Shown here: positions 1-53,831 of the stretch, one piece after another
Layout: every line of letters starts with the position of its first letter
Position numbering within the stretch: position 1 is the first letter of the stretch
Assembly: GCA_001464585.1 (NCBI GenBank)
Contig: LNFF01000041.1
Coordinates: forward strand, 1-53,831
Length of the DNA stretch: 53,831 nt
Direction: 5' to 3'
DNA from: Gammaproteobacteria bacterium Ga0077554
Lineage (GTDB): Bacteria > Pseudomonadota > Gammaproteobacteria > Ga0077554 > Ga007554
Made by a program: the position numbers and the translations under genes
The notes under the pieces: model-generated
Database searches by the model: none
Told to the model about the DNA's origin: nothing
The model's input: only the letters and a program-made list of their open reading frames with translations

Positions 1-159
1 TCGTTGCCGATGTCCTCCTGCCTGCATGGAATTACACGGTTCTACCAAATTTGAACTGGCAAAAAGGGGAAGTTATTTCGTAGGCGTTCCTTAGCGCCAC
101 TATGGTCAACGAGGTTGCTGCGCTACTTGCTTAGGCCTCGTCTAGGGCGAATGAGAACA

Positions 160-575
160 CTATGGCGATACCATTCCAGTTAAAAAGGCCTTGGGGTCAG
201 ATACCGTCTTGAATTGCAAGCATGTTGATAGCATTGTTACATCAAACGGCTTTCCTGATTTCACCACGCCGTAGATCAGATGCGTGAGCTTGCACATGGT
301 GGTGCCCACCACCACCTTCGGTGCCAACCCATTCACTTTCATTCGCGCCCCACAAAAACGCGCAGGATTGGGTTATAGCGCAACGCCACCCACCCCGGCA
401 TGTACAAAGCTTTGCGCAATGCCGCATGGCCGGATCGCGAGGTCATCGTGCGCCCTCCGACCAAACTCCCCAATTGCTGATGACGCAGGCATATTCCGAT
501 GAAGGTCGCCAGCGCCTTTGCCACCGTGACCTCGCCAATGCCCGGAATGCCACCTCTGTCAACCTTTGCTGCTCA
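160..575 (-). pseudogene. IS110-family transposase, C-terminal remnant
   Basis: Read on the minus strand, two frames together give the C-terminal part of an IS110-type transposase. Upstream is GIPGIGEVTVAKALA followed by ALRKALYMPGWVALRYNPI, which matches the helix-hairpin-helix and the conserved ALYMPA..A.RHNP segment. After a stop and frame change near 339-342 comes LIYGVVKSGKPFD, the usual IS110 ending. No N-terminal catalytic (DEDD) part is present and the coding frame is broken, so the element is dead. It lies just upstream of the methyltransferase gene. Family assignment is from motif recognition only. Confidence 0.75.
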
Positions 576-606
576 AGGCATCCCTTTTTAAGGTACACTC
601 GCATCC

Positions 607-1935
607 ATGACTAAAAAACCCCACAACAACGCAGACGGCACCACCGCGCGCCACACCCACATTCAGCAAGCCGCTGAACTGCTCGACCTGATTCTGAACA
701 ACAGCACCCACCCGGCCGACAAGCACATGGAAAGTTATTTTCGTGAACACCGCAACATGGGTGTGCGCGATCGTGGATTTGTGGCCGAGGCGGTGTACGG
801 CTGTTTGCGGCGGCGGCGCTTTCTGGAATATGTTGCAGGTGAGGGGGCATCGCCGCAGATGCTGGTGTATGTATACCTGCTCGCCACCCAGGGTTGGAGC
901 GCCCGCGCGCTCACTGATGTTGGCATGGCCGACGCGAATACCCTGGCCACACGCGTGCGCACTCTCGATAAAAATGCCTTGCCACTAGGTGTGCGCACCG
1001 ATTTTCCCGATTGGCTGATGGAGCGTTTGCTTACACAACTCGGCGAAACCGAAACCGTGGCGCTGGCTGATGCGCTGAATCAACCCGCCACGCTCGATCT
1101 GCGCGTCAACACACTCAAGGCAGACCGCGATAGCGTGGCGCAGCGTCTTGCCGACGACGGCTTTCCTGTCGAACTCACACCCTATTCTCCGCTCGGCCTG
1201 CGCCGCCGCGAACGTGTGCCGCTGTTCAACACCCCCAGTTTCAAGGAAGGGTTGTTTGAAATACAGGACGAGGGCAGTCAACTGGTGTGCCTGCTGCTCG
1301 AAGCCAAACGGCGCGAAATGGTGGTGGATTTCTGCGCCGGTGCTGGCGGCAAGACCTTACAGATTGGCGCGTTGATGGCTAACACCGGTACCTTATACGC
1401 CTTCGATGTTTCACAAAAACGCCTCGACGGCCTCAAACCACGCATCAAACGCGCCGGGCTGGACATTGTGCGCATGGTCACCATCGCGCACGAACGCGAT
1501 TCACGCGTACAACGCCTGCAAGGAAAAATTGACCGCGTGCTGGTCGACGCCCCATGCACCGGCACCGGCACACTGCGCCGTAATCCCGACATTAAATGGC
1601 GCACTGTAGATTTACCAGAGATCAACGCGCTGCAACAACGCATTCTCGCCGCCGCCGCGCAGATGGTGAAACCCGGTGGTCGCCTGGTGTATGTAACGTG
1701 CAGCCTGCTTAAAGAAGAAAATGACGACGTCATCAATGCTTTTCTCAGCCAGCATCCCGACTTTCACAGCCTGCCCGCCGCGCAGATTTTAGCGCGGCAA
1801 CAGGTGACGCGCGCAGATGCGCTGATAACAGGTGACGATCATGCGCTACGGCTTTATCCACACCGGCATGGCACCGATGGCTTTTATGCGATTGCGCTGG
1901 AGCGGGATGCCATAAAAGAAAAAAGCACGCTGTAA
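607..1935 (+). CDS. RsmB/NOP-family rRNA (cytosine-C5) methyltransferase
   Basis: The 442-residue product looks like an RsmB-type enzyme, which uses SAM to methylate a cytosine of 16S rRNA. Residues 1-130 form a helical NusB-like region. The Rossmann methyltransferase domain has motif I DFCAGAGGKT (about 241-250). Both catalytic cysteine motifs are present: DAPC (Cys317) and TCS (Cys365). The motif RRNPDIKW follows the DAPC loop as is usual in this family. Length is close to E. coli RsmB (429 aa). The gene stands alone between an IS remnant and a hairpin that overlaps its stop codon. It could be a paralogue (RsmF or another NOP-type enzyme), so no symbol is given. The general function is secure. 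Confidence 0.92.
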   Translation: MTKKPHNNADGTTARHTHIQQAAELLDLILNNSTHPADKHMESYFREHRNMGVRDRGFVAEAVYGCLRRRRFLEYVAGEGASPQMLVYVYLLATQGWSARALTDVGMADANTLATRVRTLDKNALPLGVRTDFPDWLMERLLTQLGETETVALADALNQPATLDLRVNTLKADRDSVAQRLADDGFPVELTPYSPLGLRRRERVPLFNTPSFKEGLFEIQDEGSQLVCLLLEAKRREMVVDFCAGAGGKTLQIGALMANTGTLYAFDVSQKRLDGLKPRIKRAGLDIVRMVTIAHERDSRVQRLQGKIDRVLVDAPCTGTGTLRRNPDIKWRTVDLPEINALQQRILAAAAQMVKPGGRLVYVTCSLLKEENDDVINAFLSQHPDFHSLPAAQILARQQVTRADALITGDDHALRLYPHRHGTDGFYAIALERDAIKEKSTL

Positions 1936-1947
1936 CTTGCGTGCTTT
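1922..1947 (+). terminator. hairpin overlapping the stop codon of the methyltransferase gene
   Basis: A perfect 9-bp inverted repeat (AAAGCACGC / GCGTGCTTT) with an 8-nt loop contains the TAA stop of the preceding gene. It sits where a terminator would be expected, but no clear T-tract follows, so intrinsic termination is uncertain. Confidence 0.4.
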
Positions 1948-1980
1948 GAAAGTAATGCTATTCTGGTTCTCCTGGCCCTG

Positions 1981-2011
1981 CCTTGCGGTGGCTGCTCCTG
2001 CCACCGCAAGG
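1981..2011. repeat. perfect 12-bp palindrome
   Basis: CCTTGCGGTGGC and its exact reverse complement are separated by 7 nt. A GC-rich stem of this size could act as a transcription barrier between the methyltransferase gene and the minus-strand genes to its right. It has no T-run on either side. Confidence 0.55.
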
Positions 2012-2122
2012 TTGACTCATTGGCGTCCGGCGGGATCCTTACCAACCTGTTAAATGCAATCCCGTTTTTTGCCTTGGCGCCGTGCATATCCATATGGCGC
2101 CTGTAATGTTCCCTACTGTTAT

Positions 2123-2263
2123 TTACCTTACCTTAAAATCAGTAATTTTAATTACATCATTATGTGCATCTTCATTGCCGGTATTCGTCCCGCAGAATAC
2201 ACCGCGTCGGGTTTTGCGAGATCGCTGTATGTCGGATGCAAATTTTCCGGGCAACATTAACAT
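2123..2263 (-). CDS. possible small protein (46 aa), unknown
   Basis: A 46-codon frame starts with ATG seven nucleotides after AGGAG, a well placed ribosome binding site on the minus strand. The product is basic in its first half (a QRSRKTRRG segment) and ends FKVR. It has no signal peptide or membrane segment and I recognise no family. The good ribosome binding site is the only positive evidence. The surrounding bases from 2012 to 2570 otherwise look non-coding, so this may be chance. Confidence 0.22.
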   Translation of the reverse strand: MLMLPGKFASDIQRSRKTRRGVFCGTNTGNEDAHNDVIKITDFKVR

Positions 2264-2570
2264 TTCATCACTCCTGCTCTAGCGGCCTTCACTAGAGGCC
2301 ATACAGCATTGCCAAATTTCACAGCCTTGACTAAACAGTTAGCGCTTAGTAGGCAAGAAATTTATTCCCTTCAGGCCGTGCCAGAATAGCGCCGCCACAT
2401 GTCAATCAAGTTGCAGTAATATGAATTGTTTGTTACAGCGCCACAGCAGACAGATCTGAGCCGGGGATTCAAGCCTGTCCATTAATTATTTTAGCTATTC
2501 ACATCGAATGTTGCGAGCTTCGTGACGCCTGGCTTCGTAGCTCCCGCAACTATCCATCATCCCACATGGA
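2264..2570. other. intergenic stretch, no gene seen
   Basis: No convincing gene lies here. There is a short hairpin at 2284-2300 (GGCCT/AGGCC) and a longer imperfect one at 2510-2550 (GTTGCGAGCT / AGCTCCCGCAAC). The latter lies just beyond the 3' end of the yajD-like gene and might terminate it. Confidence 0.5.
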
Positions 2571-2948
2571 TTACTCTTTTCCCTTCAGCAACGACTTGAG
2601 ATCAGCAAAGGGGTTGTGGGTGGCGGTCGCGGCGGATTGCCGGGCGCTGGATTTCGCGGGACTTTGCCGGGAGGCTTCGAGGTGGCGGGAATGTTCATTG
2701 TCGTGGCAGTAGACGCACAGCAGTTCCCAGTTGCTGCCATCGCTGGGATTATTGTCGTGATTATGGTCACGGTGATGCACAGTGAGTTCTTGCAGGTTCA
2801 CGCGGGTGAATTCGCGGGTACAACGGCCGCAAATCCACGGGTATTGTTTGAGCGCCTGTTCGCGGTAGCCTAGTTCTCGTTGCGCGCTGTTGCGCTGCGC
2901 CTCGGCGACGATCTGGTCCAGCTTGTCGTTTTTGGGATTGGGTGGCAT
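2571..2948 (-). CDS. yajD: YajD-type HNH nuclease family protein
   Basis: The 125-residue protein closely resembles E. coli YajD. It has YPWICGRCTREF (a CxxC zinc pair), then LTVHHRDHNHDNNPSDGSNW and LCVYCHDNEHSR, which supply the HH of the HNH fold and the second CxxC-like zinc pair. It ends NPFADLKSLLKGKE as YajD does. HNH folds of this type bind metal and usually cut nucleic acid, but the cellular role of YajD is not established. GAGG lies 8 nt before the ATG at 2948. It diverges from the nucleotidase gene to its right. Confidence 0.88.
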   Translation of the reverse strand: MPPNPKNDKLDQIVAEAQRNSAQRELGYREQALKQYPWICGRCTREFTRVNLQELTVHHRDHNHDNNPSDGSNWELLCVYCHDNEHSRHLEASRQSPAKSSARQSAATATHNPFADLKSLLKGKE

Positions 2949-3096
2949 ATGTCATCCTCGTGAGTTTTACAAACTATAAAGCGCCTTGGTCCAGTCTGCA
3001 AACAAAAATTCATCTGAATGTCATGCTTCTGCAATGTGCGCATATAATATTATGCTGACACGCCGCTCTACTCAAACAGTACCAAGGAGAAGAAAC

Positions 3097-4875
3097 ATGT
3101 CAAAATTTGCACGGATTCCGATATGGTTTACATTCTTGCTGGTAAGCGCTACTTTCCACACAGTATTTGCCGCCGACAGCCATTCCCACGAACACCACGA
3201 TGAGGATGATATGGCATTGCGCGAGTTAGCCGCGCAACCCACCGAAGATCACCACACGCCACCGCTTGCGAACGTTGCCTCACGACTGCATGTCAAGATT
3301 TTCAGCATTAACGATTTCCACGGCCAGTTATCCGCCGGACGCCGCGTCGGCAACCGCCCGGTAGGTGGTGCGGCGGTATTGGCGGCTTATTTAAAAGCTG
3401 CGCAGCAGGGCATGGAAGAGCAGACGGTTATTGTCCATGCAGGCGATCATGTCGGCGCCTCGCCGCCAGCGTCGGCCTTGTTGCAGGATGAGCCTTCCAT
3501 CAGTTTTTTAAACCTTCTGGCAAACAAGCATTGCCGTGATAAAAAGCCACGGCGTACGCGTTGCAATATGGTGGCGACATTAGGCAACCATGAGTTTGAC
3601 GAAGGCAAGGATGAGATGCTGCGCCTTATTGAAGGCGGCAATCACGCTAACGGCCCCTTCCTGGAAAACCCTTACCAGGGCGCGCGTTTTCCTTATGTGT
3701 CGGCAAATGTGGTGGACACCGCCACGGGCAAACCCATTTTGCCGCCTTATGTGATCAAAAAAATCAAGGGCATACCGGTTGCATTTATTGGCGCGGTGTT
3801 GAAAGAAACGCCCACCATTGTGACGCCCAGTGGCGTGGCTGGCATTTCGTTTCTCGATGAAGCCGATGCTATCAACAGTTATATCCCCAAGCTTAAAAAG
3901 GCGCATGTACGCGCCATTGTGGTGTTGATCCATCAGGGTGGCCGCCAAACTACTTATCAAGGAAGCACCGCACCGAATGCTGCGGCCGTTGACGGCAACA
4001 TTGTAAATATTGTGTCGCGGCTCGACGATGAAATTGATGTGGTGGTGTCGGGCCACGCACATTCTTTCACTAATGCGTTGCTAAAGAATCAGCATGGCAA
4101 AGAGATCTTGGTGACGCAGGCGTTCTCTTCCAGCACCGCCTATGGTGATATTGATTTGCAAATTGATCGCGCTACACGCGATGTCGTCAGCAAATCCGCC
4201 GCGATTATTACCACTTATGCCGATGCTGGGCCAGGCCTCGCCCCGGATACAGATGTTGCTCTATTGGTGAAACAGGCCGAAGACAAGGTAGCGCCGCTGG
4301 TCAATCAGGTGATTGGTGAAACGCCGTCAGATATTGTCAGGACACAAAATGCTGCGGGTGAATCGGCGCTCGGTAATTTAATCGCCGATGCGCAACGCGC
4401 CGCCATGAACACAGATTTTGCTTTTATGAATCCGGGTGGCATACGCGCCGATATTTCCGCGGGCTCCGTGACCTGGGGCGAACTGTTTGCGGTGCAGCCG
4501 TTTGGCAATAGCCTGGTAAAAATGGAGCTGTCTGGCCAGCAGATCTATACCCTGCTTAATCAACAATGGCTTGACCAGCCCTTCCCGAGAATCATGCAAA
4601 TCTCCGGACTCAGCTACACTTGGGATAATAACCGTGCGGTGGGAGATCGCATCGTGGAAGTGCGCAAGAACGGTGTGCCGATCGTGCTGGCAAACACCTA
4701 TACCGTAACAGTAAATAGCTTTATGGCTGCGGGTGGTGATAATTTCTCAGTACTAACGCAGGGATCCAATCAGGTCGGCGGGCCTATTGATCTGGATGCG
4801 CTGATTGCCCACATCCAGACTTTACCGCAACCGTTTTCAGCGCCGCCACTGGGGCGTATTCAACGATTGAATTAA
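3097..4875 (+). CDS. secreted 5'-nucleotidase / UshA-like metallophosphatase
   Basis: Start chosen at 3097: AAGGAGA lies 7 nt upstream and the N-terminus is a typical signal peptide (basic, then FTFLLVSATFHTVFA, cleavage before ADS). The frame is open further upstream to 2986, but that part has no such features. The mature protein begins with a His/Asp-rich stretch. The calcineurin-type phosphoesterase domain shows INDFHGQLS, HAGDHVGASP, LGNHEFDEG, VVLIHQGG and VVSGHAHS, the complete two-metal ligand set. The C-terminal nucleotide-binding domain has FMNPGGIRADI and AAGGDNFSVL. Family members hydrolyse nucleotides in the periplasm for phosphate or nucleoside scavenging; the exact substrate is not readable. 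The His-rich N-terminus may help metal loading, which is inference. Confidence 0.9.
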   Translation: MSKFARIPIWFTFLLVSATFHTVFAADSHSHEHHDEDDMALRELAAQPTEDHHTPPLANVASRLHVKIFSINDFHGQLSAGRRVGNRPVGGAAVLAAYLKAAQQGMEEQTVIVHAGDHVGASPPASALLQDEPSISFLNLLANKHCRDKKPRRTRCNMVATLGNHEFDEGKDEMLRLIEGGNHANGPFLENPYQGARFPYVSANVVDTATGKPILPPYVIKKIKGIPVAFIGAVLKETPTIVTPSGVAGISFLDEADAINSYIPKLKKAHVRAIVVLIHQGGRQTTYQGSTAPNAAAVDGNIVNIVSRLDDEIDVVVSGHAHSFTNALLKNQHGKEILVTQAFSSSTAYGDIDLQIDRATRDVVSKSAAIITTYADAGPGLAPDTDVALLVKQAEDKVAPLVNQVIGETPSDIVRTQNAAGESALGNLIADAQRAAMNTDFAFMNPGGIRADISAGSVTWGELFAVQPFGNSLVKMELSGQQIYTLLNQQWLDQPFPRIMQISGLSYTWDNNRAVGDRIVEVRKNGVPIVLANTYTVTVNSFMAAGGDNFSVLTQGSNQVGGPIDLDALIAHIQTLPQPFSAPPLGRIQRLN

Positions 4876-4890
4876 TATTTCTGACGCGGC

Positions 4891-4979
4891 GTCATTTCGA
4901 GCGCCAGCGAGAAATCTTTTGCTGCCAGTTTTTATATGATCAGCGAGGCATTAAGATTTCTCCCTTCGGTCGAAATGAC
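4891..4979. repeat. palindromic GTCATTTCGA intergenic repeat, copy A
   Basis: The arm GTCATTTCGAGCGCCAGCGA starts at 4891, and the opposite arm, ending GGTCGAAATGAC, finishes at 4979. The arms are imperfect reverse complements around a 36-nt centre. It lies between the convergent nucleotidase and recQ genes, and similar copies occur at 10977, 13538 and 25125. Confidence 0.75.
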
Positions 4980-5006
4980 AAAAAAAACAATTTCCACGTC
5001 AGTTTC

Positions 5007-6836
5007 TCAAGCATACTCTGCCAGCACTTCCAGAAACTTCGCGCCATAATGTTCAAGTTTTTGTTTGCCAATACCGGGAATAGTGGCAAATTGTGACAAC
5101 CGCGCCGGGCGTTGTTCGAGCATTTCCAGCAGCGTGGCGTCGTGGAAAATCACGTAGGGCGGCACGCCTTGTTCGCGCGCCAGCTCCATGCGTTTATTTT
5201 TGAGCGCCTGCCACAAGGCTTGATCTTCGGGTGAATCAAACTGGTATTTATTTTTGACGCTTGCTGTTGTTGTCGCTGAGGATTTTTTACTGCGCGGCGC
5301 GGGGTCTTTGCGTAACGCGATGGTTTGTTCGCCGCGTAGCAGCGGACGGCTGTCGCTGGTGAGGCGCAATCCGCCGTGACCGGCCATGTCTACGGTGAGC
5401 ATGCCGGCCGCGACCAGTTGCCGGTAAATGCTGCTCCATTGTGTCTGGCTGAATTCTTTGCCGATGCCAAAGATGCTGAGTTTGTCATGGCCACAGCGTT
5501 GCGCCGACTCGGTAGTTTTAGCCAACAACACGTCGATGAGATGCCCGACACCGAAGCGTTGTCCGGTGCGATACACACATGACAGCGCCATTTGCGCGGC
5601 CACCGTGCCGTTCCAGGTTTGCACTGGCGACAGGCAGTTATCGCAGTTGCCGCACGCAGCGGTAGTCGCTTCGCCAAAATAATTAAGCAGCACTTGCCTG
5701 CGGCACAAGGTGGTTTCACAAAAACCCAGCAGCGCGTCGAGTTTTTGCTTTTCCAGATGTTTGCGCTGTTCGTTGGCTTCGCTGCCATCCACCATCTGCC
5801 GCAGCATGATGACATCGCCCAGGCCATAGGTCATCCAGGCATTGGCGGGCAGGCCGTCACGTCCACCGCGCCCGGTTTCCTGATAATAACCTTCCATGCT
5901 TTTCGGTAAATCAAGATGCGCGACAAAGCGCACGTTGGGTTTGTCGATGCCCATGCCGAACGCCACGGTGGCAACGATAATCACGCCTTCTTCGCGCAAA
6001 AAACGCTGCTGGTGCGTGTGGCGCACCGCGCTCTCCAGCCCGGCGTGATAGGGCAGCGCGTTCCAACCTTGTTCGGTGAGCCACTGCGCGGTTTCATCAA
6101 CACGTTTGCGCGACAGGCAATAAATAATGCCGGCGTCACCGCGATGCTCGGCTTCGAGAAACGCCAGCAGTTGTTTGCGCGCGTTGGCCTTCTGCACGAT
6201 ATGGTAACGGATGTTGGGACGGTCAAAGCTCGAGACAAACTGCTGGGCTTCCTTCAGCCCGAGACGCTCGACAATTTCGCTGCGGGTGGGCGCGTCGGCG
6301 GTGGCGGTGAGGGCGATGCGTGGCACTTGCGGAAAGCGTTCATGCAGCACCGAAAGCTGCAAATATTCAGCGCGGAAATCATGTCCCCATTGCGACACGC
6401 AATGCGCTTCGTCAATGGCAAACAGCGCGACATTGATGCGTTCCAGCAGTTGCAAAAAGCGCGGCGTCATGAGCCGCTCGGGCGCCACGTACAGCAGATC
6501 CAGCTCACCGCGCAGCAGGCGCTGTTCCACCTGGGTGGCGGTGTAAGCGTCGAGGCTGGAATTGAGCAGCGCCGCCTTCACGCCCAGTTGCAACAGCGCG
6601 TCCACCTGGTCTTGCATCAGCGCAATCAGCGGTGAAATCACAATGCCGGTACCCGGCCGCAGCAACGCGGGAATCTGGTAACATAGCGACTTGCCGCCGC
6701 CTGTAGGCATCAGCACCAGCGCATCACCACCGCCCAGTACCTGCTCAATAATCGCGCCTTGATGGCCGCGAAATTCGCCATAGCCAAAAATTGTACGAAG
6801 GGTATGCAGGGCGTCCGGATTCATGGGAGGTATCAT
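5007..6836 (-). CDS. recQ: ATP-dependent DNA helicase RecQ
   Basis: A 609-residue RecQ with the whole classic architecture: superfamily 2 motor with Walker A PTGGGKS (about 44-50) and DEAH (142-145), TATADAPTR motif III, GRGGRDG motif VI, the RecQ zinc-binding cysteines (FCETTLCRR..., CGNCDNC), a winged-helix region, and an HRDC domain at the C-terminus. RecQ unwinds DNA 3'-5' in recombination and fork repair. The ATG at 6836 follows GAGGGGG, but a second ATG four codons later is also possible and the frame is open to 6893. The gene diverges from dnaA across 235 bp. Many gammaproteobacteria have rpmH at this position instead. Confidence 0.96.
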
Positions 6837-6957
6837 ACCATCTGAAACCCCCTCACCGATAACCTTAAAAAAATATTTGTCTTTATAAATCAAGGCTTTT
6901 GAGCATGGGCATGTCTGCGGTTCATGGAATTAAATTTAGAATAATCAATATCTTAAA

Positions 6958-6990
6958 CACACCCCCTGCACTTGCACGGGGTGTGGATAA
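6958..6990. promoter_or_regulatory. inverted repeat and DnaA box upstream of dnaA
   Basis: An 8-bp inverted repeat (CACACCCC at 6958 / GGGGTGTG ending 6985) runs into TGTGGATAA (6982-6990), which is the exact reverse complement of the DnaA box TTATCCACA. A -10-like TATACA follows at 7005-7010. The layout suggests DnaA autoregulation of the dnaA promoter. Sites are seen directly; the regulation is inferred. Confidence 0.55.
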
Positions 6991-7071
6991 CTTTTTTCAA
7001 CGGGTATACACTCCGTGCTTTTAAGGTAAACCAATGATGATGTTCCGCAACGCCTGTTCAGGAGATCTTTA

Positions 7072-8469
7072 GTGGGTTCGTCCGTGTGGCCACAGTGTCT
7101 CGAACGCTTGGCGAATGAGCTTACGCCGCAACAATTCAATACCTGGATCCGGCCGCTGCATGCCGTTGAGGAGGGTGCTGCATTGCGTCTCCTGGCGCCC
7201 AACCAGTTTGTGCTGGACTGGGTGCGCGAACGGTTCACGCCCTTGATTAACGGTATTCTGTCTACCTGTAACACTGAAAACCCCCATCAACTGATTTTCG
7301 AAATCGGCAGTGCCGCCGCTGTTCATCCACGGGGCCGTGGCGACATCGCGGCAACTGGTCTAACCCGCGCCGTCACTGGCACGGCGGTACGGGTTGCATC
7401 ACCCAAAAAAGGCTTCCTGCGCAAAGAACTGCACGCGGATATTGATCACTTCAGCAACCTGCGCCGCGAGTTTACCTTTGATACCTTTGTTGCCGGAAAA
7501 TCCAATCAATTGGCGCGCGCCGCGTCGATACAGATCGCCGAAAATCCCGGCGGCGCTTACAACCCGCTGTTTATTTACGGCGGTGTCGGCCTCGGCAAGA
7601 CCCATTTGATGCACGCCGTCGGCAACCTGTTTGTGCAGCGGAATCCCGCCACCAAAGTGGTATATCTGCACTCCGAACAGTTTGTTGGGGACATGGTGAA
7701 AGCGTTGCAACATAACACCATTGACGAGTTCAAGCGCTATTACCGCTCCGTAGACAGCCTGCTGATCGACGACATCCAGTTTTTTGCCGGCAAAGACCGC
7801 TCACAGGAAGAGTTTTTTCATACGTTTAATTATTTGATGGAAGGACAGCGGCAAATTATCATGACCTGTGACCGCTATCCAAAAGAAGTGAACGGGCTGG
7901 AAGAGCGGCTTAAATCACGTTTTGGCTGGGGGCTGACGGTACATATTGAACCACCCGAACTGGAAACCCGGGTGGCGATCCTGATGAATAAGGCCGAACA
8001 AATGGAATGTACATTGCCCAATGAAATAGCTTTTTTCATTGCCAAACGCATCCGTTCCAATGTCCGTGAACTCGAAGGCGCGTTACGCCGCGTACTGGCC
8101 AACGCCCGCTTTACCGGCAAGCCGCTGACGCTGGATTTCGCCAAGGAAGCGTTACGCGATTTGCTGGCTTTGCAGGATCGTCTGGTAACCATTGAAAATA
8201 TCCAGAAAACTGTAGCCGAATACTATAAAATCAGGGTGGTGGATCTGCTCTCAGAACGCCGTACGCGCTCGCTGGCAAGACCACGCCAGTTAGCCATGGC
8301 GTTGTCCAAGGAATTAACCAAACATAGCCTGCCCGAGATCGGTAGTGCGTTTGGTGGCCGGGACCACACCACAGTGTTGCATGCGCACCGTAAAATAGCT
8401 CAATTACGTGAAAGTGATAAGCATATTAGTGAAGATTATTCTAACCTGTTAAGAACCCTGTCAACATAA
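7072..8469 (+). CDS. dnaA: chromosomal replication initiator DnaA
   Basis: A 465-residue DnaA. Domain I is at the N-terminus ([21 protein letters not shown]). Domain III is the AAA+ core with Walker [10 protein letters not shown] (170-178), Walker [10 protein letters not shown] and the sensor/arginine-finger region around RFGWGL. Domain IV carries the DNA-binding signature [15 protein letters not shown]. DnaA-ATP melts the origin and recruits the helicase. The start is GTG at 7072, seven nucleotides after AGGAG; the N-terminus aligns well from there. It is the first gene of dnaA-dnaN-recF-gyrB. Confidence 0.98.
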
Positions 8470-8680
8470 TGTTAACAAACTGTGGATATTTTTTTAAAAT
8501 CCATAAAATAATTAGTTATTAACAAACCATCCACAGCTTTACAGGGGTGATACCAAGTACTTAACAGCCTGTTTATACTTAGGCTAACATATTGTAAGTA
8601 AACAAAATATCATGGTTATACACGGTTTTTTAGAAGCTAATAACAGTAATAATAAATATATTATTTAGGTAATTAATAAT
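8470..8680. other. candidate oriC (dnaA-dnaN spacer)
   Basis: The 211-bp spacer is much richer in AT than its flanks. DnaA-box-like 9-mers are TGTGGATAT (8481, one mismatch on the complementary strand), CCATCCACA (8527, two mismatches) and TTATACACG (8616, one mismatch). From about 8625 to 8680 the DNA is almost pure A/T with TAATAATAAATATATT, as expected of an unwinding element. Boxes plus an AT-rich element between dnaA and dnaN fit a bacterial origin. The region 6837-7071 upstream of dnaA is the alternative or second half. Confidence 0.55.
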
Positions 8681-9799
8681 ATGAAATTCTCAATACCCCG
8701 CGAAAATCTTTTAAAGCCCCTGCAACTCGTCGCCGGCGTAGTGGAACGTCGACAGACTTTGCCGATACTCTCTAATGTCTTGCTGAAAGCCAGTCAGGAG
8801 GGCTTATCGATCATTGCCACTGACCTTGAAATTGAAATGTCAGCGCGTACTTCATTCGACTGCTCTGCTGAAGGCAGCGTGACACTGCCCGCACGCAAGT
8901 TCATTGATATTTGCCGTGCTTTGCCCGAACAGGCGCTGATTGAAATCAGCACCGAAGGTAACGCCGAAGAATCCGGCGGGCGCGCCGTGATGCGCTCGGG
9001 CAAAAGCCGCTTTGTATTATCGACACTGCCAGCGGCGGAGTTTCCCAATATTGGTTCGTTTGAAAACCTGCTCCAGTTTTCCATATCCCAGACTGCGCTG
9101 AAAACGCTGATCAGCAGCACCAGTTTTGCTATGGCGCAACAGGATATCCGTTATTACCTGAATGGCTTGTTGCTGGAAGTGGCGAATGGCCGCGTGCGTG
9201 CCGTGGCCACCGATGGACATCGTCTCGCGCTCAATGATGCGAGCGCTGAAGTCAAGGTAAGTGAGGCGCAGCAGATTATCCTCCCGCGCAAAGCCGTGAA
9301 TGAGCTGTCGCGCTTGCTGGATGATTCCGATAGCCCGGTGGACGTGCAGATTGGCTCTAACCACATCCGGCTTGCAACGCCGATGTTGAGTTTCACTTCT
9401 AAATTGATTGATGGCCGTTTCCCTGATTATCATCGCGTTGTACCGCAAAACGGTGACAAGATAGTGACCAGTGACCGGGAAATTCTCAAGCAGGCGCTGG
9501 TGCGTACCTCGATCCTGTCCAATGAAAAACACCGCAGCGTGCGCTTGATGCTCACCAAAGGCAGTTTGCGCCTGTTCGCCCATAACCCTGAGCAGGAACA
9601 GGCTGAAGAAGAAGTGGCGGTGGATTACAACGGTTTTGATATTGAGATTGGATTTAATGTCAATTACATGGTTGACGCCTTGTCGGCCATCAGCACGTCG
9701 CACATCCGCTTGATACTCACCGACCCGAATAGCTGCTGCCTGATTCAGGGAGTGGGTAAAGAAGATTGCAAGTATGTGGTTATGCCGATGCGGCTGTAA
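8681..9799 (+). CDS. dnaN: DNA polymerase III beta sliding clamp DnaN
   Basis: A 372-residue beta clamp (E. coli has 366). It begins MKFSIPRENLLKPLQLVAGV and contains ERRQTLPILSNVLL, a strongly conserved N-terminal segment. The end YVVMPMRL is the standard C-terminus. The protein forms a ring of two subunits, three similar domains each, that tethers the replicative polymerase and other factors to DNA. The ribosome binding site is weak (TAGGT about 10 nt before the ATG), so coupling to dnaA is unlikely. It is followed by a hairpin and recF. Confidence 0.98.
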   Translation: MKFSIPRENLLKPLQLVAGVVERRQTLPILSNVLLKASQEGLSIIATDLEIEMSARTSFDCSAEGSVTLPARKFIDICRALPEQALIEISTEGNAEESGGRAVMRSGKSRFVLSTLPAAEFPNIGSFENLLQFSISQTALKTLISSTSFAMAQQDIRYYLNGLLLEVANGRVRAVATDGHRLALNDASAEVKVSEAQQIILPRKAVNELSRLLDDSDSPVDVQIGSNHIRLATPMLSFTSKLIDGRFPDYHRVVPQNGDKIVTSDREILKQALVRTSILSNEKHRSVRLMLTKGSLRLFAHNPEQEQAEEEVAVDYNGFDIEIGFNVNYMVDALSAISTSHIRLILTDPNSCCLIQGVGKEDCKYVVMPMRL

Positions 9800-9810
9800 T
9801 CATCAGACCC

Positions 9811-9832
9811 GTGGGCATGGAAATGTGCCCAC
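9811..9832 (+). terminator. hairpin between dnaN and recF
   Basis: GTGGGCA and TGCCCAC form a 7-bp stem with an 8-nt loop, 12 nt after the dnaN stop. No T-run follows, so it may be an attenuating or mRNA-stabilising structure instead of a full terminator. Confidence 0.3.
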
Positions 9833-9858
9833 ACTATCAAAGGCTTCCTTAATCTCTT

Positions 9859-10959
9859 ATGAGCCTTTCCTCTCTTCATATAAAAAACCTGAGAAATCTT
9901 GCCGAGGTTCGTATTGAACCTGTTTCACGCCTGAATATTATCTATGGCGCCAATGCCAGTGGTAAAACCAGTCTTTTAGAAGCAATCTACTTATTGGGCC
10001 GCGCCAAATCGTTTCGCAGTAGCCATCTGCATATTCTTGAAGGCTCAGGTAAAGGCGGTTTTATGGTATTTGGGCAGGTGACGGGTGAGATGGGACAACC
10101 CCAATCCCTGGGCATCCACTATGAAGGGGGGAAGATCCATATGCGTGCTGCAGGGCAGGCATTAACGCAAACCGCTGAACTGGTAAAGCGCCTGCCGCTA
10201 CTGCTGATTACTCCGGATAGCCATAAAATCCTTACCCTGGGGCCGCGCCAGCGTCGCCGCTTCATCGATTGGGGAGTGTTCCACGTGGAACACGATTTTA
10301 TGACGGCTTGGCGGCGCTATCATCGCGCACTACGCCAGCGTAATGCTTCCTTGCGTGCGCCGGGTCGGTTTGTGCCGGGCGAGGTGTGGGATAACGAGTT
10401 GCACGAGGCAGCAGGCCAGATTGACCACTTCAGGCGCGACTATCTGCAACAGTTTTTGCCCCTGTTAACCTATTTTGTGGAAAAGTTACTGCCCGCACGC
10501 TGGGATGTTTCACTGCGTTATCTGCCCGGCTGGGCGCAGGATATGACGTTCCGCGAGGCATTGGCACGCTCCCTGGAGCGCGACCGGCTGCTGGGGTATA
10601 CCCATAAAGGCCCCCACCGCGCTGATGTAGCGATTGAGGCTGGAGGTAAGCCAGCGCAGGAGCATGCCTCGGGGGGGCAGCAAAAACTGTTGATGTGCGC
10701 CCTGTATCTGGCTCAGGCGGCCTTGTTTAAGGCACGTACCCAGCGCCAATGCGTTATTTTGCTGGATGACCTGCCCGCCGAGTTGGATACCGCGCATCGG
10801 CGCAAGCTTATGGAGTTATTATACGAGATTGGTGTGCAGGTGGTGGTGACCACGACTGATAAAGATTTATTGCATATACCGCAAGGCGCCGAAGCAAGAA
10901 TGTTCCACGTGGAACATGGGGCTGTGATAGAACAGGATGCGACGCAGAATGGTGTCTGA
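9859..10959 (+). CDS. recF: DNA replication/repair protein RecF
   Basis: A 366-residue RecF, an SMC/ABC-type ATPase that loads RecA at gaps with RecO and RecR. Walker A is YGANASGKTSLLEAIYLLGR (29-48). The signature SGGQQKLL and Walker B VILLDDLPAELD lie near the C-terminus. The start at 9859 gives the conserved SLSSLHIKNLRNL opening. Unusually, the coding sequence contains two exact 16-bp parS palindromes, which produce the repeated peptide FHVEH at about residues 141-145 and 349-353; both are described separately. Confidence 0.97.
   Translation: MSLSSLHIKNLRNLAEVRIEPVSRLNIIYGANASGKTSLLEAIYLLGRAKSFRSSHLHILEGSGKGGFMVFGQVTGEMGQPQSLGIHYEGGKIHMRAAGQALTQTAELVKRLPLLLITPDSHKILTLGPRQRRRFIDWGVFHVEHDFMTAWRRYHRALRQRNASLRAPGRFVPGEVWDNELHEAAGQIDHFRRDYLQQFLPLLTYFVEKLLPARWDVSLRYLPGWAQDMTFREALARSLERDRLLGYTHKGPHRADVAIEAGGKPAQEHASGGQQKLLMCALYLAQAALFKARTQRQCVILLDDLPAELDTAHRRKLMELLYEIGVQVVVTTTDKDLLHIPQGAEARMFHVEHGAVIEQDATQNGV
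10277..10292. promoter_or_regulatory. parS site 1 (ParB binding site) inside recF
   Basis: The 16-bp perfect palindrome TGTTCCACGTGGAACA equals the parS sequence known from Pseudomonas and differs only at two symmetrical bases from the B. subtilis form. About 3 kb from dnaA and 1.6 kb from the candidate oriC is the expected location. ParB would load here for chromosome segregation. The parA/parB genes are not in the window. Confidence 0.88.
10901..10916. promoter_or_regulatory. parS site 2 (ParB binding site) inside recF
   Basis: A second exact copy of TGTTCCACGTGGAACA, 624 bp after the first and again within recF. Two identical 16-bp palindromes in one gene are not expected by chance, which supports the parS assignment of both. 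Confidence 0.88.
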
Positions 10960-10976
10960 TGCCGTATTGTATAGGC

Positions 10977-11003
10977 GTCATTTCCCCCTTCGGTCGAAAT
11001 GAC
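10977..11003. repeat. short GTCATTTC/GAAATGAC palindrome, copy B
   Basis: GTCATTTC and GAAATGAC flank a CCCCTTCGGTC centre. It looks like an internally deleted member of the repeat family at 4891, 13538 and 25125. It lies between recF and gyrB, next to the proposed gyrB promoter. Confidence 0.65.
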
Positions 11004-11029
11004 AGGAATAGCTGTAAATATGTTAGAAT
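10999..11029 (+). promoter_or_regulatory. possible gyrB promoter
   Basis: TGTTAGAAT (11021-11029) is an extended -10 element. ATGACA (10999-11004), from the edge of the palindromic repeat, lies 19 nt upstream as a -35 candidate. The same extended -10 string occurs upstream of ftsY (25091). Spacing is long, so confidence is low. Confidence 0.35.
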
Positions 11030-11061
11030 ATAACACCTTGGATAAGACCCAAGGCCATTAA

Positions 11062-13500
<2,439 letters not shown>

Positions 13501-13537
13501 GGGTCGGGGATAAATAACCGCCGCTTGGCTATTGGTT

Positions 13538-13690
13538 GTCATTTCGACCGCAGGCGACCGCCATAGATGGCGGAAGGTAGAGCAACGCAGGAGCAGTTGC
13601 CGGGAGAAATCCTTGATGTTGTTGTGCTGCTCTCCCAGGCTTGCTGTTTTCAGAGTAATGGACAAGATTTCTCGCTACGCTCGAAATGAC
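13538..13690. repeat. palindromic GTCATTTCGA intergenic repeat, copy C (expanded)
   Basis: The left arm starts GTCATTTCGACCG at 13538 and the right arm ends GCTCGAAATGAC at 13690; GGGAGAAATCC and AAGATTTCTC appear in the middle. About 60 bp of extra sequence, including a small CCGCCATAGATGGCGG hairpin, is inserted in the left half. Confidence 0.65.
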
Positions 13691-13725
13691 AGCCCAAATA
13701 ATCAATAGGATGGCGCCGTATTAGG

Positions 13726-14904
13726 ATGATCGGCCATGACCCTGCCAAGTTCCGTTTTCCGTGGCGTGACGGTAATCAGTTCCGGCTGCTGATCGACGGC
13801 GAGCAATTCTACCCCGCGATGCTCGATGCGATTAATGCGGCGCATGTCAGCGTCTTCCTCGAAATGTATCTCGTCACGTCCGGCACAGTGACCACGAAAT
13901 TTATTGATGCCTTGATTGCTGCCGCTGACCGGGGTGTGATGGCGTGCGTGTTGTTCGACGCGTTTGGCGCGGGCGGGTTGAACAAGAGTGACCGGCAACG
14001 CCTGCAACGTGGCGGGGTACGCTTGCGCTTTTATAATCCGCTGCAACACATGCGCATCACCAAGCTGCATCATCACCTGTCGCGTGACCACCGTAAACTG
14101 TTGATGGTCGATGGGCAGATAGCCTATACCGGTGGGGCGGGCCTTACCGACGATTTCGCCCGCGATCTTAACAAGAGCCATGATCAGCAGCGCCACTGGC
14201 GCGAAACCATGATTGAAGTGCGTGGCCCGCTGCTGGCCGACTGGTCAAGCCTGTTTCTGGAAAACTGGGAATATTCCACGCGCGAAGTGCTGGTGGTTAA
14301 TGCCCCTGCCCTGCTCACGGCGCTTGGCACACAGCGCGGCCGGGTGACCATTGCCCAGGGCGCCGCGCATGTTGAAGTCAGAAGCTCTTTCGTTAATCAC
14401 GCGCGTAATGCCCGGCAGCGTATCTGGGTCGCCACCGCGTATTTTGTGCCGTCCTGGAAAATCCGCCGCGCCTTGCGGGTGGCGGCGCGGCGCGGCGTTG
14501 ATGTGCGGCTGCTGTTACCCGGCCCTTACACTGACCACGCTGCGATTCGCCATGCCGGGCGGCGCTTTTATTATGGGTTGCTGCGCCACGGCGTGCGGAT
14601 TTTCGAATACCAGCCGCGCTTCACCCATGCCAAGGTATCACTGTGTGACAACTGGGCGTCGGTGGGCTCCAGTAATATTGACCGCTGGAATCTGTATTGG
14701 AATCTGGAGGCGAATCAGGAAGTCGACGATGCGCCGTTTGCCGCGCAAGTCGGCAAGATGTTCGAAGCGGATTTTGCCTTGAGCCGCGAATACGGCCTCG
14801 ACGAATGGCGCGCCCGGCCATGGTATTACCGGATCCAGGAGTGGTTCTGGGGCGGGGTGGATGCCGCCATGTCGCGGCTGACCAAGCATAAAGGCAATAA
14901 ATAG
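13726..14904 (+). CDS. phospholipase D-like cardiolipin synthase family protein
   Basis: A 392-residue protein with two PLD catalytic motifs: HRKLLMVD (His122, Lys124, Asp129) and HAKVSLCD (His301, Lys303, Asp308), each followed by the usual GG/GSSN segment. There is no N-terminal membrane hairpin, and the length fits ClsB-type cardiolipin synthases (E. coli ClsB 413 aa). The family joins two phospholipids or a phospholipid and another alcohol at the inner membrane. The start lacks a strong ribosome binding site (TAGGA about 15 nt upstream). It ends 4 bp from the convergent RND gene. A ClsA/ClsC-type role cannot be excluded. Confidence 0.85.
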   Translation: MIGHDPAKFRFPWRDGNQFRLLIDGEQFYPAMLDAINAAHVSVFLEMYLVTSGTVTTKFIDALIAAADRGVMACVLFDAFGAGGLNKSDRQRLQRGGVRLRFYNPLQHMRITKLHHHLSRDHRKLLMVDGQIAYTGGAGLTDDFARDLNKSHDQQRHWRETMIEVRGPLLADWSSLFLENWEYSTREVLVVNAPALLTALGTQRGRVTIAQGAAHVEVRSSFVNHARNARQRIWVATAYFVPSWKIRRALRVAARRGVDVRLLLPGPYTDHAAIRHAGRRFYYGLLRHGVRIFEYQPRFTHAKVSLCDNWASVGSSNIDRWNLYWNLEANQEVDDAPFAAQVGKMFEADFALSREYGLDEWRARPWYYRIQEWFWGGVDAAMSRLTKHKGNK

Positions 14905-14908
14905 CTTA

Positions 14909-17900
14909 TTATTCATATGGATGTGTGATGTTAGCGGCTTGGCCCGCCGCCGCCGTTTTCACTGCCGGCGTACGACGTAGCCGGTTGATGAGGCGTTTGA
15001 ACAGGTTTGCCATGTCGTCGACGTAGGTATAAACGGCGGGCACTACCAGCAGGCTCAACAAGGTGGAGGTTACCAGTCCACCAATCACCGCGACGGCCAT
15101 CGGTGAGCGGAATGAGGGATCGGCACCAAAGCCGAGGGCGATGGGCAGCATGCCAAAGCCCATCGCCAGGGTGGTCATGATGATCGGTCGCGCGCGCTTG
15201 TGGCAGGCGTCGATCAGGGCGTCGAAGCGGTTCAGGCCACGGTCGCGACGCGCGACAATTGCGTACTCGACCAGCAGGATCGAGTTTTTGGTGACGATAC
15301 CCATCAGCATCAACAGGCCGATCAGCGAGGGCATCGAGAAGCTTTTGTCGGTGAGCAGCAGCAGAATGAAGGCGCCGCCGATCGACAGCGGCAACGCGGC
15401 GAGTATGGTCAGCGGCTGCATGAAATCCTTGAACAGCAACACCAGCACGGCGAAGATGCACAGCACGCCAATAAACATCGCTAGCCCGAAACTGGCGAAC
15501 AACTCTTCCATCATCTGCGTGTCGCCCAGCTCCGCCTGCCGCACCGACGGTGGCAGGTTTTTTATGGTTGGCAACTGCATTGCTTCGGCGTAAACGTCAC
15601 CCAATTCACGCGCGCCGAGTTCAACATCGAAGGTCACTTGGCGGCTGCGGTCCAGCCGGTCAATCTGTGCCGGGCCCGAATCCATGGTCACCGACGCCAC
15701 CTGGTTGAGCATGACGGGGCCGTGCCTGCCGGGGACTTGCAGGCGTTCGATTGCGGCCAGGTCGGCACGCACCGTATCGGGCAGTTTGACGCGAATGGCG
15801 ATCTGCCGTTCGGCCAGATTGAACTTGGGCAGGTTCTGGCTGTAGTCGCCCGTGGTGGCGACGCGCACCGTCTCGCCGATGGTGTCCGCCGCAACACCCA
15901 GATCAGCCGCGCGTGCGAAATCGGGCCGCACGATAATCTCTGGCCGCACCAGACTGGCGCTGGAGGAGACATTGCCTACGCCGTTCAGGGTGCGCAAGTC
16001 GCGTTCGAGCGCGCGCGCGGTGGTGATCAGCGTTTCCGGATTTTCGCCTTGCAGGACCAGTTGCATTTTCACACCCGTATCCTGCGGTCCTACGGTCAAG
16101 CGCACGCCTGGCTGGTCGGCAAGTTTTGCGCGGATCTCGGCTTCCACCGCCTGCTGATTGCGGCTGCGTTCGTTGCGGTGCAGCAAGGTGACCATCAAGG
16201 CCACTTTGCGCGCTTCCGCCGCCACGCCCATGGCGAAAGCGTCGCCCGCCACGCCGCCGCCCACCGAGCTGAACACGCTGGTGACTTCCTTTACCGTCAT
16301 CACCGTCACGCGCGCGCGTTCGGCGACTGCGAAGGCTTCCTGCAGTGTGCTGCCGGGCGGCAATTCCAGGTTGACGAGGGTCTGCGCGCGGTCAGCGGGG
16401 GGCACAAAGCCGGTGGGTAACAGCGGAATCAATGCCAGCGAACCGACGAAGAACAGCACCGACGCAATCGCCGTTAAATGCCGGTGACGAATGCACCCGC
16501 CGACCCAGCGCAGATAACGCCGCATGAACGGGCCGTCTACTGGTGTATGTTTAGGAGTGGGTTTCAGCAGATAGGCCGCCATCATTGGCGTGAGCAGCCG
16601 CGCCACCACCAGGGATGCAAAGATTGCCAGCGCGGCAGTCCAGCCAAACTGCTTGAAAAACTTGCCGGGAATGCCGGCCATGAACGCGGTGGGCAGAAAC
16701 ACTGCGATTAATGCAAACGTCGTGGCGATCACCGCGAGGCCAATTTCGTCGGCGGCCTCGCGGGCGGCCTGCAGAGGCGTCTTGCCCATGCGCAAATGCC
16801 GCGCGATGTTCTCGATCTCGACGATGGCATCATCCACCAGAATGCCCACTACCAGCGCCAACGAGGTGAGCGTGACGGTGTTGAGCGTGAAACCGAACCA
16901 GTACATGCCGAGGAAGGTGGGCACGATCGACAGGGGCAGCGCGGTGGCCGCGATCAGCGTCGAGCGCCAGTCGCGCAGAAAAAACCACACCACGATCACC
17001 GCCAGCAACGCGCCTTCCAGCAACAGAATCATCGAGCCGGTAAAATTCTCTTCGATCGGCCAGACGTTATCAATCGCTTCTTCAATTTTCAGGGTCGGGT
17101 GTGCGGCACGCAACTCCTCGACGGCGCTACGCACGTTGCGCGCCACCGTCACTTCCGAGGCGCCCCGGGTGCGGCTGATCTCCATGGCTACGACCTTCTT
17201 GCCATTGTGCAGCGCGATGGCGCGCTGCTCGGCCACCGTATCGGCCACGGCCGCTACCTGATCGAGGCGCACGCGCCGCCCCTCACCCAGAGGAATATCC
17301 AGCGCGCCCAGTTCTGCCACGCTTTTCACAGTGGCGATAGTGCGCACCGCTTGCTCGGCACCACCGACATCGCCGCGTCCACCCGGCGTTTCCTGCTGCA
17401 CGCGCCGCAATTGCTGTGACACGTCCGCTGCGGTGACGCCCAGTGCGGCCATGCGGATGGGATCGAGTATTACCTGCACCTCGCGCGTCACACCGCCAAT
17501 GCGCGCCACACGACCCACGCCAGCGACATTGAGTATGCGGCGGGTGGCGGCATTGTCGATAAACCACGACACCGCTTCTTCGTCCTGCGAGTGCGCGGTG
17601 GAAGAGACCACGTAGGTAATGATCGGTCGCCCGGCAGTGGATACCTTCGATATCACCGGATCACGCATATCGGCCGGCAAGTCGGCGCGCACCTGGCTCA
17701 CCGCATCGCGCACATCATTGGTGGCTTCGATGGGATTCTTTTCCAGCTGGAACTCGACGGTGATATTGGCCACGCCGTCGAGAATGTTGGTGTAGATGTG
17801 TTTGACGCCCTGCAACGTGGCGACGGCGTTCTCGATCTTGCGCGCCACTTCCGTTTCAAGCTGCGCGGGCGCCGCGCCCGGCAGTGCAGCCGAGACAGTC

Positions 17901-18034
17901 ACCATCGGCAGTTCGATATCGGGGAAATCCTGCACCCCCGCCATTTTGAAACTTACCAATCCAGCGAAGGTCAGCAGAATGAAAAAGACGATGGCCGGAA
18001 TCGGATTCTTTATAGACCAGGCGGAGACATTCAT
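14909..18034 (-). CDS. RND-family multidrug efflux permease (AcrB/HAE1 type)
   Basis: A 1041-residue inner-membrane proton/drug antiporter. The N-terminus has SAWSIKNPIPAIVFFILLTFAGLVSF as TM1, a large periplasmic loop, TM2-TM6 including the GILVDDAIVEIENI motif whose paired Asp residues carry proton relay in AcrB, a second loop, and TM7-TM12 with LLMLMGIVTKNSILLVEYA. It would work as a trimer with the adaptor encoded 9 bp upstream and an outer-membrane TolC-type channel encoded elsewhere. Substrates cannot be read. Order on the minus strand is tetR, adaptor, permease. Confidence 0.93.
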   Translation of the reverse strand: MNVSAWSIKNPIPAIVFFILLTFAGLVSFKMAGVQDFPDIELPMVTVSAALPGAAPAQLETEVARKIENAVATLQGVKHIYTNILDGVANITVEFQLEKNPIEATNDVRDAVSQVRADLPADMRDPVISKVSTAGRPIITYVVSSTAHSQDEEAVSWFIDNAATRRILNVAGVGRVARIGGVTREVQVILDPIRMAALGVTAADVSQQLRRVQQETPGGRGDVGGAEQAVRTIATVKSVAELGALDIPLGEGRRVRLDQVAAVADTVAEQRAIALHNGKKVVAMEISRTRGASEVTVARNVRSAVEELRAAHPTLKIEEAIDNVWPIEENFTGSMILLLEGALLAVIVVWFFLRDWRSTLIAATALPLSIVPTFLGMYWFGFTLNTVTLTSLALVVGILVDDAIVEIENIARHLRMGKTPLQAAREAADEIGLAVIATTFALIAVFLPTAFMAGIPGKFFKQFGWTAALAIFASLVVARLLTPMMAAYLLKPTPKHTPVDGPFMRRYLRWVGGCIRHRHLTAIASVLFFVGSLALIPLLPTGFVPPADRAQTLVNLELPPGSTLQEAFAVAERARVTVMTVKEVTSVFSSVGGGVAGDAFAMGVAAEARKVALMVTLLHRNERSRNQQAVEAEIRAKLADQPGVRLTVGPQDTGVKMQLVLQGENPETLITTARALERDLRTLNGVGNVSSSASLVRPEIIVRPDFARAADLGVAADTIGETVRVATTGDYSQNLPKFNLAERQIAIRVKLPDTVRADLAAIERLQVPGRHGPVMLNQVASVTMDSGPAQIDRLDRSRQVTFDVELGARELGDVYAEAMQLPTIKNLPPSVRQAELGDTQMMEELFASFGLAMFIGVLCIFAVLVLLFKDFMQPLTILAALPLSIGGAFILLLLTDKSFSMPSLIGLLMLMGIVTKNSILLVEYAIVARRDRGLNRFDALIDACHKRARPIIMTTLAMGFGMLPIALGFGADPSFRSPMAVAVIGGLVTSTLLSLLVVPAVYTYVDDMANLFKRLINRLRRTPAVKTAAAGQAANITHPYE

Positions 18035-18043
18035 GGCGCGCGC

Positions 18044-19171
18044 CTACTTGCTAGTTGTGACGGAGGACGCGGGGGCTGGTGCAGCCGTCACCTTCACCAG
18101 ATCGCCATCGTTAAGAAATCCCGCGCCCTGGGCAACGAGGCGGGTGTCTTGTGACACGCCTTCGATGATCTCGATGTGATCGGCGAGGCGACGTCCCACC
18201 ATTACTTTCTGCTGGGTCACGCGCTGATCCGGCCTCACCACGAACACGTACGAGAAACCGTCACGCACCACCACCGCCTGCCGTGGCACGGTGAGCCCCG
18301 GCGAGGCATCCAGCGCGAATTCTCCGCGCGCAAACATGCCCGCTTTGGCCGCCGTGCCCGGCGCGAGATCCACATACACCTGTACGTTGCGCGTTTGTGG
18401 ATCAACGGTGGGCGCAATGACGCGCACCTTGCCTGCCACGTGCGCACCCGCAGGCGTGATGACATTGACTTTTTGCCCTACCTGAATTCTGGAAAGTTCG
18501 GCGGCCGTTACTTCGGCGCGCCACTCCAGTCGATCCTTGCGCACCATGCGAAATAGCTCCTGGCCGTTCATCACCACCGCACCCAGGGTGGCGGCACGCG
18601 CCGAGATGGTGCCACTATCCGGCGCCAATACCTGTGTATGGGCGACACGCATCAAACTCGCTTGAAGCATCGCGCGCGCCACCGCGAGTCGCGCTTCGGC
18701 CGTCTTGGCGGCTGTCAGGTATTGCTGGATTTGTTGGGACGACAGCGCGCCATTGGCGCCCAATAGTTTGGTGCGCTCGGCATTGGCTTGCGCTTCTGTG
18801 AGTGTCGCTTCGGCCTCCGCCACATTGGCGCGCGATTGCGCCAGTTCGGCCTCCAGCGTTTCTGGCGCGAAGGTCGCGAGCACCTGCCCGGCCTTGACCG
18901 CATCACCGACGTTAACGCGCACCTCGCGCAGGCGCAGGCCATCCACTTGCGCGCCGATGATGGCTTCCTGCCAGGCCATGATGTTGCCGTTGGCGGCAAA
19001 AGTGGCGGCCAGCGCAGCGCGTTGTGGCTTGAGGACGGTGACGGTCAGCGCCGGCTTGGTGGTTGTGCCGGTGGGCGCATTCTTGTCGTCTGGCGCCTTG
19101 ACGAGAACAACCGCAGCGACCAATGCCGCTGCAATGGATACGGTGATGAGGGTTTTTTGCCAGACGGTCAT
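18044..19171 (-). CDS. RND efflux periplasmic adaptor (membrane fusion protein)
   Basis: A 375-residue HlyD/AcrA-type adaptor. An N-terminal membrane anchor (LITVSIAAALVAAVVLV) is followed by the lipoyl half IIGAQVDGLRLREVRVNVGDAVKAGQ, a coiled-coil hairpin at about 110-165 (repeating ANVAEAEATLTEAQANAERT), the second lipoyl half, and beta-barrel and membrane-proximal domains. No lipobox cysteine is visible, so anchoring is through the helix. It lies 9 bp upstream of the permease gene and links that pump to an outer-membrane channel. Confidence 0.92.
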   Translation of the reverse strand: MTVWQKTLITVSIAAALVAAVVLVKAPDDKNAPTGTTTKPALTVTVLKPQRAALAATFAANGNIMAWQEAIIGAQVDGLRLREVRVNVGDAVKAGQVLATFAPETLEAELAQSRANVAEAEATLTEAQANAERTKLLGANGALSSQQIQQYLTAAKTAEARLAVARAMLQASLMRVAHTQVLAPDSGTISARAATLGAVVMNGQELFRMVRKDRLEWRAEVTAAELSRIQVGQKVNVITPAGAHVAGKVRVIAPTVDPQTRNVQVYVDLAPGTAAKAGMFARGEFALDASPGLTVPRQAVVVRDGFSYVFVVRPDQRVTQQKVMVGRRLADHIEIIEGVSQDTRLVAQGAGFLNDGDLVKVTAAPAPASSVTTSK

Positions 19172-19309
19172 AATAACATCCTGTTTTTCGCAAGAGATAG
19201 AGTTAGGGCTTACGCAAAACTTAAGTCCTAAGAGTAATGGGCGTAATCACGGAATTCCAGCCGTCACCAGCATTGGCGTGAGCAACTCCCAGCGCCCGCC
19301 TGTGCCCGT

Positions 19310-20029
19310 TCATGTTTCAGCTTTCCGGTGCTTGCCCACGCTGGCTTGAGCGCTGGCGCGCGGGGTGATTGGAGCGCTGGGGCGCGTAGCAATGCGATCA
19401 AACGCCGTCCGCACGATGCGTTGCGTGCGTATCAGCGATGCGTTGCTGGATTCCCCCAGGTCGAGAGTCACCGCGCCGACAAAGGCGGCGTGGAGCAACT
19501 CGATATCCGCCGTGGCGATCTCCATTCCAAGCTGGCGAAAACCCTGCTGGATGCTATCACGATTGGCCTGCTCGAAATCAGCCAGCCACGACTTGATGCC
19601 GGGGTCTTCGTCGGACGCGACAACCAGAGCTGTCATCAGCCGCGCGAAGCGCCGGTCGATGATGGTGGAGACGAGAAAGTCACGGAAGTTTTCGAGCGTC
19701 AAAGCCCCCCGCTCGATGCCTTTCGCCATTGCCGCGAGCATCGCGTTGCAGCCATACACGGCGGTTTCGCGCAGCAAATCGTTGCGCGTCGGGAAGTAAT
19801 ACGTGACATGACTTTGCCGTACTCCGGCACACTCCGCCACCCGGGCCTGTGTCAGCGCGCTAAAACCCTCATCGTTGAGCAGGAACACAGCGGCATACAA
19901 AATACGGTCGCGCGTAGTGGCCGGCACGGGGACTGCCGCAACCGCTTCCGGAAACGTGCAGGGCAGCGCTTCCGCACGATGCGATGACCGGGCGCGGGGC
20001 GCTGGCTTGCGGGGGTTTTTTATGGGCAT
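19310..20029 (-). CDS. TetR-family transcriptional regulator
   Basis: A 239-residue repressor. The helix-turn-helix covers about residues 38-85: RDRILYAAVFLLNDEGFSAL, then VAECAGVRQSHVTYYFPTRNDL, the typical TetR fold in which YYFPT follows the recognition helix. The C-terminal part is the ligand/dimer domain. The ATG at 20029 is chosen because the protein similarity starts after it; no ribosome binding site is visible, because nested palindromes occupy the upstream bases. It is 138 bp upstream of the adaptor gene in the same direction, so it probably controls the pump and itself. Confidence 0.88.
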   Translation of the reverse strand: MPIKNPRKPAPRARSSHRAEALPCTFPEAVAAVPVPATTRDRILYAAVFLLNDEGFSALTQARVAECAGVRQSHVTYYFPTRNDLLRETAVYGCNAMLAAMAKGIERGALTLENFRDFLVSTIIDRRFARLMTALVVASDEDPGIKSWLADFEQANRDSIQQGFRQLGMEIATADIELLHAAFVGAVTLDLGESSNASLIRTQRIVRTAFDRIATRPSAPITPRASAQASVGKHRKAET

Positions 20030-20066
20030 ATTGGTAATAATACCAAAAATTGGTTGAATTACCAAT
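20030..20066. promoter_or_regulatory. nested palindromic operator before tetR
   Basis: ATTGGTAAT (20030) and ATTACCAAT (20058-20066) form a perfect 9-bp inverted repeat. Inside it, TTGGTA/TACCAA (20031-20046) and TTGGT/ACCAA make further pairs. This is the expected form of a TetR operator bound by two dimers. It touches the start codon, so binding would block initiation directly. The regulator-operator pairing is inferred from position. Confidence 0.6.
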
Positions 20067-20158
20067 ATTTCTGAATAATAGGTGTGGATCACACGGTGCT
20101 GGGGATACGCGAGCGTCTCTTCGCTGAGGGGATAAGGGTTACGAAGGAAAGAACAGCG

Positions 20159-20641
20159 CTACCAGCGCCAGGAAAACCGCATTACTGCATAGGGATCATT
20201 ATTATTAAAGGGATATACGGCGCCCCCGCCAAAGAGTTGCATATCGACGTTGAAGTTTTGTAAGTCGAGATCCATATTCGCGCCAGGATAGCCCATAACC
20301 ATTTTGGCGGAAAAGCCAGCGGGCAGAGAAAACAAGCGATGGGGGTCGTAAGGTTTTAAAAAAGAGAAGCGTTTATATAGTCGTTCATTGGCCAGGAGAC
20401 GCAAGACGCGATACGTGCCGACGTCGCTGGGGTTGATGTTTTGCTGGAGGCCACCACTTGGCGACGCAATCTCATGCGGACAGGCTGGCGACATTATCCC
20501 GCTGGCGCGTAGGCAATCTATCGACCCCAGGGTCGGTTTTGCGGGAGCCAGGCTAAAGTCCGCCTCGCCCGCCTGCGCGCCTGGCAGACCGGCGAACGTG
20601 AGAAGCGCCATTATTATAAAACCGAGAGTGTTTGCTTTCAT
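20159..20641 (-). CDS. exported protein of unknown function
   Basis: A 160-residue product whose start at 20641 follows GAGGAGGGCACC. A signal peptide is clear: MKANTLGFIIMALLTFAGLPGAQA, cut before GEADF. The mature part has two cysteines (DCLRASGIMSPACPH) that could form a disulfide, a Tyr/Arg-rich middle, and an aromatic ending FSWRW. I recognise no family. It lies between tetR and the ubi-type gene, all on the minus strand, with its own ribosome binding site. The FSWRW end resembles an outer-membrane protein terminus, but the protein is short for a barrel. Confidence 0.7.
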   Translation of the reverse strand: MKANTLGFIIMALLTFAGLPGAQAGEADFSLAPAKPTLGSIDCLRASGIMSPACPHEIASPSGGLQQNINPSDVGTYRVLRLLANERLYKRFSFLKPYDPHRLFSLPAGFSAKMVMGYPGANMDLDLQNFNVDMQLFGGGAVYPFNNNDPYAVMRFSWRW

Positions 20642-20779
20642 GGTGCCCTCCTCGAAAAACACTGGCGATTGAGGTCAGTATCTCTCAAGCCGGAGGATGA
20701 AACTGTGTGGCAGGTCACAAAACGATAATTTTTCATGGTTAAACACGCATCCTTGCGAGTGGTGTGTATGGGGTGGACA

Positions 20780-22078
20780 CTACTCTATTCTTCGCGCTAT
20801 TTTGGGTAAATCACCTGCCAGACCCATGGCGTGGCGCATAATCAGGCTTTTGACTGGCGTAGCCTGGTTGGTGAGCCGCAGGCCACTGTTGCGTAACCAG
20901 CGCAGAGGCGCAAAATCATTACTGAACAATCGCTTCAGGCCATCCATTGCGGCCATCATGGCGAGGTTATCGCCTTTGCGCCAGCGTTCATAGCGGCGCA
21001 GTGTACCATGGGCGCCAATATCCCTGCCTGAATTATAAGCATCCAGGATCACCTCTGCAAGGGTAGCGGCATCCAGCACGCCAAGATTAACCCCCTGCCC
21101 GGCCAGTGGATGCAGGGTGTGTGCGGCATCGCCGACCAGCGCCAGACGTGGCGCCGTGTAGGCAGTGGCATGTTGCAGATTGAGGGGAAAGGCGGCGCGG
21201 GAACCGGGGCTTGCCGTCATTTTGCCCAGCTTGTCGCCGAAGGCTTGCTCCAGCGCCGCAAGAAACGTGGCTTCGTCCATCGCCACCAGCCTGTCGGCGT
21301 GTTCCGGCGTGGTTGACCAGACAATCGAGCAGCGGCCGTCGTGCAGCGGCAAAAAAGCCAGCGGTCCGCTGGGCAAAAAGCGTTGCCAGGCAGTGTCACG
21401 GTGGGGCAATTCGGTTTTGACGGTGGCAACCACCCCTTTTTGGGCATAGCTCCAGCCGCGCGTGTTAATCCCAGCGAGTTGCCGCACCCTGGAGTGGGCG
21501 CCATCCGCGCCTATCACCAGTTTGGCGGTAAGCGGGCGGCTTTGGCCTGTTTGGTTCAGGCCGACGTGCATGCTATCGGCGGCGATGACCACAGACGCTA
21601 CGTTAGCGGGGCACAGCAAGGTGACGTTGCTGAAGGCGCGCAGTCGATCCAGCAGGGCCGCCTGGATGACGCGGTTTTCTATTATGTGACCGAGGGTATT
21701 TTCGCCGATGTCAGCGCTGTCGAAATGGATTTCGCCTTTATGGAATGGCGTATAGGGTGGGGTACAGGATGGAGTATAAGGTGAGGAATCGGACGTAGGG
21801 TTTCCCTCATCCCACACATGCATTTCGCGAAACGCGTTCATGCGCCGCGCCGTCATGCCGGGCCAGGCGCCCACGGCGGTGAAGATGCGTTGCGAAGCGC
21901 GGGTGATGGCAGACACGCGCAAGTCAATGTCATCATCAGGCACCGTATCAACGGGCAAGGCTTGCGCTTCCAGCACGGCGATGCGCAACGCACTTGATCC
22001 CAGGGCACACGCCAGCGTGGCGCCTACCATGCCGGCACCGACGATGATAACGTCATAATCTTGCGGCATCGTTTCCAT
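20780..22078 (-). CDS. UbiH/UbiF/VisC-family FAD-dependent hydroxylase
   Basis: A 432-residue flavin monooxygenase of the ubiquinone hydroxylase family, which adds hydroxyl groups to the quinone ring. The N-terminal FAD motif is DVIIVGAGMVGATLACALG, the middle has IGADGAHSRVRQLAGI, and the third motif is LVGDAAHTLHPLAGQGVNLG. Which ring position it acts on (UbiH, UbiI or UbiF) cannot be decided. A proline/tyrosine-rich insertion of about 22 residues (about 93-114), encoded by a 12-bp tandem repeat, sits between MHVWD and EIHFD, which are almost adjacent in relatives. ATG 22078 or 22069 may be used. Confidence 0.85.
   Translation of the reverse strand: METMPQDYDVIIVGAGMVGATLACALGSSALRIAVLEAQALPVDTVPDDDIDLRVSAITRASQRIFTAVGAWPGMTARRMNAFREMHVWDEGNPTSDSSPYTPSCTPPYTPFHKGEIHFDSADIGENTLGHIIENRVIQAALLDRLRAFSNVTLLCPANVASVVIAADSMHVGLNQTGQSRPLTAKLVIGADGAHSRVRQLAGINTRGWSYAQKGVVATVKTELPHRDTAWQRFLPSGPLAFLPLHDGRCSIVWSTTPEHADRLVAMDEATFLAALEQAFGDKLGKMTASPGSRAAFPLNLQHATAYTAPRLALVGDAAHTLHPLAGQGVNLGVLDAATLAEVILDAYNSGRDIGAHGTLRRYERWRKGDNLAMMAAMDGLKRLFSNDFAPLRWLRNSGLRLTNQATPVKSLIMRHAMGLAGDLPKIARRIE
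21746..21793. repeat. degenerate 12-bp tandem repeat inside the ubi-type gene
   Basis: Units TGGCGTATAGGG, TGGGGTACAGGA and TGGAGTATAAGG follow each other exactly, with a weaker fourth (TGAGGAATCGGA). Read on the coding strand they give the four-residue repeat PYT-P/S. A 12-bp unit keeps the frame open at any copy number. Confidence 0.7.
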
Positions 22079-22291
22079 AAAACTATTCGTTTGGCGAATA
22101 TGACCCTGAAGTTAAGCCATTCGTAAATCATGTGATCCTTATATACGACAAGGAGATGACTTAAGTTTAGCATGGCCTCGGGCACGGGCAGGAGACTTCC
22201 TTCAGAGGTCTCTTTATTCAATCAGCAAGATATTAAGGTACGTAAAAGTCAGTAATGCAAAGAACCGCCATGCGTAACACCTATATAGTTC

Positions 22292-23614
22292 TTATTTCGC
22301 CACAGTACGCCCCACGGTCACCGTCACCATTTTGTCTGGCTGGATGCGGCGCTTGAAGGCGTCCTGGATTTGCGGCAGGGTGACTGCCTCAATGCGACCG
22401 ATAAAAGTGTCGAGGTAGTTGAGCGGCATGTTGTAAAAACCGATCATGCCAATGTAGCCGAGGATTTTTTTGTTGGTGTCGATGCGCAGTGGAAAACCGC
22501 CGGTGATGTTTTGCTTGGAAGCGTGCAGCTCTTTGGTGGTGGGGCCTTTGGCGACGAAGTCGGCCAATACGTCACGCACTACTTGCGTAGCTTCGGCGGC
22601 TTTTTCGTTGCGGGTTTGCAGGCCGAGCGTGAAAGGGCCACGGTCGCGCATCGGTGCAAAGTAGCTGTAAACGCTGTACGACAAACCGCGTTTTTCGCGG
22701 ATTTCTTCGCTCAGGCGTGACACCAAACCACTGCCACCCAGCGTGTGATTGCCGACATACAGGGCGAAATAATCAGGGTCGCCGCGACTGATGCCGGGCT
22801 GACCGACAAGAATGTGGGTTTGTGCCGAGGGATGCTCAATGGTAACGGTGTTGGCTGCTTCCAGGTCATTCACAGGCGGCAACGGCGGCGGAACTTCGCC
22901 TTGCGGCAGATCGCCCACCAGCGTTTCAGCGAGCGCTTGCGCCTGGGCGCGATCCAGCGCGCCGACGATGGCGACGATGGCGTTGTTCGCCACATAGTAA
23001 CGGCTGTGATATTTAACCGCGTCATCGCGCGTCAAGGCGTTAACGGTTGCTTCGGTGCCTAACGGCGGCGCGCCGTAGGGGTGATCGCCATAGACGGATT
23101 TTTCAAAGGCCAGGGCGGCGATTTGTTCGGGTGATTCTTTCTGCTGGCGCAAGCTGATTAACATGCGTTTGCGTTCCCGCTCAAAGCTGTCTTGCGGAAA
23201 CGTGGGTTGGCGCAGGATCAGCGCCATGACATCCAGCGCGGGCTTTAATATCTCGGGCTTGCTCAAACTGCGCAGGCTGGCTGTCGCCATTTCGCCGTCG
23301 GCATGCGCCGCAAATTGCGCGCCCAGGCCTTCAAAGTGTTCGGCAATCTGATCAGCATTTAAATTACCCGCGCCGTCTTCCAGCAGGCCGCTGGTGAGTT
23401 GCGAAAGGCCACCCTTACCTTCGTCACGCACGCCACCAGCATCAAAAATTACGCTGACATCGACCATCGGCAGCTCGGGCGCGGGCACGAAATAAACGCG
23501 CGCGCCGTTGGCGGTTTGCCAGTGTTGAATAACCGGCGCGGCACTTACCAGCGCGACGGGCGCCAGCGTTAATCCCGCTATTAATACTAAAAAGCCAGCG
23601 ATTTTTCTTTTCAT
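22292..23614 (-). CDS. M16 peptidase-like protein without zinc motif (partner subunit)
   Basis: A 440-residue exported M16-family protein. The start at 23614 precedes a signal peptide (MKRKIAGFLVLIAGLTLAP, cut after SAA). Where an active M16 has HxxEH, this one has GGLSQLTSGLLEDGAG, so it lacks zinc ligands. The C-terminal half keeps HILVGQPGISRGDPDYFAL and REKRGLSYSVYSYF, the Arg/Tyr-containing region that partner subunits supply. It lies 34 bp after the zinc-motif gene, which matches known heterodimeric M16B pairs. The substrate is unknown. Confidence 0.88.
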   Translation of the reverse strand: MKRKIAGFLVLIAGLTLAPVALVSAAPVIQHWQTANGARVYFVPAPELPMVDVSVIFDAGGVRDEGKGGLSQLTSGLLEDGAGNLNADQIAEHFEGLGAQFAAHADGEMATASLRSLSKPEILKPALDVMALILRQPTFPQDSFERERKRMLISLRQQKESPEQIAALAFEKSVYGDHPYGAPPLGTEATVNALTRDDAVKYHSRYYVANNAIVAIVGALDRAQAQALAETLVGDLPQGEVPPPLPPVNDLEAANTVTIEHPSAQTHILVGQPGISRGDPDYFALYVGNHTLGGSGLVSRLSEEIREKRGLSYSVYSYFAPMRDRGPFTLGLQTRNEKAAEATQVVRDVLADFVAKGPTTKELHASKQNITGGFPLRIDTNKKILGYIGMIGFYNMPLNYLDTFIGRIEAVTLPQIQDAFKRRIQPDKMVTVTVGRTVAK

Positions 23615-23648
23615 GTCGAATAAGATCCTGTGTGAGAAAAGAATATGA

Positions 23649-25034
23649 TTAATGACCATGGCGACCTCCCGCAGCATTCGCGGGCGCACGGTGTTGCGCC
23701 TTTTCGTCCATAGGTTGCGGCTCAAGCACGGCCACGGTGAGGCGATCATCTATCAGATATTTGCGCGCGACTTGTTGCACTTGTTGGGGGGTCACGGCGT
23801 TGAGCTTGTCGACATACTCGTCGAGTAAAGTGTGGCTCAGGCCTACCGTGACCAGCGTGCCTATTTGCATAGCCTGATAAAAGGGCGAGTCCAGCTCATA
23901 CACTTTACTCGCCACCACCTGCGCTTTGATGCGGGTGAGATCCTGCTCATTGACCAACTCGTCATGCAGACGTTTGATCTGCGCGCGAATGGCATTTTCC
24001 AGGGTTTCGGCGCTGTGACCCTGGCTGGGCGTGCCGGAGAATGTCAGCAAGTCCTGGGCGCCGTTGTACATGTTGTAACCGGTGCCGATACTGGCCGCAA
24101 CCTGCGAGCCACGCACCAGTTCTTTGGCAAACCGCGCGCTGTCGCCACCGTCCAGTACCCCAGCCAACATTTCCAGCGCATACGGTTCCCATGCTTCCGG
24201 CGCGGTTTTAATCACCGGCACTTTGTAACCCATCATCATCGCTGGCAACTCGGCGGGAGCTTTTACCGTAATCCGGCGTATCCCTTTCTGCTCTATTTCA
24301 AGGCGCGGCTTGCTGGGCGTAATCTTGCCTGACTTGAGCGGCCCGAAATATTTTTTCGCCAAGGCAAACACTTCATCTGCCCGCACGTCACCGACGATTA
24401 CCACGGTGGCGTTGTTGGGCGCATACCATTTTTCATACCAGGCGCGCAGATCCTCCACGCGCATATTTTCCAGATCATCCATCCAGCCAATGATGGGGTT
24501 ACGGTACGGGCTGGTGACAAACGCGGTGGCGGCAAATTGCTCGTAGGTTAATGATTGCGGATCATCATCGGTGCGCAGGCGGCGCTCTTCCATCACCACT
24601 TTAACTTCTTTCAAGAATTCTTCTTTGGGTAGCGTGAGATTGCGCATGCGGTCGGCTTCCAGTTCAAAGCTGACCTTGAGGCGGCTCTTTTCCATCTGCT
24701 GGAAATACGCCGTGTAATCCTGGCCGGTAAACGCATTTTCGCGCCCGCCATTGGCGGCAATAATCCGCGAAAATTCTCCCGAGGAGTGAGAGCGAGTGCC
24801 TTTAAACATCATATGCTCCAGCACATGCGAGACACCGGTGATGCCGTCATGCTCGTAGCTGCTGCCGACCTTGTACCACACTTGTGACACCATCACCGGT
24901 GCGCGGTGATCTTCTTTTACAATCACTTTAAGGCCATTGCTGAGGGTGAGTTCATGAATCGGGCTGGCAGCTTGCGCGGATTGCAGAAAAAATAGGCTAA
25001 GGGCGGCGGCGAAGAAAAAACGTAGGGGCATCAT
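23649..25034 (-). CDS. M16 zinc peptidase (catalytic subunit)
   Basis: A 461-residue exported M16 (pitrilysin-type) peptidase. The signal peptide is PLRFFFAAALSLFFLQSAQA. The inverted zinc motif is HVLEH (His70, Glu73, His74), with the third ligand about 76 residues later in VKVVMEERR. The family degrades peptides enclosed in its chamber. It is the first gene of a two-gene operon with the inactive partner and diverges from ftsY. Placement of an M16 pair next to ftsY is common in gammaproteobacteria. Confidence 0.92.
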   Translation of the reverse strand: MMPLRFFFAAALSLFFLQSAQAASPIHELTLSNGLKVIVKEDHRAPVMVSQVWYKVGSSYEHDGITGVSHVLEHMMFKGTRSHSSGEFSRIIAANGGRENAFTGQDYTAYFQQMEKSRLKVSFELEADRMRNLTLPKEEFLKEVKVVMEERRLRTDDDPQSLTYEQFAATAFVTSPYRNPIIGWMDDLENMRVEDLRAWYEKWYAPNNATVVIVGDVRADEVFALAKKYFGPLKSGKITPSKPRLEIEQKGIRRITVKAPAELPAMMMGYKVPVIKTAPEAWEPYALEMLAGVLDGGDSARFAKELVRGSQVAASIGTGYNMYNGAQDLLTFSGTPSQGHSAETLENAIRAQIKRLHDELVNEQDLTRIKAQVVASKVYELDSPFYQAMQIGTLVTVGLSHTLLDEYVDKLNAVTPQQVQQVARKYLIDDRLTVAVLEPQPMDEKAQHRAPANAAGGRHGH

Positions 25035-25124
25035 GCGTGTGTATCCTTAGGGCTTGATCGTGGGGTTTATCCAAAAATAGACTTATATAATGTTAGAATA
25101 GGTGTTCATTTAGAATAAATCCTT

Positions 25125-25190
25125 GTCATTTCGACCAACGGGAGAAATCCTTCGTACGAGACAAGGATTTCTCCCGTTGGTCGAAATGAC
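25125..25190. repeat. perfect 28-bp palindrome, GTCATTTCGA repeat, copy D
   Basis: The 28-bp arms (GTCATTTCGACC... from 25125-25152 and ...GGTCGAAATGAC from 25163-25190) are exact reverse complements with a 10-nt loop. It is the best preserved copy of the family also seen at 4891, 10977 and 13538. It lies in the leader of ftsY, 34 bp before the start codon. Confidence 0.85.
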
Positions 25191-25224
25191 AACCTAGTCA
25201 GAGAAGGTATTGACCGAGAATATC

Positions 25225-26256
25225 ATGTTTGGTTTCAAAAAAAATAAGTCCGCCAGCGAAACACGTGGCGAAACGCCCACCGAAACCCTGCCACAAGAGG
25301 CTCCAGGGGATGCTACCCCCGCGCCCGGATTTTTTGCGCGCCTGAAAACCCAGTTGACGCGTACCCGCCAGGGCCTGACCGAAGGCGTGGCGAAGCTGGT
25401 GCTGGGCAAAAAACAGATCGATGCCGAAGTATTGGAAGACCTGGAAACGCGTTTGCTGAGCGCCGACGTGGGCGTGGAAGCCACCCAGGCGATTATCGCC
25501 AATCTGACCGCCCGCGTGGCGCGCAAGCAGCTTGATGATACTGACGCGCTGTTTGCCGCGTTGCGCGAAAACATGCTGGCGCTTTTGAACCCCGTCAGCC
25601 GGCCGTTGATCGTTGCCGATAACCAACGCCCTTTTGTGGTGTTGATGGTCGGCATTAACGGCGCGGGTAAAACCACCACCATCGGCAAGCTCGCTAAGCG
25701 TTTGCAAGGGCAGGGGCACTCGGTGATGCTGGCCGCCGGTGACACCTTCCGCGCGGCGGCGGTGGAGCAGTTACAGGTGTGGGGCGAACGTAATAATATC
25801 GCGGTGATTGCGCAACGCGCGAACAGTCAAGGCGGTAACGCCGATCCGGCGTCCGTGGCTTATGACGCGGTGCAAGCCGCCCAGGCGCGGGGGTTGGATG
25901 TGCTGCTGGTGGATACCGCTGGCCGCCTGCACACGCAGACCAATTTGATGGAAGAGTTGAAGAAGGTCAAGCGCGTCATCACTAAACTCGACGCCACCGC
26001 GCCGCATGAGATTATGCTGGTGGTGGACGCCAGCATTGGCCAGAACGCACTGAATCAGGCGCAGCAATTTCACCAGGCCGTGGGACTCACCGGCATCACC
26101 CTCACCAAGCTCGACGGCACCGCCAAAGGCGGCATTATTTTCGCCATCGCGCAAAAAACCGGCCTGCCGATCCGCTATATTGGCGTCGGCGAGGGCATTG
26201 ACGACTTGCGCGAATTTAACGCTGCCGAGTTTGTGGATGCGTTGCTTGGACAGTAA
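25225..26256 (+). CDS. ftsY: signal recognition particle receptor FtsY
   Basis: A 343-residue FtsY, the SRP receptor GTPase that delivers ribosomes making membrane proteins to the translocon. The N-terminal A domain is short and contains few acidic residues. The NG domain has GINGAGKTTTIGKLA (about 143-157), AAGDTFRAAAVEQL, VDTAGRLHTQ and TKLDGTAKGG. The ATG at 25225 gives the usual MFGFKK opening; a TTG at 25210 right behind GAGAAGG is an alternative. ftsY, ftsE and ftsX follow in order. Confidence 0.95.
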   Translation: MFGFKKNKSASETRGETPTETLPQEAPGDATPAPGFFARLKTQLTRTRQGLTEGVAKLVLGKKQIDAEVLEDLETRLLSADVGVEATQAIIANLTARVARKQLDDTDALFAALRENMLALLNPVSRPLIVADNQRPFVVLMVGINGAGKTTTIGKLAKRLQGQGHSVMLAAGDTFRAAAVEQLQVWGERNNIAVIAQRANSQGGNADPASVAYDAVQAAQARGLDVLLVDTAGRLHTQTNLMEELKKVKRVITKLDATAPHEIMLVVDASIGQNALNQAQQFHQAVGLTGITLTKLDGTAKGGIIFAIAQKTGLPIRYIGVGEGIDDLREFNAAEFVDALLGQ

Positions 26257-26295
26257 CCCCCGGCGTCGTTTTCAGCCCCGTTATCAGGTTACACC

Positions 26296-26988
26296 ATGAT
26301 CCAATTTACCAATGTAACCAAGCGTTACGCCAGCGGACAGGAGGCCCTGAGCAATGTCAGTTTCGACATCGCCACAGGCGATATGGCATTTCTCACCGGC
26401 CATTCCGGCGCGGGCAAAAGCACGCTGCTGAAACTGATCGCCTGCATCGAACGTCCTACCAGCGGGCAGGTGGTGGTTAACGGGCGCAATCTTGCGCACA
26501 TCAAGCGTGCGCAGGTGCCAGCTTTACGGCGGCAGATCGGCATGATTTTTCAGGATCACAAGCTGATCGCCGAGCGCACGGTGTTCGACAATGTCGCCCT
26601 GCCGCTGATAATCGCCGGTCTGCATAACGCCGTTGAAACGGCGCGCCGGGTGCGCGCGGCGCTCGACAAAGTGGGTCTGCTCGGCAAAGAAAAACAGCTT
26701 CCGGTGATGCTCTCCAGCGGCGAACAGCAGCGCGTCGGCATCGCCCGCGCCGTGGTTAACAAGCCCGCCCTGCTGCTGGCCGATGAGCCTACCGGCAATC
26801 TCGACCCGGATCTGGCTGCGGAAGTCATGGGCCTGTTTGAGCAGTTTAATCAGGTGGGCGTCACGGTGTTAATCGTCAGCCATAACCTCGGGTTGATCTC
26901 GCGCTTTCAGCACCGCATTCTCAATCTGGAAAAAGGGTGCTTATTGTCCCACGCACCCCTCATACACGAAGCACCCCCATGCGCCTGA
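26296..26988 (+). CDS. ftsE: cell division ATP-binding protein FtsE
   Basis: A 230-residue ABC ATPase. Walker A is GHSGAGKSTLLKL, the Q-loop is GMIFQDHKLI, the signature is LSSGEQQRVGIARAV and Walker B is LLLADEPTGNLD. FtsE powers FtsX, which switches on septal peptidoglycan hydrolases through their activator. The gene starts 39 bp after ftsY and ends inside the first codons of ftsX (10-bp overlap), so their translation is coupled. Confidence 0.95.
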   Translation: MIQFTNVTKRYASGQEALSNVSFDIATGDMAFLTGHSGAGKSTLLKLIACIERPTSGQVVVNGRNLAHIKRAQVPALRRQIGMIFQDHKLIAERTVFDNVALPLIIAGLHNAVETARRVRAALDKVGLLGKEKQLPVMLSSGEQQRVGIARAVVNKPALLLADEPTGNLDPDLAAEVMGLFEQFNQVGVTVLIVSHNLGLISRFQHRILNLEKGCLLSHAPLIHEAPPCA

Positions 26989-27893
26989 AAAACTATCTGC
27001 TTAATCACGCCTACGCGCTGGTGTATAGCCTGGGACAGATCAGCCGCACGCCGCTGTCGAGCATGATGACGGTGATGGTGATTGGCATCACGCTGGCGCT
27101 GCCCACCGTGCTGTACGTGGCCTTGCAAAACACCCAGCAACTCACCGCCGGACTCGACAATGTGGCGCAGATGTCGCTGTTCCTGAAAAAAGACACGCGT
27201 GAAGAAAACGCCGCTGATTTAGCCGGGCAGTTGCGCAGCAACCCGGACATCGCCACACTTGAAGTAATCACACCCGAGCAGGCGCTCGAGGAGTTTCGCC
27301 ATAGCTCCGGGTTTGCTGACGCCCTGCGCGCCCTCGAAGAAAACCCGCTGCCGTTTGTGCTGGTAATCAAACCTGTTACCTCCCATCCAGACACCGTAGC
27401 GCGCTTGCAGGCGACCCTGCAAAAACTGCCGGAAGCCGACTTTGTGCAACTCGATATGCAATGGGTGCAACGCCTGTATGCCGCGCTGGGAATTGTGCAG
27501 CGTGGCGTGATGATTCTGGCCGGGCTGCTGGGCTTGGGCGTGCTGCTGATTGTGGGCAATACCATTCGGCTCGGCATACACAGCAACCGCGACGAAATCA
27601 CCATCACCAAACTGATGGGTGCCACCGACGCCTTCGTGCGCCGCCCGTTTCTCTATGCTGGCACCTGGTACGGCGTGCTGGGGGGGCTGCTGGCCTGGCT
27701 GCTGGTCAGCGTCGCACTCGCGTTGCTGGCCGAGCCGGTGCAACACCTGTCCACCCTCTATGGCAGCCGTTTTGCGCTGGGGGGCTTGGATGTATCAGGC
27801 ACACTGCTATTATTGCTTATAGCTACCCTGCTCGGGCTACTGGGCTCATGGCTGGCGGTGGGGCGGTATTTGCGTGCGGTGGAGCCGGTATAA
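26979..27893 (+). CDS. ftsX: cell division membrane protein FtsX
   Basis: A 304-residue permease-like partner of FtsE. The start at 26979 overlaps the ftsE stop by 10 bp. TM1 is MMTVMVIGITLALPTVLYV, followed by a periplasmic domain of about 120 residues and three C-terminal membrane helices beginning near MILAGLLGLGVLLIVGNTI; the end LLGSWLAVGRYLRAVEPV is typical. The periplasmic loop transmits the FtsE signal to amidase activators. In many gammaproteobacteria rpoH comes next; here the Anbu operon on the other strand follows, 51 bp away. Confidence 0.95.
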   Translation: MRLKNYLLNHAYALVYSLGQISRTPLSSMMTVMVIGITLALPTVLYVALQNTQQLTAGLDNVAQMSLFLKKDTREENAADLAGQLRSNPDIATLEVITPEQALEEFRHSSGFADALRALEENPLPFVLVIKPVTSHPDTVARLQATLQKLPEADFVQLDMQWVQRLYAALGIVQRGVMILAGLLGLGVLLIVGNTIRLGIHSNRDEITITKLMGATDAFVRRPFLYAGTWYGVLGGLLAWLLVSVALALLAEPVQHLSTLYGSRFALGGLDVSGTLLLLLIATLLGLLGSWLAVGRYLRAVEPV

Positions 27894-27944
27894 CCAAAAG
27901 AAATATTCAAGACTCAAGACGTGTCCCGCGCCTTTACTGATACT

Positions 27945-28814
27945 TTACAAAAGCGGCTGCGTAGACAAAACCTCTGTGCAATCCCGTGGCAGGGTAAAGC
28001 CATTGGCCGGGTCGTCTATCGCTGTGATGTTGATCACTGGCGCAAATGTTGCGACTGCGCCGAACACTGTGGCGAATGAAACATCGGCGGCGTCCCGTCC
28101 GGTACCGATGCGGACCAGGCCCATCGGTGGTGAAATGCCACTGGGATCGAAAACATACCAACGGCTACTGAGAAAAACTTCAACGTAAGCATGAAAATCG
28201 GCCGACCCTGATTTTTGGGCTGCGCCATAATTGATTCCCGTAACGAAGCGCGTGGGAATGTTCATCGCCCGGCACAACGCTATCATTACGTGGGCGAAGT
28301 CACGGCATACCCCGGCCTGGTCGATGAGGGTATCGGTTGCCGAGGTGTTGCTGTTCGAACTTCCTGGCAGAAGCGCCGTGCGTTGACGCACCCAATCCTG
28401 GATTGCCCGCACCCGCGTATAGCCGGGTTGGAAATGCGCGAATTCCCAGGTTGCCAGCTTCCCCAGCCGGTCAGACTGGCAGTAGCGGCTCGGATAAATA
28501 TAGGGTAGTACCTCAGATGGCAGTTGTGAAATCGGTACTTCTGCGAGGTTTTCAGGCGACTCGAAGTAATGGGATATATCCACTGTCGCGCTGTAGCGTA
28601 CAGTCAACGGACCCGCCGTGGCGTTCAATCGAAAGTAACGCGTGCCATAAGTTGGATCGGTATAGATCACGGGTGTGACCGGCTGGCTGAGATAAAGCTG
28701 CTCGTTGACTACCGCTTGATGGGCGGTGTGCGCGGCATGAATGTTAAATATGAAATCGCTCGCGGAATCAGCGATTTGGTAGTTAAGTTGTATGTCAAAT
28801 TTTAACCTGACCAT
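27945..28814 (-). CDS. transglutaminase-like cysteine protease family protein
   Basis: A 289-residue protein with an N-terminal beta domain common to bacterial transglutaminase-like proteins and a C-terminal transglutaminase core. The catalytic triad can be seen: Cys170 in DQAGVCRDFAHV, His208 in DFHAYVEVFL and Asp223 in VFDPSG. No signal peptide is visible. Such proteins act as peptidases or acyl transferases on peptide amides; the substrate is unknown. It is the last gene of the minus-strand Anbu operon, 73 bp after the HPPD-like gene. A second, much larger transglutaminase lies upstream in the same operon. Confidence 0.88.
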   Translation of the reverse strand: MVRLKFDIQLNYQIADSASDFIFNIHAAHTAHQAVVNEQLYLSQPVTPVIYTDPTYGTRYFRLNATAGPLTVRYSATVDISHYFESPENLAEVPISQLPSEVLPYIYPSRYCQSDRLGKLATWEFAHFQPGYTRVRAIQDWVRQRTALLPGSSNSNTSATDTLIDQAGVCRDFAHVMIALCRAMNIPTRFVTGINYGAAQKSGSADFHAYVEVFLSSRWYVFDPSGISPPMGLVRIGTGRDAADVSFATVFGAVATFAPVINITAIDDPANGFTLPRDCTEVLSTQPLL

Positions 28815-28887
28815 GGTTGATCTCCCTTTCGTTTATGTATTGGATACTGAATGATCCAACTGTTCCATTTGTCATAAGCTGTGATGG

Positions 28888-30132
28888 TTAGCTCCCGCGT
28901 AAACGCACGCTTTCAAGCCTCTCTTGTACGCCTTCCTCCAGCCCTGCTGCAAACGTCAGTCGCGCCACATTGTTGCGGGCGAAGAACCCTTGAAAATCGC
29001 CAAAACGCTGTACGTATTCGATGATCAGCGAGGAAAAATCCGATGCGGAGGAGAAGATTTGTTTAAGGCCCTCTTCGCGTGAGCCGACGGTGTCGAGCAG
29101 AAAGCCTTTGCCCTGGGCGGCGATGGCGTCTACGACAAAATCAATATATTCCTTGCCGGCATGCCGGCCATCTTTTACCGCAAGCGCTATGTGGTGCAGG
29201 CGCGGGCCATAGTTGCGCACGAATGTTTCGGTGGGGCTGGGCAGTTTGTCCAGGTGATTGACGCAGTAGGGGTGATTGTTGGCGGTGAACACCTTGGCGG
29301 GGCTGGCGGATTCAGGCACGCCGCGCACGTTTTTGGTGACGTTGGTGGAGGAGTTCTGATCGGTGATGTCGTAGCTGCCCCAGTAGTAGTAGCTCGACAG
29401 CGCCAGGTATTCGAGCAACGCGGCTTCGCGATTCTGGCTGTAGACGCGGGTGGCAAGATGGTCGATGGGGAGTATTAAATCTTTAATGCCGATCCGTTCC
29501 TGCATCTCCTTGCCACGCTCGTAGGCGGCCTGCACGCTGCCGAGGACGACACATTTACCGTGCTGATAAACACGAATGCCATCCGCCGCGCGCTCCATAT
29601 AGCCCACGATGTTCTGCGTGTAGGGTGAGGGCTTGGACAGGCTCACATTGAGCGGCAAATCCAGTTCGGCAAGCTGGCCGATGGGAAAGAAGCGAAACTC
29701 GCGCGCCTGCTGCTGCGCCACGACATCGTGGCGGTTTGAGGTAAGCAGGATTTCGCCCAGATAACGACTGTGCGGACGCCGCGCGCCCACCGGGTACAAT
29801 TCATTCAGGCTACGGAAAATATCGCTGTAGCCGGGATCTTTTACTTCGCGCAGCAGGATGTCGGGCGCATTCATATCTATGCGCAGCACATGCGTGAGAT
29901 GTTTTGGGCTGTCCAACGTGACGAGATAATGATACGGCGTCATCAGCGCCAGTTCCGCGATATATTCAAGCGCATTGCCCGGCTCGACGGTAATGATCAG
30001 CGCCTCAATGCCGCCGATCATCTCGGTCAGGCCACTGCGGTCGCGCGCCTCCAATAGACGCGGTAGATACTCTTCAAAGAACGGGGAGTTTTGCTTGTCG
30101 CCAAAACGTGGCTGGTGGCTTGAGTTGAGCAT
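28888..30132 (-). CDS. HPPD-like VOC-fold protein
   Basis: A 414-residue protein that I relate to 4-hydroxyphenylpyruvate dioxygenase-like VOC proteins by its C-terminal half. PIDHLATRV (His225), RLHHIALAVKD (His313/314) and LIIEYVQRFGDF (Glu372) match in order the two His and one Glu that hold iron in HPPD, and LKQIFSS before the Glu also fits. The usual linker between the second His and the Glu is shortened: 58 residues against about 80 in HPPD. The first ~220 residues are a degenerate VOC half or another domain. It lies 14 bp after the large transglutaminase gene, which suggests a role in the same pathway. A tyrosine-catabolism role is not supported by the neighbours. Confidence 0.6.
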   Translation of the reverse strand: MLNSSHQPRFGDKQNSPFFEEYLPRLLEARDRSGLTEMIGGIEALIITVEPGNALEYIAELALMTPYHYLVTLDSPKHLTHVLRIDMNAPDILLREVKDPGYSDIFRSLNELYPVGARRPHSRYLGEILLTSNRHDVVAQQQAREFRFFPIGQLAELDLPLNVSLSKPSPYTQNIVGYMERAADGIRVYQHGKCVVLGSVQAAYERGKEMQERIGIKDLILPIDHLATRVYSQNREAALLEYLALSSYYYWGSYDITDQNSSTNVTKNVRGVPESASPAKVFTANNHPYCVNHLDKLPSPTETFVRNYGPRLHHIALAVKDGRHAGKEYIDFVVDAIAAQGKGFLLDTVGSREEGLKQIFSSASDFSSLIIEYVQRFGDFQGFFARNNVARLTFAAGLEEGVQERLESVRLRGS

Positions 30133-30146
30133 GGTTGTTCCTGGGG

Positions 30147-33100
30147 TTATGTGGGTTGCCAGCGCAAATCCAGGGTCATGGGAAAGCGCGGATTCAGTGC
30201 TTCGGCTGCGATGACCCTCGTCCCCGGACTGTGGCCGTGATCCCAGAAACGCGCACGGCGGCGCGATTCTGCCTCATTGGCGTTGACGGGAAAGGTGTCG
30301 TAGTTGCGCCCACCGGGGTGGCTGACGTGGTAGGTGCACCCGCCGATGGCGCGGCCATTCCAGTTGTCCACTACATCGAATACCAAGGGTGCATGGATAC
30401 CAATGGCGGGGTGCAATGCAGACGGTGGCGCCCATGCTTTGAAGCGCACTGCCGCGACGAACTCACCGGGCACGCCGGTCGGATGTAATGGCAGCGGACG
30501 GCCATTGCACGCCACCTGGTGGCGGCTATCAGTCATGCCATTCACCTTGACCTGCATGCGTTCCACCGATGAATCCACATAACGCGCCATGGCGCCGGCG
30601 GCCACTTCTTCGCCCAGCACATGCCACGGCTCGATGGCCTGGCGCAGTTCCAGATGGATGCCCTGATAAGCCACGCTGCCATAGCGCGGGAAGCGGAACT
30701 CGATGAACGGCGCGAACCAGGCATCGTCGAAGGCATAGCCCGCCGCGCGCAGATCGCGGCTGATGTCGCGCATGTCCTGCTCGATAAAATGCGGCAGCAT
30801 GAAGCGGTCGTGCAGCGCGGTATCCCAGTACACCAGCTTGCCTTGATAAGGCGTTTTCCAAAAGCGCGCCACCAGCGCCCGCAGCAACAACGATTGCACC
30901 AGACTCATACGGTAATGCGGTGGCATCTCGAACGCGCGCAACTCCACCAGTCCCAATCGCCCGGTCGCGGAGTCCGGGGCGTACAGCTTGTCGATGCAGA
31001 ACTCGGCGCGGTGCGTGTTGCCGGTGAGGTCAATCAATAAATTGCGCAACAGCCTGTCCACCAGCCAGAGCCGGTCGCTTTCTTCTCCCGAAGTAAGTTT
31101 GGCATCCATTTGCTGGAAGGCAATTTCCAGTTCGTAGAGGTTGTCATCGCGCGCTTCGTCGACGCGCGGCGCCTGGCTGGTGGGGCCGATGAACTGCCCG
31201 GAAAACAGGTAGGACATGGCCGGATGTTGCTGCCAATAGGTAATCAGGCTTTTCAGCAGATCCGGCCGGCGCAAAAAGGGGCTGTCCGCTGCAGTCGCTC
31301 CGCCCAGCGTGACGTGGTTGCCGCCGCCAGTGCCGGTGTGGCGGCCATCAAGCATGAATTTTTCGCTACCCAGGCGGGTGTGGCGTGCGTCTTCATACAA
31401 TGTGCGGGTGCGTTCCACCAAGGCCGGCCAGTCGGCAGCGGGATGGATGTTGACCTCGATGACACCCGGGTCGGGCGTGACCGACAGCGACATCAGACGC
31501 GGGTCACGCGGTGGCGCGTAGCCTTCCAGGCGGATCGGCTGGATCAGGGTTGCGGCACAACGTTCCAGAGTGGAAACCAGCGCGAGCCAGGCTTCCAGCG
31601 TGGTGGTGGGCGGCATGCAAACGTGCAGTATACCGTCGCGTACTTGCAGCGCCAGCGCGGTGTGGATGACTTCGCGCGCACTCGGGGTTTCGTCGATGGC
31701 ATCGTCGGCAGCGGGCTTGGTTGCGGGTGGATATTCTGGCAGCGGCGCACGTTCGGCAAACGGATCGGGAGGCAGTTCGAGCTCAAAATCCTCCGGCGCC
31801 AGCCACGGCAAGCTGTCCAACGGCAATCGGTAACCCAGCGCGGAATCACCCGCCACCAGATACAGCCGATCCTGGCGCAGCGGCCAACGGCTGGAACGCC
31901 ATTGCGGTGCAGTTGCGGTACCGGCTTTGAGCGGCAACACATAGCCAACAATCTCCGCCAATCCGGCGCGTAACTGTTTGGCAAGGTGATGACGCGCATC
32001 GGGCTGGGTGAGGTCAGCCTGATGCGGGTCAAGGTTGGCGGGCAAGCGGCTTTCCAAATCCAGCGCTTGCCACGGGTCTTCGTACGCTGGGATGAGATAA
32101 CCGGGGTTGAGTCCAAGCTGCTGGGTTAGCTGGGTGGCGAAGCGTTTGAGCGTGTCGGGGCTGATGGCGGCGCTGGCTTCGGCCACCAGTGCCGGGTTGT
32201 GCCAGAGCGGCCTGCCATCCGCGCGCCAGTAGGCGGTTAATGCCCAGCGTGGCAGAGGCTCACCCGGATACCATTTGCCCTGGCCGAAATGCAGCACGCC
32301 GCCAAGAGCAAAGCGTGCTTGCAGGCGGCGTATCAGGGCATTCGCCAAGGTCAACTTTTCTTCGCCCAGCGCGGCGATGTTCCACTCCTCACCGTCCATG
32401 TTGTCGATCGAAACAAAGGTTGGCTCGCCACCCTGGGTGAGGCGCACATCGCCGTGTTTCAATTCATCGTCAATCTGCAATCCTAGCGTATGCGCCGCTT
32501 GCCACTGTGCGTCGGTGTAAGGTTTTGTCACGCGCGGATCTTCGTGAATCCGCGTGACTGTCATGGTCACGTCAAGCCGCGATTCACAGATGCCGGTGAG
32601 GCCATTGATGGGCGCGGCGGAGGCGGGTTGCGCGGTGGCAGCCAGCGGAATATGACCTTCACCCGCCAGCAAGCCCGACGTGGCGTCCAACCCGACCCAG
32701 CCAGCGCCGGGGATATACGCTTCGCACCAGGCGTGCAAGTCGGTGAAATCGGCACTCGGCCCGGCGGGGCCGTCGAGTGGTTTTTCATCCGCAGCAAGCT
32801 GGATCAGATAACCCGAGACAAAGCGCGCAGCAATGCCCAGGTGGCGCAATACCTGCACCAGCAGCCAAGCGCTGTCGCGACAGGAACCAGAACCTTTGGT
32901 GAGCGTTTCCTCACAGCTTTGTACTCCCGGCTCCATGCGGATGAGATAGGCCACGCTGCGCTGGATGCGTTGATTGGTGTGTACCAGAAAGTTTGCGGTG
33001 CTCATGTTGCCAGGCAAAGCATCACGGAAATCAGCGAGCCATTTTGCAAGCGCTGTGCCCGCAGTGTCAGTCTGTAAAAACGGCGTGAGCTCAGCCTTCA

Positions 33101-33428
33101 GCTCGACCGGGTATTGAAATGGGTAATACTCGGCCCACGGCTCGACAAAAAAATCGAACGGATTGATGACGGTCATGTCCGCTATCAAATCCACTGTCAC
33201 TTCAAGTTCGCGTGTCGCCTCCGTGAAAGTGAGGCGGCCAACGAAATTGCCATAAGCGTCTTGTTGCCAGTGAATAAAGTGTTTGGCCGGCCGCACCTTC
33301 AATGAATAAGCCGAAATGGGCGTGCGGTTATGAGCGGCAGGTTTGAGCCGGATTTCATGGGGAAATATCATCACCGGACGATCAAAGCGATAACGACTGT
33401 GATGATGCAGGGCAACGCGTATAGTCAT
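30147..33428 (-). CDS. large transglutaminase-like / DUF2126 protein
   Basis: A 1093-residue protein. Residues 1-120 are the bacterial transglutaminase N-terminal beta domain. The core has Cys183 in GSGSCRDSAWLL, His232 in DLHAWCEAYI and Asp248 in GWVGLDATSG, a complete triad. From about 320 on is a DUF2126 region (LTQGGEPTFVSIDNMDGEEW; GTGGGNHVTLGG; SYLFSGQFIGPTSQAPRVDE). My recollection is that published comparative work has proposed a peptide-ligase fold for DUF2126. The ATG at 33428 follows the Anbu stop by one base (TGATATG), so translation is coupled. It probably handles peptide or amide substrates together with the ATP-grasp protein and Anbu. Confidence 0.88.
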   Translation of the reverse strand: MTIRVALHHHSRYRFDRPVMIFPHEIRLKPAAHNRTPISAYSLKVRPAKHFIHWQQDAYGNFVGRLTFTEATRELEVTVDLIADMTVINPFDFFVEPWAEYYPFQYPVELKAELTPFLQTDTAGTALAKWLADFRDALPGNMSTANFLVHTNQRIQRSVAYLIRMEPGVQSCEETLTKGSGSCRDSAWLLVQVLRHLGIAARFVSGYLIQLAADEKPLDGPAGPSADFTDLHAWCEAYIPGAGWVGLDATSGLLAGEGHIPLAATAQPASAAPINGLTGICESRLDVTMTVTRIHEDPRVTKPYTDAQWQAAHTLGLQIDDELKHGDVRLTQGGEPTFVSIDNMDGEEWNIAALGEEKLTLANALIRRLQARFALGGVLHFGQGKWYPGEPLPRWALTAYWRADGRPLWHNPALVAEASAAISPDTLKRFATQLTQQLGLNPGYLIPAYEDPWQALDLESRLPANLDPHQADLTQPDARHHLAKQLRAGLAEIVGYVLPLKAGTATAPQWRSSRWPLRQDRLYLVAGDSALGYRLPLDSLPWLAPEDFELELPPDPFAERAPLPEYPPATKPAADDAIDETPSAREVIHTALALQVRDGILHVCMPPTTTLEAWLALVSTLERCAATLIQPIRLEGYAPPRDPRLMSLSVTPDPGVIEVNIHPAADWPALVERTRTLYEDARHTRLGSEKFMLDGRHTGTGGGNHVTLGGATAADSPFLRRPDLLKSLITYWQQHPAMSYLFSGQFIGPTSQAPRVDEARDDNLYELEIAFQQMDAKLTSGEESDRLWLVDRLLRNLLIDLTGNTHRAEFCIDKLYAPDSATGRLGLVELRAFEMPPHYRMSLVQSLLLRALVARFWKTPYQGKLVYWDTALHDRFMLPHFIEQDMRDISRDLRAAGYAFDDAWFAPFIEFRFPRYGSVAYQGIHLELRQAIEPWHVLGEEVAAGAMARYVDSSVERMQVKVNGMTDSRHQVACNGRPLPLHPTGVPGEFVAAVRFKAWAPPSALHPAIGIHAPLVFDVVDNWNGRAIGGCTYHVSHPGGRNYDTFPVNANEAESRRRARFWDHGHSPGTRVIAAEALNPRFPMTLDLRWQPT

Positions 33429-33429
33429 A

Positions 33430-34200
33430 TCAGGGAGGGGGAATGTACGGATAGTCGCGGGTGTCTGGCGAGATGTCCCAGTCCGGATCGGGTAGTGAAG
33501 CGAACACGCCGCGCAGGCCTTCACTCCAGCGCTGGCTGATCTGGGAAAAATAGCTGTCGCTGTCGGTGATGTGGTGTACACGGCTCAGATTAAAGCTGTC
33601 ACACGTGTAACACGCCAGGTCAATCGGCAGCCCCACCGCGATATTGCTGCGCATGGTCGAGTCAAATGATACCAGCACGCACTTTATGGCGTCCATGAGC
33701 GGCGTTTCGGCTTGAATGACGCGATCAATGATGGGTTTGCCATATTTGGTTTCGCCGATCTGGAAATAGGGGGTTTCTTCGGTGGCCTCGATAAAATTGC
33801 CCTCGTCGTACATCATAAACAAGCGCGGCGGCTCACCACTTACCTGGCCACCCACGATAAAATTAGCGCCTACCTTGACAGTCCCCTTGAGCAGAAAGGG
33901 GCCGTCGCGCTCACGCACCTCCCGCAGGCAGTCTCCCAGCAACATGGCTACGTCGAACACCGATTCGGCATTCCACAGATTGCGTACTTCCTTGTGCCGC
34001 CCGCGTTGCTCAAGCAAATTGATCGCGCTCTGGGTGATGGACAAATTACCCGAACTGAGAATGACGATGACACGGTCACCGCTATTGACAAAACTCCGCA
34101 TTTTTTTGAAAGAGGCGATTTGATCCACGCCGGCATTGGTGCGGGAATCCGAAGCAAATACCAGTCCGGCGTTGAGTTTGAGCGCGACGCAATAAGTCAT
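33430..34200 (-). CDS. Anbu, proteasome-type peptidase
   Basis: A 256-residue Ntn-hydrolase of the Anbu group (bacterial relatives of HslV and the 20S proteasome beta subunit). After removal of Met the chain begins TYCVALKLNAGLVFASDSRT. Thr1 is the nucleophile, Asp17 and Lys32 the other core residues, and all three are in the expected spacing. The middle has VGANFIVGGQ, the usual beta-subunit glycine loop. Activity of Anbu on peptides is poorly known. It lies 30 bp after the alpha-E gene and 1 bp before the large transglutaminase gene. The proline-rich end (YIPPP) also occupies the ribosome binding region of the next gene. Confidence 0.92.
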   Translation of the reverse strand: MTYCVALKLNAGLVFASDSRTNAGVDQIASFKKMRSFVNSGDRVIVILSSGNLSITQSAINLLEQRGRHKEVRNLWNAESVFDVAMLLGDCLREVRERDGPFLLKGTVKVGANFIVGGQVSGEPPRLFMMYDEGNFIEATEETPYFQIGETKYGKPIIDRVIQAETPLMDAIKCVLVSFDSTMRSNIAVGLPIDLACYTCDSFNLSRVHHITDSDSYFSQISQRWSEGLRGVFASLPDPDWDISPDTRDYPYIPPP

Positions 34201-34230
34201 GAGAAATCCACCGCCGTTGTTTAGTGTCTT

Positions 34231-35241
34231 TTATTGTACATGTGCCGTCTGGTATTGTACTTGTGTTATCGGGCGTACGGGTAGTGGTGAGACAAATTCA
34301 TCACGGCGTGCCAGATAAGCGCTGCGAATTTCCTTGCTCAGGCTGGCAGTCCGGCCGAGAAAATCGGTCAGGTATTCATGCAGCCCATTGGCGAAAATAT
34401 TTTCAATGAGACTGAAATGCAGTGCTGCATGGAGCTCACCCGCGCAGCGGCGCGCCTCGCGTCCGGTCGAGCCGTTGATAATCTCCAACGTGGAATCCAC
34501 CTCGTTCAGGCAGGCGTGCAGCGAACGCGGCATGTCGGCACGCAGCACCAACAACTCGGCCACGCGCAACGGCGAGATCACGTCACGGTAGATTTTTCGA
34601 TACGCCTCGAATGCGCTCACCGAGCGCAACAACGCGCCCCACTGGTAATAATCCGCCGCGCCGCCGACATCTTTCACGCTCGGCAGCAGGATGTGGTACT
34701 TGACGTCGAGAATGCGCGCGGTATTGTCCGCACGTTCTAAAAATGTGCCGAGACGGATGAAATTAAGTGCGTCGTCCTTGAGAATAGTGCCCAACGTCAC
34801 ACCGCGAAACAGATGAGAGCGCTCTTTCACCCAATCGAAAAAAGACGTCAGACGATTACCGCTGAGGATCGGTGACAGGCGGTTGAGTTCCAGCCAGGTG
34901 GCGTTGATACTCTCCCACATTTCGCTGGTAATGGCGCCGCGCACCGCACGCGCATTTTCCCGTGCCCGCCTCAGGCTGGTGTAGATGCTGGCCGGGTTGT
35001 CCGGATCAAGCGCGATAAAGCGCGTGACAGCAACCGATTCTGCTGCGCCGTATTTATCAGAGTAGGCGGCCGCGCAGCCCGAAATATTGAGCGGCGCATA
35101 CCACAGGTTGGCTTCCGCGCCTTCCGAGTCATCCGGCAGCAGCGACGTGCTGTGCGTGACATCGAGCACGCGCGCGGTATTTTCGGCACGTTCAATATAG
35201 CGCGCCATCCAGAACAGGTGATCTGCGGTGCGTGACAACAT
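34231..35241 (-). CDS. alpha-E domain protein (DUF403)
   Basis: A 336-residue, mostly helical protein. MLSRTADHLFWMARYIERAENTARVLDV is the family opening; the same pattern returns at LGTFLERADNTARILDVKY, suggesting two related helical halves. No catalytic function is established; in genomes it accompanies circularly permuted ATP-grasp proteins and may serve as their partner. GGAGG lies inside the end of the upstream ATP-grasp gene and the ATG comes 3 bp after that stop, so translation is coupled. Confidence 0.92.
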   Translation of the reverse strand: MLSRTADHLFWMARYIERAENTARVLDVTHSTSLLPDDSEGAEANLWYAPLNISGCAAAYSDKYGAAESVAVTRFIALDPDNPASIYTSLRRARENARAVRGAITSEMWESINATWLELNRLSPILSGNRLTSFFDWVKERSHLFRGVTLGTILKDDALNFIRLGTFLERADNTARILDVKYHILLPSVKDVGGAADYYQWGALLRSVSAFEAYRKIYRDVISPLRVAELLVLRADMPRSLHACLNEVDSTLEIINGSTGREARRCAGELHAALHFSLIENIFANGLHEYLTDFLGRTASLSKEIRSAYLARRDEFVSPLPVRPITQVQYQTAHVQ

Positions 35242-35244
35242 GAT

Positions 35245-36663
35245 TTAATCCTCCAGTATCCAGGTATCTTTGGTTCCGCCACCCTGGGATGAATTGACGA
35301 CTAGCGAGCCCTCAGTCAACGCCACGCGCGTGAGTCCGCCCGGCACCAGACGGATGTCCTTGCCGGATAAAACGAAAGGGCGCAAGTCAACATGCCGTGG
35401 TGCGATACCCGCTTCCACCAGCGTTGGGCAGGTGGACAGCGCCAGCGTCGGCTGTGCGATAAAGCGGGCGGGCGCGGCCAGAATCCGTTCGCGATACGCT
35501 GCAATCTCTGCGGGGGTACTGGTCGGCCCCACCAACATGCCGTAACCACCCGAGCCTTGCACTTCCTTCACCACCAACTCAGGCAAGTGGGCGAGCACGT
35601 ATTTGAGATCTTCTTTTTTGCCGAGGCGCCACGTGGGCACATTGGATAAAATCGGTTTTTCGCCCAGATAAAATTCAATCATGGTCGGCACATACAGATA
35701 GGTAGACTTGTCGTCTGCCACGCCTGTGCCGATGCCGTTGGCCAACGCGACGCCGCCGCTGCGGTAGGCGCTCATCAAACCGGGCACGCCCAGTGTCGAA
35801 TCCACCCGGAACGCCAGCGGATCAAGAAAGTCGTCATCCACCCGCCGATATATCACGTGTACCTGTTGCGGGCCTTCGGTGGTGTGCATGTAGACCTTGT
35901 CAGCATGCACAAACAAATCCTTGCCTTCCACCAGTTCCACGCCCATTTGGCTGGCGAGGAAAGCGTGCTCAAAATAGGCGCTGTTATAGGTGCCGGGCGT
36001 CATCACCACAATCACCGGTTTATCTACATTAGGCGGCGCGGCTTCGAGCAGGGTATGCAGCAGCATCTGCGGATAATGGTTGATGGGCGCCACCGCATGG
36101 CTGGCAAACAGGTCGGGGAAGAGCCGCATCATGGTATTACGGTTTTCCAGCATGTACGACACACCCGACGGGGTGCGCAGGTTGTCTTCCAGCACATAGA
36201 AATCGTTTTCCGCCACCCGCACCAGATCAATCCCAGCGATGTGGGCATACACTTGATTGGGCAAGTCGACACCGCGCATTTCTGGCCGGTACAGGCTATT
36301 TGCCAGCACCTGACGGGCTGGAACCAAGCCCGCTTTAATGATCTGCTGATCGTGATAAATGTCGTGTAAAAACGCATTCAGCGCCCCCACCCGCTGCTTC
36401 AGGCCGCGCTCCAGCAGCGCCCATTCCTGGGCGTCAAAGATGCGTGGAATCACATCGAATGGAATCAGGCGTTCCGCGCTCGCCTCCTCCCCATACACGG
36501 CAAAGGTAATTCCCAGGCGGCGAAACAGCACTTCGGCTTCACGCTGCTTCTGGGAAAGCGCCTCCAGAGGCAAGGAAAATAGCAGTGCGGCTACATCCTG
36601 ATATTGACTGCGCACCAACCCTTCCGGGCTGTGCATTTCATCGAAGAGGGTGACTTTATTCAT
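35245..36663 (-). CDS. circularly permuted ATP-grasp type 2 protein
   Basis: A 472-residue protein of the DUF404/DUF407 (circularly permuted ATP-grasp) family. Recognisable parts are NQVYAHIAGIDLVRVAENDFYVLEDNLRTPSGVSYMLENR, then DKVYMHTTEGPQQVHVIYRRVDDDFLDPL, the ATP-binding ELVVKEVQGSGGYGML, and the ending VVNSSQGGGTKDTW. ATP-grasp enzymes join a carboxylate to an amine; this subfamily is predicted to make a peptide or amide tag, with no experimental substrate known to me. It is the promoter-proximal gene of the six-gene operon. Confidence 0.92.
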   Translation of the reverse strand: MNKVTLFDEMHSPEGLVRSQYQDVAALLFSLPLEALSQKQREAEVLFRRLGITFAVYGEEASAERLIPFDVIPRIFDAQEWALLERGLKQRVGALNAFLHDIYHDQQIIKAGLVPARQVLANSLYRPEMRGVDLPNQVYAHIAGIDLVRVAENDFYVLEDNLRTPSGVSYMLENRNTMMRLFPDLFASHAVAPINHYPQMLLHTLLEAAPPNVDKPVIVVMTPGTYNSAYFEHAFLASQMGVELVEGKDLFVHADKVYMHTTEGPQQVHVIYRRVDDDFLDPLAFRVDSTLGVPGLMSAYRSGGVALANGIGTGVADDKSTYLYVPTMIEFYLGEKPILSNVPTWRLGKKEDLKYVLAHLPELVVKEVQGSGGYGMLVGPTSTPAEIAAYRERILAAPARFIAQPTLALSTCPTLVEAGIAPRHVDLRPFVLSGKDIRLVPGGLTRVALTEGSLVVNSSQGGGTKDTWILED

Positions 36664-36748
36664 GGCCGCACTCTACATTAGGCTGATAGAAGTGCCCTTA
36701 CCGTGTTTGTCTTATTAAAGAATTGCAAGCGCCATGCCAGCCCCATAA

Positions 36749-36776
36749 ATTATATTAAGATATTATTTTTAATGAA
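36749..36776 (-). promoter_or_regulatory. putative promoter of the Anbu operon
   Basis: On the minus strand a perfect TATAAT (plus-strand 36749-36754) is preceded at 16 nt by TTCATT (plus-strand 36771-36776) in a very AT-rich stretch. Transcription would begin about 80 nt before the ATP-grasp start. The -35 is weak. Confidence 0.5.
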
Positions 36777-36935
36777 GTTTTTTGCTTTTTTTATGAAAGC
36801 CGGGGATAGCATGCCCTCCCTTGGGGCATAGACAAAGGATCCACTGCTTTATCGCGTCATTTTAGTGCGGCAATGTCATTCAAGTGATTTCAGATATACA
36901 CCACTTGACCCAATACTGTTCGCTTAATACACTTC

Positions 36936-36974
36936 CCGTTCGCCCGGATGGTTCGATATGCTCACCACGAACGG
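36936..36974. repeat. imperfect palindrome CCGTTCG...CGAACGG
   Basis: CCGTTCG (36936) and CGAACGG (ending 36974) frame a 25-nt centre in which GGTTCGA / CTCACCAC look like parts of a common bacterial hairpin repeat. CCACTTGACC occurs just outside on both sides (36901 and 36994). The whole 36664-37147 gap contains no gene, only this repeat, the minus-strand promoter and the CIRCE element. Confidence 0.5.
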
Positions 36975-37044
36975 CTAAACCGAACCGTATTGCCACTTGA
37001 CCACGAAAAAAATTGGGTTGCGGGTAACGGAACTTTTGAATCCA

Positions 37045-37071
37045 TTAGCACTCTGAGGAAAGGAGTGCTAG
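37045..37071. promoter_or_regulatory. CIRCE element (HrcA operator) upstream of rpoH
   Basis: TTAGCACTC (37045-37053), exactly nine bases, then GAGTGCTAG (37063-37071). The CIRCE consensus is TTAGCACTC-N9-GAGTGCTAA, so 17 of 18 arm bases match and the spacer length is exact. It lies 76 bp before the rpoH start. HrcA represses heat-shock genes such as groESL through this site. A TTGACA follows directly at 37076. The hrcA gene is not in the window. Confidence 0.88.
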
Positions 37072-37147
37072 GATATTGACAGGGAACAAACGATATTCAA
37101 CGCTCTCTAATAATGACATACCGTGAAAGTTCAGGGAGGAACCCAAC

Positions 37148-38017
37148 ATGAGCACCAATATGAGCAAAGGCATGCAACTCGATTTAGTATTGCCCCCGGT
37201 GGGGAGCATTGAAGCTTATACCCAGGCCGTTGCCCGCATCCCGATGCTGAGCGCCGATGAAGAACACGCGCTCGCCATGCGTCTGCGTGATGATAATGAT
37301 CTGGATGCCGCGCGACGGCTGGTTATGTCGCACCTGCGTTTTGTGGTGCATATCGCACGCGGCTACAGTGGTTACGGTTTGCCGCAGGCAGACCTGATTC
37401 AGGAAGGCAATATCGGCCTGATGAAAGCCGTGAAACATTTTGATCCAACCATGAATGTACGCCTGGTGTCGTTTGCGGTGCATTGGGTGCGTGCAGAAAT
37501 GCACGAATTTATTTTACGCAACTGGCGCATTGTCAAAGTCGCCACCACCAAAGCGCAACGCAAATTATTTTTTAATCTGCGCAGCAACAAGAAACATTTG
37601 GGCTGGTTCTCCAATGAAGAGGTCGACACCGTTGCCAAAAAGCTCGGCGTAAGCGCTGACGTCGTGCGCGAAATGGAAATGCGCATGAGCGGCTATGACG
37701 CGTCGTTTGATCCATATGCCGACGACGACGATAGCGAGCATGGCAACTTCGCACCCGCCGCGTACCTGGCGGATGCGCATGCTGATCCCGCCCTACAATT
37801 GGAAGGCAGCAATTGGGAAACCAATAACACCGAAAAATTGGCCCACGCACTCACCGCGCTGGATCAACGCAGCCGCGATATTGTGCAACGCCGCTGGCTG
37901 ACCGATGACAAGGCCACGCTCCACGACTTGGCCGATCAATACCAGGTCTCTGCCGAACGCATTCGCCAACTTGAAAAAAGCGCGATGCAAAAGTTGAAGC
38001 AGGCGCTGGAAGCCTGA
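37148..38017 (+). CDS. rpoH: RNA polymerase sigma-32 factor RpoH
   Basis: A 289-residue heat-shock sigma factor. Region 2 has [24 protein letters not shown] and [16 protein letters not shown]; the RpoH box QRKLFFNLR (137-145) distinguishes it from RpoD and RpoS. Region 4 ends [20 protein letters not shown], the -35-binding helix. GGGAGG lies 9 nt upstream. The leader is 484 bp long from the ATP-grasp gene and holds the CIRCE element. Its normal neighbour ftsX lies 9 kb away. A decayed IS481-type end starts 13 bp after its stop. Confidence 0.96.
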
Positions 38018-38030
38018 GCCAGGGGCCATG

Positions 38031-38245
38031 TAGAATCTCAGGCTTGGCCTGACAGCCACCGATTTTTAGAAGTGACTGCCAGGCCAAATTTAACCTAATT
38101 TCTTTTCCTGCCAGATCCCTTTGCCGTCTTCCAATGTTGCCATTGGGGCACGACCGCAACACACTAACCCTGATGGGTACGCGCAGGATTATAGTATTTT
38201 AACCAGTCGTCAAGATCCCGCTGCAGCATGGCTGTGTATGGGCCG
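38031..38245 (-). pseudogene. IS481-type transposase, C-terminal remnant with IS end
   Basis: Read on the minus strand: LQRDLDDWLKYYNPARTHQG, then after a stop and frame shift VCCGRAPMATLEDGKGIWQE and KKLG to a stop at 38090. This is the known C-terminus of IS481-type transposases (..YN..RTHQGK.CCGRTPM.TL.DGK..W.EK). Beyond the stop, TTGGCCTG / CAGGCCAA (38044-38087) and TGTAGAATCTCAGGC (from 38033) look like the IS end. The rest of the element is missing, and 38246-38362 shows nothing further. Confidence 0.75.
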
Positions 38246-38362
38246 TACCCTGCATTTCGACATAGCGGTTACAGGCAAGTAATGCACTGCATAACAAGCC
38301 GCTCAGCCGATGTCGGTTGAGCTTTCACGCGAAACGTCAAGTAACAGAATGGGAGTATTGGA

Positions 38363-39016
38363 ATGGGCACAGAGAAACCAAAAATCGCCTGTCTGCCGAA
38401 CGGGCCATATTATTTGCTTAACGATCTGACACCGCGGGTAATCCCAAATATTCAAAAATCTAAAGGCGGCCCTTGTACTACGGTCGCGGGGGTAGCGTTA
38501 TGCCGTTGTGGCGGCTCAAGCAACAAACCCTTTTGTGATGGTACCCACGGAAAAAACGGCTTCTCTGATAAGCGCCTGTCGGACGGGACACTCAACAAAC
38601 GTGATAATTATGTTGGAAAGCAGATTACGATCCATGATAACCGCGGGATTTGTGCCCATGCTGGCCACTGCACGGACAATCTCAGCGCAGTATTTAAGTT
38701 GCGTGAAGAGCCGTGGATTGATCCCGACGGGGTAACAACCCAGGATATTATCAATACAATTAAAAAATGCCCATCGGGAGCGCTTAGTTACACTGTCGAT
38801 AAAGTAGAACATCGCGATCAAGATCGGGAACCGATGGTTACGGTCACAAAGGACGGCCCGTATGCGGTTACCGGTGGTATCGAACTTGTCGATCAGCCGT
38901 CAGGTGAAGGCGCTTCAACGGAACACTATACGCTTTGCCGTTGCGGGGGTTCTAAAAATAAGCCCTTTTGCGATGGAACTCATTGGCACATCGGGTTCAA
39001 GGATGAAAAGAATTAG
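38363..39016 (+). CDS. CDGSH / Fer4-type / CDGSH iron-sulfur protein
   Basis: A 217-residue protein with two CDGSH domains, LCRCGGSSNKPFCDGTH (Cys47, Cys49, Cys58, His62) and LCRCGGSKNKPFCDGTH (Cys192, Cys194, Cys203, His207), each a [2Fe-2S] site with three Cys and one His. Between them is a DUF1271/Fer4_19-like segment with Cys97, Cys103 and Cys136 (GICAHAGHC ... KKCPSGAL). It is soluble with no signal peptide. Function is unknown; electron transfer or cluster transfer is inferred. GGGAG lies about 9 nt before the ATG. Confidence 0.9.
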   Translation: MGTEKPKIACLPNGPYYLLNDLTPRVIPNIQKSKGGPCTTVAGVALCRCGGSSNKPFCDGTHGKNGFSDKRLSDGTLNKRDNYVGKQITIHDNRGICAHAGHCTDNLSAVFKLREEPWIDPDGVTTQDIINTIKKCPSGALSYTVDKVEHRDQDREPMVTVTKDGPYAVTGGIELVDQPSGEGASTEHYTLCRCGGSKNKPFCDGTHWHIGFKDEKN

Positions 39017-39046
39017 CCGCGTCAGGCCAAGCCCGTTGACGGGCAC

Positions 39047-39346
39047 TGTCAACCCCAAATAGAAATGTCCGCTGTGCTTTTTTCAGCCCGCTATGGCGCC
39101 GCCGGTCTCCCCGCGCTGCTGGCCAGCCAACCCGGCTCTCCCCTCCCATTGATAACGCCTTGCCCGCCGCCGCAGGTAGCGCAGGCGGACGCCGGGGGGG
39201 GTGAGGTTGCCCTCTCCCAGCACGTCCAGGGTTTGCGCCCGCCGCACTTCTTTTCGACTCATTAAACCGCCCATTGTGTAACGTCCCCCGCTTTTTTGAC
39301 AAGGGAGAGTTTATTCAAAAGCGGACATTACTACTTGGGGCTAACA
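39047..39346. mobile_element. internally deleted IS remnant with both inverted repeats
   Basis: Both ends carry an inverted repeat of about 27 bp: left TGTCAACCCCAAATAG... to 39073, right its near complement from 39320 to 39346. Most positions match, and ATGTCCGCT is exact. Inside, minus-strand 39083-39262 starts MSRKEVRRAQTLDVLGEGNL, the helix-turn-helix N-terminus of an ISNCY/IS1202-type transposase, followed by frameshifted ...RRARRYQWEGRAGLAG. The remaining transposase is lost. The 300-bp unit is MITE-like. No clear target duplication is seen. 39347-39501 holds only a GGGTGGATT/AATCCACCC repeat and a TATAAT at 39487. Confidence 0.75.
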
Positions 39347-39501
39347 CCTGGTCAATAGAGAGCCATCATCCTGGAAACGGCAGTTGGACAGGGTGGATTG
39401 GGGATTGGGCGGTTAGAGTAATTGGTGTTATGTGGTTTCTGCCCGTGCGGACTTAGGGAATCCACCCATCCGCATCCAGATATGATTATAATCGCACCCA
39501 C

Positions 39502-41661
39502 ATGCAAGCTTACATACAACCGTTACTTGATTGGGTGGCCCTTAACCAGACGTGGGCGGGGCTTGCCGTTTTTGCGCTCTCGATTGCCGAGTCGCTGCTG
39601 ATTGTCGGGCTGTTTATACCGGGCACGATTGTCATGTTCGGGGTGGGCGCGCTGGTGGCAACCGGGGTGCTGAATCTGTGGGAGACGCTGGGCTGGGCGG
39701 CGCTGGGCGCGGTGGTCGGTGATGGCATCAGTTTCTGGATCGGCTATTACTATAAAGACCGGCTGCGCAGTATGTGGCCGTTAAGGCGCTTTCCGGGACT
39801 GGTGAGTCGGGGCGAGGGTTTTTTCCTCAAGCACGGCGGCAAAAGCGTGCTGTTCGGGCGCTTCGTTGGGCCAGTGCGGCCAGTGATTCCGACGATCGCG
39901 GGGATGATGGGCATGTCGCCGGCGCGTTTTACGGTGGTGAATGTGGTTTCGGCCTTGCTCTGGGCGCCTGCCTATATCCTGCCCGGTGTGGTGTTTGGTG
40001 CGTCTATGGGGCTGGCCTCCGAGGTGGCGTCGCGTCTGGCGATCTGGGTAGTGGGGCTGGTGGCGGTGCTGTGGTTCACGGTGTGGGGTGTGCGGCGCTT
40101 GTACATGGTGCTGCAACCCCGCACCAGCGCCATGCTGGTGCGGGCGGCGACGTGGGGACACAAGCACCCGGTACTGGGCAATGTTACGGCGGCGGTGCTC
40201 GATCCTGACCATCCCGAACTGAAAGGACTGTTTACCCTGGCCGGTGTTTTGCTGCTGGCTTCGGCGGCGTTTGTGTGGATACTTACGCATGTGCTGGCGA
40301 GTGTCGCCAACGACAATCCGCTGTCGTATGTTGATAGCTCTGTCGCGCATTTTATGCAGAGCCTGCGCACGCCCTGGGCAGATCAGCTAATGGTGTTGCT
40401 GTCTGGCCTCGGCGACGCGGTGGTGGTGGGATCGCTGGCATTGGCGATATTGGCGTGGCTGGCGTGGCGGCGCTGCTGGTTTGCTGCGGTGCACTGGTTG
40501 GCGGCGGTGGGTCTTGGCGCCTTATTACCATTAATTTTACAGCTAATTTTTAATGTTCCCCGTCCTGAGGCTATTTATAGCACCCTCATCACGCTGGGCT
40601 TCCCCAGCGGCGCTATCACTGTCAATGTGGCGATGTATGGCTTTCTTTCGGTGCTGATAGCGCGCGAATTGCCGGGGCCGCAGCGCTGGTTGCCATCTGC
40701 CGGGGCTGGGTTGCTGATCGCGGCTATTGATCTGTCTCATCTGTATCTGGGAGTCGGGTCGTTGTCTGATACCGTGGGTGGGCTAACGCTGGGGCTGGCA
40801 TGGACGGCATTACTGGGCATTGCCTATGTCCGGCATGCTTCACCTAATAGGCTGGGTATGCCAGGCAAACTGCCTGTGGGAGGCACGGTTGGTGTGGTGG
40901 TTACCGTGCTGCTGCTGAGCGGTGGCTGGCATATCAGCGGCCAGTATGAAGAAAATTTACAGCGCTATGCGCCGCGCTATGTGGTGCGCATGCTTGATCA
41001 TAATGATTGGTGGACGCAGCAATGGCAGAGCTTGCCGTCCTACCGCATTGACTTTAAGGGACAGCTTGAACAACCTTTGACCGTGCAGTGGGCAGGTAGC
41101 CTGCCAATATTACGCGCCCATTTGCAGGCTCAGGGTTGGCATGCCCCAGCGGCATTGAATGTGGCGGGGGTGTTGAACTGGTTAACGCCTACGCCAGCAT
41201 TGTCCAAGCTGCCGATTTTGCCGCAGGTGCATGATGGCCGTCAGGAAGCGTTAGTGCTGGTATATGAAGAGGCTGTGATTGACACGCGCCCCGGCGCTGT
41301 GGCTGACCCGCGTGCTGGCGCTACGGCAAGTCGCTATCTGGTGCTGCGCTTGTGGCCGTCGGATGTGAAACTGCGCAAGCCCGAGCAGAATTTATGGGTG
41401 GGAAATGTTACCTGGGTGTACATGAAACACCCCCTGCCGTTGTTTACCGTGCCCTTGGGTGATAATGTATTTAATGGCCCGCAGCATGACTTTCAGCCGT
41501 TCCTGAAGGGGCTCACCTGGCGCACCGTGCGCCGTCCTGTGATGCCCAGCAATCGGTGGGACGGCAGCGTCGTGCTCATGACGTCTATGACATCTCCTGC
41601 GCAGCCGATACAAAGAGGCGCCCTGCCGGAAGGGGAGACAAGCAGGCAGGAGGCGCCGTGA
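39502..41661 (+). CDS. DedA / PAP2-like / LssY C-terminal membrane fusion protein
   Basis: A 719-residue membrane protein in three parts. Residues 1-205 are a DedA (VTT) domain with FIPGTIVMFGVGALVA and GKSVLFGRFVGPVRPVIPTIAG. Residues 240-445 match a PAP2 phosphatase in topology (NVPRP, GFPSG, LSHLYLGVGSLSDTVGG), but the catalytic set is broken: PSGH has become PSGA (A371) and the SR..LGVH segment reads SH..LGVG (H413, G419). Residues 470-700 resemble the soluble LssY C-terminal domain. DedA proteins are linked to lipid scrambling. It overlaps the diacylglycerol kinase gene by 4 bp (GTGA). Confidence 0.9.
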   Translation: MQAYIQPLLDWVALNQTWAGLAVFALSIAESLLIVGLFIPGTIVMFGVGALVATGVLNLWETLGWAALGAVVGDGISFWIGYYYKDRLRSMWPLRRFPGLVSRGEGFFLKHGGKSVLFGRFVGPVRPVIPTIAGMMGMSPARFTVVNVVSALLWAPAYILPGVVFGASMGLASEVASRLAIWVVGLVAVLWFTVWGVRRLYMVLQPRTSAMLVRAATWGHKHPVLGNVTAAVLDPDHPELKGLFTLAGVLLLASAAFVWILTHVLASVANDNPLSYVDSSVAHFMQSLRTPWADQLMVLLSGLGDAVVVGSLALAILAWLAWRRCWFAAVHWLAAVGLGALLPLILQLIFNVPRPEAIYSTLITLGFPSGAITVNVAMYGFLSVLIARELPGPQRWLPSAGAGLLIAAIDLSHLYLGVGSLSDTVGGLTLGLAWTALLGIAYVRHASPNRLGMPGKLPVGGTVGVVVTVLLLSGGWHISGQYEENLQRYAPRYVVRMLDHNDWWTQQWQSLPSYRIDFKGQLEQPLTVQWAGSLPILRAHLQAQGWHAPAALNVAGVLNWLTPTPALSKLPILPQVHDGRQEALVLVYEEAVIDTRPGAVADPRAGATASRYLVLRLWPSDVKLRKPEQNLWVGNVTWVYMKHPLPLFTVPLGDNVFNGPQHDFQPFLKGLTWRTVRRPVMPSNRWDGSVVLMTSMTSPAQPIQRGALPEGETSRQEAP

Positions 41662-42014
41662 AAAATCAGCGCTTGAACGTACGCGCGGCATTTGCCTGGG
41701 CGGGGCTGCGCGCCGCCTGGCACGGCGAGCGCAGCTTTCGCACCCAATGCATCATGGCGTTGATGGCGAGCGGGGTGATGGGCGTGCTGCAACCTGCGCT
41801 GATCTGGTGGGCGCTGGTGGGTATGATGATCGCGCTGGTATTGGCGGCAGAACTGATTAACACCGCGCTGGAACAGTTGGTGGATCATCTGCACCCGGAA
41901 CAGCATCCCCGCATAAAAATAGTTAAAGATTGCAGTGCCGCAGCCGTATTACTACTAAGCCTGGGCACCGCCTGGGTAGGGGTGCTAATGGTCTTTTCGA
42001 CCCTGGACATTTAA
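41658..42014 (+). CDS. dgkA: diacylglycerol kinase DgkA
   Basis: A 118-residue membrane kinase that phosphorylates diacylglycerol to phosphatidic acid with ATP. The start is GTG at 41658, after AGGAGG, and it overlaps the stop of the DedA fusion gene as GTGA. AWAGLRAAWHGERSFRTQ and AELINTALEQLVDHL, then RIKIVKDCSAAAVLLLSLGTAW, are the conserved blocks that include the nucleotide and acidic residues. Three membrane helices are visible. Coupling to the DedA/LssY fusion suggests a lipid recycling function for both. Confidence 0.93.
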   Translation: MKNQRLNVRAAFAWAGLRAAWHGERSFRTQCIMALMASGVMGVLQPALIWWALVGMMIALVLAAELINTALEQLVDHLHPEQHPRIKIVKDCSAAAVLLLSLGTAWVGVLMVFSTLDI

Positions 42015-42055
42015 TTTAGTCGGCCAAAACACCGTTGAAGAACAGCAGGACGCCT

Positions 42056-42895
42056 ATGTTGAATAATAAATATCGTGCGCATATTCATGCTGACATAACC
42101 GATGCGGTGCGCGCCGCAGCGCGGGAATGGGTGGTGTTGGCCGCACAAGCCATTGCCGCACGCGGCGAGTTTCACGTGGCTTTGTCGGGCGGCACCACGC
42201 CATGCGCTTTATATCAATGCCTGGCATCCGCCGTGCAGGGAGGCACAAGTGTTGCGGGAGGCAGGATGCCGGGAGCGACCGCCGAGTTTTCCGCGCACAT
42301 TGACTGGCAGCATGTGCATATATGGTTTGGTGATGAGCGCACCGTACCGCCACAGCATCCTGATAGCAATTATCACATGGCGCATGAGGCTTTGCTGCGC
42401 CATGTGCCGGTGCCCCTGATTCATATTCATCGCATGCAGGGTGAACTGAGCGATGCACATCAAGCAGCGCGCGCCTATCAGGCGCAAATGGCAGCGCAAA
42501 TGCCTTTGGCTGACACGCCACCTGAATCGCCAAATGGCAAAGCCATTCCTCAATTTGATTTGCTGCTGCTGGGGCTGGGGCCGGATGGCCATGTTGCATC
42601 GCTGTTTCCCGACACGCCGATACTGGCTGAGCGTGCGCAGTGGGTAGCTGCTGTGTTTGTCGAAAAACTAAACGCATGGCGCATCAGCCTGACGCTGCCT
42701 GTTATAGAAAATGCAAGGCACATTATGCTGTTGGTGGCAGGCGCAAGTAAGGCTGAAATTGTTGGTGAGATATTTTCCTCCCGACCAAAAACCGGCGCGC
42801 GCTATCCGGTAGAAATGATTAACCCGAATGTTGCTATGGATTGGTATCTTGACACTGCCGCCGCGAAATATATTAAGGATAAGGATCGGTCATGA
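42056..42895 (+). CDS. pgl: 6-phosphogluconolactonase
   Basis: A 279-residue lactonase (DevB type) that hydrolyses 6-phosphogluconolactone in the pentose phosphate or Entner-Doudoroff route. VALSGGTTP, HIWFGDERTVPPQHPDSNYHMA and LLLGLGPDGHVASLFPDTP are the conserved motifs. The start at 42056 has AGGA 6 nt upstream; an in-frame TTG at 42035 is less likely. Residues about 59-75 (AVQGGTSVAGGRMPGAT) are an extra segment encoded by a 50-bp repeat also present in the next gene. It overlaps glk by 4 bp (ATGA). Confidence 0.93.
   Translation: MLNNKYRAHIHADITDAVRAAAREWVVLAAQAIAARGEFHVALSGGTTPCALYQCLASAVQGGTSVAGGRMPGATAEFSAHIDWQHVHIWFGDERTVPPQHPDSNYHMAHEALLRHVPVPLIHIHRMQGELSDAHQAARAYQAQMAAQMPLADTPPESPNGKAIPQFDLLLLGLGPDGHVASLFPDTPILAERAQWVAAVFVEKLNAWRISLTLPVIENARHIMLLVAGASKAEIVGEIFSSRPKTGARYPVEMINPNVAMDWYLDTAAAKYIKDKDRS
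42231..42280. repeat. 50-bp dispersed repeat, copy 1, in frame inside pgl
   Basis: Begins CCGTGCAGGGAGGCACAAG and ends GATGCCGGGAGCGACC. It is identical to 43462-43511 at 46 of 50 positions. In pgl it is read in codon phase 2. The insertion interrupts a segment that is continuous in relatives (LY..LA to IDW..VH). Confidence 0.9.
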
Positions 42896-43911
42896 AAGTA
42901 TTCGCAGGTGATATCGGTGGCACAAAAACATTGTTGCAAATTGCAGATGTGGCCGATGATCATTATCAGGTTATTTATGAGCAGCGTTTTGAAAGCCAGC
43001 GTTATGATGATTTTCTGTCACTGGCGCAAAACTTTCTTGCTTCAGCGCCACATAACGCCGTGGCGGCGATTGATGATGCCTGCGTTGCCGTCGCCGGGCC
43101 GGTAGAATCAACCAAGACGGGTCAGCATGCCCAGGTGACAAATTTACCCTGGCACATTGACGCGCGATCATTGGCTGCCACGCTGCGTTTGCCGCGCCTG
43201 TTATTGATCAACGATTTTCAGGCGATTGGTCATGCGGTTGACGCGCTGGGCAGTGAGGATTTTGTGGTGTTACAGCCCGGCCAGTGCCAGCCGCGCGCGC
43301 CGCGTATTATTATTGGCGCGGGCACCGGCCTTGGCGTTGCGCAAATGATCTGGCAGGCGGGGCAGTATCATATTATTCCCTCAGAAGGCGGGCACGCCGA
43401 TTTTGCGCCCGCCAACGAAACGCAAATGGCCCTGTTGCGTTATATGCAAAACAGCTTTTCGCCGTGCAGGGAAGCACAAGTGTCGCCAGAGGCAGGATGC
43501 CGGGAGCGACCACATGTATCGTATGATCGCATTTTGTGCGGTGCCGGATTAATGCAGATTTACAAGTTTCTGCAGGCGCAGACCAATGGCGATGCAGTGG
43601 CATATGACGCCGCCGCGGTTTCGGCCGCCGCCAACACCGATCCCGTGGCGCGCGCCGCGCTGGATCTGTTTGTTTCCATTTACGGTGCGCAGGCCGGCAA
43701 TCTGGCGTTATTTAATCTGGCTTACGGTGGGGTGTATGTTGCAGGTGGCATCGCCCCCAAAATTCTACCCTATATTGAGGCAGGGGGATTTATACAGGCG
43801 TTTTGTGATAAGGGTCGCATGACGGGGTTGATGGCCACCATGCCCGTTTCTGTTATTACCCATCCAAAAGTGGGCGTAATGGGCGCCGCACGGGCTGCTG
43901 CAGGGATGTAG
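42892..43911 (+). CDS. glk: glucokinase
   Basis: A 339-residue ATP-dependent glucokinase (E. coli Glk has 321 aa). GDIGGTKT is the phosphate motif, LLINDFQAIGHAVDAL holds the catalytic Asp, and IIIGAGTGLGVAQM and SEGGHADFAP are conserved. Residues about 190-207 (SPCREAQVSPEAGCRERP) are an extra 18-residue segment between MQNSF and HVSYDRIL, positions that are joined in relatives; this explains most of the extra length. Start ATG 42892 overlaps pgl by 4 bp. Both steps form the entry from glucose to 6-phosphogluconate. Confidence 0.93.
   Translation: MKVFAGDIGGTKTLLQIADVADDHYQVIYEQRFESQRYDDFLSLAQNFLASAPHNAVAAIDDACVAVAGPVESTKTGQHAQVTNLPWHIDARSLAATLRLPRLLLINDFQAIGHAVDALGSEDFVVLQPGQCQPRAPRIIIGAGTGLGVAQMIWQAGQYHIIPSEGGHADFAPANETQMALLRYMQNSFSPCREAQVSPEAGCRERPHVSYDRILCGAGLMQIYKFLQAQTNGDAVAYDAAAVSAAANTDPVARAALDLFVSIYGAQAGNLALFNLAYGGVYVAGGIAPKILPYIEAGGFIQAFCDKGRMTGLMATMPVSVITHPKVGVMGAARAAAGM
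43462..43511. repeat. 50-bp dispersed repeat, copy 2, in frame inside glk
   Basis: 46 of 50 bases match the copy at 42231. It is read in codon phase 1, a different frame from that in pgl, so the two encoded peptides are unrelated. The insertion adds 54 bp in total, which keeps the reading frame. Confidence 0.9.
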
Positions 43912-43935
43912 ATAGATGTGATAAATTATAGGGCG

Positions 43936-44065
43936 CCTCTATGAATTCGATCAAGCCGCGAGGGCAAGGCGGAAATGCGCGAAAAAGCGGAGTTTACACG
44001 TAGTAAATGAGTATTTTGAGCGCATTTCCAACGCCGCCATCGTGGCTTCAGCGGATTCATAGAGG
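43936..44065. repeat. 130-bp palindromic intergenic element (MITE-like)
   Basis: CCTCTATGAAT at 43936 and ATTCATAGAGG at 44055-44065 are the ends of an imperfect inverted repeat. Inner arms include GGAAATGCGC / GCGCATTTCC and TTTAC/GTAAA pairs. It fills most of the 227-bp gap between glk and the dnaJ-type gene and could form a long hairpin in either strand. No coding capacity. Confidence 0.75.
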
Positions 44066-44138
44066 TGTCCTATACCCAGGAACATCTGACGTACAATGTG
44101 ATGCGCAACAATCATGATTACAGGGATATTGATCGACT

Positions 44139-45887
44139 GTGGCTAAAACCTTTTACGATATTTTTGAAGTTGACACCCACGCGACCGCTGATGAAATACG
44201 GATCGCATACAAGCGTATGGTGCAACGCCACCACCCTGACAAAAACCGTGGTCACGCATCGTCCGAAGAACTGTTAAAAGCGATTAATTACGCCTATAGC
44301 ATCTTGTCAGACGCGCGCAAGCGCGCCAGCTATGATGCCAAACTTGCCAGCAGCGCCAATGGATTCAATGACAGTGCGGTGGCTGCCAATGGCGCGGACG
44401 GCGCCTATGTGTATACCGGGGAAGCCACCTTCAATGGCGCCGCCCGCGCTCAAACCGCCCCATCCGCCAGTGCCGCAAGAGATGCGGTAGCCGAAGCCGT
44501 TGCCGCGCGGCCCTTTAAAACACGCGACTCGGATTGGAGTCAGATCAGCCATATTAACAGTTGGCTGGCATTGGGCATGTTGGTTCTGTTGTTTCTCGCG
44601 GTCAGCCGGTTTTTTTATCAAGTGGCTACCCAGGGGGGACTCAGCACTGCCGAACCCGGCGGCGGCACATTATTTTTCGGTATTATGATGGGCGTTACCA
44701 TCGCCGCCGGTGCAGTATGGCTGGCGGGTAAAATGGTGGCCCATGCCTTGCCGTTGACGTGGCCGATGAATTTAATTTTTAGGGCAAAGGTGCGTTCCGA
44801 TCTTAATCCGGAGCATCGCCGCATTGCCAGCGTGGTGCTGGTAATGGGTATTCTTCTGACATTCGCTGTGCCCGATTTGGACAGGCAAGATGCGCTGGCG
44901 GTGCCGCCCACCGCAACCGCACCGGTTTTTGAAGACGCCACAGAAACACCGGTCGCTGCGCAAAACCCGAGAAAGAATGCCACCATGCTTCCGGAGCCAG
45001 AGCCCGTTTCCCCGGTGATTTTAGCGCAGAATGCACCGTCCCCCCGGCCCGCTGATGCAGTGGAACCGCACGATCTTCCCGCGCCTGCTCCTCTGCCGCC
45101 GGTTGCGAAAAAACCCAACGTGATTATTGCTGAACCACCCCCCACATCCATAAAAGCGGCTCCTCCACCTTCCCGCGCGGCGGTGGAAACAAAGATTCGT
45201 AATGCGCCTGCATCTGTACCCGCGCCCATCGCAGAAGCACGCGTTAAACCCGTCGAGCAGGAAAAACCGGTTACCAAAAAGACACCGCTGGTTACGGCAT
45301 TACCTGCCAAGGAAACCGTTACTGCGCTTGCAGTGACCCCACCGCCACGGATTGAAAAAAAGACGGTCTTGGGCGCGCCATCGCCCGCGTCGCCAGCACT
45401 CGCATTAGCCACGCCGGAGCCGACGGCTGTCCCCGCAAAGGTTTCCCCGGTAAAGAACGTCCCCGAGAAAAAAGAAGCGCCCGTACTACAAAATAAAATT
45501 GCAGGGACAGAAGAGGGTGATCCAACCCTGGCCAATCATCGCAAGCGCGCCCAGCAAGGCATTGCGGAGGCACAATATCAGCTGGGTCGGGCGTATGAAA
45601 AAGGTGACGGCGTGGCGCGTGATTACAAGCAGGCAGGGGCATGGTATCGTAAAGCCGCCGATCAGGGTTACGGCCCCGCCCAGTATAGCCTGGGGTCTAT
45701 GTACATGCTCGGCAAGGGAATGACCATGGATCCGGTCTCGGCGTATGTGTGGCTGAACCTCGCCGCCAATAATAATGTCACATCAGGCCAGCAGGTGATA
45801 GATTATCTTGTGGATACCCTTACCCCCGCGCAATTGGCTGATGGCAAGCGCAGAGTAGCCAAGTGGCCGCCCCAGCGCAAGCGTTAG
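44139..45887 (+). CDS. DnaJ-domain membrane protein with Sel1 repeats
   Basis: A 582-residue protein. Residues 2-70 are a J domain with the HPD motif at 32-34, which would activate a DnaK-type chaperone. Three hydrophobic segments follow (about 143-165, 178-205, 228-250). Residues 250-450 are a Pro/Ala/Lys-rich, low-complexity stretch. Residues 465-540 carry two Sel1-like repeats (GIAEAQYQLGRAYEKGDGV; GYGPAQYSLGSMYMLGKGM). The start codon is GTG, with CAGGGA about 12 nt upstream. Which side of the membrane the Sel1 part faces is not clear. Confidence 0.85.
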   Translation: MAKTFYDIFEVDTHATADEIRIAYKRMVQRHHPDKNRGHASSEELLKAINYAYSILSDARKRASYDAKLASSANGFNDSAVAANGADGAYVYTGEATFNGAARAQTAPSASAARDAVAEAVAARPFKTRDSDWSQISHINSWLALGMLVLLFLAVSRFFYQVATQGGLSTAEPGGGTLFFGIMMGVTIAAGAVWLAGKMVAHALPLTWPMNLIFRAKVRSDLNPEHRRIASVVLVMGILLTFAVPDLDRQDALAVPPTATAPVFEDATETPVAAQNPRKNATMLPEPEPVSPVILAQNAPSPRPADAVEPHDLPAPAPLPPVAKKPNVIIAEPPPTSIKAAPPPSRAAVETKIRNAPASVPAPIAEARVKPVEQEKPVTKKTPLVTALPAKETVTALAVTPPPRIEKKTVLGAPSPASPALALATPEPTAVPAKVSPVKNVPEKKEAPVLQNKIAGTEEGDPTLANHRKRAQQGIAEAQYQLGRAYEKGDGVARDYKQAGAWYRKAADQGYGPAQYSLGSMYMLGKGMTMDPVSAYVWLNLAANNNVTSGQQVIDYLVDTLTPAQLADGKRRVAKWPPQRKR

Positions 45888-45946
45888 ATTCAGCGCAAGC
45901 GATGAAGTCCAGCGCAAGCGTTAAATTTCAGCGCACGCGATAAGTC
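45873..45946. repeat. tandem repeat of about 18-19 bp, four units
   Basis: Four units beginning CAGCGCAAGCG (45873, 45891, 45910) or CAGCGCACGCG (45929). Units 1 and 3 share the tail TTA-ATT and units 2 and 4 share GAT-AAGTC, so it is a doubled 37-bp unit. It starts in the last codons of the DnaJ-type gene and ends 3 bp before the next start codon. Confidence 0.85.
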
Positions 45947-45949
45947 TTC

Positions 45950-46573
45950 ATGAGCTTGCGCCAAAGCTACACGTTACTGGCTCCCATTTATGATCTTATG
46001 GTGCGGCGCGCCACCCATGGCCTGCGCAAACGCAGCCTGGACAGGTTGGGTGATGTTACCGGGCAGACGATTCTTGTTGCGGGTATTGGCAGTGGCCTGG
46101 ATATTCCGCTACTGCCATCGGGCGCAAATTACATCGGCGTGGATATCACGCTTGCCATGCTGCGCCAGGCGCGCGCTTTGCAGGCTCGCCAGCATCAAGG
46201 TCTGCGGGTAGCGCTACATGTGGGCGATGCCATGGCGCTGCCCTACCCCGCGCAAGCGTTCGATACCGTTATCATGCACCTCATCCTCGCCGTCGTGCCG
46301 CATCCTGAACGCGCATTAGCCGAGGCAGCACGCGTGCTGAAACCCGGCGGCCACATTCTGATTCTCGACAAGTTTCTGCAACGCGGCCAACATGCACCAT
46401 TCCGGCGCTGGCTAAGCCCCTTATTGGGGCAGATCGCCACGCGTACTGATGTTGTTTTTGAAGACGTACTCGCCGCTTGCCAACAGTCTGGGAAACCATT
46501 ACTTAGCGTGGTGAGTGATGCGCCAGTGCTTGCGCAAGGATGGTTCAGGAATATTCTGTTAAAGAAGCTCTGA
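45950..46573 (+). CDS. class I SAM-dependent methyltransferase
   Basis: A 207-residue methyltransferase. SAM motif I is ILVAGIGSGLDIPLLP, followed by the acidic GVDIT, GDAMALPYPAQAFDTVIM and VLKPGGHILILDKF. These resemble the UbiE / phosphatidylethanolamine methyltransferase-like group, but the substrate is not identifiable. No ribosome binding site is seen; the last repeat unit of a tandem array lies directly upstream of the ATG. It converges with spoVR, with a hairpin between. Confidence 0.82.
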   Translation: MSLRQSYTLLAPIYDLMVRRATHGLRKRSLDRLGDVTGQTILVAGIGSGLDIPLLPSGANYIGVDITLAMLRQARALQARQHQGLRVALHVGDAMALPYPAQAFDTVIMHLILAVVPHPERALAEAARVLKPGGHILILDKFLQRGQHAPFRRWLSPLLGQIATRTDVVFEDVLAACQQSGKPLLSVVSDAPVLAQGWFRNILLKKL

Positions 46574-46607
46574 CTGAAAGCCTGGGTTTAAGGCAGGATC
46601 AATAACC

Positions 46608-46626
46608 CTCTCGCCATACGCGAGAG
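46608..46626. terminator. hairpin between convergent genes
   Basis: CTCTCGC and GCGAGAG form a 7-bp stem with a 5-nt loop. It lies between the methyltransferase and spoVR stops and could end transcription from both sides, though no long T-run is present. Confidence 0.45.
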
Positions 46627-46644
46627 AAAAGGGCCAGGGAAAGC

Positions 46645-48144
46645 TTAATCTTCTTTACGGCATTCATGTGTAAGCTCTACCGTGCCGTCTTCATAGACGG
46701 TTTCCATGCGCACGGTAAAACCCCATAGCCGCATCAGGTGTTTTAATACCTGTTCCGTGTCTTCATGCAGCGGATGTCTGTTATGTTGCATATGGCGCAA
46801 GGTGAGAGAGCGGTCACCGCGCCGATTAACATTAAACACTTGAATGTTGGGTTCGCGATTCCCCAGGTTATAATGATCCGCCAGTGTCTGGCGAATGTGT
46901 TGATAGCCCCGGTCATCATGAATCGCGGAGATTTCCAGTTCATTGTCCGCATCATCATCGAGCACCGCAAACAGCTTCAGATCGCGAATCAATTTTGGTG
47001 ACAGGTACTGCGCAACAAAACTCTCGTCCTTGAAATTACGCATGGCGAAATCCAGCGACTTTATCCAGTCGGTATCCACCAGGTTGGGGAACCAGCGCCG
47101 GTCTTCCTCGGTGGGCTTTTCGCAGATGCGGCGAATATCGCTCATCATGGCAAAACCCAGCGCATAAGGATTGATACCACTATAATATTTGCTGGTGTAC
47201 GGCGGCTGGTGGATGACATTGGTGTGGGATTGCAAAAATTCCACCATGAAGCCATCGGTTAACAGACCTTCGTCATACAACGTATTCAGCAGCGTGTAGT
47301 GCCAGAAGGTTGCCCAGCCTTCATTCATTACCTGGGTTTGGCGTTGTGGATAAAAATATTGCGCCATTTTACGCGTAATGCGCACCAGCTCGCGCTGCCA
47401 TGGTTCCAGGAGCGGGGCGTTTTTCTCAATAAAATACAGCAGATTTTCCTGTGGTTCAGCGGGAAAGTGTGCCTCTTCATGCGTGTCTGCACGCCGGTCT
47501 TTAACGGGTAGCGTGCGCCATAAATCATTGATGCGTGACTGTAAATAATCTTCACGTTCCTTGTGGCGCTGCTGTTCCTGGTGGAGCGAAATGCGGCCAG
47601 GACGTTTATAACGGTCTACGCCGTAGTTCATCAGCGCATGGCATGAGTCGAGAATTTCTTCCACGGCGTCAGCGCCATAACGCTGTTCACATTCGGCCAC
47701 ATAGTTTTTCGCAAACAATAAATAATCAATGATGGATTCCGCGTCTGTCCAGGTGCGGAACAGGTAATTACCCTTGAAAAAAGAGTTGTGTCCGTAAGCG
47801 GCGTGGGCAATCACCAGCGCTTGCATCATCATGGTATTTTCTTCCATGAGGTAAGCAATACAAGGGTTGGAGTTAATCACAATCTCGTAGGCAAGCCCCA
47901 TCTGGCCGCGACGGTAACGTTGTTCGACGCTTAAAAACTGTTTGCCGAAAGACCAATGACCATAGCCTACCGGCATGCCCACATAGGAGTACGCGTCCAT
48001 CATTTGTTCGGCGGTAATAATTTCGATCTGGTTTGGATAGGTGTCAAGATGATAGCCTGCCGCCACCCGCGCAATTTCAGTGTTATATTTTTGAATCAGT
48101 TCAAACGTCCACTCGGAAGTTTTTGATAGTGGTTTCTTTTTCAT
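46645..48144 (-). CDS. SpoVR-family protein (YcgB)
   Basis: A 499-residue SpoVR/YcgB-like protein of unknown biochemical function. Conserved blocks are GYGHWSFGKQFLSVEQRYRRG, LAYEIVINSNPCIAYLMEEN, AHAAYGHNSFFKGNYLF, VMNEGWATFWHY and INPYALGFAMM. The His and Glu clusters look like a metal site, which is inference. The ATG at 48144 lies 13 bp after the yeaH stop; the frame is open further upstream but that part shows no family similarity. Third gene of the prkA-yeaH-spoVR operon. Confidence 0.93.
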   Translation of the reverse strand: MKKKPLSKTSEWTFELIQKYNTEIARVAAGYHLDTYPNQIEIITAEQMMDAYSYVGMPVGYGHWSFGKQFLSVEQRYRRGQMGLAYEIVINSNPCIAYLMEENTMMMQALVIAHAAYGHNSFFKGNYLFRTWTDAESIIDYLLFAKNYVAECEQRYGADAVEEILDSCHALMNYGVDRYKRPGRISLHQEQQRHKEREDYLQSRINDLWRTLPVKDRRADTHEEAHFPAEPQENLLYFIEKNAPLLEPWQRELVRITRKMAQYFYPQRQTQVMNEGWATFWHYTLLNTLYDEGLLTDGFMVEFLQSHTNVIHQPPYTSKYYSGINPYALGFAMMSDIRRICEKPTEEDRRWFPNLVDTDWIKSLDFAMRNFKDESFVAQYLSPKLIRDLKLFAVLDDDADNELEISAIHDDRGYQHIRQTLADHYNLGNREPNIQVFNVNRRGDRSLTLRHMQHNRHPLHEDTEQVLKHLMRLWGFTVRMETVYEDGTVELTHECRKED

Positions 48145-48157
48145 ACCTGTTTGCGCC

Positions 48158-49444
48158 TCAGGCCAATTTCTTCTGGAAAAGCTTACGGAATACCGGATAA
48201 ATATCCGCAGGGCCAGTAATATGCTGCATTGCAAAGTTCGCACAGGCGCGCTTCACGGCAAGGTACTCGCGCCACAATCCCTGGTGACCCTCCTCGGTAA
48301 TTTCAACATAAGCGTAATATTGCACGCAGGGCATGATGGCGTTGATCAGCACGTCACGGCAAATCGGCGAATCATCTGTCCAGTTGTCACCATCAGAGGC
48401 TTGAGCGCCGTATATGTTCCATTCAGAAGATGGATAACGCTCTTTGACAATGTCATACATCATTTGCAAAGCGCTGGAGACGACCGTGCCGCCGGTTTCG
48501 CGGGAATAAAAAAACTCTTCTTCATCGACCTCTTTGGCCACCGTATGGTGACGGATGAAAACCAGGTCAATCTTTTCATAAGAACGCGTTAAAAACAGAT
48601 AGAGCAGCGTAAAGAAGCGCTTCGCCATATCTTTTTTACCTTCATCCATCGAGCCAGACACATCCATCAGGCAAAACATCACGGCCTGGGTAGTAGGTTT
48701 GGGCTGCTTAATGCGGTTGTTGTATTTCAGGTCAAACGTGTCAATGAACGGTATGGTGCGTATCCGGCTTTTGAGTTTGCGGATTTCTTCCTGCAACGCC
48801 ATTATGCGAGGAGCCGTGGGGCTTTCCAATAGCAAAGCGGCCTCAAGCGCCTGCTCAGCTTCATGCAGTTTGCGCGCATAAGGTGTGCGCGTCGCAATGC
48901 GCCGGCTCAGTGAACTCTTCATTGAGCGGACAATATTCAGGTTGCTTGGGGTGCCGGTTGAGGTAAAACCAGCGCGCACAGTTTTGTATTGCACCTGCCT
49001 CGCCAGCTGCGTTTTTATCAGGTCGGGTAATTCCAGGTCTTCGAAGAAGATGTCCAGAAATTCGTCGCGGGAAAGCTCGAAAGAAAAATCATCTTCGCCT
49101 TCGCCACTATTGCTGGCTTTGCCGCCGCTGCCACCCCCGCCCGATGGCCGGGAAATTCTATCCCCGCTCACAAAGTCAGTGTTGCCGGGATGAATGCCCT
49201 CGCGTTTGCCACCGCGCCCGTGGCCGAACACGGGCTCGCTGATATCCTTAGCGGGTATATTAATTTTTTCACCGCGATCAAGATCTGTGATGCTGCGGCC
49301 CGACATGGCTTCAGTCACCGCTTTCTTTATCTGGCCCTTAAAGCGCTGGATAAATTTTTGGCGATTAACGGCACTTTTGTTTTTGCCATTGAGCCGACGG
49401 TCAATAATCTGTTCGCCAACCCGATTGGTACGCGCTGATTTCAT
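48158..49444 (-). CDS. yeaH: YeaH/YhbH family protein (DUF444, VWA-like)
   Basis: A 428-residue protein. The N-terminal half is charged and has a Gly-rich linker (about 100-118). The C-terminal VWA-like domain has the metal-binding DVSGSMDE (261-268) and [14 protein letters not shown]. It is the partner of PrkA in a conserved gene pair, with a stress or stationary-phase role in E. coli. It starts 12 bp after the prkA stop and precedes spoVR by 13 bp. Confidence 0.93.
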
Positions 49445-49456
49445 AGGGCGCCGATT

Positions 49457-51379
49457 TTATGAAGACTTACGGGTGCGTAAATGCCATTCACACAGCAACC
49501 GAACTTGTTTCGCTGTGTAGCCCTTTTGCACCATGCGTGCCACAAAGTCTTCGTGCTTCTTTTTGTCATCGGTAGAGGATTTGGCATTGAAAGAAATCAC
49601 TGGCAGCAAATCCTCGGTGCTGGAGAACATTTTCTTCTCGATCACCACCCGGAGTTTTTCATAACTAGTCCATGCCGGATTTTTGCCGCCGTGTGATGCA
49701 CGCGAGCGCAATGTAAAGTTGACAATTTCATTGCGGAAATCTTTCGGGTTGCTGATGCCCGCTGGCTTCTCAATTTTCTCCAGCTCCCCATTCAATGACG
49801 CACGGTCAAAGCTTTCACCGGTATCAGGGTCGCGGTATTCGTTATCCTGAATCCAGTAGTCTGCATAGGTTACATAGCGGTCGAAAATATTCTGGCCAAA
49901 CTCGGAATAGGATTCCAGGTAGGCTGTCTGAATTTCCTTGCCAATAAATTCCGCGTATTGAAGCGCCAGATAGCCCTTGAGATGGGCAAGATAACGCTCT
50001 TTAATCTCAGGCGAATATTGCTCCTGTTCGATCTGCTGTTCAACGATATAGAGTAAATGCACCGGGTTGGCCGCTACTTCAGCCGTGTCATAATTAAATA
50101 CCCGTGAAAGGATCTTGAAGGCAAACCGTGTTGATAAACCAGACATGCCTTCATCGACGCCAGCATAGTCACGGTATTCCTGATACGACTTGGCCTTGGG
50201 ATCAATATCTTTGAGGTTTTCGCCATCATACACGCGCATTTTGGAATAGATGTTGGAATTTTCGGGATCCTTCAGGCGTGACAGCACGGCGAATTGCGCC
50301 ATCATTTCCAATGTGCCGGGGGCGCAAAAAGCCGCAGATAACGAACTATTCCTCAAAAGCTTCTGATAAATTTTTACTTCTTCAGAAGTGCGCAGGCAGT
50401 AAGGCACCTTGACGATATAAATGCGGTCAAGGAAGGCTTCGTTGTTCTTGTTGTTCTTGAAGGAAGTCCATTCAGATTCATTCGAGTGCGCAAGTACAAT
50501 GCCGTTAAAAGGAATCGCGGCGAAGCCTTCCGTGCCTTTGTAATTGCCTTCCTGGGTTGCGGTGAGCAAGGGGTGCAACACTTTGATGGGTGCCTTGAAC
50601 ATTTCAACAAATTCCAGCAAGCCTTGATTGGCAAGGCACAGGCCGCCGGAATAACTGTAGGCGTCCGGATCATCCTGCGAGAATTCTTCCAGTTTGCGAA
50701 TATCAACCTTGCCCACCAGCGCTGAAATATCCTGGTTGTTTTCATCACCGGGTTCGGTTTTGGCGATGCCGGTTTGTTCCAGCACCGAGGGGCGCAGTTT
50801 AACTACGCGGAATTTGGTAATGTCACCATTGAATTCACGCAGGCGCTTCACCGCCCAAGGCGACATGATGCCGGGCAAATAGCGGCGGGGAATACGGTAG
50901 TCTTCTTCAAGAATACGCGCGTCTTCAATAGGCGAAAACAGCCCGAGGGGCGATTCATTGACAGGGGAACCTTTAATCGCATAGAACGGCACGCGCTCCA
51001 TTAATGATTTTAATTTTTCGGCAAGCGATGACTTGCCACCACCGGGGGGGCCGAGCAGATAAATAATCTGTTTTTTCTCTTCCAGGCCCTGGGCGGCATG
51101 GCGGAAGTAGGCCACGATCTGCTCGATAGCCTCCTCCATCCCATAAAACTCTTTAAAGGCCGGATAAACCTTGATCATTTTGTTGGAGAAAAGCCGACTT
51201 AGCCGCGCATCTTTTTGGGTATCAACAAACTCTGGTTCGCCTATCGCCATCAAAATTCTTTCTGAGGCCGTGGCATAGGCCGATGCGTCCCTTTTGCAAA
51301 GCTCCAGATATTCCTGCAAAGACATTTCTTCGTCTTTACTTTCTTCATAACGAGACTGGTAGTTATTGAAAATATTCAT
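49457..51379 (-). CDS. PrkA-family serine protein kinase (YeaG)
   Basis: A 640-residue PrkA/YeaG protein (E. coli YeaG 644 aa). The AAA-type domain has Walker A LGPPGGGKSS (about 108-118) and a region with LAHSNESEWTSFKNN. The C-terminal PrkA domain includes RNEIVNFTLRSRASHGGKNPAWTSYEKLR. Family members phosphorylate proteins under starvation or stress. The ATG at 51379 is preceded by GAGGAG 7 nt upstream. First gene of the operon. Confidence 0.95.
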   Translation of the reverse strand: MNIFNNYQSRYEESKDEEMSLQEYLELCKRDASAYATASERILMAIGEPEFVDTQKDARLSRLFSNKMIKVYPAFKEFYGMEEAIEQIVAYFRHAAQGLEEKKQIIYLLGPPGGGKSSLAEKLKSLMERVPFYAIKGSPVNESPLGLFSPIEDARILEEDYRIPRRYLPGIMSPWAVKRLREFNGDITKFRVVKLRPSVLEQTGIAKTEPGDENNQDISALVGKVDIRKLEEFSQDDPDAYSYSGGLCLANQGLLEFVEMFKAPIKVLHPLLTATQEGNYKGTEGFAAIPFNGIVLAHSNESEWTSFKNNKNNEAFLDRIYIVKVPYCLRTSEEVKIYQKLLRNSSLSAAFCAPGTLEMMAQFAVLSRLKDPENSNIYSKMRVYDGENLKDIDPKAKSYQEYRDYAGVDEGMSGLSTRFAFKILSRVFNYDTAEVAANPVHLLYIVEQQIEQEQYSPEIKERYLAHLKGYLALQYAEFIGKEIQTAYLESYSEFGQNIFDRYVTYADYWIQDNEYRDPDTGESFDRASLNGELEKIEKPAGISNPKDFRNEIVNFTLRSRASHGGKNPAWTSYEKLRVVIEKKMFSSTEDLLPVISFNAKSSTDDKKKHEDFVARMVQKGYTAKQVRLLCEWHLRTRKSS

Positions 51380-52058
51380 AAGCATCTCCTCATTGCGATC
51401 TATCGGGTGCCTCTGCAAATAAATTCCTGGAAGCCGGACGGGCCGCAGCGAATTTATATAAACACCTTATTGCCACACCCTTGAAGCTGAAAACGGTGGC
51501 TGAACCATGCTCTCAACACAGCACCGACAGGGTATGGGCCATAACCCTCAATCCCTTAATTATAAACAAAGCAAAATGCAGGCCACACGGGTGAAGTGCT
51601 GGTCGGTATACAACAATCCTTATTAAAAAACCTTTCGTTCATGCTTTCAGTTATAGCATATAGCCTGGTGGTGTTTTTTCGCTAAAATCCAATCCTGGTA
51701 CTGATTGACAAGTGTAAGTTCACATTGATTATTTTACGCTGTCAAGAGACGCCCGGAAAGTTTTTTAACCCATGAATTTTCCAATGAATTTTAAGGATCC
51801 GATATGTGAAGCGTATCACATGCCCTTTAATACTGTTATCGGCATGATTCGTCCAATGAATTACCATTATTTTGACGCCGCGCCAGAATCATGCCTCGTG
51901 TGTTTATTTGACTCAAACTGCAGCAGGTTGTTCCGCATGGCCTGGGAAGAGGCACATTAATATATACCAGCATGAGACACTCAAGAATGTTTCTTTCGAG
52001 CCGATAGTTGGTCAGCGCAACAAAATTTTCGCGCCAACTAACATTATGGGGGTGGTGT
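51380..52058. other. intergenic stretch, 679 bp, no confident gene
   Basis: This gap holds the divergent leaders of prkA (minus) and the chemoreceptor (plus). A 62-codon frame at 51772-51960 has no clear ribosome binding site and is not called as a gene. No sigma-54 site was found for prkA on inspection. Confidence 0.5.
51705..51732 (+). promoter_or_regulatory. possible plus-strand promoter
   Basis: A perfect TTGACA (51705-51710), then 16 nt, then GATTAT (51727-51732; 4 of 6 to TATAAT). It would give a 5' leader of about 320 nt for the chemoreceptor gene. Confidence 0.35.
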
Positions 52059-53690
52059 GTGGGCTTTCTGGAAAAACTAACAATTAAGGTACGCTTATGG
52101 ATGCTGGTGGGGTTAATGGCGGCGTTGATGGTGGTAATCAGCGTGTTGGGATTGCGCGCCACCAGTGAGGCCAACGATAGTTTGAATACGGTATATGCCG
52201 ACGGACTGTTGCCAAGCAATCAACTGGCGGGGATATTGGATCGGGTGATGTCTGATCGCATTTATGTGATGAAAGCATTGGCGAATCCCACGCCGGAACA
52301 GATTCAGGAAACCGTTTCCAGGCTACAGCAGAACGAAGAGAAGGCGCTCGTGCTGTGGAAAGAATATATGATGGCAGATAAAAATTCTGAAGAGCAGAAA
52401 ATGGCTGCGAAATTTGAGGCGGACAAAGCGCGATTTTCAAAGCAAGGCGTCGCGCCCCTTATTGATTTTTTGAAAGAGGGTCAGTTTGATCACGCCCGCG
52501 CGCATGCCTTACAGACTCTGGAATCAACTTACCGTCCCTTCAAAGAGTCGGCACAAGATTTGATCACATTGCAAACCACGGAAGCGAAAAAAGAGTATGA
52601 AACCTCCGTGGCGAATTACGCATCGGAGCGCAACACCGAGCTAACCATATTGGGATTAGCGATCCTGTGCGCCGGATTTCTGGCGTTTTTCACCGTGCGC
52701 AGCATTACAAATGCGGTGGTGGATATAGAGCGCGCCGCCTCACGCCTCGCAGAAGGTGATCTGGCAGCCCGCGTACACTATGCGGGGAATGATGAATTAG
52801 GTCGGGTTGCGCAAGCCTTCAATAAAATGGCGGACAGGTTCAAAAGCAGTCTTGGCGAAGTGTCGGGCGCCACTTCGCAACTGGCGGCGGCGGCTGAAGA
52901 GTTATCCGCTATCAGCGCCGAGACCAATCAAGGCATTTCCCGGCAGCAATCCGAAACCGAGCAGGTGGCTACGGCAATGAATGAAATGTCGACCACCGTA
53001 CACGATGTGGCGCGCAATGCCGCGCAGGCCGCCCAGGCGACACAAAGTGCAGATGCCGAGGCGCAACGCGGCAAGCAGGTGGTGAAAGAAAATATCAAGG
53101 CGATTGACGCGTTGGCGAGCGAAGTTGAGCGCGCCGCCCAAGTGATACAAAAACTCGAAGCCGAAAGCGCCAGCATTGGTAGCGTGGTCGATGTGATCCG
53201 CAGCATTGCCGAACAAACCAACCTGCTGGCCTTGAATGCGGCGATTGAAGCAGCGCGTGCCGGCGAACAGGGGCGCGGCTTTGCAGTGGTAGCCGATGAA
53301 GTGCGCACCCTGGCGAGCCGTACCCAACAGTCTACCCAGGAAATCCAGCGCATGATCCAGGGCTTGCAGGTCGGTGCGGGTGACGCAGTAAAGGTAATGG
53401 TGGAGGGACGTAACCGGGCGCAATCCAGTGTCAAGCAGGCGGCGCAGGCGGGCGAATCGCTGGAGTCGATTACCCAGGCCGTAGCGAACATTACGGATCT
53501 GAACATCCAAATCGCCAGCGCGGCCGAAGAGCAAAGCGCCGTAGCCGAGGAGATTAACCGCAATATTATTACCATCAGCCAGGTGGGCCAACAAACATCC
53601 CTCGCATCGCAACAGACCATGGTGGCCAGCGAGGAGTTGGCGCGACTGGCGGCACAGTTGCAGAATGTGGTCAGTCAGTTCCGCGTGTAG
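52059..53690 (+). CDS. methyl-accepting chemotaxis protein
   Basis: A 543-residue chemoreceptor. TM1 ([20 protein letters not shown]), a four-helix periplasmic sensor of about 160 residues, TM2 ([20 protein letters not shown]), a HAMP domain ([26 protein letters not shown]), and a cytoplasmic signalling hairpin with the highly conserved [20 protein letters not shown] and [13 protein letters not shown]. It would pass ligand signals to CheW/CheA. The start is taken as GTG 52059, after ATGGGGGTGG; the frame is open to 52008. No other che genes are visible. Confidence 0.93.
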
Positions 53691-53831
53691 ACGGGGAATC
53701 AGTCCAGGAGGCTACATTCCTGTCAACTGCACTGGTGCTTGCAAAAAGTACAGCCGCATGGTGGAATAGGGGCTTCCCGTGCAGACAATAAAAACAGGTA
53801 GCCCTTCCCCATGACCGCCCCCTTTGACCCC

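Follow-up and report, generated by a model that had tools for sequence, protein, structure and literature searches.

Our analysis indicates that in this gammaproteobacterial genome an operator for the repressor HrcA is built into a sigma-E type promoter of rpoH, the gene for the heat-shock sigma factor sigma-32, and that the two probably work together as a gate with two inputs. What we observed directly in the genomes is the operator and the promoter sequence, the register that they share throughout the class, the presence of hrcA, rpoE, rseA and rseB, and the lack of this promoter sequence at the other CIRCE sites; from these we infer HrcA binding, transcription by sigma-E, exclusion of the polymerase and the gate itself. 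The following features of the window, by which we mean the whole 53,831-base stretch of DNA analysed, are relevant.

37029 to 37035, forward strand: sigma-E type -35 element GGAACTT (window sequence, composite match at 37030, conserved offset)
37045 to 37071, forward strand: CIRCE (HrcA operator), TTAGCACTC-N9-GAGTGCTAG (window sequence and pattern scan)
37052 to 37056, forward strand: sigma-E type -10 element TCTGA (window sequence, register statistics)
37060 to 37064, forward strand: predicted sigma-E transcription start, inside CIRCE (placed by the usual -10 to +1 distance)
37133 to 37139, forward strand: AGGGAGG, likely ribosome binding site of rpoH (window sequence)
37148 to 38017, forward strand: rpoH (sigma-32), 289 aa (TIGR02392, 412.5 bits)

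The operator reads TTAGCACTC-TGAGGAAAG-GAGTGCTAG with a spacer of exactly 9 bases and departs from the consensus TTAGCACTC-N9-GAGTGCTAA at a single position, the last base being G for A. Nothing else in the window matches CIRCE with three mismatches or fewer, and the site ends 76 bp before the ATG of rpoH. A chance palindrome was ruled out, as 100 dinucleotide shuffles of the window yielded 0 CIRCE matches. An earlier note on this DNA had called the site a CIRCE element in front of rpoH, and interpreting it as an HrcA operator is sound, the site being of a known kind and the binding predicted. The identity which that note gave to the downstream gene is likewise confirmed, the score of the 289-aa ORF lying well over the TIGR02392 cut-off of 323.1 bits and far above its scores with the RpoS and RpoD models, which rules out that the ORF is something other than rpoH. 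The gene before rpoH is divergent (35245-36663, reverse strand), leaving an intergenic region of 36664-37147, and further along an ORF at 38363-39016 carries two CRCGGS..PFCDGTH motifs and looks like a CDGSH-type iron-sulfur protein.

Overlapping the operator is a perfect sigma-E type promoter, GGAACTT-N16-TCTGA (37029-37056), whose -10 element takes its first two bases from the end of the left CIRCE arm. With its 16-base spacer it fits the pattern for sigma-E (RpoE, ECF02) of GGAACTT, 15-17 bases and TCNNA, and GGAACTT or GGAACATT stands just before the rpoH operator in all eight of the eight genomes of the family to which the window belongs. The genome also encodes the corresponding sigma factor, with rpoE, rseA and rseB in tandem; rpoE scores 324.5 bits against a TIGR02939 cut-off of 236.15 and its neighbours match RseA_N and MucB_RseB.

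The draft genome to which the window belongs, as contig 41, measures 2.9 Mb and is 97% complete. It contains a single hrcA, which scores 213 bits and encodes both PF01628 and the DNA-binding PF03444 domain of HrcA, in the gene order hrcA-grpE-dnaK; there is also one groESL, and one rpoH above the model cut-off. Intact GCACTC-N9-GAGTGC cores occur exactly three times genome-wide, before hrcA, groES and rpoH, and the reversed control pattern for the intact core gave 0 matches in the whole genome. Three further cores with one mismatch were attributed to chance, their count being at the level of the reversed control. Since hrcA is present and intact cores stand only before hrcA, groES and rpoH, control of rpoH by HrcA in this organism is plausible and well supported as a prediction.

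In order to see how widely this arrangement is shared we examined 150 rpoH upstream regions from the class Gammaproteobacteria in the GTDB sense, which includes the former Betaproteobacteria; the regions were picked by rpoH score alone, blind to CIRCE, and the sample covers all but the most divergent rpoH genes. CIRCE was present at up to three mismatches in 119 of the 150, the best sites in the remainder having 5-9 mismatches, so that the distribution is bimodal (0-3 vs 5-9). It preceded 110/118 (93%) of the rpoH genes from genomes bearing hrcA compared with 9/32 of those from genomes in which no hrcA was found, several of these in incomplete MAGs, an association with a Fisher p of 1.7e-13 when kinship is ignored. 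Taking one genome per family the figures were 84/90 with hrcA and 7/17 without. Eight rpoH genes from hrcA-bearing genomes had no CIRCE, and two of these are second copies. Among the named genomes of the RpoH scan the element precedes rpoH in Pseudoalteromonas luteoviolacea, Methylocaldum, Dyella, Pandoraea, Trinickia, Herbaspirillum, Nitrosomonas, Polynucleobacter and Uliginosibacterium, as it does in many MAGs, and was not found before rpoH at the Vibrio, enterobacterial, Haemophilus, Shewanella and Idiomarina loci. The RpoH proteins of named relatives are at most about 70% identical to that of the window.

The arms of the operator are kept among the relatives compared while its spacer varies. 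Xanthomonadaceae-like genomes (L041, L071 and L163, the last being G186) have a changed rpoH operator, roughly TTAGCAGTC-N9-GACTGCTAA, and the alteration of both arms together suggests a shifted HrcA specificity. In L106 and L107 (at about 1385-1450 in both) and similarly L110, with two sister genera represented, the DNA from CIRCE to rpoH contains a TTGAGATAGATCAA-like box of FNR/CRP type and the sequence CTATATA, both of which are absent from the window.

The earlier note had proposed that HrcA represses rpoH, and this stands as a prediction given the presence of hrcA, the three CIRCE sites and the class-wide association, but it was incomplete in that the sigma-E promoter had been missed. 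Because the promoter covered by the operator has the sequence of a sigma-E promoter, the simple cascade of that note is replaced by a putative junction of two stress inputs.

Across the class, promoter and operator keep a fixed register. When 229 class genomes were scanned for GAACTT-N6..10-CIRCE without reference to rpoH, 42 of them contained a match, and the reversed pattern gave 0. Thirty of these loci were opened and rpoH lay directly downstream in 29, the other ending at a contig edge; of the remaining twelve, ten are rpoH by coordinates, in one (G039) a run of N breaks up the rpoH gene, and one (G078) is clpB. In G039 (L290) rpoH is preceded by ftsYEX, a gene order absent in the window, where the promoter is kept all the same. 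In G078 (L289, 2855-2894) the composite of sigma-E promoter and CIRCE stands before clpB, and the rpoH of the same genome has no CIRCE.

Of the 119 CIRCE-bearing rpoH regions, 82 have a GAAC whose first base lies 14-16 nt ahead of CIRCE, with 68 at 15 nt, 11 at 16 nt and 3 at 14 nt, any other single offset accounting for 0-6. The final position of TCNNA falls on the third base of the CIRCE spacer, and 75 of the 82 regions with this GAAC have an A there compared with 17 of the 37 without it. The full pattern GAAC[TC]N-N15..17-TCNNA occurs in 94/119 regions as against 3% of shuffles, its -10 starting exactly at CIRCE base 8 in 73. Nitrosomonas communis (L065) has CIRCE at rpoH with a putative, GGAAACTT-like -35. 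In order to reduce the effect of kinship we took one gene per family (n=91, all CIRCE-bearing), of which 61 are in the register of the window, with a spacer of 16 in 52, 17 in 8 and 15 in one. A second arrangement, in which the sigma-E -10 ends just before CIRCE, is found in 8/91 families; it was seen in G008, G049, G061, G073, G096, G105, G160 and G162, and here the operator covers only the start region. The other 22 family representatives have no sigma-E match in either main register, two of them (G031 and G044) having GAACTT-N16-TCNNA slightly further upstream, and several named Burkholderiales likewise have a CIRCE-bearing rpoH with no such match, which suggests that HrcA control of rpoH does not always come with a sigma-E promoter.

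CIRCE sites before groES and hrcA served as controls. GAAC at the rpoH-type offset was found before 0/15 groES sites and 1/11 hrcA sites, and the third spacer base was A in 1/15 and 3/11 respectively, ruling out GAACTT as a general companion of CIRCE. Most groES sites have CTTGAC or CTTGAA and a TATNA-like stretch that runs up to CIRCE, and TTGACA is often present at the hrcA sites, so that the same operator has been combined with promoters of more than one kind. In some 260 genomes of the phylum the composite was met once outside the class, before groES and with other spacing, and was taken as chance.

We propose that sigma-E RNA polymerase would recognise GGAACTT-N16-TCTGA and that CIRCE would be occupied by an HrcA dimer, which would mask the -10 element and start site and keep the polymerase out. 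Occupation of GroE by unfolded proteins, or unfolding of HrcA itself on heating, would then cause HrcA to leave hrcA-grpE-dnaK, groESL and rpoH together, and with HrcA off rpoH would be transcribed in proportion to active sigma-E, which envelope stress would release through RseA. If HrcA blocks the sigma-E promoter in this manner, full induction of sigma-32 would require both active sigma-E and the loss of HrcA repression, and the gate would shut again once fresh GroE had reactivated HrcA. The HrcA of Campylobacter loses DNA binding on heating and its binding is enhanced by GroE (PMC8533110), behaviour from which the rpoH promoter would be expected to fire fully only with sigma-E active and HrcA off.

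An alternative is that HrcA does repress rpoH but that the promoter concerned is of the ordinary sigma-70 kind, with the resemblance to a sigma-E promoter accidental or of minor importance. This would accommodate the 22/91 families with CIRCE at rpoH and no sigma-E match in the two main registers, and also the hrcA and groES sites, where CIRCE overlaps promoters of sigma-70 or sigma-32 type. We regard it as unlikely, however, given that some 60 families conserve the -35 element, the 16-base spacer and the A completing TCNNA, all in one register, and that a consensus scan of the window region for a sigma-70 promoter near the site gave a chance-level match only. Promoters lying farther upstream may also contribute to rpoH transcription.

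Two other readings concern the repeat itself and both appear far less probable. CIRCE effects in mRNA have been described in Bacillus, and a 9-base inverted repeat in the rpoH transcript could form a hairpin acting on stability or translation if it were wholly transcribed. From the predicted sigma-E start at about 37062, inside CIRCE, the right arm alone would be transcribed, which makes a role in the mRNA instead of as a DNA operator very improbable, and the presence of CIRCE tracks that of hrcA, with operators decaying in hrcA-less genomes (G083, G209). Slightly more improbable still is that the site is a functionless relic, as might be read from its one mismatch in the right arm and from the decayed operators of relatives that have lost hrcA; against this, hrcA is intact in the genome of the window, the arms are kept in relatives whose spacers vary and CIRCE is retained class-wide at the high rate given above where hrcA exists. 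Repression by HrcA at a sigma-E promoter is the reading we prefer.

Lineages in which no hrcA was found bear on the ancestry of this arrangement. In G083 and G209, of one family, GAACTT, the 16-base spacer and TTGGCACTC are kept and the right arm is short of one base; in G081 and G208, of another, the promoter is kept and the operator damaged; at the enterobacterial loci the promoter alone is kept, L031, L035 and L043 having GAACTT-N16-TCTGA at rpoH as in the window type. To our knowledge E. coli has no HrcA. These stages suggest that HrcA control is the older condition and that the P3 promoter of E. coli rpoH may be its remnant, a direction deduced from comparison of present-day sequences. 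We give an even chance to the fuller proposal that rpoH was ancestrally controlled, in this class, by a sigma-E promoter containing an HrcA operator, with P3 left behind after the loss of HrcA and operators now decaying in some hrcA-less lineages, and that most of the class differs from E. coli in that envelope stress would induce the cytosolic heat-shock response only under a shortage of chaperones.

The link between CIRCE and rpoH is not in itself new, having been predicted in 2004 in Geobacter sulfurreducens with CIRCE at -51 of rpoH (Rodionov et al. 2004, PMC545781, Table 8). The HrcA/CIRCE regulon listed there resembles that of the window in its operator, its rpoH target and its groESL and hrcA-grpE-dnaK companions; the part of that report consulted here treats one species and mentions no sigma-E promoter, whereas in the window type the operator overlies a sigma-E type promoter at one constant register throughout the class, and a Geobacteraceae locus (L086), unlike the window, has no GAAC at the rpoH-type offset. 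CIRCE before rpoH may have been reported more widely, in beta-, gamma- and epsilon-proteobacteria, by Permina and Gelfand 2003 (cited in PMC545781), a source outside our open-literature search. The promoter is equally of a known kind, rpoHP3 of E. coli being a sigma-E promoter and SigE of Bordetella transcribing in vitro from the Bordetella rpoH promoter region (PMC3490749). Both rpoHP3 and the Bordetella fam promoter share with the window the type of -35 and -10, the 16-base spacer and the gene, but the DNA around the -10 of enterobacterial rpoH shows no CIRCE, and the Bordetella paper mentions neither HrcA nor CIRCE (PMC3490749). No description of an overlap between sigma-E promoter and CIRCE was found in the open literature, subscription literature being outside its scope, and it is within this searchable literature that the fixed nesting of CIRCE in the sigma-E type promoter across the class appears to be new, its parts being known.

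Control of the heat-shock response is mainly known from E. coli, with sigma-32 and no HrcA, and from B. subtilis, with HrcA and no sigma-32. Most lineages of the class appear to combine both forms of control in a single promoter, to which sigma-E adds a third input. Should this hold, E. coli would be a reduced case and the published sigma-E promoters of rpoH in HrcA-bearing bacteria would need to be read again.
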